Shown: piece by piece, positions 1 to 64,000 of the stretch
Layout: each line of letters begins with the position of its first letter
Numbering within the stretch: position 1 is the first letter of the stretch
Source of the DNA: Rickettsiales bacterium
GTDB taxonomy: Bacteria > Bacteroidota > Bacteroidia > Cytophagales > Cyclobacteriaceae
Assembly: GCA_002729235.1 (NCBI GenBank)
Contig: PBTY01000055.1
Coordinates: 141,983 to 205,982, forward strand
Direction: 5' to 3'
DNA: 64,000 nucleotides
Translations under genes and position numbers: made by a program
The notes under the pieces: model-generated
What the model was told of the DNA's origin: nothing
The model's database searches: none
What the model saw: the letters and a program-made list of their open reading frames with translations, nothing else

Positions 1-192
1 GTTAGCATATAGCCATTGTACACTTGTCCAGCACTCCTGCCACTTATCGGTGGTCATCAAAAGTTTATAATAAGCCTGTTTTTCTTTGGCCATGTCATGC
101 TTTTCAGCCTCTTCTGGCCAGTTCCACCCATTTTGTGCGGTGGCAAAAAAGGTCATTAGAAGACCTAATATTAGTCCTACTAGTCTAAACAT
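1..192 (-). CDS. TPR-type secreted protein, N-terminal fragment
   Basis: The first 64 codons of a gene that runs off the left edge. It starts with ATG (complement 190..192) and a clear signal peptide of about 19 residues ending in ATAQ. The mature part begins NGWNWPEE, a start I associate with a Bacteroidota family of large periplasmic TPR proteins in which this motif precedes the first helical repeats. The helical, Lys/Glu/Trp-rich sequence that follows fits a first TPR. The C-terminal part is outside the window, so the role is open. It is divergent from the MarC gene. Confidence 0.6.
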   Translation of the reverse strand, partial: MFRLVGLILGLLMTFFATAQNGWNWPEEAEKHDMAKEKQAYYKLLMTTDKWQECWTSVQWLYAN

Positions 193-284
193 TAGTAAAT
201 GAGTTATTTTTTCGCAATTTGGTTAAAAAAGATTCATTCTTGGCAAGCTTCCCAATTAGCTTTGCGTTAAAATTATAAGGACGA

Positions 285-854
285 GTGTTCAATTTTAAAG
301 AAATTCTTTCGGTTTCGCTGATTCTTTTCTCAGTAATAGACATACTAGGTAGTGTCCCGATCATCATTGATTTACGTAAAAAAGCCGGACATGTTCAGTC
401 TGAGAAGGCAACATTGGCTTCAGGGCTTCTAATGATCCTTTTTTTATTCCTTGGAGAGAGTATTTTAAAGCTTTTTGGGATTGATATTGGTTCATTTGCC
501 ATAGCAGGGGGGTTGATTATGTTTTTCATCGGGTTGGAGATGGTGCTCGGTATTCACTTTTTCAAAGCTGATGATACGGATCTCTCGTCATCATCTATTG
601 TGCCTTTAGCTTTTCCACTGATTGCTGGAGCGGGTACTTTGACTACTTTAATTTCATTAAAGGCCATTTATGCCACACCAAATATTTTGGTAGGAGTCGT
701 ACTGAACCTGTTGTTTGTTTATGCAGTGTTAAAGACATCAGGATGGCTAGAAAAGAAAATTGGAGCTGCCGGGTTCAATATTTTCAGAAAAGTATTTGGT
801 ATTATCTTGCTGTCCATTGCGATCAAGATATTTAAAACCTACTTATTTGTTTAA
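285..854 (+). CDS. MarC family integral membrane protein
   Basis: A 189-residue, very hydrophobic protein with about six membrane helices, matching the MarC (formerly UPF0056) family in length and pattern. Visible family hallmarks are the N-terminal DILGSVPI stretch and the central VPLAFPLIAGAGTLTT loop. Substrate and physiological role are not established for the family; the old link to multiple antibiotic resistance is not supported. The start is GTG, preceded by AAGGA, since no in-frame ATG precedes the first helix. The stop codon abuts the ATG of rnhA, so the two are probably co-transcribed. Confidence 0.85.
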   Translation: MFNFKEILSVSLILFSVIDILGSVPIIIDLRKKAGHVQSEKATLASGLLMILFLFLGESILKLFGIDIGSFAIAGGLIMFFIGLEMVLGIHFFKADDTDLSSSSIVPLAFPLIAGAGTLTTLISLKAIYATPNILVGVVLNLLFVYAVLKTSGWLEKKIGAAGFNIFRKVFGIILLSIAIKIFKTYLFV

Positions 855-1325
855 ATGATTACGATCTACACAGACGGAGCAGCAAAAGGAAATCCTGGTC
901 CAGGGGGTTATGGTGCCATTTTGGACTACAAAGGAAAGCGAAAGGAATTGTCGGAAGGATTTAGAAATACGACGAACAATCGGATGGAGCTGCTGGCTGT
1001 GATCAAAGCATTAGAGGCTATTAAAAAACCAGGATGGAATGTTCTAGTTTACTCTGATTCCAAATATGTGGTGGATGCGGTAGAGAAAGACTGGCTCTCA
1101 GGTTGGGTTCGTAAAGGATTCAAAGGGAAAAAGAATCCGGATCTGTGGAAGCGTTACCTGGAAGCGAGTAAACCACATAATGTTAAATTCCAATGGGTGA
1201 AAGGCCATGCAGGTCATCCTGAGAATGAGCGTTGCGATCAGCTGGCTGTGGAGGCTGCTGAGGGGTTTGACCTAAAAATAGACAAAGAGTTTGAAGCCAA
1301 TCAGGAAGATACGGGGATGTTTTAA
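855..1325 (+). CDS. rnhA: Ribonuclease HI
   Basis: Cytoplasmic endonuclease that cuts the RNA strand of RNA-DNA hybrids (R-loops, primers). At 156 residues it has the usual bacterial length. All expected catalytic residues are visible: Asp7 in YTDG, Glu45 in NNRMEL, Asp68 in YSDS, His118 in KGHAGHPENE and Asp128 in ERCDQLA. The basic-protrusion region (WVRKGFKGKK, near residue 84) of E. coli-type enzymes is present. The start ATG directly follows the marC stop, which suggests translational coupling. Confidence 0.97.
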   Translation: MITIYTDGAAKGNPGPGGYGAILDYKGKRKELSEGFRNTTNNRMELLAVIKALEAIKKPGWNVLVYSDSKYVVDAVEKDWLSGWVRKGFKGKKNPDLWKRYLEASKPHNVKFQWVKGHAGHPENERCDQLAVEAAEGFDLKIDKEFEANQEDTGMF

Positions 1326-1388
1326 AGTTATCTGACTTCTGTGATCAGAAGATCTTTCGATTATAATCTGTTCGAATTTTTAGGTAAA

Positions 1389-2111
1389 ATGAGAAAGAAA
1401 AACACTTTTTTTCAATTCAAACAATTCAGAATAGATCAGGGACAGACCGCCATGAAGGTCACCACCGAGGGGTGTTTATTTGGAGCTTGGGTGGCTAGTC
1501 AGGTTCAAAATGCAAAGAGTGTTCTCGATATCGGATCTGGCACCGGTTTACTTTCTTTAATGCTAGCTCAGAAACTTCAAGATGCTCAAATTCATGGCGT
1601 CGAGTTAAACGAGGACGCCGCACCACAAGCAGATCAGAACTTTAAAGAAAGCCCGTGGGGTGAGCGATTATTCATTCATCAACAAAAGATTCAAGAATTT
1701 CAGGATACGCAGAAATTTGATCTAATTATTTCCAACCCACCTTTTTTCAAACAGTCATTGAATTCACCCGATGCAAATGTGAACCTGGCTCGTCATGATG
1801 ATAGCATGTCTCAGCAGGATTTGATCAAAGCGATTAAACTCAACCTCAACCAAGAGGGGCTTGCTTTTATACTTTATCCAGAGAGGGAAGCAAATAGTTT
1901 CAGACAGGATGCTATTGCAGAAGGCCTGTTTCCTGTGAAAGAGCTTGTGGTTTTTAATTCATCGGGCTCTAAAGTTTTAAGAACCATTATAGCTTATGCA
2001 AAGCAGGAGGGAAGTTTAGAGAAGTCTGTTTTGGTGATTAAAGATGTGGAAGGGAATTATACTCCAGATTTTGTTAAGCTTTTAAAGGAGTATTATTTGT
2101 ATTTGGAATAA
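1389..2111 (+). CDS. trmN6: tRNA1(Val) (adenine37-N6)-methyltransferase-like
   Basis: SAM-dependent methyltransferase of the YfiC/TrmN6 type, which makes m6A37 in tRNA-Val. The family start FFQFKQFRIDQGQTAMKV is followed by the SAM motif VLDIGSGTGLLSLMLA and the catalytic NPPF motif (IISNPPFF) typical of amino-N6 methyltransferases. I chose ATG 1389 because homologues start with the KKNTFFQFK segment; an upstream in-frame start at 1341 would add 16 residues of no recognisable family sequence. Length from this start is 240 residues, normal for the family. Confidence 0.9.
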   Translation: MRKKNTFFQFKQFRIDQGQTAMKVTTEGCLFGAWVASQVQNAKSVLDIGSGTGLLSLMLAQKLQDAQIHGVELNEDAAPQADQNFKESPWGERLFIHQQKIQEFQDTQKFDLIISNPPFFKQSLNSPDANVNLARHDDSMSQQDLIKAIKLNLNQEGLAFILYPEREANSFRQDAIAEGLFPVKELVVFNSSGSKVLRTIIAYAKQEGSLEKSVLVIKDVEGNYTPDFVKLLKEYYLYLE

Positions 2112-2132
2112 TTTAAGAATGGCTAGACCTAC

Positions 2133-2753
2133 TTATTCGGTCAACAATTTCTTGAAAGATCCTATATGATCGCTTTTCAGAACTCTCCCTTTTAAAGTGT
2201 CGACACATTTTTCACGATCTTTTGGATTTTGGATACCGACATTCCAAACTACTGATTTCTGGATTTTTTGATTTCGGTCTTCTTTCATGAATTCTGGAAA
2301 ACAAATAGTAGCGCTTTGAAGAGGTTGAAAGTTGAGAATTCTAATATTGTAATTGGCTACTTGAGTGTTTTCTGGATCAAAGAGACTAAGGCAATTGCTA
2401 ACATTCTGACTATTCAACCATTCAAACATTGAGAGCATCAATGGTTGTAAATTACCGAATTTAAAAGTCAAACCTGTTCCTTCACAGTCAATTTCATCCT
2501 TGCTATAATTCCAGTTTGTTATAGTTCCAATATCTGGGGATAACAGGTCTTTACCATTATGTCTATTGAAGACCAATCGTGAAGTAGCCATGATTTCACT
2601 TCCTTCCAGTATATAGAAACAAACGGTCTGAGGATCGAACATCTTATCAATATCTGAATTCCAACCAATGTATCGTTTAGAGTAGGCAGTATTAATATGT
2701 TCTCTAACTTTTTCAAATTCTTTGTTGGCTGAACTAATTATCTTGAGTTTCAT
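2133..2753 (-). CDS. GNAT-fold acyltransferase resembling LuxI-type autoinducer synthases
   Basis: A 206-residue protein without a recognised close family. Residues about 24-62 show the LuxI-like order R-Y..W....D..FDP...CFYIL-Gs.iMatsRLV, i.e. the aromatic/Trp, Asp-Phe-Asp and Arg-Leu positions of autoinducer synthases and related exosortase-associated acyltransferases. The second half (MLSMFEWLNSQNVSNCLSLF, then a one-helix-plus-strand ending) fits the GNAT acceptor half. The canonical E-S-R of LuxI is not conserved (EGT here). Its ATG overlaps the haemoglobin stop (ATGA), so the two are coupled. No LuxR-type partner is adjacent. A generic GNAT enzyme is the main alternative. Confidence 0.4.
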   Translation of the reverse strand: MKLKIISSANKEFEKVREHINTAYSKRYIGWNSDIDKMFDPQTVCFYILEGSEIMATSRLVFNRHNGKDLLSPDIGTITNWNYSKDEIDCEGTGLTFKFGNLQPLMLSMFEWLNSQNVSNCLSLFDPENTQVANYNIRILNFQPLQSATICFPEFMKEDRNQKIQKSVVWNVGIQNPKDREKCVDTLKGRVLKSDHIGSFKKLLTE

Positions 2754-3139
2754 TGAACAGATTTATTCATCCTCTCAATATTATACAGCATCATCCTGGC
2801 AATATTGCCAGCACGGTCTTTTGCTTCTTCGGCTTTTCTTCCCTCGAACAATTCATCAACAGTGATGGTGAACAATTTTAGCCATTCTGTGAATTCCACA
2901 TCAGTCATGTCGGTTTGCCTGCTCAAAGCATAGTGTTTGCGCATCGGGTTCCCTACAAACGATTTTTCTCCAAGCAGCATGCTGGCCCAGAAGGCATACA
3001 TCTGAGGGAGGTGGGCATCCCAGTTGATTTGGGCTACTTCGTCAAAAATGAAACCGATCACCTCATTGGCTCGAACCTTCTCGTAAAAAGAGTTGACCAA
3101 TAACTCTATGTCTTCTCGGTTTTGAATGTCTGGTTTCAT
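2750..3139 (-). CDS. Group III truncated haemoglobin
   Basis: A 129-residue small haem globin. The group III pattern is visible: FYEKVRANEVIGFIF at the B/C helices, FWASMLLGEKSFVGNPMRKH with the proximal His69 (F8) in KHYAL, then TEWLKLF with the Trp typical of helix G, and a C-terminal helix ARMMLYNIE. Such proteins bind O2, NO or similar ligands in the cytoplasm; the physiological role of group III is not settled. It is the first gene of a two-gene unit with the acyltransferase-like gene, overlapping by four bases. Confidence 0.88.
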   Translation of the reverse strand: MKPDIQNREDIELLVNSFYEKVRANEVIGFIFDEVAQINWDAHLPQMYAFWASMLLGEKSFVGNPMRKHYALSRQTDMTDVEFTEWLKLFTITVDELFEGRKAEEAKDRAGNIARMMLYNIERMNKSVQ

Positions 3140-3286
3140 TTGTAAACATGCTATTCAAAAGGCTAAGGTAAGATGTTCAGGCATCTTTAATGAATCATAT
3201 GCGTATAAACGAATTTGGAATCAAAAAAAGGGTTGATCTTATCTATATCCTTCTTATTTTTCAAACTCGTTCTAGCCCAACCGTCA

Positions 3287-4882
3287 ATGCAACGACTGAT
3301 ACTCGTTCACATATTCCTTTTAATCACTTGTGTGTCCTATTCGCAAGATGATGATGCTATATCTATAATTGATGCGATCAAAGACACCGTTTCTGGACAA
3401 AAAGCTCAAATAGATGCTTTGAATGAATTCGCTCTTAAGAGAGTGAAAACAAATAAACAGCTTGTGGAGAAGGTAAGTGAGGAAGCTTTGCATTTATCTC
3501 AAGAAATAGAATATCAAGAAGGTGAAGCAGATGCTTTCTATAACATAGGCTATACATGTGTGTTTGGACCATACCCCAAAGCGATTAATAATTTGACAAG
3601 GGCCTATGATCTGTATGTATCACTAAAGGACACTTTAAGTCAGGCAAATACATTATTGAGTTTAGCGCTTGTTTATGATGGCATGGAGGATGTGCCGAAG
3701 GCTATACAAACTGCCCGAACAGGATTGGAGCTTGCTGAACGAATAGGTCATAAAAAAACTATTTCCAGAGCGCAGACCAATATTTCCACGTTTTATCATC
3801 ACGTAGACAATCTTGATTCTGCATTGTATCATGGTCGAATTGCATTGAAATTGAAGGAGGAGATTGGAGATGAGTTTGGGACCTTATTAATAAGACTCAA
3901 TCTTGGAGTTATTATGGCTAATTATGATTCCTTGCTAGATGAAGGCCTCGTTTACCTGCATGCGGCCAGAAAGAGCACTGATGAACCCTATATGACCAAT
4001 GATATTGTAAGTAATTTGGCCTATGCCTATGCTCGAAAGAAAGATTTCAAGATGGCTCAGATTTACCTCGATAGTGCTCAATTGGGAACGGATTCTATTG
4101 CAAATGAATACACTGAGAGAGGACTTTACCGCATAGCCTGGGAAATGTATTATGAGCTTGGGAATTACGAAAAGGCTCTTGAGTACCTCCAGCAGGAGTT
4201 TGAACTGGATAAGCAACTCCGAGGATTGGAGGTTCAGGAGAAATATGAAGTGTTGCAATTGGAGTACGAAAATGAAAAAAACCAGAATCAGATTTTGAAG
4301 CTTCAGAATGAGCAGGCAGAAACTAAATTCAGATACACCATTGCTGTTGTTCTGGTTTTTTACTTTCTATTGGTGGCAGGACTCATATATATCTTGATGC
4401 GCTTTAAAGTGCGCAATGCCAGGTTGAAAGAGGTGGAGCTACGTAATCAGCTGGAGCAAAAAAATAAGGAGCTAACTAGCTATGCCCTCAATTTTGTTCA
4501 GAAAAATGATCTCATTGCCAATATTCGATCGCAAGTAAATGACCTTAAGAGCAAAGCAGATAAGGATTCGATTAAGGATTTGAATCAAATCAATCGCATC
4601 ATTGATGACAGCTTCAGAGCGGATAAAGAATGGTCCAATTTCAAGCTTCGTTTTGAAGAGGTACACACGGATTTCTTTCAGCGACTCAGTGACAAATACC
4701 CTGATCTAAGCAATGCAGAAGTCAGGTTGTGTGCATTGATCAAGCTGAATATGAATATGAAAGAGGCATCGCAAGTGTTGGGGATTTCTCCAGATAGTGT
4801 GAAAACTGCTCGCTACCGTATTCGCAAAAAGATGGATTTGCCAACAGATGTAAATCTGACGTCAGTGATCAATTCGATTTAA
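3287..4882 (+). CDS. TPR-transmembrane-HTH regulator (LuxR/GerE-like C-terminus)
   Basis: Signal-transducing regulator of a type common in Bacteroidota: signal peptide (residues 1-20, ending VSYSQ), about six TPR units in the periplasm, one membrane helix near residue 350 (IAVVLVFYFLLVAGLIYIL), a coiled coil rich in Glu/Lys/Gln, and a C-terminal helix-turn-helix (LSNAEVRLCALIKLNMNMKE followed by ASQVLGISPDSVKTARYRIR). ATG 3287 is preferred; an upstream TTG frame start at 3215 would add 24 residues and a second hydrophobic stretch. Targets and ligand are unknown. It stands alone, with a bidirectional terminator behind it. Confidence 0.8.
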   Translation: MQRLILVHIFLLITCVSYSQDDDAISIIDAIKDTVSGQKAQIDALNEFALKRVKTNKQLVEKVSEEALHLSQEIEYQEGEADAFYNIGYTCVFGPYPKAINNLTRAYDLYVSLKDTLSQANTLLSLALVYDGMEDVPKAIQTARTGLELAERIGHKKTISRAQTNISTFYHHVDNLDSALYHGRIALKLKEEIGDEFGTLLIRLNLGVIMANYDSLLDEGLVYLHAARKSTDEPYMTNDIVSNLAYAYARKKDFKMAQIYLDSAQLGTDSIANEYTERGLYRIAWEMYYELGNYEKALEYLQQEFELDKQLRGLEVQEKYEVLQLEYENEKNQNQILKLQNEQAETKFRYTIAVVLVFYFLLVAGLIYILMRFKVRNARLKEVELRNQLEQKNKELTSYALNFVQKNDLIANIRSQVNDLKSKADKDSIKDLNQINRIIDDSFRADKEWSNFKLRFEEVHTDFFQRLSDKYPDLSNAEVRLCALIKLNMNMKEASQVLGISPDSVKTARYRIRKKMDLPTDVNLTSVINSI

Positions 4883-4906
4883 TCAGATCATCATAAAAAG
4901 AGAAAT

Positions 4907-4930
4907 AAAAGAGTCATTTATGACCCTTTT
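4907..4930. terminator. Bidirectional terminator between convergent genes
   Basis: Inverted repeat with arms AAAAGAGTCAT and ATGACCCTTTT (one A/C mismatch) and a two-base spacer. The A-run on one side and T-run on the other allow it to end transcripts from both the TPR regulator and the saccharopine dehydrogenase gene. Confidence 0.7.
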
Positions 4931-4940
4931 ACCATTTTCA

Positions 4941-6266
4941 TTATGCTATTTCACGCTCACTAAATTCGAATCCCATTAATTCCAATTCTTCGAGAATTGG
5001 TTCATAGATTTCTTTGATGGTAGGGATATGTACTCCTGTGGTCTTGAGATTTCCTTGTAGTACCAGTTTGGCCGCGATAGCAAGAGGCAAGCCTACGGTT
5101 TTTGACATGGCGGTGTTAACACTGTCATCACCAACAGCTACCATATGAGATTGGATTTCCTTGGGTTGTCCATTATCAAGGTAGTTGAATTTGTGCCACA
5201 TCACGATCATGTCCTTGTCTTCAGATTTCAGGGTCCATTTCTTCTTCAGAATGTGTTCTAATATCTGAGCAGGTGTTCCTTTTTCAAGCCCAACTAATTC
5301 GTTGGAGAATACATCCAGCCACTGAAGCTTGTACATTTCCTCTGATTCCATACCAAGGTTCAAGTAATGAGCTAGTTTCAGCTCCACAGAATCATAAGGG
5401 TTGTACTGTAGGAAGGAGTTGATGAATTGACGATGGGTCATTTCACTCACATTTTCCATTTGGTAAGTATCGTCTGTGGCTCCAAGTTGCACAAAAATGT
5501 TCCAGGCTTTGCAGAATCCTGTCCTTCTTAATGTGCCACGATAGAGTGTCTTGATTCCTCTAAGGTTGTATAGGTCGAGATATTTCAATGAATCACGATT
5601 GGCATATCCCTCAAAATATCCATAACCAGGGATGTGTATTACTTCTGTTCGAGTGAACAGGCGATGGTAGGGAATGTATTTGTATCGATCTTCCTGGATG
5701 AATTTTACATTTCCTGTTCCTGCGAGTACCACATTTCGAGGGTTCCAGGTGAATTTATATTTCCATGGATTGTCGAGCTGATCATCATTAGCCAGCAAGC
5801 CGCCAGTAAACGTTTCGAATGCAGTTAATTCATGTCCTTCAGATTTGATTCGGTCCAGCACCTTCATGGCGGACATATGATCAATCCCTGGATCCAAACC
5901 GAGTTCCATGATGCATTGATTTCCCTTCTCGGCAAACTTATCTGAAAGCGCTTTGATATCGTCAGAGACATAAGAGGCCGTCAACATATCGCGTCCTATC
6001 TCGGCGCAGATACTGGCAACGTGAATGTGTAGGCTGGCCGGAATCATGCTGATCACCAAATCAGCTTTTTCTATTTCAGATTCAGCAACCGCAGTATCCA
6101 AAATATCAAATGGAATGACTTCAGCATCTGGAAATTTTTTCTTCGCAAGAGCCGTGTCTTGTTCGCCAATGACGACTTTCCAATCGTTCTTTGATGCCTG
6201 TTCCAGTAAATAATTGATCAATGAGGTCGAAGAGCGTCCTGCTCCTAAGATCAAAACTTGCTTCAT
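4941..6266 (-). CDS. Saccharopine dehydrogenase family protein
   Basis: A 441-residue NAD(P)-dependent enzyme of the saccharopine dehydrogenase family (L-glutamate-forming type). The Rossmann motif VLILGAGRSS opens the protein, followed by MIPASLH and the GLDPGIDHMSAM segment typical of the family, then the substrate domain with FETFTGGL. In organisms with a lysine-ketoglutarate reductase this enzyme releases alpha-aminoadipate semialdehyde and glutamate. No partner gene is in this window, so lysine catabolism is inferred from family only. A promoter-like sequence lies just upstream. Confidence 0.85.
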   Translation of the reverse strand: MKQVLILGAGRSSTSLINYLLEQASKNDWKVVIGEQDTALAKKKFPDAEVIPFDILDTAVAESEIEKADLVISMIPASLHIHVASICAEIGRDMLTASYVSDDIKALSDKFAEKGNQCIMELGLDPGIDHMSAMKVLDRIKSEGHELTAFETFTGGLLANDDQLDNPWKYKFTWNPRNVVLAGTGNVKFIQEDRYKYIPYHRLFTRTEVIHIPGYGYFEGYANRDSLKYLDLYNLRGIKTLYRGTLRRTGFCKAWNIFVQLGATDDTYQMENVSEMTHRQFINSFLQYNPYDSVELKLAHYLNLGMESEEMYKLQWLDVFSNELVGLEKGTPAQILEHILKKKWTLKSEDKDMIVMWHKFNYLDNGQPKEIQSHMVAVGDDSVNTAMSKTVGLPLAIAAKLVLQGNLKTTGVHIPTIKEIYEPILEELELMGFEFSEREIA

Positions 6267-6303
6267 AAAAATTATTCTAGTCGTTTGGGTAATGTTGTTG
6301 CCG

Positions 6304-6334
6304 CAAACCTAACTGAAGCATTGACGATTGCAAG
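6304..6334 (-). promoter_or_regulatory. Bacteroidota-type promoter for the saccharopine dehydrogenase gene
   Basis: On the minus strand a perfect -7 element TAGGTTTG (complement 6304..6311, consensus TAnnTTTG) is preceded after 19 bases by CTTG (three of four matches to the -33 TTTG). The predicted start of transcription is about 30 bases before the ATG. Confidence 0.45.
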
Positions 6335-6377
6335 TAACAGCAGAAGGATTAATTGAAAAATTATCAACAGGGGGTCG

Positions 6378-7124
6378 TTAGCCCTGCTTATTCACCATCG
6401 TAGCTGAAGCTTGGGCTGTTGGGAAAACTAACATGTCGGCGATATTCACGTGAGCAGGTCTTGAAAGGATAAACTCAATGGTCTCAGCAATATCTCCTGC
6501 CTGAAGTGCGTCAAATCCCTGGTAAACTTTATCCGCTTTATCCTTATCACCTTTGAATCGAACCTCCGAGAATTCAGTTTGAACAAGCCCGGGTTTGATT
6601 TCACTTACTTTAATGTGATGAGGGTTCAGGTCTAACCTCATTCCCTGGGTGATGGCGTTAACACCAAATTTAGACGCGTTATAGACATTCCCATTTGGGT
6701 ATGCTTCTATTCCAGCGACAGATCCAATGTTGATAATGTGGCCTTTTTTTCTACCGACCATTCCCGGAATCACCGCCTTGCTTACATATAGCAAACCTTT
6801 CACATTGATGTCGATCATGGCATCCCAATCATCAACATTTCCTTCTTGAATTGGTGCTAAACCGTGAGCATTTCCAGCATTATTGATCAATACCTCAATT
6901 TCTTTCCACTCCGAAGGAAGGTCCTCAATGGAAGCATTGACAGCATCGCGATCTCTTACATCAAAATTTAATGTAAGGACCTCTGTTGCTAATTCTCCTT
7001 TCAATTTTTCCAATCGATCTGCTCGTCTACCAGTGATGATTAAGCTGTATTTTGAAGCTAGAATTCTAGCAGTTGCTTCTCCAATTCCACTGGTGGCTCC
7101 AGTGATTAACGCGATTGGTTTCAT
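6378..7124 (-). CDS. SDR family NAD(P)-dependent oxidoreductase (YdfG-like)
   Basis: Classical short-chain dehydrogenase of 248 residues. The cofactor motif TGATSGIGEA (residues 8-17), the GRRADRL segment favouring NADP, NNAG, the catalytic Ser in GSVAG and YNASK (Tyr-x3-Lys) are all present. The sequence resembles the YdfG group (3-hydroxy acid dehydrogenases such as serine or allo-threonine dehydrogenase), but substrate cannot be read from sequence. Its ATG overlaps the porT stop by four bases, so it is probably transcribed with ubiE and porT. Confidence 0.88.
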   Translation of the reverse strand: MKPIALITGATSGIGEATARILASKYSLIITGRRADRLEKLKGELATEVLTLNFDVRDRDAVNASIEDLPSEWKEIEVLINNAGNAHGLAPIQEGNVDDWDAMIDINVKGLLYVSKAVIPGMVGRKKGHIINIGSVAGIEAYPNGNVYNASKFGVNAITQGMRLDLNPHHIKVSEIKPGLVQTEFSEVRFKGDKDKADKVYQGFDALQAGDIAETIEFILSRPAHVNIADMLVFPTAQASATMVNKQG

Positions 7125-7894
7125 TTTTTTCGTTTATTGTTTCTGAGGTACGATGGTCCTCCTTCAAAGGTGATGTAAAAGGTGATGTTTTGGTAGGTCA
7201 GTTTCTTTAATGCCACATCATAGTCATTAGTGTCTCCACCCGTTAGCATGTTGCGTAGGCCCCAGGAATATCTAACTTCTGGTGAAAACTTGAATAGGGG
7301 AAAGTAAAGATCAAATCCCACACCTGCATCGATTGCGAAGTTAATATCTCTAAGTTCAAGACGTTCCTGAGTGTCCAACTCATCACCTTTACCAGAAGCT
7401 TCGATGGACGGACTTACACCACCCACCACGTACATGGCCACATTGCCACGTCTGGCTGATTTATACTTTAGCATTAAAGGCAACTCCACCATTGTAGCAT
7501 CCTTCAGTTCTTTTCTGGAAGTACCATCTCTAAATCGGTAAGTCAGGTTCTGTTCATAGAAGCCTACTGTTGGGAGTACTCTAAAACTTAGGTAGTCCCA
7601 CAAGTACATATCAACTACAAAACCTACTTTCCAACCAGCCAGTGGGCCCGGAACGATCGAGTGTAATGAGTCAAGAGCATCAGAGGTATAAGCATCGGAG
7701 TACTGAATAACATATTTGGACTCATGTAGCCCTATTAGGAATCCATAATGGATCCATTGCTGATCATAGTCCAACAAGTTTTCGGCTACATCATTTTGAG
7801 CTTTTGCTGGAGCAGCGAAAATCAGTAGTAGCCCAATAACGACTACTTGATACCAACGTATATGGAGCTTATTCCTAGAGTTAATGGCTTGCAT
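7121..7894 (-). CDS. porT: PorT/SprT-like outer-membrane protein of the type IX secretion system
   Basis: A 257-residue predicted eight-stranded outer-membrane barrel with a signal peptide (residues 1-32, ending APAKAQ). Family signs are [16 protein letters not shown] followed by YVVGGVSPS, then [23 protein letters not shown]. PorT is required for gliding and type IX secretion in Porphyromonas and Flavobacterium, and in many Bacteroidota genomes it sits beside ubiE, as here. Its ATG lies inside the ubiE 3' end, with an unusually long 52-base overlap; no later start would keep the signal peptide. Confidence 0.82.
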
Positions 7895-8565
7895 TTAGTT
7901 TCTTTAAAACCAACCTTGTCTAAAATTTGTAAGAAGTTCTTTCCATCAGGGAATTCTCGTACAGATTCAGGTAAGTAGGTATATGCCGCTTGATCTTTTG
8001 AGATCGTATTGCCTATTTTAGGTAAAATCCACTTAAAATAAAAGCTGTAAAGCTGCTTGAACGGGAACATTTTTGGTTTAGAAAACTCAAGTATGACCGT
8101 TTTACCACCTGGTTTTAATACCCGGTGCATGTCAGATAGACCCTTTTCCAGATTTTCGAAATTCCTTACCCCAAAAGAAACGATTACTGCATCAAACTTA
8201 TTGTCCTCGAACTGTAGTTGTTCAGAATCTCCTGAGAGTAATTCTATTCTATCGGAAAGGCCCTTCTTTTTCATTTTTTCACGACCTACTGATAGCATTC
8301 CTTCTGAAATGTCCACTCCCGTTACTTTGTCAGGATTTAAGGCAAGTGCTTCGATAGCAAAATCACCAGTCCCAGTAGCAATATCAAGGATTTGCTTAGG
8401 TTGATCCTTCTTGAGCATCTTGATCGCTTTCTTTCTCCAGGAAATATCAATTCCCATGCTTAGGAAGTGATTTAAGAAATCATATTTCCCACTGATGCTA
8501 TCAAACATGGAGGCAACCTGTTCTTTCTTGCTGCCCTGCTTATCTTTGTAAGGTACTACCGTCAT
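7843..8565 (-). CDS. ubiE: Demethylmenaquinone / 2-methoxy-6-polyprenyl-benzoquinol methylase
   Basis: SAM-dependent C-methyltransferase that makes menaquinone from demethylmenaquinone. The UbiE/MenG signatures are clear: [20 protein letters not shown] near the start, the SAM motif [16 protein letters not shown], and [14 protein letters not shown] prefer ATG 8565 ([10 protein letters not shown]) over an in-frame TTG twelve bases upstream. Length is 240 residues. It leads the minus-strand unit ubiE-porT-SDR and is divergent from engB across a 60-base gap. Menaquinone as the respiratory quinone fits Bacteroidota. Confidence 0.95.
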
Positions 8566-8625
8566 AATTGCTTGCAATATTAACCCATTAACAGCGCGTT
8601 TTCCTTTATTGTTAAAAAATATTCC

Positions 8626-9234
8626 ATGAACCCAATCAAATCTGCTGAGTTTATCAAAAGTAGTTCACGTGTAGAGGAGTGTCCTGATCCAGACCGACCA
8701 GAGTATGCCTTTATTGGTAGGTCGAATGTAGGCAAGTCCTCTCTAATTAACTTGCTGACCAATAATGGGAAATTGGCCAAGGTATCCTCAAAGCCAGGAA
8801 AGACACAGTTGATTAATCATTTCATGATTGATCATACATGGTATTTAGTGGATTTGCCTGGCTATGGTTGGGCTAGAGTAAGTAAGAAGCATCAGGCCGA
8901 ATGGAAAAAGATGATCAGCCGATATTTTCAGGAAAGAGAAAACCTGACCATGGTATTCGTCTTGATCGACTCACGTCATGATCCACAGCAAATTGATCTG
9001 GATTTTATTAATTCTTTAGGGCAATCTGGAATCCCATTAGGGTTGGTATTCACGAAAGCGGATAAAAATGGAGTGACCAAGGCCCAGTCGAGCGTCGCAA
9101 AATTTAAACGTGTACTGAAAAAGGAGTGGGAGGAACTACCTCCAGATTTTCTGACCTCCACTGTTTCTGGATTCGGAAAGGACGATTTGATACAATATAT
9201 ACGTGACGTAAATATTGGACTTGCGCAACAATGA
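8626..9234 (+). CDS. engB: Ribosome biogenesis GTP-binding protein YsxC/EngB
   Basis: Essential small GTPase for assembly of the large ribosomal subunit. At 202 residues it has the expected length. GTPase motifs are G1 GRSNVGKSS (starting at residue 31), G3 DLPGYG and G4 TKAD. ATG 8626 gives the typical N-terminus that runs through a short strand into the P-loop. The gene is divergent from ubiE and followed by a promoter-like element for the next gene. Confidence 0.96.
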
Positions 9235-9235
9235 T

Positions 9236-9265
9236 TTTGGTATTAGTAGCTAATGGCTATTTTTG
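9236..9265 (+). promoter_or_regulatory. Bacteroidota-type promoter for the DUF5606 gene
   Basis: TTTG at 9236..9239 and a perfect -7 element TATTTTTG at 9258..9265, spaced by 18 bases, close to the usual 19-21. It starts at the end of engB and lies 33 bases before the DUF5606 start codon. Confidence 0.5.
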
Positions 9266-9297
9266 CCGTCTCAAACGTATAGACTTAATAAGTACTT

Positions 9298-9771
9298 ATG
9301 GATTTTAGCGAAGTAGCATCGGTATCAGGTAAAGGTGGATTATACCGCGTATTATCACCCACAAGAACAGGAGTGATTTTGGAAACTTTGGATGACACCA
9401 AAAAGAAAATGATTGCCAATATGCAATCAAAAGTTTCTATTCTTTCAGATATTTCGATTTACACAACAGATGAAGAAGGAGCTGTTCCGTTGAAAGACGT
9501 GATGATCAAAATTCATAAAGAATTCAATGGTGACACCGGTTTGTCTTCCAGTTCTGATAGCGATGAGCTGAAGTCTTTCTTGAAATTCATTCTGCCTGAT
9601 TACGACGAGGATCGCGTGTATGTGTCAGATATCAAAAAGTTGGTGACCTGGTACAACCTCTTATCTGCCAAGTTGCCTGAGCTATTTGAAGAGCCTAAAG
9701 AGGAGAAGGCAGAAAAGAAAGTGAAGAAGGCACCTAAAAAGGCCGCTAAGAAACCTGAGGAGGAAGAGTAA
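9298..9771 (+). CDS. DUF5606 family protein with Lys/Glu tail
   Basis: A 157-residue protein of a conserved, uncharacterised Bacteroidota family. The family start LYRVLSPTRTGVILETLDD is followed by a short helical domain; the last 30 residues are a low-complexity basic/acidic tail (repeats of KKAPKKAAKKP type), which suggests nucleic-acid or ribosome association, though this is inference. It has its own promoter-like sequence. The stop codon is one base before the start of the thioesterase gene, whose ribosome site would lie in the GAGGAGGAAGAG run that codes for the Glu tail. Confidence 0.75.
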   Translation: MDFSEVASVSGKGGLYRVLSPTRTGVILETLDDTKKKMIANMQSKVSILSDISIYTTDEEGAVPLKDVMIKIHKEFNGDTGLSSSSDSDELKSFLKFILPDYDEDRVYVSDIKKLVTWYNLLSAKLPELFEEPKEEKAEKKVKKAPKKAAKKPEEEE

Positions 9772-9772
9772 G

Positions 9773-10216
9773 TTGGAGCCATTTAAGCAAGAATTTCAGG
9801 TGATATGGGCGGATCTTGATCCTAATGCTCATATGAGACATACGGCGTACAATGACTATGCAGCACAAGTGAGGGTAGGGTTGTTTGATGAACTTAACCT
9901 TCCACTTGCCAAGTTGGTAGCTTCTGGTTATGGTCCTATTTTATTTCATGAAGATACCTCATTCAAAAGTGAGGTATTTATGAATGAACGGATTACAGTA
10001 ACGTGTACCGCACAAGCATTCAGAAAGGACTTGAAGATCTGGAAATTCAGACAAGATGTCTTGAAGCAGAATGGAAAACTTGCTTGTACCATAATCGCTA
10101 CTGGAGCTTTTATGGATTTGAAGCAACGAAAAGTGGTTGTCCCTCCACAAGAAATTATTGATATGCTTGAAGCTATTCCTCAAGCTGAGGATTTTTACTG
10201 GTTAGAAAAGGAATAA
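9773..10216 (+). CDS. Acyl-CoA thioesterase, hot-dog fold
   Basis: A 147-residue protein of the 4-hydroxybenzoyl-CoA thioesterase/YbgC type. The active-site segment is WADLDPNAHMRHTAYNDYA (Asp followed by the N-A-H-M-R-H-T stretch on the long helix). Substrates for such proteins are acyl-CoA thioesters, length not predictable here. The start is TTG at 9773, one base after the previous stop; the first in-frame ATG would remove the catalytic Asp. The purine-rich end of the upstream gene can serve as ribosome site. Confidence 0.8.
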   Translation: MEPFKQEFQVIWADLDPNAHMRHTAYNDYAAQVRVGLFDELNLPLAKLVASGYGPILFHEDTSFKSEVFMNERITVTCTAQAFRKDLKIWKFRQDVLKQNGKLACTIIATGAFMDLKQRKVVVPPQEIIDMLEAIPQAEDFYWLEKE

Positions 10217-10240
10217 ATTAGTTTCAGAATATTTTAAAAA

Positions 10241-10272
10241 GGGTATCTCTATCGATGGAGATGCCCTTTTTT
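10241..10272. terminator. Strong terminator, usable from both sides
   Basis: Arms GGGTATCTC and GAGATGCCC (nine pairs, one wobble), an eight-base loop, and TTTTTT after the plus-strand arm. A five-base A-run on the other side gives a T-run for the minus-strand direction. It separates the thioesterase from the convergent STN gene. Confidence 0.8.
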
Positions 10273-10287
10273 ACTTTACACAAAACC

Positions 10288-12150
10288 TTAGATTCTAATT
10301 CCTACATTGTATCCAATCCAGAATTTCCAGTTTGTGCCAAATCTGGTGTATTCATGAAGAGGGGTAGGGGTGATATCTGAACCAATCATTCCAGACTCAA
10401 GATCGGTATGTTCTGATATCATCATGTTGAAGGTAGGACCTGCAAAAATCCCAAAATCACCTAAATGAAAGCTTGGTAGAAATCTAAAACGACTCAATAG
10501 GTTTAGTTCAAAATCTCTAAATCCACCGTTTGGAAACTGGTCTTCAACTACATAATAGGAGACCAAATCAGTGTTTAAGCGAAAATCACCACGTCCCCAT
10601 TGGCTTCCAAATCCATAGCCATAAGCCCAACGATTTTTATAATCTGTTTCATAGGAGAAGGCAAAAATGTTATGGAAATGAGGTGCACCTATTTTTATAT
10701 TGGCATTCGCCTGAAAATCGTCAGAATAGAACACTTCCAAATCAAAATAGCCGTTTCTTTTTGCTAAGCAGAATAAACCTATTGGTGTGCCGTGCATTTC
10801 GTCACTAATGTTGATAAGACCTATTTGAACTCCATGGACCTTTTTAGCAATATTCAGGAATGGAGCTAATTGTGCCCCATTAACGTCTCTTGCATCATTA
10901 ATGAAGCCTGCCACCTGTACTCCTTCCACTTTATTTGCCAGGTTAAGAAATCCTGATACTTGTAGTCCTTTGATATTGCCAGTGGAGTTTGCGACCATAG
11001 ATGCTTGCAAACCATTTAATGACCATGCATAATTGTATACTCCGGCTACCTGTCCGAATCGTGATTCGCCGTATGTACTGTTAACAATTCCAGCGGCTTG
11101 AAATCCGCTTACTCTTCCTCTAGCTATGTTGGCGACACCTGAGACTTGTGCTCCAAGATTTCGATCATAGCTGATGTTAGTAATTCCAGCAAGTTGGAGT
11201 CCTTCAAAATCATACCAGGTCACATTCGTTATACCTGAGATTTGCGCGCCGGTAAATTCTCCGCTAACCAGGTTTGCCACGCCAGATAATTGAAGCCCAC
11301 GACCGTGACCTTTGATGATGCTGGCTAAGCCTGCATATTCAAAACCCTCTAATCCCCCTGAATAGCCAGCAAAAAGATGTAGGGAGATGTTGTTGATATA
11401 ATCTTTTGCGTAGAAACCATTGGTGCTGAATGGATAGAACAAACCGAAGTGGGCAATTCTTTTCTCAAGAGGTGTCTTCTCAATTAGAGAATCTTCCTCA
11501 TGCGGAAATATGCGTTTAAAAGGTCCTTGATCTACATTGGAATATTCTTCGGAGGTATTTCCTGATTTATAGGTAATAACTACCCCAGAACCCGGCTGGT
11601 AGCGTGATACTTGCTGTTCTTCAATGGATAGCTCCTCTGGTTCCTGGGTATTTTCAAGGTCTACAATGGCCTCGGGCTCTTCGTTGGCAGATTCTGGTAG
11701 ATCCATTTCCTCTGTCTCTTGCCCTCCTAAAACCACATGGCTATTTGGATTGCCTGGGTCAACTTCTTGCGCCTCTTCAAGTATAGGCTCATCAATTTCT
11801 TCCTGGATTGTGTCTTGTTCAACAACCTCAGGTGTTTCAGTGATTTCTACCTTTTTCTTGATAATTACTTTGCCAGACTTAGTGATGTGTTCGTAGCCAA
11901 ATCCTTCCAATAGATTAGACAAGGCATGGTCCAGACTAATTCCTTCGAAATCTACATCTACATGATTATCGGGGAGTTCATTATTCATGTAGGAGAATGA
12001 AACGTCGTATTGGTCTGAGATTAGTTCCAGTACCTGCTCCAAAGACTTATCATATGCTTTGATTGTCACGGTACGCTGCATGTCCTGGCCAAATGAGTAA
12101 ATGGTTATGGATGCCGAAAATATAAATGTGAGTATTGAGTTTTTGATCAT
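10288..12150 (-). CDS. STN domain protein with a surface-repeat (barrel-like) region
   Basis: A 620-residue envelope protein. Residues 1-21 are a signal peptide. Residues about 25-99 form a secretin/TonB N-terminal (STN) domain (VTIKAYDKSLEQVLELISDQ). Then comes an acidic linker to about 200. From about 255 to 470 there are ten or more short repeats of the form G-hydrophobic-Q-x-SG-hydrophobic-x-N (QISGITN, QLAGITN, QVSGVAN, QVAGFIN, QIGLIN), as in LA_2272-type surface repeats. The rest looks like beta strands. It is the third gene after sigma factor and FecR, the place usually held by a SusC-like TonB receptor, but I see no plug or TonB-receptor barrel. Confidence 0.7.
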   Translation of the reverse strand: MIKNSILTFIFSASITIYSFGQDMQRTVTIKAYDKSLEQVLELISDQYDVSFSYMNNELPDNHVDVDFEGISLDHALSNLLEGFGYEHITKSGKVIIKKKVEITETPEVVEQDTIQEEIDEPILEEAQEVDPGNPNSHVVLGGQETEEMDLPESANEEPEAIVDLENTQEPEELSIEEQQVSRYQPGSGVVITYKSGNTSEEYSNVDQGPFKRIFPHEEDSLIEKTPLEKRIAHFGLFYPFSTNGFYAKDYINNISLHLFAGYSGGLEGFEYAGLASIIKGHGRGLQLSGVANLVSGEFTGAQISGITNVTWYDFEGLQLAGITNISYDRNLGAQVSGVANIARGRVSGFQAAGIVNSTYGESRFGQVAGVYNYAWSLNGLQASMVANSTGNIKGLQVSGFLNLANKVEGVQVAGFINDARDVNGAQLAPFLNIAKKVHGVQIGLINISDEMHGTPIGLFCLAKRNGYFDLEVFYSDDFQANANIKIGAPHFHNIFAFSYETDYKNRWAYGYGFGSQWGRGDFRLNTDLVSYYVVEDQFPNGGFRDFELNLLSRFRFLPSFHLGDFGIFAGPTFNMMISEHTDLESGMIGSDITPTPLHEYTRFGTNWKFWIGYNVGIRI

Positions 12151-12167
12151 GATTTTTTAATTAGGCG

Positions 12168-13139
12168 TTAATTGCACGGTGAACCAGTGACCTGGTATCC
12201 TTTATCGTTTTGAGTGATTGAGAGGTTGCCTGTTAATTCCAGTATTTCGATAACCTCCTTAAGTTCTTGATTTTCAAATGAAGTAGTGAATCGGCATTTG
12301 GTTAATTCATCCTCCACATCAAAATTGGTTTGATAGTATTCTGCTAATTCATTGAAAAGAGTATTGATGGAGCTGTTGGTGAAAGATAATTTTCGGGTTT
12401 GCCAGGCTCTGTAATTTTCATTTTCCACTTCATTCACCACTATTTTTTGCTCGCGTTTTGGTGCATATTGAGCTTGCTTCCCAGGCGTAAGTAACAAAGG
12501 TTGCTCTTCGTTGATTTCACTGAAAGCAACTTTACCTGTAGTGACCTGGATAGATACCTGGCCATCATCTTTTGTTTCCAGATTAAAAGAAGTGCCAAGT
12601 ACCTGGGTTCTGGTATTTGCACTGTAAACTGTAAATGGTTGTCCATTGCGTTTAGCTACTTCGAAGAAGGCTTTTCCCGAGAGATTGATTTCTCTATTCT
12701 CCAGAAAGTTGTCGGCAAAAGTTATTGTGGAACCAGGGCTCAGCCAGATGGTAGACCCATCGGGTAAATCCACTTGTTTAATTTCATTTTTTGCTTGCTG
12801 AATGATTTCGCTATTTGAATTGCCCAATGTCCACCAGATGCTGAATGATGCACTAATAAGTAGAGCAACAACGGCTGCATATTTCCATATACTGGAAGTT
12901 GGTTGGTTTCTGAACTGACGTTTGATTTGAACTTGTTTTAGGGCTTGGTTTACATCAGGCTCAAAGTTCTGAGTAGTAGGGGTGGTCTTTTCCCAGAGCG
13001 TCTTTGTCGCATTAAAAAGGTTCAGCTCATCTGCACTGGCAGTCTGCAACCACTCCTCAAATAGTTCACTTTCCTCATCAGTCATATTACCAGTCAGGTA
13101 GCTGGCAATGCGTTCGTAGGTTTGATTAATTTTTGTCAT
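12168..13139 (-). CDS. FecR family anti-sigma factor
   Basis: Membrane-spanning anti-sigma factor of 323 residues. An N-terminal cytoplasmic part contains the sigma-binding region (DEESELFEEWLQTASADELN); one helix around 84-103 (YAAVVALLISASFSIWWTL) crosses the membrane; the periplasmic FecR domain follows (VDLPDGSTIWLSPGSTITF, then FFEVAKRNGQPFTV), and a C-terminal STN-like part ends it. It would hold the adjacent ECF sigma factor until a signal arrives. Spacing is 56 bases to the sigma gene and 17 to the STN gene. Confidence 0.93.
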   Translation of the reverse strand: MTKINQTYERIASYLTGNMTDEESELFEEWLQTASADELNLFNATKTLWEKTTPTTQNFEPDVNQALKQVQIKRQFRNQPTSSIWKYAAVVALLISASFSIWWTLGNSNSEIIQQAKNEIKQVDLPDGSTIWLSPGSTITFADNFLENREINLSGKAFFEVAKRNGQPFTVYSANTRTQVLGTSFNLETKDDGQVSIQVTTGKVAFSEINEEQPLLLTPGKQAQYAPKREQKIVVNEVENENYRAWQTRKLSFTNSSINTLFNELAEYYQTNFDVEDELTKCRFTTSFENQELKEVIEILELTGNLSITQNDKGYQVTGSPCN

Positions 13140-13195
13140 CTCTATCTACCTAATCTCTAAATAGTAGACAACCCTACCTCAAATGGTGATTTTTT

Positions 13196-13756
13196 TCACA
13201 AAAAGTAATCTGAAAGAATGAGCAGTGATAACAAGTGTTCATTGAGAGCACTTTTTAGGAGTTTAAGTGCCTTTCCCATATGCTTCTCAATTGCTTTGAT
13301 GGAAAGACCCATTTGAAGGGCAATCTCCTTATATGAAAGTTCTTCATAACGACTGAGTGTAAATACAAGTTGTGTCTTCTCAGGTAGATTGGCAATAGCT
13401 GATTTGATCTTGATGTCCAATTCTGTTGCTAACATCTGATCATCGGTTTTATCAGTTGTTGAGACGTTGGTGTCAGTCTCTGTTTCCAATCGGTAGCTTT
13501 TACTGCTAAGGAACTTCAACGCCGCATGATAGCACGATCTTTTAAGGTAAAATATGAACCGATCATCTACCTCTACGTGGTTCTTTTTTTCCCAGACTTT
13601 TATGAAAACCTCCTGAACCAAATCTTCCGATAAAGATTCATCTCTCAGGAGTTTGTTGACATCTCTACACAGCTGAGCATAATACTCCCTAAACAAAAAT
13701 TCTATTTTTTGCTCTGCGTTTAGGTTGGATTGAACAGGTATGCTCTTAGGTGACAT
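13196..13756 (-). CDS. ECF-type RNA polymerase sigma-70 factor
   Basis: A 186-residue FecI-like sigma factor. Region 2 is visible as FREYYAQLCRDVNKLL with SEDLVQEVFIKVWEKK; region 4 as YKEIALQMGLSIKAIEKHMG, the DNA-reading helix-turn-helix. It belongs to the sigma groups that pair with FecR in Bacteroidota. A perfect -7-like TAGTTTTG (complement 13773..13780) lies just before the gene, without a clear -33 box. It probably controls its own operon, including the STN protein. Confidence 0.93.
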   Translation of the reverse strand: MSPKSIPVQSNLNAEQKIEFLFREYYAQLCRDVNKLLRDESLSEDLVQEVFIKVWEKKNHVEVDDRFIFYLKRSCYHAALKFLSSKSYRLETETDTNVSTTDKTDDQMLATELDIKIKSAIANLPEKTQLVFTLSRYEELSYKEIALQMGLSIKAIEKHMGKALKLLKSALNEHLLSLLILSDYFL

Positions 13757-13830
13757 TCAACTGATAGTTAATCAAAACTACTCATTCTGACTTACCTGAC
13801 GTTATTTGATTGGTTAGATTTACATCATAC

Positions 13831-14145
13831 ATGGAAGATGATAAAATAGCCTCAGTAAGTCTCGAATTGATTCAGAAAGATTTTGGTCTGACTAACGATT
13901 TTGAGTTTGCAGGCAATCAGTATGAAGAAGAGTTGATAGAATACCTCATTCGAGTGGTTCAATATCTGTTAGATCATGACTTTGAGAAGCTATTAAATGT
14001 CATGTACCGCATAGACCTTCCCGAAAATAGGGTAAAAAATGTATTGACTACCTCTGATCCTGAAAACCTCTCCAGGAGCCTCTCAGAGCTGATTTTAGAT
14101 CGTGAAAGACAGAAGGCAAAAACAAGAATCCAATATTCCAAATAA
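13831..14145 (+). CDS. Conserved hypothetical protein, about 100 residues
   Basis: A 104-residue, all-helical, acidic protein. I recognise the pattern of a small uncharacterised Bacteroidota family: a YLIRVVQYLLDHDFEKLLNV helix, then MYRIDLPENRVKNVL and a basic end with LILDRERQK. ATG 13831 is preferred over a TTG seven codons earlier. It is divergent from the sigma factor and has its own terminator. I can give no function. Confidence 0.65.
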   Translation: MEDDKIASVSLELIQKDFGLTNDFEFAGNQYEEELIEYLIRVVQYLLDHDFEKLLNVMYRIDLPENRVKNVLTTSDPENLSRSLSELILDRERQKAKTRIQYSK

Positions 14146-14232
14146 ATTATTGAAAAATCTTCTACCCAAAATTGGGTATTTTAATATCTAACTCTTACAT
14201 TTGAGTATTAGTTAATCATTATGGCGGTGAAT

Positions 14233-14268
14233 GCCCTGCAGCTATCTTAGTTGTGGGGCTTCTTTTTT
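14233..14268 (+). terminator. Rho-independent terminator
   Basis: Eleven-pair stem (GCCCTGCAGCT with AGTTGTGGGGC, three wobble pairs), five-base loop, then TTCTTTTTTA. It would end the transcript of the small conserved gene upstream, 90 bases after its stop. Confidence 0.75.
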
Positions 14269-14367
14269 ATATGCCACCCAACCCTCCTACCGTTTTCTTC
14301 GTTTTATTTCCAACCATAATAACTACCTGAGTGTCTCGTTATTATGTTGCCTAAAACTTTTACCACT

Positions 14368-15630
14368 ATGACTCGACTAACTTTAGTATGCCTTGCCCTT
14401 TCCAGCTTTATTTTATTATCATGTGAGGACGATTTCGGAAAGAAAACAGTTACTTACACCAAAGCAACAGCTCTTTATGGGGATCTGGATGCACTTCGAG
14501 CTACTCCACTCAACGGGCATGCTCGAGACATTGTAGATCCGGGAAAAATATTTGTATATGACAATCTTATACTAGTAGGTGAAGAAGGTCATGGAATTCA
14601 CGTAATTGACAACACAGATCCACAGAATCCGTCGGCCGTGTCATTTCTAAGTATCCCCGGAAACAGAGAGTTCTTTATCTCCGAAGGTACTCTTTATGCA
14701 GAGAGTATGTATGATATGCTCAAAATTGACATTAGCAATATTCAACAGCCAGTAATTGAGTCTAGAATTGAAAACGCCTTTTTGCAGACAATATATGGAA
14801 CTGATGGGGAAGCAGTTATTGGTTTTGAGTATGAAGAGGTAACGCAGGAACTTGATTTGGACGATCCAATATTTAGCTATGATACCGACGAAAGCATATT
14901 CTACTACGACATCAACAATTCGCTAATTCCCCAGTCTGCTGTGCCTGCTTCTTTTGCTGGTAATAGTAGTAGTGGTATTGGCTCAGTTAATCGGATTGTG
15001 GCCTATGATGGCTACGTATATGCTGTGAGTCGGGAGAAAATGAATATTTTCAGTACTGCTAATGGTTTTGAGCAGGTGTTTAGCCAGTCAGTAGGTTGGA
15101 ATATGGAGACTGTCTTCCCTATGGGTGATCGATTGTTTGTTGGTGCAAGCAGTTCGGTGGACATATACGATATCTCTAATAGGGAAAGCCCACTTCTTCA
15201 GTCCAACTATTGGCATATGACTTCCTGTGATCCGGTGCTACCTATTGATGAAAGTACAGCCTATGTTACTTTACGTACCGGTGATTTTTCAGATTGCCCA
15301 GGAGATGAGAATGAGCTGTTGGTGATTGACATTAGTTCCAATGATTGGGTGCAAGAGGTTCAGGAAATAGTAATGGATAGCCCTTTTGGAATGACACTAA
15401 TTGGAGATAAGTTGTATGTAGGAGAAGGAGATTATGGGCTTAAAGTTTTTGATGCGAGTGATCGAAGAGACCTTAAGTTGCTTGAATCCATTGCGTCAGT
15501 GGAGGCATATGATGTTATTGCTCATCCAAATCGCTCAGATATACTACTTATTGCAACACCTGATGGACTTGTACAGTATCAGCTAGATATCAACCTGGAT
15601 CTATTCCTGATTAGCAATATCGAGTTTTGA
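14368..15630 (+). CDS. LVIVD-repeat lipoprotein (beta-propeller)
   Basis: A 420-residue lipoprotein. The signal sequence ends in a lipobox SFILLSC with Cys about 20 residues in. The body has repeated units of the form hydrophobic-VIDI-x-N/D-P (IHVIDNTDPQNPSAV, MLKIDISNIQQPVIE, VDIYDISNRESPLLQ, LLVIDISSN, LKVFDASDRRDLKLL), the LVIVD type that folds as a propeller. I chose ATG 14368 because it gives a compact signal peptide; an ATG eight codons earlier is also in frame. It overlaps the next gene by four bases. Confidence 0.78.
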   Translation: MTRLTLVCLALSSFILLSCEDDFGKKTVTYTKATALYGDLDALRATPLNGHARDIVDPGKIFVYDNLILVGEEGHGIHVIDNTDPQNPSAVSFLSIPGNREFFISEGTLYAESMYDMLKIDISNIQQPVIESRIENAFLQTIYGTDGEAVIGFEYEEVTQELDLDDPIFSYDTDESIFYYDINNSLIPQSAVPASFAGNSSSGIGSVNRIVAYDGYVYAVSREKMNIFSTANGFEQVFSQSVGWNMETVFPMGDRLFVGASSSVDIYDISNRESPLLQSNYWHMTSCDPVLPIDESTAYVTLRTGDFSDCPGDENELLVIDISSNDWVQEVQEIVMDSPFGMTLIGDKLYVGEGDYGLKVFDASDRRDLKLLESIASVEAYDVIAHPNRSDILLIATPDGLVQYQLDINLDLFLISNIEF

Positions 15631-16406
15631 GAAGGGTACTTTTAATAGTCTTCTGTGTACTCAGTGGTGCTGATCTCACAGCACAATCCCAATTACCGGA
15701 AAAGGCGCTGATTACCTACGAAGACGGGTCTTATTTTATTGGAAATATACTTCGTCGGGATGGTCCTGTGTGGAATTTCGAACTATCAACGGGTGATACC
15801 ATTAACTTGAAAACGGAGAAGATTCTTGACTATTTGTCTGCATCGGAGGTGTTTTTTTATAAGCATAGAAGGTATCATCCAAAGAAAAGCATTTTTATTG
15901 GTACGAGTTTGGCAACACATGCCGGTTGGGAATCAAGTGTGCATTGGGATGGCACAATAGGTATGTCTGTTACTGAAAAGGTTGATTTCGGTGTAGGAGT
16001 AGCGATTTCAGGGCATGACCTTGATTTGGGAGATGATTGGGTGTATAATGAATTTGTCAACCTTTACGGTTATGGACGTTACTATTTGAATGATCGGTCC
16101 ATGCGGCTTTATTTGGATGCAAAAGCTGGGTATGCTTCACCAATCAATTGGTGGGATGAGAGCAATACTGGAGGAATGTATTTTCAGCCTGGTGTCGGTG
16201 TTCTCTTATCCTCTCGTGGCTATTTCAAATGGCATGTTGGTTTATCACAATACTTGCTACACACAAAAGGACAAACCACTTCTTGGGGGCCAGGAGGCAA
16301 CACAATAGAAGTGGATTATGACATTTGGTACAATCGTACAGTATTTCAATTTGGGGTTACAATGATGTTATTACCCCGCGAGTTAAGAAATTTCAGCTTT
16401 TTCTAA
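15627..16406 (+). CDS. Predicted outer-membrane beta-barrel protein
   Basis: A 259-residue exported protein with signal peptide ([20 protein letters not shown]). A short N-terminal part ([20 protein letters not shown]) resembles a small beta domain; from about residue 85 alternating strands ending in Phe/Tyr point to an outer-membrane barrel, closing in RNFSFF. Family not recognised. The start is TTG in a TTGA overlap with the upstream stop, suggesting coupling to the LVIVD lipoprotein. Its 3' end overlaps the convergent fbp gene by 24 bases. Confidence 0.6.
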
Positions 16407-17393
16407 ACTTACGAACTCCATCACTTTCTCTACCATTTTTTTAGATCCAATATAAAATGGAGTGCGTTGATGGAAGGTAGTTGGTTGGATTTCCAGGATT
16501 CTATTTTCACCATCAGTAGCAATTCCTCCAGCTTGTTCGGCAATGAAAGCCAATGCATTGCATTCATAAAGCAAGCGAAGCTTTCCTTTTGGAGCCTTTT
16601 TAGTATTTGGGTAGAGATAAACACCTCCTTTGAGCATGTTCCTGTGGTAATCTGCCACCAATGATCCGATGTACCTGGCAGTCATTTCTTCTGCTTTGCA
16701 CCAATCCGTGTAGTTTTGCATGGATTTATCAAACTGATGGTAGCTCCCTTCATTGATGGAGTAAATCTGTCCATCTTCAGGACATACCATGTTGGTATGC
16801 GACAATACAAACTCGCCCAGGGAAGGCTCAAGAGTAAAACCATTCACCCCATGGCCAGTGGTATAAACTAGCATGGTTGAAGAGCCGTAAAGAATGTAAC
16901 CTGCAGCTACTTGCTCTGTTCCCGGTTGTAGTATATCGTCTTCATTCACAGGGCCACCAACTGGAGATTTTCTCCTATAAATGGAAAATATGGTTCCGAT
17001 GGAAACATTCACATCGATATTGGATGACCCGTCAAGTGGGTCAATTGCTACTACATATCTACAATGTGGATTTAGGTGTACTATTTCCTCATCTTCTTCA
17101 CTAACAACTGCACATACTTGCCCTCCATTGCGTAGAGCTCGAATGAAACGTATGTTGGCTATTACGTCTAGTTTTTGTTGATCCTCACCCTGAACATTCT
17201 TAGAGCCATAAGCACCTGCAATGTCGAGCAAACCGGATTTGTTCACTTCACGATTGATGATTTTTCCAGCCAGTGCTATATCTCTCAGTAACTGAGAGAG
17301 TTCCCCAGTTGCAAAATCAAACTCATCTTGTTTTTTCTTTATAAAACGATCAAGTGTGGTGCCGATCGGAAGACCTAGACTATTTTTGTTCAT
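16383..17393 (-). CDS. fbp: Fructose-1,6-bisphosphatase, class I
   Basis: Gluconeogenic phosphatase converting fructose-1,6-bisphosphate to fructose-6-phosphate. At 336 residues it has normal class I length. The metal-binding and active-site segment is [20 protein letters not shown], with VSEEDEE upstream supplying acidic ligands. Later [20 protein letters not shown] and the [16 protein letters not shown] region are typical. It is divergent from the aspartokinase gene across 72 bases that include the palindrome GATTTAAATC. Confidence 0.97.
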
Positions 17394-17465
17394 CTTTTCG
17401 ATAAGGTTATAGCAATTTTCAAAACACGAAAATAGGCCTTTTTATTGATTTAAATCGTTTGCAAG

Positions 17466-18707
17466 ATGCGAATTTTCAAATTTGGTGGTGCATCAGTGAA
17501 AGATGCAGAGGGAGTGAGGAATCTTTATAAGATTATTAGTTTGCATAGAGATAAACCGTTGGTTATTGTGGTTTCTGCAATGGGTAAGATCACCAATGCG
17601 TTGGAGATCATTGCCCGATTGGCATTTGATCAGAAAGATTACCAGAACGAATTACATCAACTAGTAAAATATCATCAAGCCATTTGTAATGAGTTGTTTG
17701 AGCAGACTCCACAGGATATTTCCAACTGGTTAGTCCAGGTAGAGGAACTATTGAAGCACCCGCTGAAAAACTGGTTGCAGTACTATGATCAGATCATTCC
17801 TTTCGGAGAGTTGATTTCAACATCTATCGTGTACCATTACATCAAAGAGCAAGTGAATTGCGAATGGTTAGACGCACGGTCGGTGATAAAAACCAATAGT
17901 TTTTTCACGGAAGCAAATGTAGACTGGCAACTTACTGAACACTTCATTGCTAGAGATCTGCCTGAACTTCTAGAAAATGGTCCGGTAATCACCCAAGGAT
18001 TTATAGGCTCAGACCTTACTGGCAAGACCACAACTTTGGGTAGAGAAGGATCAGATTTTACCGGAGCCATCTTTGCTTATTGCCTGAAAGCGGAAAGTCT
18101 GACCGTATGGAAGGATGTACCTGGGTTATTAAATGCCGATCCTAAGAAATTTGAAGGAGCGGAGTTATTCGATGAGTTGTCGTACCAGGAAGTTGCAGAG
18201 TTAACGTTTTATGGTGCTAAAGTAATACACCCAAAAACCATCCGTCCACTTGCACAAAGAGAGATTCCACTTTATGTAAAGTCATTTATAGAACCTTCAG
18301 GTGGAGGCACGGTCATTGTCAATAAAGAAAAGATTGCAACCAAGCATTGTTTCGTTTTCAAGGAGGATCAATTGTTGGTTACTCTTCGGGTAAAGGACAG
18401 CAGCTTAATGGATGAGAAGAAGTTGGTGAAAGTGTTTCAGGCTACCTCGCACGCTAATATCAAAATCAATTTGATGCATAATTCTGCCTTGACATTTACC
18501 ATCTGCATGGATGATAACATGGATAAACTAAATAAACTGAAAGATTACCTGGTTGGAGATTTTTCTGTCTACTACAATGAGGGGTTGCATTTAGCAACTA
18601 TCAAAAATTATGGACAGGACTCCTTCTCGTTACTCCCGCAAATGGGAGAAAAGATCCTGGAGCAGCAAACTAGGAATAGTTACCAGGTGTTGTATCGACC
18701 AAATTAA
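17466..18707 (+). CDS. lysC: Aspartate kinase (monofunctional)
   Basis: First enzyme of the aspartate family pathway (lysine, threonine, methionine, diaminopimelate). The N-terminal KFGGASV motif, the central GFIGSDLTGKTTTLGREGSD and WKDVPGLLNADP segments identify the kinase domain. The C-terminal 110 residues are an ACT-like regulatory part. Length (413) is as for single-function enzymes. The neighbours are not in the pathway. The assignment to lysC rather than a threonine-specific isoform is not decided by sequence. Confidence 0.92.
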   Translation: MRIFKFGGASVKDAEGVRNLYKIISLHRDKPLVIVVSAMGKITNALEIIARLAFDQKDYQNELHQLVKYHQAICNELFEQTPQDISNWLVQVEELLKHPLKNWLQYYDQIIPFGELISTSIVYHYIKEQVNCEWLDARSVIKTNSFFTEANVDWQLTEHFIARDLPELLENGPVITQGFIGSDLTGKTTTLGREGSDFTGAIFAYCLKAESLTVWKDVPGLLNADPKKFEGAELFDELSYQEVAELTFYGAKVIHPKTIRPLAQREIPLYVKSFIEPSGGGTVIVNKEKIATKHCFVFKEDQLLVTLRVKDSSLMDEKKLVKVFQATSHANIKINLMHNSALTFTICMDDNMDKLNKLKDYLVGDFSVYYNEGLHLATIKNYGQDSFSLLPQMGEKILEQQTRNSYQVLYRPN

Positions 18708-19576
18708 CCAAATCTCTTCAGAGTCATTTTAATTCCAGAAAGATAGGACGGCCCAAAAAGGTTGACGTGAACAAGTAGGGGATAGAGGTTGTATATATCT
18801 ACTCTCGAGTCAAATCCCGGGCTTAGGGGATATGCATTTTGATAATACTCATAGAATTCCCGATCAAATCCACCAAATAATTGAGTGAATGCAAGCTCCA
18901 TTTCTCTATGGCCAAAATATACCGCTGGATCATAGATGCATGGATTACCATGTTTATCACTCATAAAGTTACCACTCCAAAGATCCCCGTGGATCAAAGC
19001 TGGAGGTTCCTTTGGGAAGATGGACGCTAATTGGGTGTAGAGCTGCTCCATATTATGAATCAATTTGGAATCAACTAGTCCTTTTTCCCTGGCAAGTCTT
19101 AATTGTGGCTCCACCCGGTTTTGGATGAAAAATTCAGTCCATGAAGTGTTTTTGCTATTGTCTTGTGGGAGTCTTCCAATATAGTTGTCGTGATCCAGGC
19201 CAAATTGCTCTTGGGTAACTTGATGCAACCTACCTAGTTGATTAGCAAATGCCTCCCAAAAATTGTGTTGAGGAGATCCTTTTTCTACAAACTCAAGGAG
19301 AAGATACGGGGTTCCTAGATTGCTTCCTGATCCAATCACTTTGGGAACGTGAATGACATTTGCCTCTTGAAGAAGATTTATTCCTTGCTCTTCTCGTTGA
19401 AACAAGTCCCCGACATTCGGACTATTTGTTTTAATAAAGTAGCTTTTGCTTACTGTCTCCAATTTATAGGCATCATTGATGTCTCCACCGGAGAGTCTTG
19501 AGACTTTTGTTATTTGGTGATCCGAATCGAGATGTTTGTGAAGAATTTGCTTAAAGAAGACTACCTCCGGAATCAT
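18704..19576 (-). CDS. Fructosamine kinase family protein
   Basis: A 290-residue kinase of the fructosamine/ketosamine-3-kinase family (aminoglycoside-phosphotransferase fold). An N-terminal ATP region (RLSGGDINDAYKLE) is followed by YLLLEFVEKG at the hinge and the catalytic LIHGDLWSGNFM with IYDPAVYFGHRE as metal-binding loop. Such kinases phosphorylate sugar adducts on proteins so they decay, i.e. deglycation. It overlaps the tyrosine phosphatase gene by four bases, a linkage often seen in bacteria. Its stop overlaps the aspartokinase 3' end by four bases. Confidence 0.92.
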   Translation of the reverse strand: MIPEVVFFKQILHKHLDSDHQITKVSRLSGGDINDAYKLETVSKSYFIKTNSPNVGDLFQREEQGINLLQEANVIHVPKVIGSGSNLGTPYLLLEFVEKGSPQHNFWEAFANQLGRLHQVTQEQFGLDHDNYIGRLPQDNSKNTSWTEFFIQNRVEPQLRLAREKGLVDSKLIHNMEQLYTQLASIFPKEPPALIHGDLWSGNFMSDKHGNPCIYDPAVYFGHREMELAFTQLFGGFDREFYEYYQNAYPLSPGFDSRVDIYNLYPLLVHVNLFGPSYLSGIKMTLKRFG

Positions 19577-20046
19577 GACAAATCATGCTTGTCAACTAGA
19601 AACTCAATTAGCTCCTCCGTTGACCGGTCTAGTATTTGGTATACCTCTTCAAAACCATCTTTTCCCCCATAGTATGGATCCGGAACTTCTAGTCCTTTTC
19701 CTTTAGGATCAAAATCGCGCATAAGTGACAGTCCTTCATGCTTATATCCTAACTCATGGATGATGTTACGGAAGTTGGACTGGTCCATAGCCATAATATA
19801 GTCAAACTCACTTCCATGTGAATGGTGAAACTGCATGCCTTTATGTTGAATTGGGACACCATGTTTCACAGCAACTTCAATACTTCTGGAATCTGGATCG
19901 TCTCCCGCATGATAGTTAGCTGTACCCGCAGAGTCACATGAAATTCTATTTTGAAGGCCCTTTTGGGTGATCTTGTGTTGGAAAATAGCCTCAGCAAGTG
20001 GTGACCTGCAGATGTTTCCAAGACATACAAAAATAATTTTTATCAT
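19573..20046 (-). CDS. Low molecular weight protein-tyrosine phosphatase
   Basis: A 157-residue phosphatase. The CX5R catalytic loop CLGNICRSP (Cys8, Arg14) opens the protein and the general acid Asp is in the DPYYGG loop near residue 127. ATG 20046 is the right start, because the P-loop begins within the first ten residues in this family; the upstream extension has no homology. The pairing with fructosamine kinase suggests a role in removing phosphate produced in deglycation or from phosphoprotein targets, which is inference. Confidence 0.95.
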   Translation of the reverse strand: MIKIIFVCLGNICRSPLAEAIFQHKITQKGLQNRISCDSAGTANYHAGDDPDSRSIEVAVKHGVPIQHKGMQFHHSHGSEFDYIMAMDQSNFRNIIHELGYKHEGLSLMRDFDPKGKGLEVPDPYYGGKDGFEEVYQILDRSTEELIEFLVDKHDLS

Positions 20047-20064
20047 TTTTTTAAATCTACTGGT

Positions 20065-20081
20065 TACCTTTTGTAAAGGTA
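20065..20081. promoter_or_regulatory. Short palindrome upstream of the phosphatase gene
   Basis: Perfect inverted repeat TACCTTT-TGT-AAAGGTA. On the minus strand the last arm reads TACCTTTA, one mismatch from the -7 consensus TAnnTTTG, so the palindrome may overlap the promoter of the phosphatase/fructosamine kinase unit and could serve as an operator. Confidence 0.35.
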
Positions 20082-20139
20082 CAGTATATATAAATGCATA
20101 ACACAAATTTTATATTCATACACCTGTTTGACATCTTTG

Positions 20140-20172
20140 AAGAGTCCCGGCCTTGTCGGGACTTTTCTTTTT
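20140..20172 (+). terminator. Terminator-like hairpin on the plus strand, no plus-strand gene upstream
   Basis: Stem AGTCCCG/CGGGACT extended by a wobble and two A-T pairs, seven-base loop, then TTTTCTTTTT on the plus strand. Flanking genes are both on the minus strand, where the hairpin is not followed by a T-run. It either marks an unannotated plus-strand transcript or acts as a weak minus-strand element after the Omp85 gene. Confidence 0.5.
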
Positions 20173-22081
20173 ATCTAAATGGTGCAATTGAAGGCTTGAA
20201 TCTAAAGATGCTATTGAATGAGATAGGTACAGTGCTTTTAAGAGACACCAGTGTTTTTTTCTCCAATTCTTGTCCTGTTATGAAGTGAGTTAGACGTAGC
20301 TCTAGGGTGCTAAAAGCCAAACTTTCGTTTCGAATTCTGATTCCACCCCCAACACCCTGGTAGCCATGACTGTAGGTCAGGTCTCCTCTGTAGTCCCAAA
20401 CTTCACCAACATTGTAATAGAAAAATGGTGCAAATCTAAATCCATATAAGTACCATGGAGTGTAGGTGACTTGCTCTACAGAAAGCGAAATGAGGCCATT
20501 TCCACCAAAGGTGGTTCCTTGAATGTCTCGAATACGATCTTCCAGGTTGATGGAACTGGATATCGGTTGATCTATTCCTTTGATGATGTTGATTTTGAGG
20601 AAGTTCCTCAGGAAGTATTTGTTGACCTCAATTAATGGACTGAAGTAATTAATCTGAGTTCGGTATACACCTCTTTTGTCAGTTTCATGATCAAAAGTTC
20701 CGACTTCCTGATTCAGGAATAAGTATCCCCAATTAACCAAATAGGTGCTCCAGTAAATTTGAAATCCAACGTAGTTTTGTTGATAGAATTCATTGAAATC
20801 TTTACCTCCTATTATTGAAAAGCGGTAACCTGTAGGGATGTCTTCAGAGATACCAAATGACGTGATGTAATTACTCTTTAAGAACTTTTGAGAGCTTATG
20901 CTCAATTCTGAAATGAAAAGATTCCTGTCGTAATAGAAACTATTGCTATCAGCATCTACATACGGCCGGTCGATGAACGAGTGCCTCAGCCAACGAGTAG
21001 TCAATGTGATGTTTTGACGTTGGTACTTGGAAGGCAATGCAAAGGATCTACCAATCCAAAAGTCTTGATAATTTAGATCATAGAATCCAACATCTTCCAA
21101 ATCACCATCAAAGGTTAGAGTTGAGTCTTTGACTTTTCTTAGATCTATTCCACCGCCGTATTTAGTATCTGGAGTGAGAAAGGGTTTGTCCAGGTTCAAT
21201 CCCCATTCACTGCGTTCATGGATTTTGGTGTGATTGATTCTCCAATTAGCAATGAGTTTTTGAATCTGTTGACCCCCGGCTTGTATCGAATACCCATGAG
21301 GAGAAGCCTCAGTTCGACCATCGTAGAGGTATGAGACTGATGCGTATTTTCCTATGCCAGCAATGTTTCTATTGGTCAGTTGACCCTCAAATCGATTGAC
21401 TCGATTTACGTCTAAATTGACTCCCCAGGCAAATCGATCCTGAACGGCGACCACAAGATTAGCTTCTTCATCATCAGAGGATCTCTGAATGTAGATTCGA
21501 GCATCTTGAATGAACTGCAATCTTCGAAGAAGTCGCTCACTATCTGCAATAGAATATGGATTAATGGGGTCCCCACTTCTTACGGTCAATGTATGTCTGA
21601 TAATCGAATTCCAGGTTTTAAAATGAATCCGATTAGCCATTCTTGCGTAATAGGCAGTTGCTCTGCGGGAAGTATCATTCACATCCCCTTGGAGAATGTC
21701 CACATGCTTAATGGAAATTTTGCCAATTCGCAGATTCTCAAACGGAATGAATGGTTCAATAGACGACCTACTATCTGGGTCGTCTTTATACTCGTTGGTT
21801 GATCCTTTCTCTACATAGAGTAAATCGAATAGGCGGGAAGTGACTTTGTTTTGACCTGTAACTTCCTTCATTTTTGAGTAGAAGTTCTCAGAGTTTCGAT
21901 AGGGATTACCTTTCAGCTTGTAAGGCCTGTTATTGATAACAATCTGTGTGTCACTTTTAGGAGCAAAGATGGTATCGTCAAGAATGAGCAATTCTCCTTT
22001 CTTAACCTGCAGCGTATCCAATTCGGTGGCTGAAACCAGTCCTGGGATGAATATAAGAAGAGCCAGTAAGCATCGTTGCAT
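20171..22081 (-). CDS. Omp85/BamA-TamA-like outer-membrane protein
   Basis: A 636-residue outer-membrane protein with signal peptide (residues 1-18). A POTRA-like region around 120-210 (LTVRSGDPINPYSIADSERL then LRRLQFIQDARIYI) is followed by a long C-terminal strand-rich region like the bacterial surface antigen barrel, ending in SIFRFKPSIAPFR. Only one or two POTRA units are visible, fewer than the five of BamA, so it is a TamA-like or accessory Omp85 protein, not the main BamA. Role in membrane protein or lipid transport is inferred. Confidence 0.72.
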   Translation of the reverse strand: MQRCLLALLIFIPGLVSATELDTLQVKKGELLILDDTIFAPKSDTQIVINNRPYKLKGNPYRNSENFYSKMKEVTGQNKVTSRLFDLLYVEKGSTNEYKDDPDSRSSIEPFIPFENLRIGKISIKHVDILQGDVNDTSRRATAYYARMANRIHFKTWNSIIRHTLTVRSGDPINPYSIADSERLLRRLQFIQDARIYIQRSSDDEEANLVVAVQDRFAWGVNLDVNRVNRFEGQLTNRNIAGIGKYASVSYLYDGRTEASPHGYSIQAGGQQIQKLIANWRINHTKIHERSEWGLNLDKPFLTPDTKYGGGIDLRKVKDSTLTFDGDLEDVGFYDLNYQDFWIGRSFALPSKYQRQNITLTTRWLRHSFIDRPYVDADSNSFYYDRNLFISELSISSQKFLKSNYITSFGISEDIPTGYRFSIIGGKDFNEFYQQNYVGFQIYWSTYLVNWGYLFLNQEVGTFDHETDKRGVYRTQINYFSPLIEVNKYFLRNFLKINIIKGIDQPISSSINLEDRIRDIQGTTFGGNGLISLSVEQVTYTPWYLYGFRFAPFFYYNVGEVWDYRGDLTYSHGYQGVGGGIRIRNESLAFSTLELRLTHFITGQELEKKTLVSLKSTVPISFNSIFRFKPSIAPFR

Positions 22082-22095
22082 TGAGGTGAAAGAAA

Positions 22096-22119
22096 TAAAA
22101 AAAGCGGGACAAACCCGCT
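22096..22119 (-). terminator. Rho-independent terminator of the DUF6588 gene
   Basis: On the minus strand AGCGGG-TTTGT-CCCGCT followed by TTTTTTT. It lies between the DUF6588 gene and the Omp85 gene, 29 bases after the DUF6588 stop. Confidence 0.75.
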
Positions 22120-22147
22120 CTTTTCAATTGATATTTTGATTTTGCTA

Positions 22148-23233
22148 TTATCTAATATTAATACCTACACCAAATGAATTGGTGTTGTATTTCTGTACGG
22201 TATAAGCATAGTGGAATGTAAAGATCAATAGTTTCAATCTCGCACCTAAAGTTAATCTCGCACCGCCAGCGCCGGTGAAGGTTAGATCAATTGGATCTGA
22301 AATAGTCTGAGAAGATGGTGCAAATGGATTAGTGTTTTCTAAAGTATAATCACCAGAAACATCAAATGTTGTTTTTACGGCATTAAAACCTACAGCAGCG
22401 TATGGTGTGAAAACAGTCAGTTTTTTGGATATAATTGCCTGTACAGTAGTCGCATTTGACTTGAAGCTCGCTAACCCAGAGCCACTAAACCTTGTAGTTC
22501 CATCTTGGGTATCAACATCAATTTCAGTTTCAGCATTCATAGTTGTTGTACCAAAGAATCCTGATAAATCAAAAGGTAAGTTTTTGATTGCTGGGATCCA
22601 TTGCTTTACATCATGCATCACGCCAATACCAAACATTTTGAAGCTATAACCTTGTACTGTTTGCTGAGGTACGAATCGAATTTTTAAATCTGTATTTTTT
22701 ACTAAGCCGATGCCTAAATTCACGGTAGGAGTTGGAACACCAGTAACAAGAGGTACATTGCTCAGGTCGAACCCACTTGGTACATCAAATGCTATCTCAT
22801 CTTGAATCTCAACGCCATTTATGGTTTGATTGCCTTCAATGTATAATTCAGATCCACTTTCTGCTTCTCCACCTACCAACGTGGGTAACATAGCAGTTGT
22901 CTGATCAACACCATTCACTCGATAGTTCAAGTTTTGAAATTGGCTTCTGGTAAATTCAAACAAATAATCTTCATCTGGAATCTTGGCAATATTAAAAGAG
23001 GTTGTGATGTCGAAACCTACTAATTTGTGTGCTTTGGCAGTGTTGTACCAACCATCAGCCAATCCTACTCCAAAAGAATTGATTGCCGGCGCCGCATAGT
23101 TTTCTAAGTACATATTTGCGTCACCTGTTCCACCAGATAGTATTTCTCCGAAGCTTTGAGAATATGCCTGATTAATTGCGAGTCCAAGGGTTAGGGCGGT
23201 AACCATAAACCGCACGATCATTCGTGATTTCAT
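22148..23233 (-). CDS. DUF6588 family outer-membrane protein
   Basis: A 361-residue exported protein; signal peptide to about residue 25 (AINQAYS-Q). The family segment NSFGVGLADGWYNTAKAHKL near residue 52 is followed by FDITTSFNIAKIPDE. Strand-rich C-terminal half with regular aromatic ends and a final NSFGVGINIR fit an outer-membrane barrel. I recognise it as DUF6588, a Bacteroidota family with no assigned function. A good promoter lies 27 bases upstream and a terminator follows, so it is a single-gene unit. Confidence 0.75.
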   Translation of the reverse strand: MKSRMIVRFMVTALTLGLAINQAYSQSFGEILSGGTGDANMYLENYAAPAINSFGVGLADGWYNTAKAHKLVGFDITTSFNIAKIPDEDYLFEFTRSQFQNLNYRVNGVDQTTAMLPTLVGGEAESGSELYIEGNQTINGVEIQDEIAFDVPSGFDLSNVPLVTGVPTPTVNLGIGLVKNTDLKIRFVPQQTVQGYSFKMFGIGVMHDVKQWIPAIKNLPFDLSGFFGTTTMNAETEIDVDTQDGTTRFSGSGLASFKSNATTVQAIISKKLTVFTPYAAVGFNAVKTTFDVSGDYTLENTNPFAPSSQTISDPIDLTFTGAGGARLTLGARLKLLIFTFHYAYTVQKYNTNSFGVGINIR

Positions 23234-23259
23234 GTTTGTTAGTTTATGTTATAAGTCAA

Positions 23260-23292
23260 CAAAAATAGCGATTCCTTTGAATTTGTGACAAT
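23260..23292 (-). promoter_or_regulatory. Promoter for the DUF6588 gene
   Basis: Perfect -7 element TATTTTTG on the minus strand (complement 23260..23267), with ATTG 21 bases upstream as a three-of-four -33 match. Predicted leader about 20 bases. Confidence 0.5.
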
Positions 23293-23325
23293 CCAACAAA
23301 CTTATTTGGATGTAGTAAAGGGATC

Positions 23326-23345
23326 AATACCATGTATTTGGTATT
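23326..23345. promoter_or_regulatory. Palindrome between two divergent promoters
   Basis: Perfect inverted repeat AATACCA-TGTATT-TGGTATT, flanked on each side by GATC a few bases out. Its place between the DUF6588 and peroxiredoxin promoters suits a dimeric regulator site; no regulator is identified. Confidence 0.35.
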
Positions 23346-23447
23346 TTCTTAGATCAACTTTAAGATAGGTTTATGAATAGATTGAATCCAATTGTATAGC
23401 TCATAAGAAAAAGTAATCGTGGGATAAGTCCATATTAAGGGGTTTTG

Positions 23448-23479
23448 TTTGGTTCAGCTTTTTGAACGAGTTAATTTTG
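23448..23479 (+). promoter_or_regulatory. Promoter for the peroxiredoxin gene
   Basis: TTTG (23448..23451), a 20-base spacer, and a perfect TAATTTTG -7 element (23472..23479). This is the best match to the Bacteroidota consensus in the window and suggests a strongly expressed gene with a leader of about 100 bases. Confidence 0.6.
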
Positions 23480-23589
23480 TGTCAAAGATTAAGTGAGCTA
23501 CTTGTTCATTCAATGAACGATCAAATTGGTTGTCACTTTTTTAACAAAAAGATTAATTTTTTATAAATCATAAAAGAAGACTAATAATT

Positions 23590-24219
23590 ATGTCATTAGT
23601 AGGAAAAAAAGCACCAGTATTTAATGCACCAGCTGTAATTAACGGTGAAGAGATCGTTGAATCATTCTCTTTAGAGCAGTACGTTGGTCAGAAAGAAGTA
23701 ATTTTCTTCTTCTATCCAAAAGATTTCACTTTTGTATGTCCAACTGAAATTCACGCATTCCAGGAGAAACTTGCTGAATTTGAGAAAAGAGGTGTTCAGG
23801 TTGTTGGAGCTTCTTGTGATACTGAAGAAACTCACCTTGCTTGGTTAATGACTGACAAAGATAAAGGTGGTATCGAAGGTGTAACTTACCCATTGGTAGC
23901 AGATAGTTCTAAAACTGTAGCTAACAACTTTGGTGTACTTGCAGGTGACTGGAGCTACAACGAAGAAGGAGAACTTGTATTTGAAGGAGCTCCTGTAGCA
24001 TACAGAGGTACTTTCTTTATTGACAAAGAAGGTGTTGTAAGACATGAGACTATCAATGACCTTCCACTAGGAAGAAACATTGATGAAATGTTGAGAATCG
24101 TTGATGCATGGCATCATGTTGAAAAGCATGGAGAAGTTTGTCCTGCTAACTGGGAAGAAGGTAAAGATGCAATGCAAGCAACCAGAGATGGTGTATCTTC
24201 TTACTTAGCATCTCACTAA
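23590..24219 (+). CDS. Typical 2-Cys peroxiredoxin (AhpC/TSA family)
   Basis: Thiol peroxidase removing H2O2 and organic peroxides in the cytoplasm. Peroxidatic Cys50 is in FYPKDFTFVCPTE and resolving Cys184 in HGEVCPANW; the GAPVAYRGTFFIDK segment is typical of AhpC/Prx1. Length 209 is normal. Codon use is strongly biased (GGT, CCA, AAC rich), with the strong promoter pointing to high expression. No ahpF-type reductase is adjacent, so thioredoxin is the likely electron donor, by inference. Confidence 0.96.
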   Translation: MSLVGKKAPVFNAPAVINGEEIVESFSLEQYVGQKEVIFFFYPKDFTFVCPTEIHAFQEKLAEFEKRGVQVVGASCDTEETHLAWLMTDKDKGGIEGVTYPLVADSSKTVANNFGVLAGDWSYNEEGELVFEGAPVAYRGTFFIDKEGVVRHETINDLPLGRNIDEMLRIVDAWHHVEKHGEVCPANWEEGKDAMQATRDGVSSYLASH

Positions 24220-24252
24220 TATCTATAGGTATTAAATGACTTTATTGAAGAG

Positions 24253-24280
24253 CCTATCCTGTTTTCAGGATAGGTTTTTT
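24253..24280 (+). terminator. Rho-independent terminator of the peroxiredoxin gene
   Basis: Perfect nine-pair stem CCTATCCTG/CAGGATAGG, four-base T loop, followed by six T. Confidence 0.9.
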
Positions 24281-24317
24281 ATTTTTGATGGGTAGCAACA
24301 CTATTAAAACTCCGCTA

Positions 24318-25049
24318 ATGAAAAAGTTATCTATAATATTATCTGTATTTCTCTTCGGTGGGTTGAGCTCTACTCAAGCTCAAATTAATTTGAAGGAGAA
24401 ACTTTCTAAAAAAGCCAATCAGGAGATAGATAATCTGCTTTTTGGTAAGAAGAAAAACAAAGACAATGGCAGTGGATCTGATTCTGCTCAAGGTGAAACA
24501 GAGTCTTCTTATGAAGGTGAAGAGTCTTATGATGATTCTGATCCGCTAAAAGGATATCAACGTACTTCGGTCAATTATGGTAGTTTAAGTGCAAATAAAG
24601 TGGTGGGATTTAGAGACCTTATCAACTTTTTACCTGACAGTTTTGGTAGCTTTCAGCTCAGTGAGAAGCCAGACGGATCTACAATGAGGTTTGGAGAAAG
24701 TCAATATAGCACTGCTAGCAAAGCATACCAATCAAAAAGTAAAGGCGAATTGAAAGCCACTATTTTTGATTACATGGAGACAGGAGCATTGCTTGCTGGG
24801 TATGCCAACCAATATGAGTATGAATCTACAGATGGAATCATGAAATCTGTGGAAGTAAAGGAGCAGCCTGGATGGTATACTGCTGATTATGATTCAGGGG
24901 AGTCAAGCATTACTTTGGTTGTTAATCAAAGATTTATTATTTCTCTACATGGAGATGGACTGTCGGAAGAAGAGTTTAGTCAATATGCAGAAACATTAGA
25001 TGTTGATATGTTGCCAGCAGGACCTCAGCTGGAGGAGGATGACGAATAA
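24318..25049 (+). CDS. Exported hypothetical protein
   Basis: A 243-residue protein from ATG 24318, with signal peptide (MKKLSIILSVFLFGGLSSTQA). A short Lys-rich helix precedes a disordered Ser/Glu/Asp stretch (residues about 45-80), then a folded part of about 150 residues with GYQRTSVNYGSL and LINFLPDSFGSFQLSEKPDG. The end is acidic. I do not recognise a named family; it resembles secreted proteins of unknown function seen in Cytophagales. It sits between two terminators as its own unit. Confidence 0.65.
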   Translation: MKKLSIILSVFLFGGLSSTQAQINLKEKLSKKANQEIDNLLFGKKKNKDNGSGSDSAQGETESSYEGEESYDDSDPLKGYQRTSVNYGSLSANKVVGFRDLINFLPDSFGSFQLSEKPDGSTMRFGESQYSTASKAYQSKSKGELKATIFDYMETGALLAGYANQYEYESTDGIMKSVEVKEQPGWYTADYDSGESSITLVVNQRFIISLHGDGLSEEEFSQYAETLDVDMLPAGPQLEEDDE

Positions 25050-25083
25050 GTTTAATACTTTTTCCAAAAAGAGATTTATTCAG

Positions 25084-25112
25084 AAAAGCTGCACGAATGT
25101 GCAGCTTTTTTT
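25084..25112 (+). terminator. Rho-independent terminator
   Basis: Perfect stem AGCTGCAC/GTGCAGCT with flanking A and T extending it, GAAT loop and seven T. It ends the exported hypothetical gene. Confidence 0.9.
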
Positions 25113-25147
25113 ATTTCTTGTGAGGTGACTCGTTAACCAACCAACAA

Positions 25148-26365
25148 ATGAAATGGGTTTATAACCTTACAATTGCGTGCTATCATTTACTGCTAATTAT
25201 TGCTTCACCCTTCAATTCAAAAGCCAGGAGGTTTCTGGAGGGTAGAAAGAACTGGCGGAATACCTTAAAAGACCAGTTGGAAAACAAAGCGGAGGCAGAT
25301 CTCATCTGGATACATGCGGCCTCCCAAGGGGAATACCAACAAGGGTTACCAATTATCAAAGAACTGAAAAAGACCAAACCCGATTCTTTTCTTCTTTTAT
25401 CATTTTTTTCCCCATCTGGATTTGATGCTTTTGATCAAAACGAACATGTGGATGCCGTTACCTTTTTACCCCTGGATTACCCTAAGAATGTATCTGCTTT
25501 TATAGATCTTGTCAAACCAAAAGTAGCTGTATTTGTAAAATATGAATTTTGGTACAACTACATGATTGAACTGTACCGTCAGAAGGTTCCATTACTATTG
25601 ATTTCCTCTATTTTTCGTCCAGACCAGATGTTTTTTCATTCAATGGGCAAGTTTTACCTGAATGCCTTAAAGTTGACAGATCATTTCTTTGTGCAGGATG
25701 AGCATTCAGCGGCACTTTTGCACCATCATGGAATTGATCAGGTCACCATTACTGGAGACTCACGTCTGGATCAGATGTTGTCCATCAAAGAAGAAGTGTG
25801 GACGGATGATCGCGTGGAATCATTCATTGGAGAATCATTAGTTATTATTTGCGGGAGTATTTGGCCTTCAGATTGGGATTGTCTAAAACGGGTTATTCAG
25901 CGGTTTTCAGATATTAAAGTCATCATAGCTCCTCATGAAGTTAGTCAGGAAGCATTGACGTTATATGGTGGAGTCAGATGGTCGCAGTATGCTGATGAAG
26001 CAGGAGACTTATTGTTGATTGATCAGGTAGGTTCTTTAAAATACCTGTACCGCTACGCTGACATTGCATATGTAGGTGGTGCACTAAGAGGAGCTGTTCA
26101 TAATACCATAGAACCAGCTGTGTACAATATTCCAATTGTAATCGCTAAGCATACCAAAAATTCCAAGTTCAATGAGGTGATGGACCTGAAAGATCATGGT
26201 GGTTTGGTCACTTTTGAGGATGAAGATGAACTATTTCGTATTTTTGAGGAGTTAATTCAAGATGCTTCTAAACGTAAGGAGATGGGGCAAAGTAATCTGG
26301 ACTATGTGATGCGAAATTCAGGAGCCACCGAGAAGGTGATGCAAAAACTTCAGGAATATCTATGA
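25148..26365 (+). CDS. waaA: 3-deoxy-D-manno-octulosonic acid (Kdo) transferase
   Basis: Inner-membrane-anchored glycosyltransferase that adds Kdo to lipid A. The N-terminal membrane helix (residues 1-20) and IWIHAASQGEYQQGLP, with the catalytic Glu after the Gly, match WaaA; VAVFVKYEFWYNYM and the C-terminal AYVGGALRGAVHNTIEPAVY are family marks. Length 405 is typical. It shows that the organism makes LPS with Kdo. The stop overlaps the rsgA start (ATGA). Confidence 0.95.
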   Translation: MKWVYNLTIACYHLLLIIASPFNSKARRFLEGRKNWRNTLKDQLENKAEADLIWIHAASQGEYQQGLPIIKELKKTKPDSFLLLSFFSPSGFDAFDQNEHVDAVTFLPLDYPKNVSAFIDLVKPKVAVFVKYEFWYNYMIELYRQKVPLLLISSIFRPDQMFFHSMGKFYLNALKLTDHFFVQDEHSAALLHHHGIDQVTITGDSRLDQMLSIKEEVWTDDRVESFIGESLVIICGSIWPSDWDCLKRVIQRFSDIKVIIAPHEVSQEALTLYGGVRWSQYADEAGDLLLIDQVGSLKYLYRYADIAYVGGALRGAVHNTIEPAVYNIPIVIAKHTKNSKFNEVMDLKDHGGLVTFEDEDELFRIFEELIQDASKRKEMGQSNLDYVMRNSGATEKVMQKLQEYL

Positions 26366-27279
26366 GAGGATTGGTGATTAAATCTACAGGGTCCTGGTAT
26401 CGCATTAAGTTGGATAATGGGGGGCAGGTAGATGCAAGGATTCGTGGTAAGTTCAAGTTGGAGAATAAGAAAATAACTAATCCTATTGCTGTTGGAGATT
26501 TCGTAGTGCTGGAAGAAAATTCGAATGAATATGTAATTGTTGAGATAGAGGAACGAGAAAACTATATCATTCGGCAATCACCCCGGAAGAAACATCATGA
26601 TCATTTAATAGCCGCCAATGTGGATCAGGCAATACTTATTGCCACCATGAAGATGCCACGCACGTCATTGGGTTTCATTGATCGATTTTTGGTGACATTG
26701 GAAGCTTACAGGATTCCAGGTATTATCATTTTCAATAAAACTGACTTACTCAACGAAGAGGAAAAAGATGATGTAGGTTACTTGTGCTTTTTGTACGAGA
26801 ATAATGTCGGTTATAAGTGCTTACAAACCTCTTTTACGGAGGAGGGACTAACAGAGGAGCTTAGGAGCTTATTGCATGGGAAAAAGACCTTTGTTTCCGG
26901 ACACTCAGGAGCAGGAAAATCAACGTTAATTAATCTTCTTTTTCCTGATATTGAGCAAAAGGTCTCTGAGGTTTCCACGTTTGCCAACAAGGGCGTGCAT
27001 ACCACTACTTTTGCAGAAATGTTTTTTTTGGATGACGAATCAGCCATTATCGATACACCCGGAATTAAGGAGTTGGGACTTTCTGAAATCGATCCTGAAG
27101 AGTTAGGACACTATTTTCCTGAAATGCGAGAATTTTTAGGGGAATGCAAATTTCATAACTGCATTCATACCAATGAACCAGGTTGTAAAGTAAAAGCAGC
27201 TGTTGAAGAAGGCGTCATCTCAGAAGAACGCTACTACAGCTATTTGTCCATGTTAGAAAGCGATGACAACCGTCGGTGA
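26362..27279 (+). CDS. rsgA: Ribosome small subunit-dependent GTPase A
   Basis: Circularly permuted GTPase acting late in 30S maturation. An N-terminal OB-fold is followed by G4 NKTD, G1 GHSGAGKST and G3 DTPG in permuted order, and a zinc-binding C-terminus (CKFHNCIHTNEPGC). Length 305 is typical. Coupled to waaA by a four-base overlap; its last 40 bases overlap the 3' end of the convergent glycosyltransferase gene. Confidence 0.96.
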   Translation: MRGLVIKSTGSWYRIKLDNGGQVDARIRGKFKLENKKITNPIAVGDFVVLEENSNEYVIVEIEERENYIIRQSPRKKHHDHLIAANVDQAILIATMKMPRTSLGFIDRFLVTLEAYRIPGIIIFNKTDLLNEEEKDDVGYLCFLYENNVGYKCLQTSFTEEGLTEELRSLLHGKKTFVSGHSGAGKSTLINLLFPDIEQKVSEVSTFANKGVHTTTFAEMFFLDDESAIIDTPGIKELGLSEIDPEELGHYFPEMREFLGECKFHNCIHTNEPGCKVKAAVEEGVISEERYYSYLSMLESDDNRR

Positions 27280-28130
27280 CATTGTTTGATCAGGTGGCGG
27301 TATTTGGATATTAGACCTAAGTTCAGGGTTTTTACACATTGTTTGATTTCGTATTTACACCTTGATATCAATGCCAGATACTCTTGTTCATTACGACAAA
27401 GGTCCAGGGCTTTATTGCACACTTTAAAGGTTGTTTGTAGATGCTTGCTTCTCAATGCGAATTGAGTTTTACCAAGTGAATTAGGGACGTCCCTCTTTTT
27501 GACCAGAGGAGCCGCATTGAAGTGGTATTTAAAGTTTCTTGATGACCGAATCCAAAAATCAAAGTCTTCATAAGTCAATGCTTCATCATAGCCATTTAGC
27601 TCATCCAATACCTCGCGTTTGATCATCATGGTTGGGGCACTGATGAAATAGGATCTGATAAGTGATTCAAAAACATCTCCAGATGCAGGAGAATTAATTA
27701 ACTGACCATCAATATCTCGCTTGTAAAAAGTTCTTGCGATATCGCCGTTTTCATTGATTAAAAAGGCATCGCTAAAGTGCACTCCGACTTCTTTATTCGC
27801 ATTGGCAAAGTCATTGATGCCTTCTTCTATACGCTTTGGTAGAAGGAGATCATCAGCTGCAAGATCAATAATAAACTGTCCTTTGCTCATGTGAAATCCT
27901 TGATTAAACGCCGCACAATTGCCCCTAATTTCTGAGATCGAAATGAATTTGGCGTTGGTATCTTTAATGGCACTTTCGATTTCCTGCTGACTACCATCAG
28001 TACTGGCATCATCCACCACAATTAGTTCTATGTTTTCATAAGTCTGAGTGAGAACAGATCGAATAGCCGCTCCGACGTACTTCTGTTGATTGTGACACAA
28101 GCAGATTACAGTAACCAGAGGAGTGTTCAT
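27240..28130 (-). CDS. Glycosyltransferase family 2 protein
   Basis: A 296-residue GT-A enzyme. The nucleotide-binding start VTVICLCHNQQKYVGAAIRS is followed by VVDDASTDGSQ and the DxD-like DLAADD; the acceptor part has YEDFDFWIR near 190. Likely builds surface polysaccharide with the neighbouring methyltransferase, sulfotransferase and GT4 genes. It overlaps the methyltransferase gene by four bases upstream and rsgA by 40 bases at the 3' end. Sugar donor unknown. Confidence 0.88.
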   Translation of the reverse strand: MNTPLVTVICLCHNQQKYVGAAIRSVLTQTYENIELIVVDDASTDGSQQEIESAIKDTNAKFISISEIRGNCAAFNQGFHMSKGQFIIDLAADDLLLPKRIEEGINDFANANKEVGVHFSDAFLINENGDIARTFYKRDIDGQLINSPASGDVFESLIRSYFISAPTMMIKREVLDELNGYDEALTYEDFDFWIRSSRNFKYHFNAAPLVKKRDVPNSLGKTQFALRSKHLQTTFKVCNKALDLCRNEQEYLALISRCKYEIKQCVKTLNLGLISKYRHLIKQCHRRLSSLSNMDK

Positions 28131-28945
28131 CGTTCCGTCATTTTGATGTGAATCTCAAATGATTCTTCTGGTAACCACTGGTTGTAATCTGAATTAGCTG
28201 TAATCTCAAAAGGAAGATATACGGCGCAGTTGGTATTTCTGACATGATAGATATGGTCGTGATATTTTGAAGGTGTACCATCAAGGATGCCTTCCAATAC
28301 TTCCCACCAGATGGAAGAGTAGTGTGAGGCGTAATCATGCCAGACAATAATGGAATTCTCATGAGTTAAGTGGTTGAAAACACTTCTGGAATCAGAGGCA
28401 ACAACTTCCTGGTGATGATCTCCATCAATAAATATCAGATCCATTTCAGGAAGTGTTGAGAAGTCAAAGTGCAAAGAGTTGCCAAACAATTGAGTAACTC
28501 CTTCAATGTCTTCCAAGTAATGATTGTGAGCTGAATATGTGTCAGGATTCGATTCCTTCATATCATCTGGTGGTAGGTTGAGGGTGTACCTGTTTGATGT
28601 TACATCCATTAGGTTCACTATGCTTTCTCCACGCCAGGTCCCTATTTCAAAATAGCTGCATTTTGGAAATCGACGTGCGAGAATCTTTAATAATGCGATA
28701 TCAATTGGTTCTGAAGTACCACCTAATAGACTGTAAGGTTGAATTTTTTCTGAGACCTGGTCGGTTAGGTCAGATAGCTTAATTTGAGGCAGGCCCTTGA
28801 TGAATTGTGGATATTTTTTAGCAACTCGATTTTGATATACTTGCTCTTGATGAGTGATGTAATACAGGTTTTTAGGCTGTCTGATAATCATCAACAAGGC
28901 TTTCAATCCACCTTTAGCGTATTTCAAAAGATTACTGAGCGACAT
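28127..28945 (-). CDS. Class I SAM-dependent methyltransferase (Methyltransf_24-like)
   Basis: A 272-residue protein. A Rossmann SAM motif YFEIGTWRGESIVNLMDV and a second acidic motif LIFIDGDHHQEVVASDSRSV, then IIVWHDY, match the Methyltransf_24/cephalosporin hydroxylase-type group that often acts on sugars in glycan clusters. I use ATG 28945; an in-frame TTG eleven codons earlier is less likely. Divergent from the sulfotransferase gene with a gap of 51 bases. Substrate not predictable. Confidence 0.75.
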   Translation of the reverse strand: MSLSNLLKYAKGGLKALLMIIRQPKNLYYITHQEQVYQNRVAKKYPQFIKGLPQIKLSDLTDQVSEKIQPYSLLGGTSEPIDIALLKILARRFPKCSYFEIGTWRGESIVNLMDVTSNRYTLNLPPDDMKESNPDTYSAHNHYLEDIEGVTQLFGNSLHFDFSTLPEMDLIFIDGDHHQEVVASDSRSVFNHLTHENSIIVWHDYASHYSSIWWEVLEGILDGTPSKYHDHIYHVRNTNCAVYLPFEITANSDYNQWLPEESFEIHIKMTER

Positions 28946-28996
28946 AAATCCGTAATTGCTATTATTGCATGCAGTCAATTAATTCAAAGGTAATTT

Positions 28997-29902
28997 ATGC
29001 AGAACCAATTTAGGTTTCATTTACTCTTTAACCTGATAAAGCATCTCCCGAAGAAATTTCAGGTGAAGTATGATGAATTGGTTCAGCCTTTTTTCGTGAT
29101 CGGGTCCGGAAGAAATGGGAGCACCATGCTCAATCTAATGCTCAATCAGCATTCTCAGCTTCATTTGCCTTCTGAACAGTATTTTCTCGGACCATCCATC
29201 CTCAAGTTTCATTACTATAACTATGGTTTATGGCGAGATATGGTGAAGGTGATTTTAGGAGAATTGTTACCTCAAAGTGGAAGCCATACCTGGGAAGTGA
29301 CTGAGATGCCGGATATGCAAAAGCTATATATGGCTACTCCAGACAAAAAGAAGCTGCAATACCTGATCGATGTAATCTATAGGTCAGGGTATGAGGCTCC
29401 GATTTGGGGAGATACCACACCGTTGAATACCTATTATATCAAAGAAATTTATCACACCTTTCCAAAAGCAAGGTATTTGTTTTTGATCAGAGATGGGAGA
29501 GATGTAGTTGCCTCATACAAGAAGGGTGGATATGAGGTGTTAGGTGATTTAGCCGTACCATCAAATGGAGCAGCCCATTGGAATCATTCTATCACCAAGT
29601 ACGATTGGCTGAAGAGAAGAACGAATGTTCACCTGGTTCAATACGAGAAGCTCGTTATGAATCCAAAAGAGGAGCTTGCCTCAGTGTGTGAGTTTTTAGG
29701 CTTGGAGTTTGAAAAGCAAATGCTTTCATTTCATTCTAAGGTTCCAAATCGGGAAATGTATGATTTGCCTGTTCATCAGAACTTGAAGAAAGAAGTATTT
29801 ACTTCATCAATTGGGAGCTATCTAAAAGAACTTGATTCAGGTGATTTAGATAAGGTGATGCCGATTCTTTCAATGGGTTTAGAACGATTTGGATACTTAT
29901 GA
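28997..29902 (+). CDS. Sulfotransferase (PAPS-dependent type)
   Basis: A 301-residue sulfotransferase. The 5'-phosphosulfate loop is FVIGSGRNGSTMLNLML near residue 31 and the 3'-phosphate loop is LFLIRDGRDVVASYKKGG near 165. Such enzymes transfer sulfate from PAPS to carbohydrates or small molecules; in a glycan cluster the acceptor is probably a surface polysaccharide. The stop overlaps the GT4 start (ATGA). No PAPS-synthesis gene is in the window. Confidence 0.88.
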   Translation: MQNQFRFHLLFNLIKHLPKKFQVKYDELVQPFFVIGSGRNGSTMLNLMLNQHSQLHLPSEQYFLGPSILKFHYYNYGLWRDMVKVILGELLPQSGSHTWEVTEMPDMQKLYMATPDKKKLQYLIDVIYRSGYEAPIWGDTTPLNTYYIKEIYHTFPKARYLFLIRDGRDVVASYKKGGYEVLGDLAVPSNGAAHWNHSITKYDWLKRRTNVHLVQYEKLVMNPKEELASVCEFLGLEFEKQMLSFHSKVPNREMYDLPVHQNLKKEVFTSSIGSYLKELDSGDLDKVMPILSMGLERFGYL

Positions 29903-31071
29903 GAGTTTTTATAATTCCATCCTGGTATCCTTCAGAGGCACATCCTTCCACTGGAATATTTTTCAAGGAGCAAGCAATTCTTTTGGCGCGTTTCAGGCCA
30001 GAATGGGAAATAGGTCTGAGTGTTTGGGGTTCTCATGAGCCAAAACTCTGGCTTCCTGCATCCAGACCCTTGACAAGCTTGTTTAGGTATGGCTCCAAGC
30101 CGATTGTAAAGCAAAAAGACACCTTGCTGGAAGCGAATTGCGTAGAATTCTTGACCCCAGCATTTACCTGGACTCGTAAAATCAAGAAAGGTAACATGGA
30201 GGGGATCATCAAAGTGAATGAAGAGAACCTCAATCGATACATCCAGTATTTTGGGCAACCAGACCTTATTCATGCTCAGGTAGCTTATCCTGCCGGGTTA
30301 ATTGCAAAAAGGCTCTCTGAAAAACACCAGATTCCTTTTGTAATCACCGAACATCAAAGTCCGTTTCCTTTGCCTGCTTTGAAAGGAATTTTGAAATCGA
30401 AGTTATTACCTGTTCTGAAATCTGCAGATCTGGTACTTTCGGTAAGTCATGCTTTGAAAAACCGATTGCTGTCTTTTGGTGTTGAAAGTGGTTTTATGCC
30501 TAATTACATTGATGATCAATTGTTTACAACCGTTCAGAATGATTCAGGTATCGATGGAGCAATTGCCGTGGGGAGACTGGAGGATCAGAAGAATTATGAG
30601 TTGATGCTGGAAGCAATGGCCTCGGTTCAGAAGAAAATAGGTTTGAAGTTCACGGTTATTGGAAGTGGAAGTCAACAAAGAAAGTTAAAACGAAGAGCCC
30701 AACAGCTAGGTGTGGAGGTAGAATGGAAGGGTGAACAATCTCGTGAAGTCATTGCACAAGAACTGCGGTCTTCCTCTATTTTTCTGAATACCAGCAAACA
30801 TGAGAATCAACCTGTTGCTATTCTAGAAGCCCTTGCCTGTGGTTTACCGGTGGTTACCACCAATTGGAATGGTGCTGAAGAAATGGTATCAAATCAGGTT
30901 GGAAAAGTAGTGGAAAGTTGGCAGGCTGATGATTTTTCAGATGCGATACTTGATCAATTGGAGAGTAAGGTTTCAAAACTTAAAATCAGAGGATATTTTG
31001 AAGAAAAGTATGGAACTCAGCAAACTGTTGACACTTTAGAGAAATTTTACAAATCAATTGTCAAAGTGTGA
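29899..31071 (+). CDS. Glycosyltransferase family 4 protein
   Basis: A 390-residue GT-B enzyme. Its N-terminus FIIPSWYPSEAHPSTGIFFK is a common GT4 opening; the donor half has VGRLEDQKNYELMLEAM and the C-terminal ENQPVAILEALACGLPVVTT (E-x7-E retaining motif). It follows the sulfotransferase with a four-base overlap, so the two act in one pathway. The 3' end overlaps the convergent FemAB-like gene by 25 bases. Confidence 0.9.
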   Translation: MRVFIIPSWYPSEAHPSTGIFFKEQAILLARFRPEWEIGLSVWGSHEPKLWLPASRPLTSLFRYGSKPIVKQKDTLLEANCVEFLTPAFTWTRKIKKGNMEGIIKVNEENLNRYIQYFGQPDLIHAQVAYPAGLIAKRLSEKHQIPFVITEHQSPFPLPALKGILKSKLLPVLKSADLVLSVSHALKNRLLSFGVESGFMPNYIDDQLFTTVQNDSGIDGAIAVGRLEDQKNYELMLEAMASVQKKIGLKFTVIGSGSQQRKLKRRAQQLGVEVEWKGEQSREVIAQELRSSSIFLNTSKHENQPVAILEALACGLPVVTTNWNGAEEMVSNQVGKVVESWQADDFSDAILDQLESKVSKLKIRGYFEEKYGTQQTVDTLEKFYKSIVKV

Positions 31072-31886
31072 CGATTTGTTCGAACACCACCCATGTGTTC
31101 TTTGAATAGAATTAATGACTCTTGTGGAGCTCCCTCGATTGAAGATATTCCTAAATCCAGGTATTTGATTCCTTTTTCTTTGAGATGATGGTACATGTAA
31201 ACCATCAATGAAACCATAGGACTATCAGATTTAAATTCAGGATGAGTTGCTGGTAAGAAATAGTAAGCGATGTTATCAACAGGTAATGTGATAATACAGA
31301 CTGCTGCCAATTGACCTTTGGATTTGGCTACGTAGAATAAATAGCTTTCGGGAAATGCAGTTATTTGAGCGATCAAACTTTCAAGAGACGTATTGATTTC
31401 TAGATCTTGGCTTTGTCTGCATTGGGCGATAAAAGAGTGAATCATCTCCACCTTACTCAACTGAAGTAATTCCATATCAAAACTACTGGATCGCAGTTTT
31501 CTCAGTTCCATGTTGTGAAGCTGAGATTCTGAAAATCCAATTAGATCAACATAGTGACTCGTGTCTGAAAATTTCTTTTTGAAGCCATACTCCAGCATCC
31601 AGTCTACCTCCATCGTCGGATAAATAGAAATTGGCAGGGTTATTTCTATCTGTCCTGTTTTTGACCTTACCTGAGAAATTATTTGATCCAGCCATTGGAA
31701 TAAATCCGACTTATTTCCGTTTTGAATCAGAGGACCCCCAAAAGGACTTTTTGGCAAGCTTTTTGATTTTTTTAGCCCAATAGAAAGAGGAAATTTTCCA
31801 AAGTCTGATTGAAACAATTCATACCCTTCAATTTGTTGAAGAATAGCATACTGATGCTCAAATAAATAACAATTAGGTGCAGACAT
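31047..31886 (-). CDS. FemAB-like GNAT-fold acyltransferase
   Basis: A 279-residue protein from ATG 31886. N-terminal GNAT-like half with SKSLPKSPFGGPL and YPTMEVDWMLEYGFKKKF; the second half has ESYLFYVAKSKGQLAAVCII, a SLMVYMYHHLKEKGIKYLDL helix, and GAPQESLILFKEHMGG, the usual FemAB/BioF2-like end in which a Lys-Phe-x-x-x-hydrophobic-Gly turn occurs. Such proteins transfer amino acids or acyl groups to glycan or peptidoglycan. The open frame extends 62 codons upstream without homology. Acceptor unknown. Confidence 0.65.
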   Translation of the reverse strand: MSAPNCYLFEHQYAILQQIEGYELFQSDFGKFPLSIGLKKSKSLPKSPFGGPLIQNGNKSDLFQWLDQIISQVRSKTGQIEITLPISIYPTMEVDWMLEYGFKKKFSDTSHYVDLIGFSESQLHNMELRKLRSSSFDMELLQLSKVEMIHSFIAQCRQSQDLEINTSLESLIAQITAFPESYLFYVAKSKGQLAAVCIITLPVDNIAYYFLPATHPEFKSDSPMVSLMVYMYHHLKEKGIKYLDLGISSIEGAPQESLILFKEHMGGVRTNRHTLTIDL

Positions 31887-32015
31887 GGAGAGTGTAATCC
31901 ATCTTTTTTGTAAAACTAGGAGTCTTCTTGATAAGGAACAACGTGTTTTTGATTCTAAAATGCAACATGTAACTTGCTCAAGATTAATTATAACAATATC
32001 TGTAAACCAGGCATT

Positions 32016-33137
32016 TTGAGAAGGGTTTTCGTCGCCATACTTTTTTTCATTAGTCAGGTGTCTTATGGTCAACTTTTTGACAATCCGTCGAATATAAAGT
32101 TGGTCAAACGATGCGTGGATTACATCTATAATGTCCAGCCAGATTCTGCCAATATACTTATTGAAAAGATTTCAGAGAGGCTCCCAGAACATCCTGCGGT
32201 GCCAATGCTGCGAGGGTTGAATGTACTTTGGACCAATATTCCTGTGGTCACGGTGGATTCTGTTTTCAACGAATTTAGTCATCAATTGCGTGAGACCATC
32301 AGGCTTGCAAATAAAATAGATGGAGGGCGACAAGAGCATCCTGAAGCGATATTTTTTGAGATGTCTGCGAGAGGCTTACTCGCAGAATATTATGCAGATG
32401 ATGGGCATTACATGAAAGCATTATCAGAAGCGGGTAAAGCCTATGATTTGGTTAAAAGCGGGTTTAAACTCAGTGACGAAGTGCCAGACTTTTTGATGAC
32501 TACAGGGGTTTACAATTATTTCAGGGAAAAATACCCGGAGAAGTACCCAGTCTATAAGCCATTATTGTGGTTTTTTAGAAGTGGGGATATTGAACTGGGA
32601 ATTCAGCAAATAGAGGAGGCAACACAGAAAGCAGTATTGACAAGTGTGGAAGCTTATGTGTATTTAGCCTATATCTATCTGAGGTATGAATATCAACCTC
32701 AAAAAGCCCAGAAGTATATGTGGTACCTAACAAAACATTATCCGAATAATTTATACATGAAATCAAAGCTTCTGGAATCGCTTAACTCTGGAGATGATTT
32801 TAAACAAGCACCGTATCATATGATCAAAGAATTGTCCATGTCGCCAAGGCCCTATTATTCCATGGCTGGCAAGGCATTTCAGGGGTTGTATCAGGAGAAG
32901 GTAAAGATCAATGAGGAAAAGGCAATTGATTATTATCGCAATGGGATAGCAGCTGGGACTGACATTACTGGGCATGGTACCTACTATCGCAGCATGTGTT
33001 ATCTTGGTCTGGGAAGAATTTATGAGCAACAAGGCAACCAGGAGAAGGCGATCTATAACTTGAAAAGAGCAATCGAAATCTCCGAATCAGAGGCTTTAAC
33101 AGAAGAGGCGCAGAACATTCTCGATACAATTGAATGA
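32016..33137 (+). CDS. TPR-containing exported protein
   Basis: A 373-residue protein with signal peptide (MRRVFVAILFFISQVSYG-Q) from TTG 32016; the frame also offers TTG 31974, which would place 14 polar residues before the signal. Helical repeats run through the mature part, and a clear TPR pair is at the C-terminus (GLGRIYEQQGNQEKAIYNLK). Function unknown. The stop overlaps yigZ (ATGA). Confidence 0.68.
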   Translation: MRRVFVAILFFISQVSYGQLFDNPSNIKLVKRCVDYIYNVQPDSANILIEKISERLPEHPAVPMLRGLNVLWTNIPVVTVDSVFNEFSHQLRETIRLANKIDGGRQEHPEAIFFEMSARGLLAEYYADDGHYMKALSEAGKAYDLVKSGFKLSDEVPDFLMTTGVYNYFREKYPEKYPVYKPLLWFFRSGDIELGIQQIEEATQKAVLTSVEAYVYLAYIYLRYEYQPQKAQKYMWYLTKHYPNNLYMKSKLLESLNSGDDFKQAPYHMIKELSMSPRPYYSMAGKAFQGLYQEKVKINEEKAIDYYRNGIAAGTDITGHGTYYRSMCYLGLGRIYEQQGNQEKAIYNLKRAIEISESEALTEEAQNILDTIE

Positions 33138-33751
33138 ACGAATTCTTTACAATAAGCAATGAGCCGGAGGGTTTTTACAAAGAGAAGGGTAGCAAGTTTA
33201 TTGCACGTGCATTTCATGTAAAAACCGAGGATGAAATCAAGGATCGATTAGAGGAGCTAAGGAAAGAATTCTATGATGCGCGGCATCACTGCTATGCTTA
33301 TATCATAGGATTAAAAAATCAATCTTTTCGAGCCAATGATGACGGTGAGCCCAATCATTCAGCTGGAGATCCTATACTTGGTCAGATTAGATCCAAAAAT
33401 CTCACCAACACCTTGGTGGTGGTTATTAGGTACTTTGGTGGCACTAAACTTGGAGTAGGAGGATTAATTAGTGCTTATAAGATCGCGACGGAAGAAGCTT
33501 TGAATCTAGCAAAAATTGAAACAGTCTATTCACAGACGGAATTTAGTCTTCGGTTTGGGTATGAAGTGACAGCAGAGGTAGAACGTGCGCTTGGTGAATT
33601 TGATATTGAGTATCTACAAAAGGATTATACAGACGACTGTTTCTTTAAAGGTCTGTTGAAAGATGAAGATGTGCCTCGACTGGCAAAGAAACTAGAGTTG
33701 ACCAGGCAAATCGAGTTGGTTTTCGAAGATTGCACAAATAATGCTTCATAG
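33134..33751 (+). CDS. YigZ/IMPACT family protein
   Basis: A 205-residue protein of the YigZ family. The N-terminal domain holds the IMPACT signature (DARHHCYAYIIG, NDDGEPNHSAGDPILGQI, VVVIRYFGGTKLGVGGLISAY); the C-terminal 70 residues form the second, ferredoxin-like domain. Function in bacteria is not settled; the eukaryotic relative acts in translation control. Coupled to the upstream TPR gene by a four-base overlap. Confidence 0.93.
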   Translation: MNEFFTISNEPEGFYKEKGSKFIARAFHVKTEDEIKDRLEELRKEFYDARHHCYAYIIGLKNQSFRANDDGEPNHSAGDPILGQIRSKNLTNTLVVVIRYFGGTKLGVGGLISAYKIATEEALNLAKIETVYSQTEFSLRFGYEVTAEVERALGEFDIEYLQKDYTDDCFFKGLLKDEDVPRLAKKLELTRQIELVFEDCTNNAS

Positions 33752-33759
33752 TATTATTT

Positions 33760-33880
33760 GCCCACTGGGCTGACGATTCGCTAGCTGGCGAATGTTAGGA
33801 CGGTCCGCCGCAGCGGTAACCCCATGACGTAAAGTCAGGGTATGACAAGCATAGCTTCGTCATCACCTGACAATTTTTTT
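33760..33880. other. GC-rich multi-hairpin intergenic element
   Basis: Five inverted repeats stand in a row in about 104 bases: GCCC/GGGC (33760..33770), ATTCGC/GCGAAT (33776..33793), GGTCCGC/GCGG..ACC (33802..33821), CCC.TGAC/GTCAGGG (33821..33840) and ATGACAAGC/GCTTCGTCAT with one bulge (33842..33863). Local GC is well above the surrounding sequence, and an eight-base T-run follows at 33873. It lies after yigZ and before the convergent exonuclease gene. The last hairpin with the T-run may terminate yigZ; the rest is unexplained. Confidence 0.55.
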
Positions 33881-33917
33881 AAAAATATTTCGTCAAAATT
33901 CTATCGAACAATCCGGG

Positions 33918-34499
33918 TTAGATATATCCTTTTTGCTGGAGCATGGTGTAGATCTTTGTGCAGATCCATGCATCTGTTGCCGCATATGATAATTGCCCTG
34001 CAGTGAGTTCTTTGGACTCCCAGTTAGAGGTTTGTTGGCTTTTACTCACTCTTCCTTTTAAGAAGATTCCAGCCAAACTTCTCATACCAATTTGTGTGAT
34101 GCCAAGTTCTGCTGCAATATCATTCAGGTCAATAAATCCTCCTGGTCTAAATGGTCTCAGTTTCTTCAATTCTTTGATGTCATCTCTGATACTGATCCCT
34201 ATTTTCAGTACTTCACGATCTTCCAGAAGATTTTTTAGATGATTGTTAATGCCAAGTTCCTTTACACGAATGATGTAAGCATCCGTCATGGTGGATAATT
34301 GTATCAGCGCTGTTTGATTGTATTCCCCTTTGTTGAATGTTGGTTTTGTTTCTGTATCAAATCCAAGGAAGTCAGATTTAGCCATTACATGGAATGCCTC
34401 TTTTAATTCATCGTCTGTATTGATCAGATGAATTTTACCGTCAAATTTCATCAACGGTAGGTGCTTGATATCCTCTTTCGGTATTTGACTTGGGAACAT
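33918..34499 (-). CDS. 3'-5' exonuclease, DEDDy type (RNase D/WRN-like)
   Basis: A 193-residue single-domain exonuclease. Motif Exo I is GFDTETKPTF (DxE), Exo II is IGISIRDDIKELKKL with the Asp, and Exo III is LSYAATDAW (Y-x3-D), all in order. No HRDC or helicase domain is fused, so it is a stand-alone RNase D/WRN-exo fold acting on RNA or DNA 3' ends. Separated by only six bases from nhaC upstream. Confidence 0.9.
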   Translation of the reverse strand: MFPSQIPKEDIKHLPLMKFDGKIHLINTDDELKEAFHVMAKSDFLGFDTETKPTFNKGEYNQTALIQLSTMTDAYIIRVKELGINNHLKNLLEDREVLKIGISIRDDIKELKKLRPFRPGGFIDLNDIAAELGITQIGMRSLAGIFLKGRVSKSQQTSNWESKELTAGQLSYAATDAWICTKIYTMLQQKGYI

Positions 34500-34505
34500 G
34501 GGGTT

Positions 34506-35939
34506 TTATTCGGTCACTAATTTTTTAATCTTAATGCCTGCAAAGGCAAAAATCATGGTCATCAAAGGGCTTATGAGGTTGAAAAAACAATACATAAAAT
34601 AATCACCTGTTGCTACACCTAGAACTTTTGAGTGGTAAGCACCACAGGTATTCCAGGGAATAAGCACTGAAGTAACCGTTCCAGAGTCTTCCAGGGAGCG
34701 ACTCAGATTCTCTGGTGCAAGCCCTTTTCTCTTGTAAATATCGGCATACATTCTCCCAGGAACAACTATTGCCAGGTATTGATCTGAGGCCGTTACATTG
34801 AAGAATACACAGCTACCGACTGTAGAAGCAACTAGAGCTCCTGTGCTATTAACCATGCTGATGATGGCTTTCGCAATTCGCTTCAGCATACCAGATGCTT
34901 CCATTACTCCTCCAAAAATCATCGCCGATAAAATGAGCCAGATGGTACCTAGCATACCAGACATGCCACCACTGCTGAGTAATTCATTTACCATGTCATT
35001 GCTGGTAGTTATAGAGATGTCTCCATAGAGAGACTTCATGATGCCAATAAACATGCCGGATGGTGTGTTACTCTCTCCAATGCCTGCAACTAAATCAGGC
35101 TGGAAAATAAGTGCAAATAACGCACCTAGCAAAGTTCCAGCAAGAAGCGCAGGAATAGCAGGTACTTTTCTTACAATCATGACAACCACCACTAGGGGAA
35201 CAATAAACAACCATCCAGAGATGTAATATTGACCGCTAATAGCATCTAAAATTTCTTGTGTTTCCACGGCAGTACCAGATGTTGATTGAGTGAATCCAAT
35301 GATTAGGAAAATAATCAACGTTATCGAAATGCTTGGTACGGTGGTTAAAGCCATATACCGAATGTGGGTGAATAAATCAGTTCCGGCCATTGCAGGAGCA
35401 AGGTTGGTAGTATCCGATAGAGGTGACATTTTATCACCAAAATAAGCTCCGGACAAAATCGCTCCAGCGATCATTCCTTCATGTATACCTAGCGCCTTAC
35501 CAATTCCTATCAACGCAATACCAACGGTGGCAGCAGTAGTCCATGAACTTCCAGTAGCGATGGAAACGATTGAGCAAACAATACACGCTGCAACCAGGAA
35601 TATGGATGGATTTAATATTTGAAGGCCATAATAGATCATTGCAGGGACAATGCCACTCAATAGCCAGGTACCAGCCAATGAACCGATGAGTAAAAGAATG
35701 AGCAATGAAGTCATTGCTGAACTAATACTTTTCACTATGCCATCCTGGATTTCATCCCACTTGTATCCTAATCGAGCTGCTACTATGGAAGCAACTGCTG
35801 CTGATAAAATAAGTACGATTTGGTTGGATCCGTCAAGAGCAGCATCTCCGAAAATGCCTACGTTGATGGAGAGTAGAGCGATGAGAAATAATACCGGAAT
35901 AAAAGCTTCAAATAATGTCGGTGGTCGCTTAATTGCCAT
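34506..35939 (-). CDS. nhaC: Na+/H+ antiporter NhaC
   Basis: A 477-residue protein with about twelve membrane helices, of normal length for NhaC. Characteristic stretches are SIATGSSWTTAATVGIALIGIG, GAYFGDKMSPLSDTTNLAPA, and VTASDQYLAIVVPGRMYAD near the C-terminus. It exchanges cytoplasmic Na+ for H+, which suits a marine habitat. It lies in a run of minus-strand genes that seem functionally unrelated. Confidence 0.94.
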   Translation of the reverse strand: MAIKRPPTLFEAFIPVLFLIALLSINVGIFGDAALDGSNQIVLILSAAVASIVAARLGYKWDEIQDGIVKSISSAMTSLLILLLIGSLAGTWLLSGIVPAMIYYGLQILNPSIFLVAACIVCSIVSIATGSSWTTAATVGIALIGIGKALGIHEGMIAGAILSGAYFGDKMSPLSDTTNLAPAMAGTDLFTHIRYMALTTVPSISITLIIFLIIGFTQSTSGTAVETQEILDAISGQYYISGWLFIVPLVVVVMIVRKVPAIPALLAGTLLGALFALIFQPDLVAGIGESNTPSGMFIGIMKSLYGDISITTSNDMVNELLSSGGMSGMLGTIWLILSAMIFGGVMEASGMLKRIAKAIISMVNSTGALVASTVGSCVFFNVTASDQYLAIVVPGRMYADIYKRKGLAPENLSRSLEDSGTVTSVLIPWNTCGAYHSKVLGVATGDYFMYCFFNLISPLMTMIFAFAGIKIKKLVTE

Positions 35940-35978
35940 TCAATATGTTTTTTGCAAAACGAAAAGTTAACACAAATT

Positions 35979-37100
35979 TCAAAAATGATTTTGAGAGATT
36001 TCCGTAGCGAGTTCTTCTCCTACCAAACTGGCCAATGCCACGCCCATACCTCCAAGTCTCACCCCGAGATATTGTTTTTGAGTTAACTTCTTCACTATCG
36101 GTGCTTTAGTGTCCCCGAATGCCATGATTCCCGACCATTTCATCTCAATGGAAAACCCAGAATCTGGTAGAATGATATTTTTTAAATCATCCATAAGTTT
36201 TTTCTCTACACGTTCATTCAGGCCAAATTCCGTGGTGTTTTCTTCCTCCAGCGCAACATTTCTGGCACCACCAAAGATTACTTTATCTTCAAAGTCTCTA
36301 AAATAGAAATAGCCTTCATCGTAATGGAACGTTCCTCGAAACTTCAGAGGTGAATCGGGCTGGATCAGCATAACCATTCCTCTGCCTGGTTGTATATTCA
36401 ACTGCTCCTTAATAAATGATTGAGTAAAGGCATTAGTACAAATGGCCAGTGCTGTTGATTTGAACGAAATTTGATCAGTTTCTACAATCGTTTCTTGTGC
36501 CTTCTCTGAGATGTTGGTAACAGTTGTGCCAGTGATGATTTGAATGCCTAATTGATTGCAGTATTGCCATAGGCTCTTCATAAGCTTGCCGGTATGTAAT
36601 TGCGCTTCATACTGATTAAATACTAGCTGTGAAGTTTGACCAAAGCCAAACTCTTGAAGTCTCTGGGTCGCGGGCACAAAAACCGGTTGATCAAAAATGG
36701 AACTGAGTAGTGAGTTTAATTCGTCTATGTCATTTAGATAATGTTCAGTTTGTGCATTCAGAAGCTCATACCCACCTTGTCTCAGTAACCCAATGTTCTT
36801 TTCACCCAAACGAGAAATCGTTTTTTGAAGTCCTGACCACCTTCTTCGGACCAACGACACCATTCCTTCATCACCAAGAGTTGTACGGTCATTGGCTAGT
36901 TCTGAAATACTACCGAAGCAGGCAAATCCAGCATTTTTGGTGCTGGCTCCTGTTGGAAGGGTGCCACGTTCGATAATCAGTATATTGGTGTTGGGGTGTT
37001 TTTCTTTAAATGAAGCTGCGGTAGACATACCTGTAATTCCTGCCCCAATGACAATCAGATCATATGAGACAAAGGATTCTTGTTCCCAAAAGCTCAGCAT
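35979..37100 (-). CDS. FAD-dependent oxidoreductase (DAO family)
   Basis: A 373-residue glycine/D-amino-acid-oxidase-like flavoprotein. The dinucleotide motif is DLIVIGAGITGMSTA (from residue 14), the second FAD segment is STKNAGFACFGS, and the end has YLGVRLGGMGVALASLVGEELA, as in DadA/ThiO-type oxidases. Substrate (amine or amino acid) is not visible. No thiamine or proline genes are adjacent to narrow it. Confidence 0.85.
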   Translation of the reverse strand: MLSFWEQESFVSYDLIVIGAGITGMSTAASFKEKHPNTNILIIERGTLPTGASTKNAGFACFGSISELANDRTTLGDEGMVSLVRRRWSGLQKTISRLGEKNIGLLRQGGYELLNAQTEHYLNDIDELNSLLSSIFDQPVFVPATQRLQEFGFGQTSQLVFNQYEAQLHTGKLMKSLWQYCNQLGIQIITGTTVTNISEKAQETIVETDQISFKSTALAICTNAFTQSFIKEQLNIQPGRGMVMLIQPDSPLKFRGTFHYDEGYFYFRDFEDKVIFGGARNVALEEENTTEFGLNERVEKKLMDDLKNIILPDSGFSIEMKWSGIMAFGDTKAPIVKKLTQKQYLGVRLGGMGVALASLVGEELATEISQNHF

Positions 37101-37139
37101 AGGTTATTGTTGTTTGGGCAAAAGTATAAAAAAAGTGTG

Positions 37140-38414
37140 CTATGCTTCCAACGCTTGCTGATAGATTGATTCAAGCAAAGCAGTGCTTTTCTCTTGGGTC
37201 AAGCGCTCGGCTTCTTTTTGGCAGGATTTGACAACATCTTCTCTATATGGTGTGTCTGTCATGAGGCGCTCTACCAACTTCACATAGGAGTAATGATCCC
37301 ATCGCTCTACTTGCGGAATACTTGGGATGAATTCTCCCAATCCAATCCCTCTTGCCGCAGCTACCGGAATTCCTTTTAAGATGGCTTCCAATGCTACCAA
37401 TCCAAAAGGTTCGGATGCCGATGGAATCACTAGTAAATCTATAGTTGAGAATCTTTTTAGTAGTTCATTTCTATCCAAAAAGCCGTCAAAGCGAATCCGA
37501 TCTGAAAAATTGGAGGTAGCTACTCGGTGTTCTAAATCATTCCTGAGATATCCATCGCCAATAACCGAGAAATTGTATTCATATCCTTTGGAGCAAAGAT
37601 CTCGAGCGATATCTATGAATATCGAAGGACTTTTTTGGTGAGTAAGTCTCCCTACAAAAGCAATGTGCTTTGGAGATTTGTTTTTGGATGTTGAAGCTTT
37701 GATATCCAATATGTTTGGAACCACCTGGATCTTGCTGGAATCAATTCCATAAGCACCAACAATGGTGTATTTCAATTTTTGACTGACAGCAATAATTAGA
37801 TTAGCGCTATCAAATCCAGATTGTTCTTCATCCACTACATGTTGTTGTGCATAAATACCATTGCGATCATGCTCCGTGCTATGGGTGTGAAGTATGATTG
37901 GTAATCCCAGCGTTTTTTTGATCAAAACCGCTGCTCGGAACGTGATCCAGTCATGAGCGTGCACCACATCAGGTTTAGACTTCTTCGCGACCTGTACTGC
38001 GAGCATAGCATATTTGAGAATCTCGGCACTCAGATTCGCCTCATAGGTGCCAGTCAATTCAATACGCTCGAGTAACTCAGATTCTTCTGTGGGTTCGAGG
38101 ACAGTCTTGGTAACGGTTTTCGTTTTAGCGAATAACTCAGGTGCCAGATACGGCATTAATAAACTACCAATTGAGGTTTCTGATAAATTCTCCGAATAGA
38201 CCTTCTTTTCTTTCCATAAATCCACATCTGGTTTAAGTGTGGAAGCGTCTACCAACTTTACATCACTACTCACCTGGCTTTTGTTTTTCTTAGGCAATAG
38301 AAAGGTTACCTGATGACCCTTACCGGCCATTGCCTCTGCTAAACTTTTACTGGCTACACCTAATCCACCTGAAATTTTTGGCGGGAATTCCCACCCCAGC
38401 ATGAGTATTTTCAT
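37140..38414 (-). CDS. Glycosyltransferase, GT4/glycogen-synthase-like
   Basis: A 424-residue GT-B enzyme. It opens with MLGWEFPPKISGGLGVASKS, the glycine-rich nucleotide loop seen in starch/glycogen synthases and some GT4 enzymes. Then VVHAHDWITFRAAVLIKK, the donor-site VGRLTHQKSPSIFIDIA, and SEPFGLVALEAILKGIPVAAA with the E-x7-E motif. Family GT4 is more likely than GT5 because the overall length is shorter than glycogen synthase. Donor and acceptor unknown. Confidence 0.85.
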   Translation of the reverse strand: MKILMLGWEFPPKISGGLGVASKSLAEAMAGKGHQVTFLLPKKNKSQVSSDVKLVDASTLKPDVDLWKEKKVYSENLSETSIGSLLMPYLAPELFAKTKTVTKTVLEPTEESELLERIELTGTYEANLSAEILKYAMLAVQVAKKSKPDVVHAHDWITFRAAVLIKKTLGLPIILHTHSTEHDRNGIYAQQHVVDEEQSGFDSANLIIAVSQKLKYTIVGAYGIDSSKIQVVPNILDIKASTSKNKSPKHIAFVGRLTHQKSPSIFIDIARDLCSKGYEYNFSVIGDGYLRNDLEHRVATSNFSDRIRFDGFLDRNELLKRFSTIDLLVIPSASEPFGLVALEAILKGIPVAAARGIGLGEFIPSIPQVERWDHYSYVKLVERLMTDTPYREDVVKSCQKEAERLTQEKSTALLESIYQQALEA

Positions 38415-38485
38415 TGAGTACTAGTTTGAGACAATAAGATAAATAGGATTATTGATTAGAGAAATCGATTGGTGTAGAATTTGAC

Positions 38486-40120
38486 TTAATCGTATTTAAT
38501 TCGGAGAATTTCCGATTTGATTTTGTGTTCCTGAAAAAAGTCCAACCAGAATAATTGCTGTGCAGAAAGGTGATCATTGGGTGACTTGATCTCGTAGAAA
38601 TGGTAATCATCATTATTCCAAATGAATAGATCCGGAAATCCAGCGCTGTTATCTTTTACGTTTCTAGACATCTCAAGTAAAACCGCTTTAATTCCTTTCA
38701 AAGGAAGATGTTTGATACATGCTTCCAGTGTAGGTAGCAATGATTCATGCCAACCCACCAGGTAATTGTTGATGCCTTCCTTTTCCTGGTAAGTTGATTC
38801 TAGAAACGATTGAAATTGCTTCTTACTTTTTAGGCGGCTTAGTTTCGTGTCCAGATGTGTCTTACGGTTGGTGTAAAAAGCCTCTGTGTGGAGATCACTT
38901 GGCATGCGCTGTAATGGATTGTGAAATGTAGCGTGATCGTTGCCAAATAACTCTTCCCAGAAGACCAGACCAAATAGTCCTCTCCATAGGTAGTTTTCTG
39001 AATGAATTCCTGTATAACCTCTCGCTTCATAATAAGCAAGTGCATGTTGCTCCACTCTTGCGCCTTCTGGTTCGGAAATCAAGATTTCAGGACTTTCGTT
39101 AATTCTGGCAGTGGTACTTCGGTAATTCCGTTTGCTTTTCTTTCCCAGAAAATCCTTGGCAAAGATCTTTTCGCTGGCATTATAGGGAGATTCAAAAGCA
39201 ACCTCAGCGATTTCACGAGCCGTATCTGATTCACCAAGTTTTTCGTGAATCCTTATTCGTCGCTCTCTAGCTGGATGTTTTCTTGCTAAAGCATAATAGT
39301 TGAGGGACTCCTCAAGATGTCCTGCCTTTTCAAAGTATTCTCCCAGTCGGAGCATAAAACGATCTCCAATTTTTCTGGATTTTGGGTGATTGAGATAAAG
39401 GCTCCAATTAACTGCACCACATAGCTCGGCTATCTCCTTAGGAAGCAAAACGGGAATGGCATGACGGATAGTACGGTCCCATTTGTAGAGCTCAAAGACA
39501 CTTTTGGCTTCCTCCAGGTAATCAAACCAGGGCGTGAACTCCTTGTCGTCCATGTTTTCCAACTTCACATTACCAATGTCCCGGATGACGAACTCGGTCA
39601 TCATGCCATGAGCATGACCAAAAAAGAGCAGCTTCAAATATTCTATTTGATCCTGAACAAGCAAATGCATGATGGTGTATTTGGATCGAAGCGCATCATA
39701 ATCAGAAGAATTATTCTCTTCAGCCAATTCTACGATGATGTCGTCTTTGTATTTCTTCTGAAACTCCCTACCTGGGAATAATTGATTCAATTCACTTTTT
39801 GTGAACAGATTGAATAACAGAAAATCATTTGGTGGGTCCAGTGAAACGATCTCCGCTTCTACTAACTCTTCTGCAGCTGCTGGAATGTTCTCAATCTCCG
39901 CGTAAGTAAATTTTTCCAATCGGAAATACTCTCCTTTTCGGTTCATCATGCGAACCATCAGACATTGTGCATCCTCGCTGAGGCTATTAAATAGAGCTAT
40001 AAAGCTTTCGTCATCTTCTGACAATAAGTGAGTAGATCCTTCTGAAATAAATTCGATCAGGTACTTGAAGTAATCCAGATAATACTTTGGGGGTAATATG
40101 ATTTTTTCCTGATCAGCCAT
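38486..40120 (-). CDS. FAN1-like VRR-NUC structure-specific nuclease
   Basis: A 544-residue protein. The C-terminal VRR-NUC domain is clear: GFPDLFIW, then YEIKSPNDHLSAQQLFWLDF, giving the PD-(x)n-E-x-K catalytic set. The middle region has TPR-like helices (EKAGHLEESLNYYALARK), and the N-terminal part contains YFRLEKFTYAEI, as in FAN1. Bacterial FAN1 has about this length and order of domains. It cuts branched DNA and helps repair interstrand cross-links. Confidence 0.82.
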   Translation of the reverse strand: MADQEKIILPPKYYLDYFKYLIEFISEGSTHLLSEDDESFIALFNSLSEDAQCLMVRMMNRKGEYFRLEKFTYAEIENIPAAAEELVEAEIVSLDPPNDFLLFNLFTKSELNQLFPGREFQKKYKDDIIVELAEENNSSDYDALRSKYTIMHLLVQDQIEYLKLLFFGHAHGMMTEFVIRDIGNVKLENMDDKEFTPWFDYLEEAKSVFELYKWDRTIRHAIPVLLPKEIAELCGAVNWSLYLNHPKSRKIGDRFMLRLGEYFEKAGHLEESLNYYALARKHPARERRIRIHEKLGESDTAREIAEVAFESPYNASEKIFAKDFLGKKSKRNYRSTTARINESPEILISEPEGARVEQHALAYYEARGYTGIHSENYLWRGLFGLVFWEELFGNDHATFHNPLQRMPSDLHTEAFYTNRKTHLDTKLSRLKSKKQFQSFLESTYQEKEGINNYLVGWHESLLPTLEACIKHLPLKGIKAVLLEMSRNVKDNSAGFPDLFIWNNDDYHFYEIKSPNDHLSAQQLFWLDFFQEHKIKSEILRIKYD

Positions 40121-40184
40121 CTCCTTGCAATTTTACGAATCCTGTGGAGATCAGATTGAAAGAATACCAATAAATTACCTTCTA

Positions 40185-41039
40185 ATGTCAGAATTGGTTT
40201 CCATCATTATTCCTACTTACAACAGGTCCGAGACCCTGTGTCGTGCACTTAGTTCTGCTGTCAATCAAGAATATACTGATATTGAGGTTGTTGTAGTGAA
40301 TGATGGAGGAGATGAGAAGACCACTCAGAATGTTGTGAGTGATTTTGTCAATGTAAAATTGATTCATCAGTCAGTTAATAAAGGAGTTTCTGCCGCACGG
40401 AATGCCGGGATTAGAGCGGCTACTGGGGACTACTTACTTTTTTTGGATGACGATGACGAACTGGATCCGAACTTTCTAAGTCAGATCATAGCTGAAAAGG
40501 ATCTATCTGCTGAAGTTATTATTGGATTTGCTCAATTGAAAGGTGATTACAGTGACCCGCACTTCAAAAAAATTAAGCGATACAATGAAATTCTGTACTC
40601 AACATTCCATAATTCCCCGCCAGCTTCCTGGAATTATTTTTTACAATACATGCCTGCCATACATAGCATAGTTTTTAAAGCAGATGTTTTCAAACTGATC
40701 CAGTTTGATGAAGAAATCAACTATGGAGAAGATCGTTTATTGATGCTTAATCTGCAGAACAAAAACGTACCAATACAAGTCACTCAGTTTTGCGCTGGGT
40801 ACTATTATTATAAGAGATCAAATTATTCCTCAAAGGATGTATTGGCATTTATTGTCAGATCAAGGTTAGAGATCACATCGGGTTATGGTATTTCATATAC
40901 ACATCTATTAGAAGCATACCTTCATGTCAAAAGTTCAAATTTTGGATTGGCTATTCGTTCAATGATTCATTCTTTCAAAAGTCCTTATGTCGTTGTGAAA
41001 CAGTTTCTTCTGTTCTTACGTTTGATCAAATTGCGATGA
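40185..41039 (+). CDS. Glycosyltransferase family 2 protein
   Basis: A 284-residue GT-A enzyme from ATG 40185; a TTG 20 codons upstream has no supporting sequence. Motifs: VSIIIPTYNRSETLCRALSS, VVVNDGGDEK, LLFLDDDDELDPNF (DxD) and an acceptor part with NYGEDRLLMLNL. The C-terminal 80 residues are more hydrophobic with basic ends, possibly membrane-associated. Divergent from the FAN1 gene, 64 bases apart. Confidence 0.88.
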   Translation: MSELVSIIIPTYNRSETLCRALSSAVNQEYTDIEVVVVNDGGDEKTTQNVVSDFVNVKLIHQSVNKGVSAARNAGIRAATGDYLLFLDDDDELDPNFLSQIIAEKDLSAEVIIGFAQLKGDYSDPHFKKIKRYNEILYSTFHNSPPASWNYFLQYMPAIHSIVFKADVFKLIQFDEEINYGEDRLLMLNLQNKNVPIQVTQFCAGYYYYKRSNYSSKDVLAFIVRSRLEITSGYGISYTHLLEAYLHVKSSNFGLAIRSMIHSFKSPYVVVKQFLLFLRLIKLR

Positions 41040-41080
41040 ACATGTAGTCAACCTAATTCTACTCGAGACGACTTAATCTA

Positions 41081-42799
41081 ATGAAGTATTTTTACGCATC
41101 ACTGACACTGATGACTTGCTACCTAGTGCAAGCTCAAACCCTTACCATAGGGGACGTAAACCCACATACTGTAGACGTAAGAGCATTTAATTTATCTCAA
41201 TCCACCGATGTGGAAATCACAGGAACTGGAGGAATCTTCAGAGATGATTACAAACTGCTGGTTTACTACGGGTGGATATTGGATAGCAAAACCAGAAAGG
41301 TTGTTTGGCATGCATATGACGATATCCGAGACAAAGAGGATTTGGAAGATCGCCAGGGTAAGTTTGAATTGAATGATGACATCCGATTGCCGGCCGGGAA
41401 TTATGAATTGTATTTTACAGGGGCACACCACAACTATGGCTGGGGAGGTGAATGGGGTCTGGAAGATTTAGGTGATTTATTGGAAGAAATTTTCGATAGC
41501 AGAAGTAAAGAGAATTTCAGACGAACGTTGCAGGATGATTTGTTTATTCAGGTTCGTGGAGATGGATTGCGAGAAGTAGCTGTAAGCAACCTGATGGAGT
41601 CGCAACTGAAAGATGCCATTGCTTATTTCGTGAGAGCAGAGGATAGTGAGCTGTTCGAGCAAGGTTTTTCTATATCCAGACCTACCAACATTCGAATCTA
41701 TTCGATTGGAGAAGGAAGAAAGGATAATACGTTTGATTTCGTTCGGATTGTGGATGCAAACTCTCAGGAGCGTGTTTTTGAAATGAATTATCGAAACACT
41801 CGTTTTGCTGGTGGAGCTGATAAGAATATTAAATTGGATGAGACCATTGAGTTGCCTGCTGGCTCGTACATTGTGAGCTATAGGACAGATGACTCTCATT
41901 CTTATAAGTATTGGAATTCACTACCACCAGATGATCCTCAGTTTTGGGGAGTAGCCGTTTTTCCTGCCACATCTGTAGATAAGCAAAATGTTATTCCGTA
42001 CTCCGCACCAAAAACACTTGAGCCAATTGTTGAACTCACCAGGGTTAGAAATTATGAATTAGTATCCACTGGATTTGAGCTGAAGAAAGACATGGATTTG
42101 CGAGTACTATGTATTGGTGAGCGTGATGGAAGTGATGATATGGCTGATTTTGGATGGATCGTCGATGCAGATACGCGAGAGACAGTATGGAAAATGAAGT
42201 CTTATCGATCAGAGCATGCTGGTGGTGCTGACAAGAATCGAGTTGTTAAGGATAAAATTGAATTGCCCGAAGGTAAATACATTGCTTATTATAGAACGGA
42301 TGGTTCTCATGCCTACAACTCTTGGAATAGCTCTCGCCCGGAAGACGAAACCCATTGGGGGATTACCCTTTGGGCGGTTGATGAATCCGATATGGGTGCT
42401 GTGGCATACTTTGACGAAGACTCATATACTGCAGAAAATGTTGTGGTAGACATCAATATGATCACTGATCGTGATTACCGAAGAGAACATTTCTCTTTGG
42501 AGAACACTACCAAAGTAACCATTCTAGCCATGGGGGAAGGATCTGATGGCAGAATGAATGATACCGCCTGGATCAAAAACATGGACACTGGAAGGATTGT
42601 TTGGGAAATGGACTACTACGATACCGAACATGCAGGTGGAGCTAGAAAGAATAGAAGAATCACTGAGACGATCACATTGCCATCAGGTGAATACAATGTG
42701 TACTATGAATCGGATGGTTCGCATAGTTTCACCAGGTGGAATGCGCCACCTCCGGATGATCCCCAAAGCTATGGAGTACGTATCCTGGTAACCGAATAA
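41081..42799 (+). CDS. Secreted protein with four homologous beta-rich repeats
   Basis: A 572-residue exported protein with a signal peptide (residues 1-18, ending LVQA). Four repeats of about 100-130 residues are visible: a diverged first, then ones starting near 41657, 42065 and 42485. Each of the last three reads DxxT-x3-VW-M, HAGGA-KN, I-LP-G-Y-x2-YY, DGSH-x4-WN, PP-DDP-x2-WGV. The repeats look like jelly-roll units of the bacterial pre-peptidase type but I do not recognise a named family. No sorting C-terminus of the T9SS type is obvious. Confidence 0.65.
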   Translation: MKYFYASLTLMTCYLVQAQTLTIGDVNPHTVDVRAFNLSQSTDVEITGTGGIFRDDYKLLVYYGWILDSKTRKVVWHAYDDIRDKEDLEDRQGKFELNDDIRLPAGNYELYFTGAHHNYGWGGEWGLEDLGDLLEEIFDSRSKENFRRTLQDDLFIQVRGDGLREVAVSNLMESQLKDAIAYFVRAEDSELFEQGFSISRPTNIRIYSIGEGRKDNTFDFVRIVDANSQERVFEMNYRNTRFAGGADKNIKLDETIELPAGSYIVSYRTDDSHSYKYWNSLPPDDPQFWGVAVFPATSVDKQNVIPYSAPKTLEPIVELTRVRNYELVSTGFELKKDMDLRVLCIGERDGSDDMADFGWIVDADTRETVWKMKSYRSEHAGGADKNRVVKDKIELPEGKYIAYYRTDGSHAYNSWNSSRPEDETHWGITLWAVDESDMGAVAYFDEDSYTAENVVVDINMITDRDYRREHFSLENTTKVTILAMGEGSDGRMNDTAWIKNMDTGRIVWEMDYYDTEHAGGARKNRRITETITLPSGEYNVYYESDGSHSFTRWNAPPPDDPQSYGVRILVTE

Positions 42800-42807
42800 A
42801 ACATTTG

Positions 42808-42837
42808 AACCATCCACCTAAAACTGGATGGTTTTTT
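42808..42837 (+). terminator. Rho-independent terminator
   Basis: Arms AACCATCCA and TGGATGGTT, eight-base loop, six T. Ends the four-repeat gene. Confidence 0.88.
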
Positions 42838-42898
42838 ATTATGTCGGTAGGGTGTTAATGGAAGTTGCCGTTTCATAAGCAACCAAAGCATAACCAAC

Positions 42899-43696
42899 AT
42901 GATAAAATTGAATCGTTATTTTTTACCAGTACTGTTTTTTCTGGCAATGTCAATTGTTTCTTGTGATACAGAGGATCCGATGGTAGATGAAACAGAGGAA
43001 GAACAACAAAAGGAGGAAGAAGAGGAGACTGACGCTATCGATATTAGTGTCTTAGTGTCCAAATTCTACAATGAGTCTGCATTGACAATTACGATAGAGG
43101 ATGATTATGTGATTATCGAATCAGGAAATTTCCCAGATCACAAGAGCATGTATTATTCCCAAAACAGCGATCTCTATGAGTCCTATGACGAGCCGAATAA
43201 TCCTGATTTCAAGCAGAATCCTAATAGTATCGAGGTGCAGGATTTTGTTTACAAGATCCCGAGATACCCGACTGAAGCTACGAACAAGGAAACAACCCCA
43301 ATGGGTCCAATGGGAGTAGCTGTGAATAGTGTGGCTTTTTTCAATCAACAGGCGGCACCAGGGGATGATATATTGGAGGAGCTGAATACATTTGATCAAT
43401 ATGAGGGTCATCCGGCTCAATCAGGAGATTACCACTATCACATTGAGCCGATATGGTTGACTGAAAATGCACTGGACAAAGAGTCCTTTCTGGGGCTGTT
43501 GTTGGATGGATTCCCAGTGTATGGTCCAGAAGAAGACGGAAAAACCATCACCAACGACGATCTGGATGACTATCATGGTCACGTCGGCGCGACCTCAGAG
43601 TTTCCTAATGGAATTTATCATTATCATATCACTGAGGATCTACCATGGATTAATGGAGATGGATTCTATGGTGTACCAGGTACCATTACACAGTAA
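42899..43696 (+). CDS. YHYH domain lipoprotein
   Basis: A 265-residue lipoprotein; lipobox MSIVSC, then an acidic Glu-rich linker (residues 25-45). The YHYH domain has two YHYH motifs (SGDYHYHIEP and NGIYHYHITE) and DDYHGHVG, with LGLLLDGFPVYGP between, as in the YHYH protein family. The histidine pattern suggests metal binding. The TAA stop and the next gene's ATG share a base (TAATG), so it forms an operon with the MORN and SCO genes. Confidence 0.85.
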   Translation: MIKLNRYFLPVLFFLAMSIVSCDTEDPMVDETEEEQQKEEEEETDAIDISVLVSKFYNESALTITIEDDYVIIESGNFPDHKSMYYSQNSDLYESYDEPNNPDFKQNPNSIEVQDFVYKIPRYPTEATNKETTPMGPMGVAVNSVAFFNQQAAPGDDILEELNTFDQYEGHPAQSGDYHYHIEPIWLTENALDKESFLGLLLDGFPVYGPEEDGKTITNDDLDDYHGHVGATSEFPNGIYHYHITEDLPWINGDGFYGVPGTITQ

Positions 43697-44283
43697 TGAG
43701 AGGAGTATTCGTAATCATCGTTTTTTTGCTCGTAGCGTGCTCAGCGACTCCAGAAATGGAGGTTTCTGCTGAGTATCCTGGATTGGGGTATCAAAATGGA
43801 GTTCTTGGTTTGGACTCCATCCCCTTTTCCGGGTATGTGGTAGCACACAATGAGTCTAATATACTCTTGTCCAGAACACCCTATAAGAATGGTCAGGAGC
43901 ATGGTGTGAAAGTGGCTTACTATGAGGATGGGCAAGTTCGCTATTACAGAAATTATAGCAATGGAGAAAAGGATGGAGTTCATCAGGGATTTTATCCGGG
44001 AGGAGCTAAAAAATTTGAGTATCGATTCAAAAAAGGAGAAAATATCGGTACTCACTATGACTGGTTTGAAAATGGACAGCTTGCCAAGTTGACCAATTTT
44101 AAAGAGGGGAAACCTTTTGGAGAACAAAAAATGTGGCGTTCCGATGGGAAAATTAGATCCAACTATGTGATTCGCGAAGATGGAAGGAGATACGGGCTAG
44201 TAGGGTTGAAGCGATGCAAAAACATTGACACGGAAGAGGAAGAAATTGAACCACTAACAGCAGCTATTTATGATCAGAATTAG
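43696..44283 (+). CDS. MORN-repeat (YwqK-like) lipoprotein
   Basis: A 195-residue lipoprotein with lipobox FLLVAC. Repeats of the form G-x2-x-Y-x2-G show MORN units (VAYYEDGQVRYYRNYSNGEK, GFYPGGAKKFEYRF, DWFENGQLAKLTNFKEGK). Such proteins are often annotated YwqK-family antitoxins, but here a lipoprotein in an operon with SCO and YHYH genes argues against a toxin partner. Its 3' end overlaps the SCO gene by 14 bases. Confidence 0.78.
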   Translation: MRGVFVIIVFLLVACSATPEMEVSAEYPGLGYQNGVLGLDSIPFSGYVVAHNESNILLSRTPYKNGQEHGVKVAYYEDGQVRYYRNYSNGEKDGVHQGFYPGGAKKFEYRFKKGENIGTHYDWFENGQLAKLTNFKEGKPFGEQKMWRSDGKIRSNYVIREDGRRYGLVGLKRCKNIDTEEEEIEPLTAAIYDQN

Positions 44284-44917
44284 TTTAATCTTCCTTTTAG
44301 GAATATACCTGTTTGGGTGTGATTCCAAATCAACCAAGGTATCAATGCCTTATTACACGCAGGCAGATTTTACACCAAAATGGATAGCAGGTAACGTAGA
44401 TACCATTCATCAGGTCGCTGATTTTTCCTTAACTAACCAGGATGGACAAATCATAACCAATGCTGACCTGAAAGGTAAGATCTATGTGACCAATTTCTTT
44501 TTCACCATCTGTCCGACGGTCTGTCCAAAGATGACTAACAACCTACAGCGTGTCCAGGAGGCATTTGCTCAGGACGATGAGGTTATGTTAGTGTCGCACA
44601 CGGTCATGCCATGGTTAGACTCAGTGGAAGTGCTAAAGGAGTATGCACTCAAAAATGAGATTCAAACCAACAAATGGCAATTATTGACGGGAGATAAGAG
44701 TCTCATCTATCAACTGGGGCGACAGTCCTACTTTGCAGATGAAGGATTTGGTAAGTCAGTGACTGATATGGATGACTTTTTGCATACCGAAAACATAGTT
44801 TTGGTAGATGGAAATCAACACATCAGAGGAGTATACAATGGGACATTGCCATTAGAAATGACGCGACTTATTGAAGATATCCAAAGACTGAAACTGGAGA
44901 CTACTGAATCTAGCTAA
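44270..44917 (+). CDS. SCO1/SenC family copper chaperone-like lipoprotein
   Basis: A 215-residue thioredoxin-fold lipoprotein; lipobox YLFGC. The copper site CPTVC is in NFFFTICPTVCPKM; the third ligand His is in DDFLHTENIVLVD. SCO proteins deliver copper to the CuA site of cytochrome c oxidase or act in redox signalling at the cytoplasmic membrane. It is the last gene of the YHYH-MORN-SCO set, overlapping the MORN gene. No oxidase gene is in the window. Confidence 0.9.
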   Translation: MIRISLIFLLGIYLFGCDSKSTKVSMPYYTQADFTPKWIAGNVDTIHQVADFSLTNQDGQIITNADLKGKIYVTNFFFTICPTVCPKMTNNLQRVQEAFAQDDEVMLVSHTVMPWLDSVEVLKEYALKNEIQTNKWQLLTGDKSLIYQLGRQSYFADEGFGKSVTDMDDFLHTENIVLVDGNQHIRGVYNGTLPLEMTRLIEDIQRLKLETTESS

Positions 44918-45254
44918 GTACTTCTTCTACAGTCGATTCGCCAATTTCATTCTCACCATCCCAGCTCCATTTTTCATAGAGTTTGATGCGGCCATCCTCC
45001 ATAAGTTCAGGAGTGGAGGTGCACTTGCCACTGCGAATCTTGCCTTCTTCATTCACATGTTGGTAAGAAAACTCCAGGGAGTTGTCCTCTTTTACCAATC
45101 CTGTGATAGTTCCTAGTTTGATTTTGGAACCCTGATATACAGCCCAAAGCACATCGTCTTGTTGGGAATAATGGAATAAGGTATTACTATCAACTTCACC
45201 TGTCTCGCTATTCGAGACTACCTGAAAACGCTTCTTGTGGTAATTAATCTTCAA
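44910..45254 (-). CDS. Small conserved protein, lipocalin-like, often mislabelled N-acetylglutamate synthase
   Basis: About 114 residues. The sequence pattern RFQVVSNSETGEVDSNTLFH then WAVYQGSKIKLGTITGLV and KLYEKWSWDG matches a widespread Bacteroidota/Firmicutes family that is often labelled N-acetylglutamate synthase without support; the strands look like a small lipocalin-type barrel. Two TTG codons (45254, 45272) are possible starts and no ATG fits; I chose 45254. It overlaps the end of pcrA and converges with SCO (eight-base overlap). Confidence 0.6.
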   Translation of the reverse strand: MKINYHKKRFQVVSNSETGEVDSNTLFHYSQQDDVLWAVYQGSKIKLGTITGLVKEDNSLEFSYQHVNEEGKIRSGKCTSTPELMEDGRIKLYEKWSWDGENEIGESTVEEVLS

Positions 45255-47517
45255 TGATTCTGAGTTTTGCAAAACTTAGTAATAGGGTTTTTTCACCAAC
45301 AGTTTCAAAGTCCACACGGGCCTTTCTGTTAGCTCCATCTGCATCTATAACGGAAACAGTTCCAAATCCGAATTTTGGATGCTCTACCTTCATTCCTTCA
45401 GTCAAACCAGAAGTATCGCTTGGTTTGAAATCAGGACTTGGTTGATGTTTCGGTGCAGATGCAAATTTTCTGTTGCTCTTGTCTTTTTGTAAGTTGTTGA
45501 CAAAGTTTTTGGTCACATAACTCTCCGCCGAGCTCAATGGTGCAGTGCTGGAGAATTTGCGATTTACTTTGATGTATTGAGGATCCACCTCTTCAATGAA
45601 TCGACTTGGTTCACATGCTTTTAGTCGTCCAAACCGATACCTGTTAAGAGCATAACTTAAATGCAGCTTTTCCTTAGCTCGTGTAATGGCTACATAGAAC
45701 AAACGTCTTTCTTCTTCCAGGTCAGCTCGGCTACTCAGCATCATTTGAGAAGGGAAAAGTTCTTCCTCCATACCCACGATGTAGACATATTTGAATTCCA
45801 ACCCCTTAGCCATGTGAATGGTCATCAAAGTGATGGCTTCTTCCGGGTTGGCATTTCGATCCTCGTCGGTTAATAGCGTTACCTCTTGAAGGAATGCAGC
45901 CAGACTTTTGTCCTCACGCTCCTGATCATCAGTAAACTCTTTGATAGCGTTGAGCAATTCCTGAACGTTCTCGTACCGGCTCATTCCCTCAATGGTCTTG
46001 TCAGCATAGAGTTCTTTCAGTAGACCCGAGTTTTTTGCCACCAGTGCTGCAGTATCATAAGCATCTTTCTTCTCTGAAGTCAATCTGAAGCTCTTGATCA
46101 AGTTGACATATTCTTCTACTTGATTGCCACCACGACCACCTACATAGGTGGTAGCATTGGTCATGATGTCCCAAAGTGGTTTCTCATTCTCCGCAGAGGC
46201 TACGACTAGTTTTTCTATCGTTCCAGGGCCGATTCCACGTTTGGGAAGGTTGATGGAGCGCCTCATCGCTTGCTCATCATTTGGATTCACAATGAATCGT
46301 AGATAAGCGATCAAGTCCTTAATTTCTTTGCGCTGATAGAACGAAAGTCCTCCAACTACTCGATACTTTAAGTTATTTCTTCTGAGGGCTTCTTCCATCG
46401 CCCTGGATTGACTGTTTGTGCGATATAAGATGGCAAAGTCGTTGTTGCTCGACTGGGTTTGCATCTTGGTTTCAAAGATGGAGGAGGCGATCAATTTTCC
46501 TTCTTCATTGTCGGAGGTTGCTTTGATTAACTCAATTAAGTCTCCGTCTTTATTATCTGTCCAAACGTTCTTTTTGAGCTGCGCTTTGTTCTTGTTGATG
46601 ACTGAGTTGGCAGCTTGTACGATGTTTTTCGTAGAGCGATAGTTCTGCTCCAATTTAATCACTTTGAGATCAGGATAATCCCTTTCGAAATTGAGGATGT
46701 TTTGGATATCAGCTCCACGGAAGGCATAAATGCTTTGAGCATCATCGCCTACTACAGCGATATTTTGTCGAACAGCAGCAAGTCGTTTCGCAATCAAATA
46801 CTGCGAGATGTTCGTATCCTGAAACTCGTCAATTAATAGGTAGTGGAAGCGATGTTGGTATTTATTCAATACATCTGGATGCTCTTGAAATAAGACGTTA
46901 GTGTTGAATAAAAGGTCATCAAAATCCATGGCGCCGGCATTGAAACAGCGAGTCACATAGGCCTGATATAGCTTGCCCATTTCTGGACGCATGTTGGACG
47001 CATCGTCTTCAGCATAGATTGGATTGTTAATATAATCTCTCCAGGAGACCAACCTGTTTTTCGCCGCAGAGATCCGGTTGTAAACTACATTGGCTTTATA
47101 CAGTTTATCATCGAGATTCTTTTCCTTCACAATTTGCTTGATCAGGGTTTTTGAATCGTCCGTATCGTAAATGGTGAAGTTGCTGGGGTAACCCAACTTA
47201 GAAGCTTCCGATCTGAGGATTCTAGCAAATACCGAGTGGAAGGTGCCCATGTAGAGGTTTTTTGCCTCGTTTCCCACGATCTTCTCAATCCGATCTCTCA
47301 TTTCACGAGCAGCTTTGTTGGTAAACGTTAGCGCCATAATGTTGAAAGGATCTACGTTGTGATGCCGCATCAGATGTGCGATTCTGTAGGTCAAAACCCG
47401 TGTCTTTCCAGAACCAGCACCTGCTATCAGCATGGTGGGGCCTTCTGTGTTTACTACGCCTTCTCGCTGTGGGGGATTGAGTTCGTTGAGATAGTCTGCC
47501 TGCACTTCACTTGCCAT
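45244..47517 (-). CDS. pcrA: ATP-dependent DNA helicase PcrA/UvrD
   Basis: Superfamily 1A 3'-5' helicase for repair and replication restart, 757 residues. Walker A is GAGSGKT, motif Ia TFTNKAAREM, DEFQDT (motif II), GDDAQSIYAFRGA (III), LMTIHMAKGLEFKYVYIVG (V) and VAITRAKEKL (VI). The C-terminal 50 residues (MKVEHPKFGFGTVSVID) form the Tudor-like RNA-polymerase-binding domain seen in PcrA/UvrD. A -7-like TAGATTTG (complement 47522..47529) lies just before the ATG; if used, the mRNA would be nearly leaderless. Confidence 0.96.
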   Translation of the reverse strand: MASEVQADYLNELNPPQREGVVNTEGPTMLIAGAGSGKTRVLTYRIAHLMRHHNVDPFNIMALTFTNKAAREMRDRIEKIVGNEAKNLYMGTFHSVFARILRSEASKLGYPSNFTIYDTDDSKTLIKQIVKEKNLDDKLYKANVVYNRISAAKNRLVSWRDYINNPIYAEDDASNMRPEMGKLYQAYVTRCFNAGAMDFDDLLFNTNVLFQEHPDVLNKYQHRFHYLLIDEFQDTNISQYLIAKRLAAVRQNIAVVGDDAQSIYAFRGADIQNILNFERDYPDLKVIKLEQNYRSTKNIVQAANSVINKNKAQLKKNVWTDNKDGDLIELIKATSDNEEGKLIASSIFETKMQTQSSNNDFAILYRTNSQSRAMEEALRRNNLKYRVVGGLSFYQRKEIKDLIAYLRFIVNPNDEQAMRRSINLPKRGIGPGTIEKLVVASAENEKPLWDIMTNATTYVGGRGGNQVEEYVNLIKSFRLTSEKKDAYDTAALVAKNSGLLKELYADKTIEGMSRYENVQELLNAIKEFTDDQEREDKSLAAFLQEVTLLTDEDRNANPEEAITLMTIHMAKGLEFKYVYIVGMEEELFPSQMMLSSRADLEEERRLFYVAITRAKEKLHLSYALNRYRFGRLKACEPSRFIEEVDPQYIKVNRKFSSTAPLSSAESYVTKNFVNNLQKDKSNRKFASAPKHQPSPDFKPSDTSGLTEGMKVEHPKFGFGTVSVIDADGANRKARVDFETVGEKTLLLSFAKLRIIED

Positions 47518-47623
47518 CCTGCAAATCTAATAGTATCAACTTAGATCTGCCTTTGTGATTCGGAGAAATGCATCTCAAAATTTCAGATCGAAATCATTTT
47601 GATTGCTGGTTCGTTATATTCCT

Positions 47624-48358
47624 ATGATCTCGCCTCCTAAGTCGCTCATTTATTTTGGTTTACTTCTTTTGGCTGCTTCGGCTTCTGCTCAATATTATTT
47701 TCTTGGGACAGCAGGAAATATGCCTAATGGATGTATCCAGTTGACACCTGATGAGCCTTATGCCGAAGGGCTCGCCTACAATTATCAAAAACTCGATTTG
47801 ACCAGATATTTCGAAATACAGTTTGACATCTATCTTGGTGATAAGGATGCTGGCGCTGACGGTATAACCTTTGTGGTGCACAATGATGTGCGAGGTTATG
47901 AAGCATTCGGTCAGTGGGGAGAGTGCATGGGTTATGGCCGGTTTAATCCGTATTCACCTGGGAACTCCATTGATCCGTCTGTGGCAGTAGAGTTCGATAC
48001 CTATCCCAATCGCTATCAGAATGATCCGTTATGCGATCATGTGGCCTATTTAGAAAACGGTGTAAGCAGGCATGAAGTCTATTGGAACAACGATGATTCC
48101 GACTACAACATGGAAGACGATCGATTACATGATTTTCGTTTTCGGTGGAATCCAGAATCGAAATTGCTACAGGTATTTTGGGATGGACAGGTAGTAGTAG
48201 AGACAGAAAGAGATCTGATCAATGATGTTTTTGATGGAGAAACTCAGGTGATCTGGGGATTTACAGCAAGTACCGGACGCGCACATAACTTGCAATATTT
48301 CTGCTTAAGGCGAATGGTTTACAACTTGCCTACAGAAGGAAGCGATAGAAGTGGTTGA
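47624..48358 (+). CDS. L-type (legume-like) lectin domain protein
   Basis: A 244-residue exported protein from ATG 47624, signal peptide to about residue 22 (LLAASASA-Q). The lectin-fold pattern is visible: FEIQFDIYLGDKDAGADGIT then FVVHND, SVAVEFDTYPN, and VIWGFTASTGRAHNLQ, as in bacterial L-type lectins. Carbohydrate binding is expected. There is no attached catalytic or cadherin domain and no T9SS tail, unlike many Bacteroidota relatives. The 3' end overlaps a possible small minus-strand gene. Confidence 0.8.
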   Translation: MISPPKSLIYFGLLLLAASASAQYYFLGTAGNMPNGCIQLTPDEPYAEGLAYNYQKLDLTRYFEIQFDIYLGDKDAGADGITFVVHNDVRGYEAFGQWGECMGYGRFNPYSPGNSIDPSVAVEFDTYPNRYQNDPLCDHVAYLENGVSRHEVYWNNDDSDYNMEDDRLHDFRFRWNPESKLLQVFWDGQVVVETERDLINDVFDGETQVIWGFTASTGRAHNLQYFCLRRMVYNLPTEGSDRSG

Positions 48359-48503
48359 GTACCACCAACAATAGAAATCCGACTAGAACGCCTATTTCTA
48401 ACACAAGAAGGATGTTTTTCCAGTTTGGTTTATCCTTTTTCACAAGATTCTCACTAGTGCTGTACAATGGTTGATGTTTAAAGTCTCTTTTAAAGAGCAA
48501 CAA
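48330..48503 (-). CDS. Possible small single-helix membrane protein
   Basis: An open frame of 57 codons on the minus strand, starting at TTG 48503 (or GTG 48443 for 37 codons). The sequence has a polar basic start (KRDFKHQPLY), then KKDKPNWKN and one membrane helix ILLVLEIGVLVGFLLLVVLN with a short basic end. The positive-inside pattern and helix quality are better than chance, but there is no ATG. It fills the gap between the lectin and the second sulfotransferase. Confidence 0.4.
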   Translation of the reverse strand: MLLFKRDFKHQPLYSTSENLVKKDKPNWKNILLVLEIGVLVGFLLLVVLNHFYRFLL

Positions 48504-48631
48504 ATTAAAAGAATATTACCGAATTATTAACCCGACTTAATGGCTAAAAAATCGTAAAACTCACATTTTCGAATGAATTATTAGCCCTTTCGATGGTTTC
48601 AGGTAAGAAATGAAAGTGATAGATTCGCACC

Positions 48632-49441
48632 ATGAGCTCTGGAAAGATGGTGTATTTTCATGTAGGTTTAGGTAAAACGGGATCCACATTTTTGCAGCAG
48701 GAGGTTTTTCCTAAGTTCGATGGAATACACTATGTTGGTCCACAGCAATATAAAAAAGTAGCCAGGATTGTTTCTCAATCACGTCAATCCAAGATTTTAG
48801 TCTCCAGGGAGTTTGATAAGCAATTAGAGGAAGAGCTAAGATCTTTTTGTGAGCAAATTTCCAATGTGAAGGTGATTGTTTGCTTTAGGCGACAGGATGA
48901 GTGGATGGCTTCCCAGTACCGCAGACGTGTGAAAAATGGCTGGTTGATGTCTTTCCATGAATTCATTGATGTGGAGAAGAATACTGGATATTGGAAAGCG
49001 GAGGAGCTCTTTTATCAACCAAAAGTGGAGTTGATCCGATCCATCACGGGAAATGATCCTTTGGTGTTGGTATATGATGAACTCCGAGATGATCCACAAG
49101 CCTATTTGAAGCGTATTTCTGATTTTATTGGAATCAAGCTACCTCAAAATATTTCCTTCAAACCTCGTCATCGATCATTTAGCGACAAGCAGTTGATTGT
49201 ACTGCAGACATTTTGCCGAAAGTTTGTGAAGTCTGTCCCCAGAGGCCGATCCAATAAATTAGTGCATTGGTTGCTCTATCGGCCAGTTTGGTTTTTTTAT
49301 CATATAGTGTTGTACGCTGCGAAGTTTATTCCCTGGAGTCTGATCTCACGAAAGGAGTTGATTATATCAGATGAATTGGAGGCGGTGAAACGGTTTTTTG
49401 AGGAAGATTGGAAGAAAGTTGTCTATAATTCAATCAGTTAA
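48632..49441 (+). CDS. Sulfotransferase-like P-loop protein
   Basis: A 269-residue protein. The N-terminal loop YFHVGLGKTGSTFLQQEV and a later VIVCFRRQDEWMASQYRRRV match the sulfotransferase family PAPS-binding loops. The C-terminus carries a hydrophobic, basic stretch (RPVWFFYHIVLYAAKFIPWS) that could bind the membrane. It stands away from the glycan cluster at 27-32 kb and shares little sequence with the sulfotransferase there. Substrate unknown. Confidence 0.72.
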   Translation: MSSGKMVYFHVGLGKTGSTFLQQEVFPKFDGIHYVGPQQYKKVARIVSQSRQSKILVSREFDKQLEEELRSFCEQISNVKVIVCFRRQDEWMASQYRRRVKNGWLMSFHEFIDVEKNTGYWKAEELFYQPKVELIRSITGNDPLVLVYDELRDDPQAYLKRISDFIGIKLPQNISFKPRHRSFSDKQLIVLQTFCRKFVKSVPRGRSNKLVHWLLYRPVWFFYHIVLYAAKFIPWSLISRKELIISDELEAVKRFFEEDWKKVVYNSIS

Positions 49442-49517
49442 GTCGAAAAAGGAAATCCGGGTTTTGAATTTTTAAGGAAAAGATATTCTTTTGAAGTCTA
49501 ACCTTAAACTAACCATA

Positions 49518-51386
49518 ATGATCATCAAGAAACCTATTCTGGGTATTCTATTGACCCTATTTATTGTTTTTATTGTCAAAGCTCAAGACAAAATCAAATT
49601 CGGTAAAGTGTCCGACGATTTATTGGAAATGGAATACTATGAGAGGGATTCCACAGCAGAGGCTGTTATTCTTAGCGATATCGGACACTATGATAAAGTA
49701 TCCTTTAATTTCTACCGACACCTTAGAGTGAAAATTCTAAAAACCTCAGGTACCAAATGGGGCAACTGGACTTTTAATGTTCCTTCAAAAGGTAATATTG
49801 AAGGTTGGGTATACAACCTTGAAAATGGGGAAGTAGTCAAGGAGAAATTACGAAACTCTTCGATCTATGAAGAAGAGCTTGTTGAAGACTATATTGTTTA
49901 CAAGGTTTTCATGCCAAACATAAAAGTGGGTTCTGTATTCGAAATAAGGTATTCGATTCCAACTGTACCCTTTGAATGGAGGTTTCAGGAGGAGATACCT
50001 GTGGTATATAGCGAGCTGAAGTTGGATCAGTCAGAGTATCTTAATTACAGCATCAATTCTGTTGGGTTTGCACCTATTGAGACCGTTGAGTGGGGGCGTC
50101 ATTGGATTGCTCGTGATATGCCTGCTTTTGAAAAGGAACCCTATATGAGACATTATAGCAACTACATTACCAAGTTTGAAATAGAGCTCAAATCTGTTCA
50201 GATTCCTGGGGTTTTGTATCGCACCTATACTACCTCATGGGAAAGAGTAGGTGGTTATTTTGATAACAATGAATATGTAGGTGGTGTATTTAGAAATTCC
50301 ATGTTCCTCAACGAATTTGCTAAATCTGTAAAAGACCTGGATATATCCATGGAAGAAAAAATTGATACAGCATACAATTACATTAAAGACAATATCAAAT
50401 GGAATGGAAATGTTACTTTGTATGCCAATAACGATTACCGTAAAGGATTCCTGACAGAGCATTCGGGCAACTCTGCAGAGATCAATTTGCTACTCACCTC
50501 ATTGCTTATGAAAATGGATTTACCTGCTGCTGCGGTATTACTCTCTACCAGGAGTAATGGGGTTTTAAATCCGCGTATTCCTTCCATCAATAAATTAGAT
50601 TATGTCTTGGCTATGGTCAAAACGGAGGAAGGTTCAATTTTATTGGATGCGACTGATGATGATTTGCAACCAGGTTATATAGCTGAAAGAAGTATCAATG
50701 GCAGAGGAAGATGGTTTGATAAGGATTATACTGGTTGGGTTGATTTGGATCCTAAGGGCCCAATTTTGAAGTCGAGTTATTTAATCAATGTGAAACAATT
50801 GGATGGTGAGTATAAAGCCACCATTCAGTCTAAGTTTTCGGATTATAGCTATTTGCGCTGGAAAGATGATTTTGAAGAAGAGGGCTCTGAAGCTGCATAT
50901 ACGGCCTCTATTGAGAGTGACTTTCCAGGTATGATTGTGGAAGAATATTCTAATGAGATCGATAAAGAAGGTATGAACGCAAGTGAGAGCCTGGAAGTGG
51001 ATATCACCGAACTTGTAGATGACCTGGGAGATGAGGTTTATCTTCCTACCATATTTGTGAAAGAACTCAAAAATCCTTTCAATAAGCCGGATCGTAAGAA
51101 CCCTATTGATTTCACCTTACCAATTACTGAACAGTATTTTATGACTTATGAATTGGAAGGAGGGTACGTGGTGAGTTCAATGCCCGAATCTGTTCGATTT
51201 GCATTACCTGAGGACGGTGGAGATTTCCTGTTTATTTGCAATGCTGTTGGAAATAAGATACAGGTGCAGTGTAAGATCAATATTAAAAAGGCTTATTTCC
51301 TAGAAACCCAATATCCATTTATTCAATCATTTTATACTGAAATGATCAATAAATTGACTGAATCCATCCAAATCAATAAGACATGA
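49518..51386 (+). CDS. DUF3857/transglutaminase-like protein, catalytic Cys lost
   Basis: A 622-residue exported protein (signal peptide to residue 23, VKAQ) with an N-terminal DUF3857 domain and a transglutaminase-like core. Where active members have GDC and a NH, this one reads HSGNSAEINLLL and LDYVLAM, so the Cys and His are missing. It is thus a probable non-catalytic partner. ATG 49518 gives the compact signal peptide. Its stop overlaps the next gene's ATG (ATGA), which encodes a related protein with the full triad. Confidence 0.8.
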   Translation: MIIKKPILGILLTLFIVFIVKAQDKIKFGKVSDDLLEMEYYERDSTAEAVILSDIGHYDKVSFNFYRHLRVKILKTSGTKWGNWTFNVPSKGNIEGWVYNLENGEVVKEKLRNSSIYEEELVEDYIVYKVFMPNIKVGSVFEIRYSIPTVPFEWRFQEEIPVVYSELKLDQSEYLNYSINSVGFAPIETVEWGRHWIARDMPAFEKEPYMRHYSNYITKFEIELKSVQIPGVLYRTYTTSWERVGGYFDNNEYVGGVFRNSMFLNEFAKSVKDLDISMEEKIDTAYNYIKDNIKWNGNVTLYANNDYRKGFLTEHSGNSAEINLLLTSLLMKMDLPAAAVLLSTRSNGVLNPRIPSINKLDYVLAMVKTEEGSILLDATDDDLQPGYIAERSINGRGRWFDKDYTGWVDLDPKGPILKSSYLINVKQLDGEYKATIQSKFSDYSYLRWKDDFEEEGSEAAYTASIESDFPGMIVEEYSNEIDKEGMNASESLEVDITELVDDLGDEVYLPTIFVKELKNPFNKPDRKNPIDFTLPITEQYFMTYELEGGYVVSSMPESVRFALPEDGGDFLFICNAVGNKIQVQCKINIKKAYFLETQYPFIQSFYTEMINKLTESIQINKT

Positions 51387-53233
51387 TAAGGGGAGTTATT
51401 TGTTTCTTTTTGGCTTTCAACTCCTTTGGATTGTCCGCTCAGGAATTTGCCAGAATTAAGGAATCAAGGACCGTTTACACGATAAACTCTCCGAAGAGTG
51501 CCACAATTAGCTACAATCATGAAGTAGAAGTTTTTGAAGAGCGAGGCCTTCCTAGTAGTCTTATTGTTGAGCAATTGGGTGATTATATAGGCATCGGAAA
51601 GGTGAGTCTAACTATTCTGGATGCTTCAGGCAATAAGGTTCGTAAATTATCCAAGTCGGATGGAGTAAATATGGCAGTGAATGAGTCGTTTGAAATTGAC
51701 GACTCTAAAATCTTCTATTTGGATCCTGAGTGGGAGATTTATCCCTTCACAGCACTTATTGAATATGAAATAGATTATAGCGGATTTACAGCCCTTCCTA
51801 CCTGGAGTCCTCGTCTGGATTACAATGTTTCAGTAAATCATTCCTCAGTGGAAGTGTTTTACTCATCAGAAATGTCTGTAAAATTGGTACCACTCCAGGG
51901 ACTGGATGATGGAATTGAAATTTCTGGAGACCCTAAATACATCGGTCGAAAATGGGAAGTGAATGATTTGAAAGAATATTTGAATTTACCGTTTAGCAAG
52001 GCAATCTCTGAAGCTACTCCGAAGCTAATGGTCGTACCATCAGCTTTTGAATTAGATGGTAAACCTGGAAGAATGGATTCATGGGTTTCATTTGGAGATT
52101 GGTTCTATGATCTTAACACGGATCTGGGTGAGTTGTCAGATAAAACAAAAATTGAAATAACTACTCTTGCTAACTCCAGTTCGAATAAGCGTGAGACCGT
52201 CGAGAAGGTATTTAAGTACATGCAGTCAAGAACTCGATATATTTCCATTCAGCTTGGAATTGGAGGATTCAGGTCATTACCGATTGATTTCGTGGATGCA
52301 AAGGGCTACGGCGATTGTAAGGCATTGTCTACGTATACGAAATCTATGTTGGAATACCTCGGTATTAAGTCAAACTATGTGCTTGCCAATGCTGGACCAG
52401 AAATGTACAAGGTAAACCAAACAATACCGAGTAATCAGTTTAATCACGTACTACTAGCGACTATTTTGGAAGAGGATACCATCTGGATGGAGTGTACAGA
52501 TCAGATGGTTCCTATAGATTATTCCGGCTCCTTCACTGATAATAGAAAGGTTCTCTGGATTGAGAAAGGCAATAGCAAAATAATCCAGACACCTGAATAT
52601 ACCTTTGAGGATAACGTGGAAAAACGGACCGTTGAGGTAAGGTTATATGATGATCAATCTGCTTTACTAAATGTCGGCTTGACGAAACAAGGAGTGTTTT
52701 ATGATGATGCAAGATCTTATCAGAGCATGACAGATGTGGATCTTAAAAATTACAATCACAGACGCTGGCCATTCAAAGATTATGAAGTGAGTGATTTTAA
52801 CTTTTCTCATGAAGAATCTGAGACTACACTGGAGGAGTCTATGCAAGTATGGGTACGCGGGTTTCATAAACAAGTTAAAGATCGCTTAATAATCAAGGCG
52901 GGAGTCCTCGGTGAAAACTTTGTTATTACCAACACAGATTCGGCCAATGCCTATGTGGAAATTAAACGAGCTTCAACTACTCAGGACGAGTACATGATTA
53001 AGATTCCTGAAGGATTTATTCTTGGAGGAAGTATTGAACCGGTCTCCATTGATAACAAATATGGTACCTATGAATTATCAGTGACCAAGAGCGATGATCA
53101 GGCATTAATTACTAGAAAACTGGTGTTGAAAAAAGGAGAATATGAGGGGGGAGACTTCTTTGAATTTAAAGAGTTCATTGATGATGTACGGAAGGCAGAT
53201 AATACTAAGCTGATGCTTCGGACGAAGACTTGA
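51383..53233 (+). CDS. DUF3857/transglutaminase-core protein with intact triad
   Basis: A 616-residue exported protein; signal peptide to residue 19 (FGLSA-Q). DUF3857 covers the N-terminal 200 residues; the transglutaminase core has Cys312 in GYGDCKALS, His355 in QFNHVLL and Asp373 in ECTDQ, the papain-like triad. The last 150 residues are strand-rich. Bacteroidota often carry such pairs; the acceptor is unknown. It is coupled to its non-catalytic relative upstream by a four-base overlap. Confidence 0.85.
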   Translation: MIRGVICFFLAFNSFGLSAQEFARIKESRTVYTINSPKSATISYNHEVEVFEERGLPSSLIVEQLGDYIGIGKVSLTILDASGNKVRKLSKSDGVNMAVNESFEIDDSKIFYLDPEWEIYPFTALIEYEIDYSGFTALPTWSPRLDYNVSVNHSSVEVFYSSEMSVKLVPLQGLDDGIEISGDPKYIGRKWEVNDLKEYLNLPFSKAISEATPKLMVVPSAFELDGKPGRMDSWVSFGDWFYDLNTDLGELSDKTKIEITTLANSSSNKRETVEKVFKYMQSRTRYISIQLGIGGFRSLPIDFVDAKGYGDCKALSTYTKSMLEYLGIKSNYVLANAGPEMYKVNQTIPSNQFNHVLLATILEEDTIWMECTDQMVPIDYSGSFTDNRKVLWIEKGNSKIIQTPEYTFEDNVEKRTVEVRLYDDQSALLNVGLTKQGVFYDDARSYQSMTDVDLKNYNHRRWPFKDYEVSDFNFSHEESETTLEESMQVWVRGFHKQVKDRLIIKAGVLGENFVITNTDSANAYVEIKRASTTQDEYMIKIPEGFILGGSIEPVSIDNKYGTYELSVTKSDDQALITRKLVLKKGEYEGGDFFEFKEFIDDVRKADNTKLMLRTKT

Positions 53234-53312
53234 TGAGCTTAATTGCTTACTAATCCCCACTAATTATATTTAGCAGTTATATACAATATAGGCAACTTAA
53301 AACATAAACTGA

Positions 53313-53798
53313 ATGCCTCCTTTTTTGAAGTATTTAGCAGGAGCAACAACTGCAATTGTGCTAGGAATTCTTTTACTGAATCGATCAGCCAAAACGAAGG
53401 AAGAATTTATTAAAATCGAAGGTGCCGTAACATATTTTGACAAACAGTTTGAAAACCTTCCAACAAGAGATTTAGGCAAATACAGGTATCTCGTAATTGG
53501 TGGAACTAGTAGGGTATTTGAGATATTTATTGGGAACGAACCCGGTGATTTCAGTCCAGAATTTGAACGCATGGACGAACTAACAATCGGAGATACGGTA
53601 ACTCTTTACTACGATGATAACTCGTATACAGAAGGCCAACTGGTAAACAATCTGGCAAGATTTATTGACCGAGATAAAGAACCAATTTTTATAGAAAGCT
53701 CAAAAACTGATAAAACACTCGGCTACATTGTAGTGGGACTTGGTTTTGCATTGGTAATAGTCATTTTAACCCTGAAGAAAATAGGGAAAATAGATTAA
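53313..53798 (+). CDS. Two-helix membrane protein (DUF3592-like)
   Basis: A 161-residue protein with membrane helices near residues 6-23 and 138-155 and a soluble middle domain (EGAVTYFDKQFENLP, then GDTVTLYYDDNSY). The order helix-domain-helix and the phrase IGDTVTLYYD recall DUF3592-type proteins, but the match is loose. No neighbour explains it. Confidence 0.55.
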   Translation: MPPFLKYLAGATTAIVLGILLLNRSAKTKEEFIKIEGAVTYFDKQFENLPTRDLGKYRYLVIGGTSRVFEIFIGNEPGDFSPEFERMDELTIGDTVTLYYDDNSYTEGQLVNNLARFIDRDKEPIFIESSKTDKTLGYIVVGLGFALVIVILTLKKIGKID

Positions 53799-53849
53799 TG
53801 GCCTGTATCTAATAATCTTTATTGAAGAGGACTCCATTAAGCAGCAGGT

Positions 53850-53885
53850 AAATGAAACTTTTCATTTGGTGACAACACCAAATGA
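53850..53885. other. Two overlapping, mutually exclusive inverted repeats
   Basis: AAATGAAA-CT-TTTCATTT (53850..53867) and TCATTTGGTG-ACAA-CACCAAATGA (53862..53885) share the segment TCATTT. Either hairpin can form but not both. No T-run follows on either strand. It lies between two convergent genes, where simple terminators would be expected. Confidence 0.5.
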
Positions 53886-53921
53886 GGCGAATAAACTATC
53901 AAGTTTCTAACCTGGTGATAT

Positions 53922-54458
53922 TCACCCCATCCTTTCCAACAGCTTCTCAAATTGTTCTTCGATGATTAACTCATCATGCTGCTTCTGTGATAAGAAACCT
54001 TCCTCCACGCTGTGATCAATAAACGCAAAGAATTTGTCGAAGTAACCTGCTGTGTTGAGGAAAGCACAGGGTTTGTTGTGATAACCAATCTGGTGCCAGG
54101 TAAACACCTCAATGATTTCTTCCATCGTGCCAATGCCACCAGGTAATGCCACAAACCCATCAGATAAGTTAGCCATCATTGCTTTGCGCTCGTGCATGGT
54201 TTTGACGATGTGTAGCTCTGTGAGTCCATTATGACCTACTTCCCATTCCATAAGTTTCTCGGGAATCACGCCAATAACTTTGCCGCCATGTTCCAAAGCA
54301 GCATCAGCTACCACACCCATCAGACCTACTTTTCCGCCACCATAGACTACTTCTATGCCTCTTTCAGCTAATAGTTTGCCTACTTGATAGGCTTCTTCTT
54401 TGTAAATGGGGTTGTTTCCGGCACTGGAACCGCAAAATATGGCTAGTCTTTGGATCAT
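53922..54458 (-). CDS. LOG family protein (TIGR00730)
   Basis: A 178-residue Rossmann-fold protein. The start IFCGSSAGNNPIY and the motif PGGIGTMEEIIEVFTWHQIG (PGGxGTxxE) identify the LOG family, cytokinin riboside 5'-monophosphate phosphoribohydrolases in plants; bacterial members cleave nucleoside monophosphates. Normal length. It stands alone on the minus strand. Confidence 0.92.
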   Translation of the reverse strand: MIQRLAIFCGSSAGNNPIYKEEAYQVGKLLAERGIEVVYGGGKVGLMGVVADAALEHGGKVIGVIPEKLMEWEVGHNGLTELHIVKTMHERKAMMANLSDGFVALPGGIGTMEEIIEVFTWHQIGYHNKPCAFLNTAGYFDKFFAFIDHSVEEGFLSQKQHDELIIEEQFEKLLERMG

Positions 54459-54645
54459 GATGTTTAATATTTACCCGGAGGTATTTATAAGTTATTCTTG
54501 ATAGGTAGATTCCTATTTTAGGTCACTCCATATCACTATCAACGTAGTTGATTTTTCAAAACTAGGTAATAGTTTGTTTTCAAGTATCATCAAACAATTA
54601 TGGACTTGCTAACATTGTACTACTAACAACAGAATAAAACTCGAT

Positions 54646-55629
54646 ATGAACTATAGAAGACTTGGACGCACTGGTTTAGAAATCTCTGAAATCTCACTTG
54701 GCACCTGGCAGGTAGGAGGAGGTTGGGGAGGCTCCTTTGATCGGAAGATAGCGGATGAGATTATCCAAACAGCTCTCGATCATGGTGTCAATTTTCTGGA
54801 TACTGCTGATGTATATGACGATCAGCAAAGTGAAAGAGCAGTGGCTGATTTCGTAAGGAAAGATCGTGATAAAGTATACATAGCTACTAAAATAGGTCGA
54901 AGACTCAATCCTCATACAGCTGATGCCTACACTCCCGAGGCATTGGAGGACTTTGTTAATAATGCATTGAAAAATACTGGATTAGATTACCTGGATTTGG
55001 TACAGCTACATTGTCCACCAACACCTGTATATGACTTTCAAGAGGTTTTTCAAAAGTTGGAGGAAATCAAGCAATCGGGCAAAGTACGGCACTTTGGGGT
55101 AAGTGTAGAGAAAGTAGAAGAGGCAGAGATGGCTGCAACCTATGAGGTAGTCGAGTCTGTGCAGATCATCTTCAATATGTTCCGCCAAAAGCCAGCAGAT
55201 AGTTTGCTGAAAATGCTACATTCCCGAGGAGTCGGAGTGATTGCTCGTGTTCCATTAGCTAGTGGGTTGCTATCTGGTAAGATGTCTGCAGATAGAGAGT
55301 TTGATAAAAACGATCACCGACACTTCAATAGAAACGGAGAGTTGTTTGACAAAGGCGAGACATTCTCAGGTGTGCCGTTGGATTTGGGTTTAAAAGCTGT
55401 TAATGAACTGAAAACGCTATTTGGTGATGAGGCGCTTTACAAATATGCTTTGAAGTGGATTTTAGAATTTGATGCAGTGAGTACGGTAATTCCTGGTGCC
55501 AGTAGGCCTGAACAGGTTATTTCCAATATTAAGTCTGCAAGTCTTACAGATTTCAACGAGGACCAAATGAAGTCAGTGAAAAAGATTTATGATGAATATG
55601 TCAAAGCGGAGATTCATCACTTGTGGTAA
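54646..55629 (+). CDS. Aldo/keto reductase
   Basis: A 327-residue NADPH-dependent (beta/alpha)8 reductase. The tetrad is Asp52 and Tyr57 (NFLDTADVYDDQQ), Lys82 (ATKIGRR) and His122 (VQLHCPP). VIPGASRPEQV near the C-terminus is the cofactor-binding end. By overall sequence it is of the broad AKR type that includes potassium-channel beta subunits and YajO/YhdN-like enzymes; substrate unknown. It is not next to the ion-channel gene at 60.7 kb; a different reductase is. Confidence 0.9.
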   Translation: MNYRRLGRTGLEISEISLGTWQVGGGWGGSFDRKIADEIIQTALDHGVNFLDTADVYDDQQSERAVADFVRKDRDKVYIATKIGRRLNPHTADAYTPEALEDFVNNALKNTGLDYLDLVQLHCPPTPVYDFQEVFQKLEEIKQSGKVRHFGVSVEKVEEAEMAATYEVVESVQIIFNMFRQKPADSLLKMLHSRGVGVIARVPLASGLLSGKMSADREFDKNDHRHFNRNGELFDKGETFSGVPLDLGLKAVNELKTLFGDEALYKYALKWILEFDAVSTVIPGASRPEQVISNIKSASLTDFNEDQMKSVKKIYDEYVKAEIHHLW

Positions 55630-55645
55630 GATTTATTCGCTCAAG

Positions 55646-55672
55646 GAAAGCTCTTTATTAAGAGCTTTCTTT
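55646..55672. terminator. Hairpin terminator between convergent genes
   Basis: GAAAGCTCTT-TATT-AAGAGCTTTC, ten perfect pairs, followed by TTTA. It serves the aldo/keto reductase gene and touches the last codons of the small lipoprotein gene on the other strand. Confidence 0.65.
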
Positions 55673-55853
55673 AGCCATCTGCAGTAGTTCTTCCTGGCTT
55701 TTTTCTTACAATCATGTCGTTGCCTTGTTTGAATTCTTCAAACTGAGTTTGACCTTCATTTAGAATTGGATTAACCTCTTCTTGCTCCATGCAAGATGTT
55801 CCAAGAGCCGCAACGACTAAGCAGAACATTAATTTGATCATTAGTTTTTTCAT
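55671..55853 (-). CDS. Small lipoprotein, about 60 residues
   Basis: A short exported protein: MKKLMIKLMFCLVVAALGTS then Cys at 21 as lipobox (LGTSC), followed by 39 mostly polar residues (NPILNEGQTQFEEF). The mature part has no recognised domain. A promoter-like sequence with near-consensus boxes lies directly upstream, which supports it as a real gene. Role unknown. Confidence 0.6.
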   Translation of the reverse strand: MKKLMIKLMFCLVVAALGTSCMEQEEVNPILNEGQTQFEEFKQGNDMIVRKKPGRTTADG

Positions 55854-55877
55854 AAGACTTTAATGTTTAGTTAAAAT

Positions 55878-55909
55878 CCAAAATAACGGAATTATATGAA
55901 AAACTCAAA
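55878..55909 (-). promoter_or_regulatory. Promoter for the small lipoprotein gene
   Basis: On the minus strand TTTG (complement 55906..55909), a 20-base spacer and TATTTTGG (complement 55878..55885), five of six -7 consensus positions. The leader would be about 18 bases. Confidence 0.45.
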
Positions 55910-55961
55910 TAAGATCCCCTAGGAGGTTCGATCAAAGTGCAATGCATTTCGTGGATTTAGG

Positions 55962-55999
55962 TAAAAAAATTACGCGCCAGGTCGTAAGGGGCGCGTAAT
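55962..55999 (-). terminator. GC-rich terminator on the minus strand
   Basis: Ten-pair stem (ATTACGCGCC and GGCGCGTAAT), 11-base loop, then TTTTTTT on the minus strand. It follows the GNAT-nitrilase gene by about 97 bases. Confidence 0.8.
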
Positions 56000-56095
56000 C
56001 TGAAGAGGATTGAAGAAGTATGTGTACTCAATCTATTGTTAAAGTTCGGCAATAAATCGGTCAGATACAATACCACGAAAAGGGTATTTTGAGTC

Positions 56096-57649
56096 TTACT
56101 TCTTCAATTTGATGTTGTACAAGTCAAGTCTTCTGTCCTTGAGGTTTCTGACACTTCCAAATTCATGCAGCTCTTTCAGTAGCTCCAAATCCAGGTCCCC
56201 AATGACGGTCATTTCCGTATTTGGAGTTGCTTCGGCTTTGATAGCATTAGTTGGGAACGCAAAATCCGAAGGGGTGAAAATAGCACTCTGAGCATATTGG
56301 ATGTCCATATTGTTCACCTTTGGTAAATTTCCTACACAGCCAGCCACCGCTACATAGCACTCATTCTCAATAGCTCGAGCTTGAGCACAGTATCTCACAC
56401 GGTTGTATCCATTAGGCGTATCGGTTAAGAATGGGACAAATAGTATTTGCACTCCTTGCTCTGCATACAGACGAGAAATTTCTGGAAACTCTACGTCATA
56501 GCAAATGGTAATACCGATTTTACCAGCATCCGTATCGAATACTTTCACTTTGTTGCCTCCGGTCATACCCCAGGAGGACTGTTCAGATGGAGTGATATGG
56601 ATCTTTTCGTAGCTATCCCAGGAGCCATCTCTGCGACATAAGTAGGATACATTGTATAAATGTTCTCCTCGTATTTCAGGCATGGATCCAGTGATGATGT
56701 TTACATTGTAGGCGATGGCAAACTCAGTGAATTTTTCACGCAGGTATTGGGTGTGTTTGGCTAGACCTCTGATAGCCTCTGGTTCCCCCAGGTGGTTGAA
56801 TTCTGCCATTAAAGGTGCATTGAATAGTTCCGGGAACAGAATAAAATCTGATTGATAATCCCCAAAAGCATCAATGAAGTATTCCATTTGCTCCACAAGT
56901 GAGCTTACGTCTTTGAAGGGACGCATTTGCCATTGTACCAGGCCAATTCTAACATAAGTTCGTGGGGCATTGATTAGTTGTTCCTTCTCTACATAGTAGA
57001 TATTGTTCCATTCCAGAAGTGTGGCATAGTCCTTGGATTTGGTGTCTCCTGGAAGATAGTTTTTTAATATTTTCTTTACATGGAAATCGTTGCTGATCTG
57101 GAAATTCAAAATAGGATCATGAATCTCTCTTACTTTCACCGCATCAATGTATTGGCGAGGAGTCATTTCATCAGCATATTCGGCATAGTTGGGAATTCTT
57201 CCTCCGGCAACAATGGACTTTAAGTTGAGGTTTTCGCAGAGTTCTTTACGTCCATCATAGAGCCTTCTGCCTAAACGCATGCCTCTGAAGTCCGGGTGTA
57301 CGAACACATCAATGCCATAGAGCACGTTCCCATCCTCATCATGAGTATTAAAAGTCTCGTTACCCGTTATTTTACTGTACGTATGGTTGTCTCCGAATTT
57401 TTTATAATCTACGATGATGGCAAGGGCAGCAGCAACCATTTTTCCTTCTACTTCGATACAGAGCTGTCCCTCAGGGAACACCTTCAATAACCGTTTGATG
57501 TCCATCTTCTCCCAGTAGGGATCCTCAACCCCTTTATAGACTAACTCCATGATTTCCCGGAGTTCTGGATAATCAGAGAGTTGTAGGTTTCTGAGATGTA
57601 CGTTCAAGGATTTGTCCTTTGAGTTATTGCTTGATGTTTCCATATTCAT
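56096..57649 (-). CDS. Bifunctional GNAT N-acetyltransferase / carbon-nitrogen hydrolase
   Basis: A 517-residue fusion. Residues about 15-220 are a GNAT domain (VFVHPDFRGMRLGRRLYDGR carries the acetyl-CoA loop R-G-x-x-L-G). Residues about 228-500 are a nitrilase-type amidohydrolase: Glu in LFPELFNAP, Lys in YEKIHITPSEQ, and Cys in IGITICYDVEFPE, the E-K-C triad. This fusion occurs in several bacterial groups; substrates are unknown but amidase plus acetylation is plausible. Single-gene unit with terminator. Confidence 0.9.
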   Translation of the reverse strand: MNMETSSNNSKDKSLNVHLRNLQLSDYPELREIMELVYKGVEDPYWEKMDIKRLLKVFPEGQLCIEVEGKMVAAALAIIVDYKKFGDNHTYSKITGNETFNTHDEDGNVLYGIDVFVHPDFRGMRLGRRLYDGRKELCENLNLKSIVAGGRIPNYAEYADEMTPRQYIDAVKVREIHDPILNFQISNDFHVKKILKNYLPGDTKSKDYATLLEWNNIYYVEKEQLINAPRTYVRIGLVQWQMRPFKDVSSLVEQMEYFIDAFGDYQSDFILFPELFNAPLMAEFNHLGEPEAIRGLAKHTQYLREKFTEFAIAYNVNIITGSMPEIRGEHLYNVSYLCRRDGSWDSYEKIHITPSEQSSWGMTGGNKVKVFDTDAGKIGITICYDVEFPEISRLYAEQGVQILFVPFLTDTPNGYNRVRYCAQARAIENECYVAVAGCVGNLPKVNNMDIQYAQSAIFTPSDFAFPTNAIKAEATPNTEMTVIGDLDLELLKELHEFGSVRNLKDRRLDLYNIKLKK

Positions 57650-57765
57650 ATAAGAATAAACCTAAATATGGACTTTTTGATTAGAACTTCTCTAAAAAGA
57701 ATTCAATCTGGTAGGTGAGGATATCCTTTTCCTTAATTTTGCGACCGAATATAACCGACACTCAC

Positions 57766-59145
57766 ATGCGATATTACAATACTTTGATCGAGACTATAGG
57801 TGACACCCCGCTGGTCAAGTTGAATAGTGTCAACAAAGGGATCAAAGGAACCATACTGGTAAAAGTAGAGTATTTCAATCCAGGTAATTCTGTAAAGGAT
57901 AGAATTGCGCTGAAAATGATTGAGGATGCTGAAAAAGAGGGTGTACTGAAGCCAGGAGGTACGATTATAGAAGGGACCTCTGGAAATACTGGAATGGGTT
58001 TGGCCTTAGTGGCACAGGCAAAGGGATACAAATGCATTTTTACCCTGGCCGATAAGCAATCTCCAGAGAAGATGGATATCCTCAGGGCAGTTGGTGCCGA
58101 GGTGATCGTTTGTCCTACCAATGTTTCTCCTGACGACCCAAGATCCTACTATTCTGTTGCTAAAAAATTGAATCAGGACATCCCTAATTCATTTTATCCT
58201 AACCAGTATGATAATGTCTCCAATACGGCTGCTCACTATGAGAGCACTGGGCCGGAAATTTGGAGAGATACCGATGGTAAAGTGACGCACTATGCTGCTG
58301 GTATGGGTACAGGTGGAACTATATGTGGGACTTCCAAATACTTAAAAGAGCAAAACGCTGACGTTGTTTCTGTGGCTATCGATTCGTATGGGTCGGTATT
58401 CAAGAAATATAAAGAGACAGGCATTTTTGACGAGAAGGAGATTTATCCATATCTCACGGAAGGTATCGGAGAGGATATTCTTCCCAAGAATGTAGACTTT
58501 GATATGATTGATTATATCGTGAAAGTGACTGATAAGGATGGTGCAGTGATGGCTCGAAAGCTGGCGCGGGAGGAAGGTCTTTTTGTTGGCTGGTCTTGTG
58601 GCTCTGCAGTTCATGGAGCTTTAGAATATGCCAAAGAAAACCTGAATGAGGACGATGTAATGGTGATTTTACTTCCAGATCATGGAACACGTTATTTGGG
58701 TAAGGTGTACAATGATAACTGGATGAAGGATCATGGATTCCTGGAGTCTAGGAAGTTTGCTACTGCTAAAGATATTATTGATAATAGAAATGGGTCTAGC
58801 GAACTAAAAACGATCAAAAAAGATCTAACTGTTGGTGAAGCTATTTTGACCATGAATGAAAATGGAATCGATCAGGTTCCTGTGGTGGATGGATCTGGAG
58901 AGTTTGTAGGTAGTCTTAACGATACCAAAGTATTAAAGAGCTTACTGGAAAATCCGGAGATAAAAGGTTCTGCAGTGAGTGAAATCATGGATCCTCCATT
59001 CCAGTTTGTTGGCATGGATAATACCATAGATGTATTGTCTTCTTTGATTAGTAAAAATGCAAATGCATTACTAGTAAGGGATGCGCAAAATAAAGTTCAC
59101 ATCGTCACCCAAAGTGACTTGTTGATGGCTATCAGTTCGAACTAA
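57766..59145 (+). CDS. Cystathionine beta-synthase-type PLP enzyme with CBS pair
   Basis: A 459-residue PLP enzyme from ATG 57766. The PLP lysine is in FNPGNSVKDRIA, the phosphate loop is GTSGNTG, and GMGTGGTICG follows; the last 110 residues form two CBS domains (GEAILTMNENGIDQVPVVDG and ISKNANALLVRD). The layout is that of cystathionine beta-synthase (serine + homocysteine) or a CBS-tailed cysteine synthase. The upstream frame adds 17 codons without homology. Confidence 0.88.
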   Translation: MRYYNTLIETIGDTPLVKLNSVNKGIKGTILVKVEYFNPGNSVKDRIALKMIEDAEKEGVLKPGGTIIEGTSGNTGMGLALVAQAKGYKCIFTLADKQSPEKMDILRAVGAEVIVCPTNVSPDDPRSYYSVAKKLNQDIPNSFYPNQYDNVSNTAAHYESTGPEIWRDTDGKVTHYAAGMGTGGTICGTSKYLKEQNADVVSVAIDSYGSVFKKYKETGIFDEKEIYPYLTEGIGEDILPKNVDFDMIDYIVKVTDKDGAVMARKLAREEGLFVGWSCGSAVHGALEYAKENLNEDDVMVILLPDHGTRYLGKVYNDNWMKDHGFLESRKFATAKDIIDNRNGSSELKTIKKDLTVGEAILTMNENGIDQVPVVDGSGEFVGSLNDTKVLKSLLENPEIKGSAVSEIMDPPFQFVGMDNTIDVLSSLISKNANALLVRDAQNKVHIVTQSDLLMAISSN

Positions 59146-59221
59146 AGTTGGTTAGGAAGTTTCTGAATCCTGACTTACCTTTGATAGAGTACAAAATAAA
59201 TCTTAACTCTTTGCTTGCAAG

Positions 59222-59248
59222 CCCTCTCTTATACGGAGAGGGTTTTTT
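59222..59248 (+). terminator. Rho-independent terminator
   Basis: Perfect seven-pair stem CCCTCTC/GAGAGGG, seven-base loop, then six T. It ends the cystathionine beta-synthase transcript 77 bases after its stop and reaches the 3' end of the convergent response regulator gene. Confidence 0.9.
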
Positions 59249-59594
59249 ATACTACTTCGTTGATTGCCTGCTCCAGTACCTCAGAAGACTTTACATCAGA
59301 TTTACTGAGAAATTTATCAATAGGAATGTGAACGGCTTGGCTTCCGTCTAGGTGACCTGAAATCACAATTACTTTTGGGGGGTTGTCCAGAGTTTCCAAT
59401 GCCTCCATACCATCCAAATAAGGCATTTCAAGATCTAGTAAGAGAACATCTGGTTGTTCTTTCACACAAGCCATTATACCTTCTACCGGATTGGAATACG
59501 TTGAGATGAGCTCTGCAGACTTAATATCTTCAAAAAAGACTTTGAGCAGTTTTAAAAATAGCGCATCATCGTCTATAGCCAGGCACTTAATCAT
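59247..59594 (-). CDS. Single-domain response regulator
   Basis: A 115-residue receiver domain (CheY-like). Acidic pair IDDD at the start, the phosphorylated Asp in LLLDLEMP near residue 54, the Ser of VISGH and the Lys of FLSKSD are in place. There is no output domain, so it acts through partner proteins. No histidine kinase is adjacent. It is divergent from the second aldo/keto reductase gene. Confidence 0.9.
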   Translation of the reverse strand: MIKCLAIDDDALFLKLLKVFFEDIKSAELISTYSNPVEGIMACVKEQPDVLLLDLEMPYLDGMEALETLDNPPKVIVISGHLDGSQAVHIPIDKFLSKSDVKSSEVLEQAINEVV

Positions 59595-59667
59595 ATCTGA
59601 TTACCTAAGTTTTTTTGGTTCTTCGAAACGTTAATTGGCGGGACTGGTTACTAAATTACAACTAAAA

Positions 59668-60627
59668 ATGAATTATCAGATGAAAGATATCATATTCAGG
59701 AATAAAGACACGATGCCGATACTTGGATTAGGGACCTGGAAATCCGATAAAGGGCAAGTGTATAATGCAGTTAGAAAGGCAATTGAGGTAGGGTATCGTC
59801 ACATCGACTGTGCAGCCATATATGGCAATGAAGAGGAAATTGGTGAAGCTTTTCAAGATGCTTTCAAAGCTGGAGATGTCAAACGAGATGAACTGTGGGT
59901 GACTTCCAAATTATGGAATTCAGCGCATAAAAAAGATGCAGTCAAACCTGCTTTGGAAAAAACTTTGTCTGATTTGAAACTGGACTATCTGGATTTGTAT
60001 TTGATGCATTGGCCTATTGCGGTAAAAGAAACTGCTGGCTTTCCTTTCAAAGGAGATGATTTTCTCACACTGGAGGAGGTTCCTCTGGAGGAGACCTGGG
60101 AGGCGATAGTTAGTGGAAAAGATGCGGGGTTGTCCAAACACATTGGGGTTAGTAATTTTCATATTGCGAATTTGGAGTTGCTAGGGAAAATTGAATTTCC
60201 TGAGATGAACCAGGTGGAGATGCATCCATTACTACCTCAGCAAAAATTGGCGGACTATTGCAAGTCCAAGGGCATGCACATGACGGCTTATTCGCCGCTA
60301 GGGTCAATGGATAGGCCTGCTAGAGTTAAATCGGATAATGAGCCAATACTTTTGGAGCAGCCAGTCGTTCAAAAAATAGCCGAGAATCATTCAGCGACAC
60401 CTGCACAAGTTTTAATCAGCTGGTCCATTCATCGGGGAATTGCCGTGATTCCTAAATCCGTTAATGAGAAGAGAATTAAAGAGAATTTTGAGGCTTCTAA
60501 ATTAGAGTTGTCTATGCAGGAAATGGATCATATCAATGGAATTCAGTCCGGATTCCGTTTTATTGATGGTTCCATTTGGGTGGTTGAGGGTTCGCCCTAT
60601 ACTTTAGATGATCTCTGGGAGAAATAA
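59668..60627 (+). CDS. Aldo/keto reductase next to ion-channel gene
   Basis: A 319-residue reductase from ATG 59668 (ATG 59680 is also possible; the TTG at 59635 is unlikely). Tetrad: Asp47 and Tyr52 (HIDCAAIYGNEEEIG), Lys81 (VTSKLWN), His114 (YLMHWP). The phrase YLMHWP and AVIPKSVNEKRIKENFEA place it with AKR1-5 type enzymes (2,5-diketo-gluconate/aldose reductase-like) rather than the channel beta-subunit family AKR6. It ends 51 bases before the channel gene, on the same strand. Confidence 0.92.
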   Translation: MNYQMKDIIFRNKDTMPILGLGTWKSDKGQVYNAVRKAIEVGYRHIDCAAIYGNEEEIGEAFQDAFKAGDVKRDELWVTSKLWNSAHKKDAVKPALEKTLSDLKLDYLDLYLMHWPIAVKETAGFPFKGDDFLTLEEVPLEETWEAIVSGKDAGLSKHIGVSNFHIANLELLGKIEFPEMNQVEMHPLLPQQKLADYCKSKGMHMTAYSPLGSMDRPARVKSDNEPILLEQPVVQKIAENHSATPAQVLISWSIHRGIAVIPKSVNEKRIKENFEASKLELSMQEMDHINGIQSGFRFIDGSIWVVEGSPYTLDDLWEK

Positions 60628-60649
60628 ATCTCAATTGTTATGAAATAAT

Positions 60650-60679
60650 TATTTTGGTGGAAATTTTTCCACCAAAATA
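60650..60679 (+). promoter_or_regulatory. Perfect 30-base palindrome touching the channel start codon
   Basis: Left arm TATTTTGGTGGAAA (60650..60663), two T, right arm TTTCCACCAAAATA (60666..60679). All 14 pairs match. The last base of the right arm is the A of the channel's ATG, so in RNA the stem would cover the whole ribosome-binding region. In DNA it would be a good site for a dimeric regulator. It has no trailing T-run, so it is not a standard terminator. Confidence 0.8.
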
Positions 60680-61602
60680 TGAAGTTACAAAGCGCTGCAA
60701 ATCACTTTCTCCAAACAAATACTTTTCGAAATCTGGTTGTTTGGGCCATTATTTCATGCTCAATATTATTAGGGATAGAGACTTATTACCCTGCTAGTAA
60801 TCAGCTATTTATCTCTTTTGACGTCTTCTTCTCGATTTTCTTCCTGGCTGAATTATTGATAAGAATTGTTGCAAGCGGAAACATGATTCGCTTCTTTGGC
60901 TTATTCAAAAGAGTTAAAAATGAAGATGGATATTTTCAAATAAGAGTTGATGAAATAGGTTTTTGGAATTGGTTCGATTTTCTAATCGTACTCTTCACTA
61001 CAATAAGTCTATTCAAGCATATTGTCGAGCATCCAGAGTTTTTGATTGTCAGTCGTCTGTTTAGAATATTACGAATTTTCCGTTTGCTGGAAGTGAGCAA
61101 TGAGTTGAAGAATGTGGAGAAACGAATAATCAGTATTATCCCAACAGTCTTTTCGTTTGTGCTTCTTCTGGGAATACTCATTTACATTTATTCCATTATC
61201 GGGGTTTATTTGTTTGAACACAATGATTTTGGAATGGCAGATTTTTCTACCCTTCCGGGTGCATTAATGACGCTTTTTCAGTTGATGACTTTAGATGGAT
61301 GGACGGAAGTAATGAATGCTACTAGCTCCACGATCTATCAGGAGTGGATGGTGAAAGGCTACTTTGTCAGCTTTGTTATTTTCACAGCAATCATCAGTTT
61401 CAATATTTTCGTGGCAGTACTTACCTCTCAGGTTCATGAAAAAATGATTGCAGAAACCGTAAAACTCAAGGCCGATAAGAAAAAGAAGAGTAAGACAGTT
61501 GCAGAGGGGTCAAATCACTATTCGCAAGATCAAATGGATCTGGTGTTGGCAGAACTCAGAGAGCTGCGAAAAGAAGTTTCGGAACTGAGAAATGGAAAAT
61601 AA
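60679..61602 (+). CDS. Voltage-gated cation channel, BacNav/BacCav type
   Basis: A 307-residue single-repeat channel. S1 about 17-34 (LVVWAIISCSILLGIETYYP), S2 44-62, S3 97-113, S4 122-138 with Arg126, 129, 132 and 135 every third place (SRLFRILRIFRLL), S5 153-178, pore helix, filter TLDGWTE at 204-210, S6 224-250, then a Lys-rich link and a C-terminal coiled coil (281-304) typical for tetramer assembly. The filter differs from the sodium type TLESWxx, with Asp, Gly and a final Glu. N-terminus and start are fixed; the next Met is past S2. Confidence 0.93.
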   Translation: MKLQSAANHFLQTNTFRNLVVWAIISCSILLGIETYYPASNQLFISFDVFFSIFFLAELLIRIVASGNMIRFFGLFKRVKNEDGYFQIRVDEIGFWNWFDFLIVLFTTISLFKHIVEHPEFLIVSRLFRILRIFRLLEVSNELKNVEKRIISIIPTVFSFVLLLGILIYIYSIIGVYLFEHNDFGMADFSTLPGALMTLFQLMTLDGWTEVMNATSSTIYQEWMVKGYFVSFVIFTAIISFNIFVAVLTSQVHEKMIAETVKLKADKKKKSKTVAEGSNHYSQDQMDLVLAELRELRKEVSELRNGK

Positions 61603-61605
61603 AAA

Positions 61606-61625
61606 CCCTGACAGGATTGTCAGGG
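61606..61625 (-). terminator. Terminator after the SPFH gene, shared hairpin
   Basis: Perfect eight-pair stem CCCTGACA-GGAT-TGTCAGGG. A-rich sequence on its left gives TTTTTATTTT on the minus strand, so it ends the SPFH gene best; it also sits three bases behind the channel stop and could slow plus-strand transcription. Confidence 0.8.
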
Positions 61626-61665
61626 TCATAGTTAATCAAGCGGACCGGGTGAAGGTTAGGTTGCT

Positions 61666-62997
61666 TTAAAATCCTCCGTTGGCTCCTTTTGAGGTTTGCA
61701 GTTGCTTGGCCATTGCCGCACCAATCAAGCTTTCTAGTGGAGTGCCTCCTTTGCCGTCGCTTCCCATGATCATGGTCTCTGGAAATTTGATTTTGGCAAT
61801 TTCAGCTGCTACTCTTACATCTCTATCAAGCTCCATTTTCAACTTCACCTCTGGAGTGATACCAGCAGTTACTTTTTTCGCAATTTCATAAGCATCAGCA
61901 TCAGCTTGTACTTTTTTACGTTGTGCATTGAGTCTTTCAGTTTCCAGTGCTATCGCAGCAAGCTTTTTGTTGGTTTCTTCCTGCTTTAGCTTCGTTTCAA
62001 TGGCGATCAAGGCTTTCACCTGCTCTTTCTCTTGAGCTACACGCTCAGCTGCTTTGTCACGCTCACCTTCGGCAATGATTCGTTGTTGTGCGTCCTTAGC
62101 TGTCTCGACTTTCTGTTGCTCTAGTTGTCTTTTAGCAGATTCATCACGCTGTGCCTCAAGTCGTTGTTTAAAGGTTGCTTCCAGTTCCACATTGTCTACG
62201 ATGACCTGAGAGACAATAATGTTGTTCTCGCTGAGTTCGTGCTGTATCCTTTTCGGGACTCCGTTCTCCAGGATCTTCTTCACTTCGTAAGAAGTTTTGA
62301 TTTCCTTGATCCCTCGATCCTCATCCTCTTTGATTGGAGTGAATACAGTATCACGCTTTTCAATCTTCTCAACAGCATACGCTCCACCTTTCAATTGCTC
62401 TTCAAAAGCTTGTCTGAAGCTTTGGGCTTCACCAGAAATGTAATCTTGAGCCGCAAACATGTAAGCGGTGTTGATCAATTGCTCCTTTACCGTTGGTACA
62501 ATGGTGTTGTTGACCAGGTTGCTCATGGTTCGGAACTTTACAGCCAGGCTGATAAAGCTTTCCTCATCTCTTGGCAATTCAAATCTGGTAGAGACAAATC
62601 CAGAAGCGGTTACCTGATCAATGAATCGCAGTGGAATTGGTTTCATGACTCCACTTACTTCAGACTCATCGATTTCGATGTTCTGACCAACCACTTTTAC
62701 ATCAATGTACTTTTCCCACTTGTCAATTTTGGCAAATCCTCTCCACTTGATTCCCTGTTCCATTACTGCACTCATTTGTCCTGTCGGATAAACCAGTAAA
62801 TAATTGAATCCTCTATCGGCAAAAAAGAACAGCGAGTTCGTAAGCATCAGTAGAACCCCCAAAAACATAAACATCAACCCTTGTGCTCTTTTGAATTTTT
62901 TCATCCAGGCGAGGGATGAAACGGTGATGTCTATTCTGGAAATGATAAAAATCAAAAATCCAATCAAAAGAGCGATTACTCCGAAAAATGTTAGCAT
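61666..62997 (-). CDS. SPFH/Band 7 domain membrane protein (flotillin-like)
   Basis: A 443-residue protein with two membrane helices (residues 1-20 and about 42-62), an SPFH domain (about 65-265, with VEQLK-like helices), and a long coiled coil rich in Ala, Glu, Lys and Gln (QQKVETAKDAQQRIIAEGER), ending in a short Gly-rich tail. Such proteins form ring-like or raft-like membrane assemblies. It converges with the channel gene over a short gap. Specific flotillin subtype is not clear. Confidence 0.85.
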   Translation of the reverse strand: MLTFFGVIALLIGFLIFIISRIDITVSSLAWMKKFKRAQGLMFMFLGVLLMLTNSLFFFADRGFNYLLVYPTGQMSAVMEQGIKWRGFAKIDKWEKYIDVKVVGQNIEIDESEVSGVMKPIPLRFIDQVTASGFVSTRFELPRDEESFISLAVKFRTMSNLVNNTIVPTVKEQLINTAYMFAAQDYISGEAQSFRQAFEEQLKGGAYAVEKIEKRDTVFTPIKEDEDRGIKEIKTSYEVKKILENGVPKRIQHELSENNIIVSQVIVDNVELEATFKQRLEAQRDESAKRQLEQQKVETAKDAQQRIIAEGERDKAAERVAQEKEQVKALIAIETKLKQEETNKKLAAIALETERLNAQRKKVQADADAYEIAKKVTAGITPEVKLKMELDRDVRVAAEIAKIKFPETMIMGSDGKGGTPLESLIGAAMAKQLQTSKGANGGF

Positions 62998-63033
62998 AGT
63001 TATGGTATTAAAAGGTTAACAATACATGCTAGC

Positions 63034-63095
63034 GTCTTAATTAGTTATCATTATTTGAGTTAATTTGTTGTATGCTCAAAAAAATGTCTTAATTA
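63034..63095. repeat. Direct repeat GTCTTAATTA, two copies
   Basis: Identical 10-base words at 63034..63043 and 63086..63095, 52 bases apart (about five helical turns), within 100 bases of the SPFH start codon. Possible regulator sites. Confidence 0.4.
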
Positions 63096-63312
63096 ATATC
63101 TGCATATACGATTATACGATTAATACCTAAATATGTTGCTATATATATTAAATAAAATCTCAAACTAATAGCAGTGCTAATAAAAAGAGCTTTTAGGGTG
63201 TTGTTAATGATTTTGGACTTGTCTGTTTGAGGTAATAAACAAGCGCGGTGAGTCGGATACTCAACTCTTGATGCTTATTGAGCTGGTGATATTGTTTTTT
63301 TTGACCTTGTAG

Positions 63313-63346
63313 ACGATGCGTAGAGGTCCAATACGCTCGTTTTTTT
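63313..63346 (+). terminator. Terminator with no known plus-strand gene upstream
   Basis: ACGA-t-GCGT pairs with ACGC-TCGT (eight pairs, one bulge) around an 11-base loop, followed by seven T. The nearest plus-strand gene upstream ends at 61602, beyond the SPFH gene, so it may end a small RNA. Confidence 0.55.
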
Positions 63347-63431
63347 AGTTAATCGCTTAATTAGCAACAATTTACGTGCAGACTTCTTCGTTACTCAAGC
63401 GGTCTAATCAACTAAACTGAATATTACTGTT

Positions 63432-64000
63432 ATGCACCTAACCATCTCCAATCAATGGCCAATATGGCAATTGATCCTGTTTCGCTTTGCTTTTGTCTTT
63501 TTTAGTCTATACATCATTATTCAAAATAATGGAGCATTTCCATTTTGGGATGTGCTGATTACTTACCCTACAGAAGGATTACATCTTTTTATCCCATGGA
63601 TTGCTGATACATTTCTAAGCCTTGATGAGCGCATAACCGTGTTCACGAATGGAAGTGGAGATACCACTTATGACAATGTGATAGTTCTAACCATTTTCGT
63701 TATTTCCATTTTCTCAATGATCATCTGGTCTGTACTTGATCGAAACAGGCAAAACTATGATCAGCTGTATGCGTGGTTGTTGGTGGGGATTCGCTTTTAT
63801 GTGGGCTTAATGCTGATCAACTACGGAATGGTTAAAGTCTTTAAGATGCAATTTTCCTCTCCGGGACCTTATCGATTGTTGCAGAGTTATGGAGATTCTT
63901 CTCCGATGGGGCTCGCCTGGACATTCCTGGGATTTTCCAAAGGATATAATTACTTCATGGGGTTAGCTGAGCTTTCTGCCGTTCTATTGCTGTTTAGGAG
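63432..64000 (+). CDS. DoxX-like membrane protein, N-terminal part
   Basis: The first 189 codons of a gene cut by the right edge. Start ATG 63432. Several membrane helices (LILFRFAFVFFSLYIII, VIVLTIFVISIFSMIIWSVL, LLVGIRFYVGLMLINYG) and the phrases TNGSGDTTYDNV and SPMGLAWTFLGFSKGYNYFM are typical of a Bacteroidota DoxX-like group. In other bacteria DoxX/DoxD relatives are linked to thiol or quinone redox steps; the role here is unknown. Confidence 0.7.
   Translation, partial: MHLTISNQWPIWQLILFRFAFVFFSLYIIIQNNGAFPFWDVLITYPTEGLHLFIPWIADTFLSLDERITVFTNGSGDTTYDNVIVLTIFVISIFSMIIWSVLDRNRQNYDQLYAWLLVGIRFYVGLMLINYGMVKVFKMQFSSPGPYRLLQSYGDSSPMGLAWTFLGFSKGYNYFMGLAELSAVLLLFR

Follow-up and report, generated by a model that had tools for sequence, protein, structure and literature searches.

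RNA thermometers are hairpins that mask the start region of a gene, and Bacteroidota ribosomes seldom rely on Shine-Dalgarno pairing. Pairing in start regions of Flavobacterium johnsoniae was lowered, slightly more strongly where genes are highly translated, while an A at position -3 favoured translation and structure in the AUG region went with lower translation (excerpts of PMC6847099). The start codon of the replicase gene of phage MS2 is held in a hairpin whose structure keeps this downstream gene off; the structure is opened when ribosomes translate the upstream gene, and the coat protein binds the hairpin (PMC9894550, in the part on this hairpin). In E. coli, protective hairpins of the malEF type are stable, lack a U-tract and lie between two parts of a message (passages of PMC5927463).

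Here, we describe a perfect inverted repeat that ends on the start codon of a voltage-gated channel homologue, behind an aldo/keto reductase gene, in a 64-kb stretch of DNA (the whole stretch that was analysed, hereafter the window; Table 1). We propose that a hairpin masks the channel start in a two-gene mRNA and holds channel synthesis below reductase synthesis, a reading that we consider probable, if only just. None of the literature matches listed gave an account of this element.

Table 1 Features around the channel start, in positions of the window.
Feature	Positions	Strand	Basis
Aldo/keto reductase (PF00248), upstream gene; stop TAA 60625-60627	59668-60627	+	ORF, Pfam
A/U-rich spacer from reductase stop to hairpin; possible standby region	60628-60649	+	sequence
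Two-codon mini-ORF ATG AAA TAA in the channel frame, adjoining the stem; speculative	60640-60648	+	sequence
Left arm TATTTTGGTGGAAA	60650-60663	+	sequence, repeat listing, RNA fold
Two-nucleotide spacer TT between the arms; RNA loop AUUU = 60663-60666	60664-60665	+	
Right arm TTTCCACCAAAATA, last base A of the start codon	60666-60679	+	sequence, repeat listing, RNA fold
Channel gene, 307 aa, single Ion_trans domain (PF00520), pore sequence TLDGW	60679-61602	+	ORF, Pfam
Stem between the convergent channel gene and 443-aa gene (61666-62997)	61604-61627	unassigned (.)	sequence, terminator scan

The reductase and channel genes lie on the + strand with a gap of 51 nt. The channel start codon (ATG at 60679-60681) is secure because its frame is closed on the 5' side by the TAA at 60646-60648, with no ATG, GTG or TTG from there to 60679. 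The terminator scan found no T-tailed + strand terminator in the gap, which also contained no consensus promoter and no TAnnTTTG. The spacer was weakly paired in part in a 73-nt fold and more paired in a 201-nt fold. The channel sequence matched solved chains of voltage-gated calcium and sodium channels; in the sequence search, the best-matching solved chains for this single-domain protein were four-domain calcium channels. Four weaker channel matches were found in the same genome, of which two scored identically, and one of these paralogues also had a start hairpin (-10.6). The reductase gene adjoins a receiver-domain gene in G000 (the genome of the window), G001, G002, G003 and G004, and does not do so at the G005 homologue.

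The repeat at 60650-60679 was perfect (14+2+14), with 14 of 14 positions complementary, and A60679, the first base of the start codon, was its final base; both were as the original prediction had described them. It was also the longest perfect palindrome in the window, as had been noticed, among 20 inverted repeats listed with arms at most 60 nt apart. Across 240 kb of the contig, there was one other perfect repeat with 14-nt arms, a terminator-like pair of A-tract and T-tract. Perfect repeats with arms of at least 11 nt numbered 14 in these 240 kb, against 0.33 on average over three Markov shuffles, and the shuffles held none with arms of at least 13. Repeats of such length are thus not due to chance, because the shuffles yielded almost none. 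Within 340 kb there were 19 perfect repeats with arms of at least 11 nt, 12 of which started with AAA and finished with TTT in the fashion of terminators. Compared to those 12, the channel-start repeat has its tracts reversed, with T on the left and A on the right, and finishes on the start codon. The reported lack of a T-tail held on the + strand, which runs on as TGAAGTTACA, and the U-tract 3' of the stem on the gene's strand that marks an intrinsic terminator was absent; on the - strand, the terminator scan listed the repeat as terminator-like, with the tail ATTATTTCAT. The sequence TTTTGGTGGAAA occurred exactly in the window solely as the two arms. A search for other copies, which had been proposed together with the repeat, found no second place for the 26-base core in the same genome at up to three mismatches.

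As RNA, the realistic stem has 13 bp and a predicted energy of -16.6 kcal/mol (41 nt), and 0 of 200 shuffles folded as well. The 73-nt window fold reached -18.8 (0/200 shuffles as good), and the hairpin persisted in the 201-nt window fold, where 5 of 200 shuffles were as good. In these predicted folds, the stable hairpin contains or abuts the start codon, as a start-masking hairpin would. A ribosome that ends reductase translation at 60627 would cover the message to about 60639, a footprint that we assume, and would thus stop ~10 nt short of the stem. When the upstream sequence was blocked through 60639, the predicted fold stayed intact (-17.2), and when it was blocked through 60658, the fold was lost (-3.8). 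The original idea that translating ribosomes of the reductase gene govern the folding is therefore unsupported as stated, the stem being whole with 60639 blocked. The stem was predicted to be stable from 4 to 55 °C, which makes an RNA thermometer unlikely; there was no melting step in a biological temperature range and no match of Rfam covariance models at the hairpin (59500-62000, E up to 5). Three Rfam matches elsewhere in that region were all below their gathering scores.

Among 279 genes in 340 kb, the channel had the most stable fold of the region from -35 to +6 (-16.6 kcal/mol; mean -3.4, sd 3.1). When imperfect stems of up to 60 nt closing at -5 to +2 were allowed, it ranked 18th among 1391 starts in 1.83 Mb, a scan in which starts were the ATGs of the longest ORFs, so that some are wrong. 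The channel stem thus stands out for being both short and perfect and not on energy alone, as it ranked first of 279 yet 18th of 1391. Hairpins of -14 kcal/mol closing on starts numbered 35, against 48 at in-gene positions and 13 in shuffled upstream regions. We therefore rejected a genome-wide class of start-closing hairpins defined by energy, as there was no excess over in-gene positions.

A second perfect repeat in this genome (18+11+18) runs right up to the ATG of a DUF1648 gene (G000:C114:88075-88121, L115:8075-8121), with a copy at G000:C7:8824-8870. It lies 15 nt behind a co-directional gene whose product has a secretion-system sorting tail, and it folds at -22.3. The DUF1648 homologue of G004 (59%), which is located elsewhere, had no such hairpin. 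A weaker stem (10+7+10, G000:C4:272578-272604) with outer arms TATTTT...AAAATA stands 24 nt past a co-directional ORF, and the ATG of a 491-aa gene follows it after 4 nt. These two cases are suggestive and do not amount to a demonstrated class. Upstream of G000:C7:126528, a long A/U-rich stem, bulged by 2 nt on its 3' side, runs into the ATG of a 944-aa ORF (-16.3 kcal/mol). Contigs C7 and C114 both carry the DUF1648 locus (99% protein identity) and overlap in sequence, so the scan of 1391 starts counted this case twice; C1 and C114 gave the same channel match scores. Stretches on C7, C114 and C1 seem to appear twice in a redundant or mixed assembly.

Protein searches in 59 relatives, 390 family genomes and 390 order genomes, sets that overlap, found a single close channel orthologue (91%); the remaining matches were 55% or less. 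This orthologue belongs to G004 (taken as Marinoscillum sp. MSM7), the sole relative found with the same reductase-channel pair. It is split on two contigs (91% identity over residues 1-221, 78% over 217-305) and stands behind the same reductase as in the window. Four-fold synonymous sites differed at 49 of 68 positions in the channel and 60 of 90 in the reductase, near saturation. The G004 block reads ATTATTTTGGTGGGAAATTTCCACCAGATCATGATCATT. Its dyad has shrunk from 14+14 to 6+6, with TGGTGG/CCACCA alone kept and the half-site spacing changed from 8 to 7. In its predicted RNA, ten inner pairs are retained, two of them by G-U wobbles, and nine outer pairs are gained beyond a two-base bulge, so that the lower stem encloses the entire AUG. 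The 73-nt fold of G004 was -21.1 (0/200 shuffles as good), and 6 of 200 shuffles equalled its inner hairpin alone (41 nt). When the core was kept constant and the flanks were shuffled, 248 of 5000 sequences folded as well as the window and 45 of 5000 as well as G004.

Absence of the palindrome from relatives with the same gene order had been named as grounds against the original prediction; in G004, the one such relative found, the predicted RNA structure was retained. The comparison of arms that had been suggested gave a divided answer. Pairing held in 24 of 26 pair cells of the window/G004 alignment, two of them by G-U changes on one side (slid controls reached 65% at best), and these two sequences offered no double-sided change, while two pairs of the window register were broken in G004. 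Since G004 keeps the RNA fold while the dyad decays, the two sequences, free of double-sided covariation, favour an RNA element over a dimer operator. The part of the original prediction in which the ribosome site is hidden in the mRNA is thus the one that the predicted folds favour. Other gaps common to the window and G004 were conserved too (z 11.5 to 112, n = 12 measured, three very short gaps being omitted), and the hairpin gap scored lowest, at about 9.5. Gap conservation by itself therefore says little, and we rejected sequence conservation as proof because those 12 gaps all scored higher.

The genus comprises six genomes, and the four besides G000 and G004 had weak channel matches only and no channel orthologue. 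In G002, where the proteins neighbouring the locus were 86-96% identical to those of the window, the reductase directly precedes a stem resembling that at 61604-61627, followed by the counterpart of the gene that comes after the channel in the window. Because this downstream stem is shared with G002, it suggests that the channel lies in the transcription unit of the reductase. No channel stood behind the reductase homologues of G001, G003 and G005 (in G003, over the 209 bases of contig left behind it). We also compared 22 distinct homologues of 41-53% identity (27 rows, of which 5 were loci fetched twice). Their start regions (-35 to +6) folded at -8.4 kcal/mol or weaker, and with longer imperfect stems 1 of 22 reached -13.2, compared to -15.8 in the window and -12.8 in G004. 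A reductase match was found upstream of none of the 22 (0.2 to 4 kb of upstream DNA each).

A structure model found nothing beyond the window and G004 loci in the 6 genus genomes (E up to 1; 150 of 180 to 223 first-look candidates scored in three of them) or in 295 family genomes (E up to 0.01; 19 first-look candidates scored per genome among the rows listed). In the same genome, the pattern TGGTGGN3-9TTTCCACC matched once in forward and twice in reverse orientation, and one of these matches was not the channel-start repeat; 177 of 390 family genomes had at least one match, a raw count. A regulator with several targets is disfavoured because there was no second copy and no further structure-model match, results with which a single-target regulator would be compatible.

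In the reading that we prefer, the repeat would act as RNA rather than DNA, and the channel gene would be transcribed as part of the reductase's unit. The 13-bp hairpin would cover the stretch just 5' of the AUG together with its A, 30S subunits would rarely load at the channel start, and from one message the channel would be made far more slowly than the reductase. Selection may then favour low or conditional synthesis of the channel. A ribosome with its front edge at about 60658 would open the hairpin, and in a very improbable version of such opening, a leader-peptide switch, post-termination re-initiation at AUG AAA UAA (60640-60648) would license channel synthesis. The mini-ORF starts 12 nt past the reductase stop, directly 5' of the stem; the front edge of a ribosome re-initiating on it, which we presume from the footprint to lie at about 60658, would melt the stem, and the 18+11+18 hairpin before the DUF1648 gene would count as a related device. 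G004 has an ATG near the place of the mini-ORF, from which the reading is open into the channel.

Start masking has its main rival in an intercistronic decay element, a hairpin that stops 3'-5' exonucleases so that the reductase mRNA outlives the channel part, as in malEF, with little direct effect on initiation. We consider it unlikely, yet it too would lower channel output, it is compatible with start masking, with which it may act together, and the retention of structure across two genomes fits it. In E. coli, a stable hairpin that lacks a U-tract was reported immediately ahead of the stabilised part's 3' end in 26 of 34 upstream-stabilised cases, but 17 of these 26 structures lie inside the downstream coding sequence, and the authors limit their model to organisms with similar RNases (all from passages of PMC5927463). 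The decay element also leaves unexplained why the stem ends on or encloses the start codon in both genomes. Binding of a dimeric repressor or activator to the dyad over the channel start is improbable. The dyad is perfect in the window and its TGGTGG/CCACCA half-sites are kept in G004, but in this one orthologue neither the full symmetry nor the spacing survives. The ideal repressor site of the original prediction is weakened by this decay and by the missing second site at up to three mismatches; nor was there a further structure-model match among the first-look candidates scored in the genus (6 genomes) and the family (295 genomes), a consensus promoter in the gap to be controlled, or, in the adjacent receiver protein, a Pfam match to anything besides the receiver domain.

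An internal promoter would place a -7 element in the left arm and start the channel mRNA in the loop, so that the hairpin would never form in that mRNA. The Bacteroidota -7 element is TAnnTTTG (parts of PMC7366714), from which TTATTTTG and TATTTTGG of the left arm are each one mismatch away, and these are kept in G004. However, in 88 divergent upstream regions TAnnTTTG was enriched (25 against 7 for the reversed pattern) and the left-arm variants were not (TTnnTTTG 18 against 17; TAnnTTnG other than TTTG 18 against 21), and by eye no -33 element common to both genomes lay at a fitting distance, so that we regard this promoter as quite improbable. Least probable of all, and hardly to be expected, is a repeat due to chance or to a recent inverted duplication without function. 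Template switching can create perfect repeats, and a perfect 18+18 repeat at another locus of the genome has no counterpart at the G004 homologue; against this stand the low chance rate in the shuffles and the fact that the structure outlasted near-saturating synonymous divergence.

If start masking is right, the locus would show translation control in a clean and natural form, within a phylum whose ribosomes seldom rely on Shine-Dalgarno pairing: a simple stem on a bacterial voltage-gated channel homologue has the start codon in its last pair. How such ribosomes handle a start that is closed could readily be tested on it, and the other case in this genome would hint that stems of this sort may arise repeatedly where one gene closely follows another.

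Like the MS2 replicase hairpin, the stem described here holds the start codon of a downstream gene, in a predicted structure. Compared to MS2, ribosomes that terminate on the reductase would, on the assumed footprint, halt about 10 nt short of the stem. The likeness to RNA thermometers lies in the masking of the start region, and the difference in a stem predicted to have no biological melting step. As in the malEF type, a hairpin that is predicted to be stable and lacks a U-tract would lie between two parts of a message, but here it ends on the next start codon. Both the window and G004 have the favourable A at -3, consistent with F. johnsoniae; the relation between structure and translation in that species is a statistical trend over many genes, whereas the channel start carries one strong hairpin.
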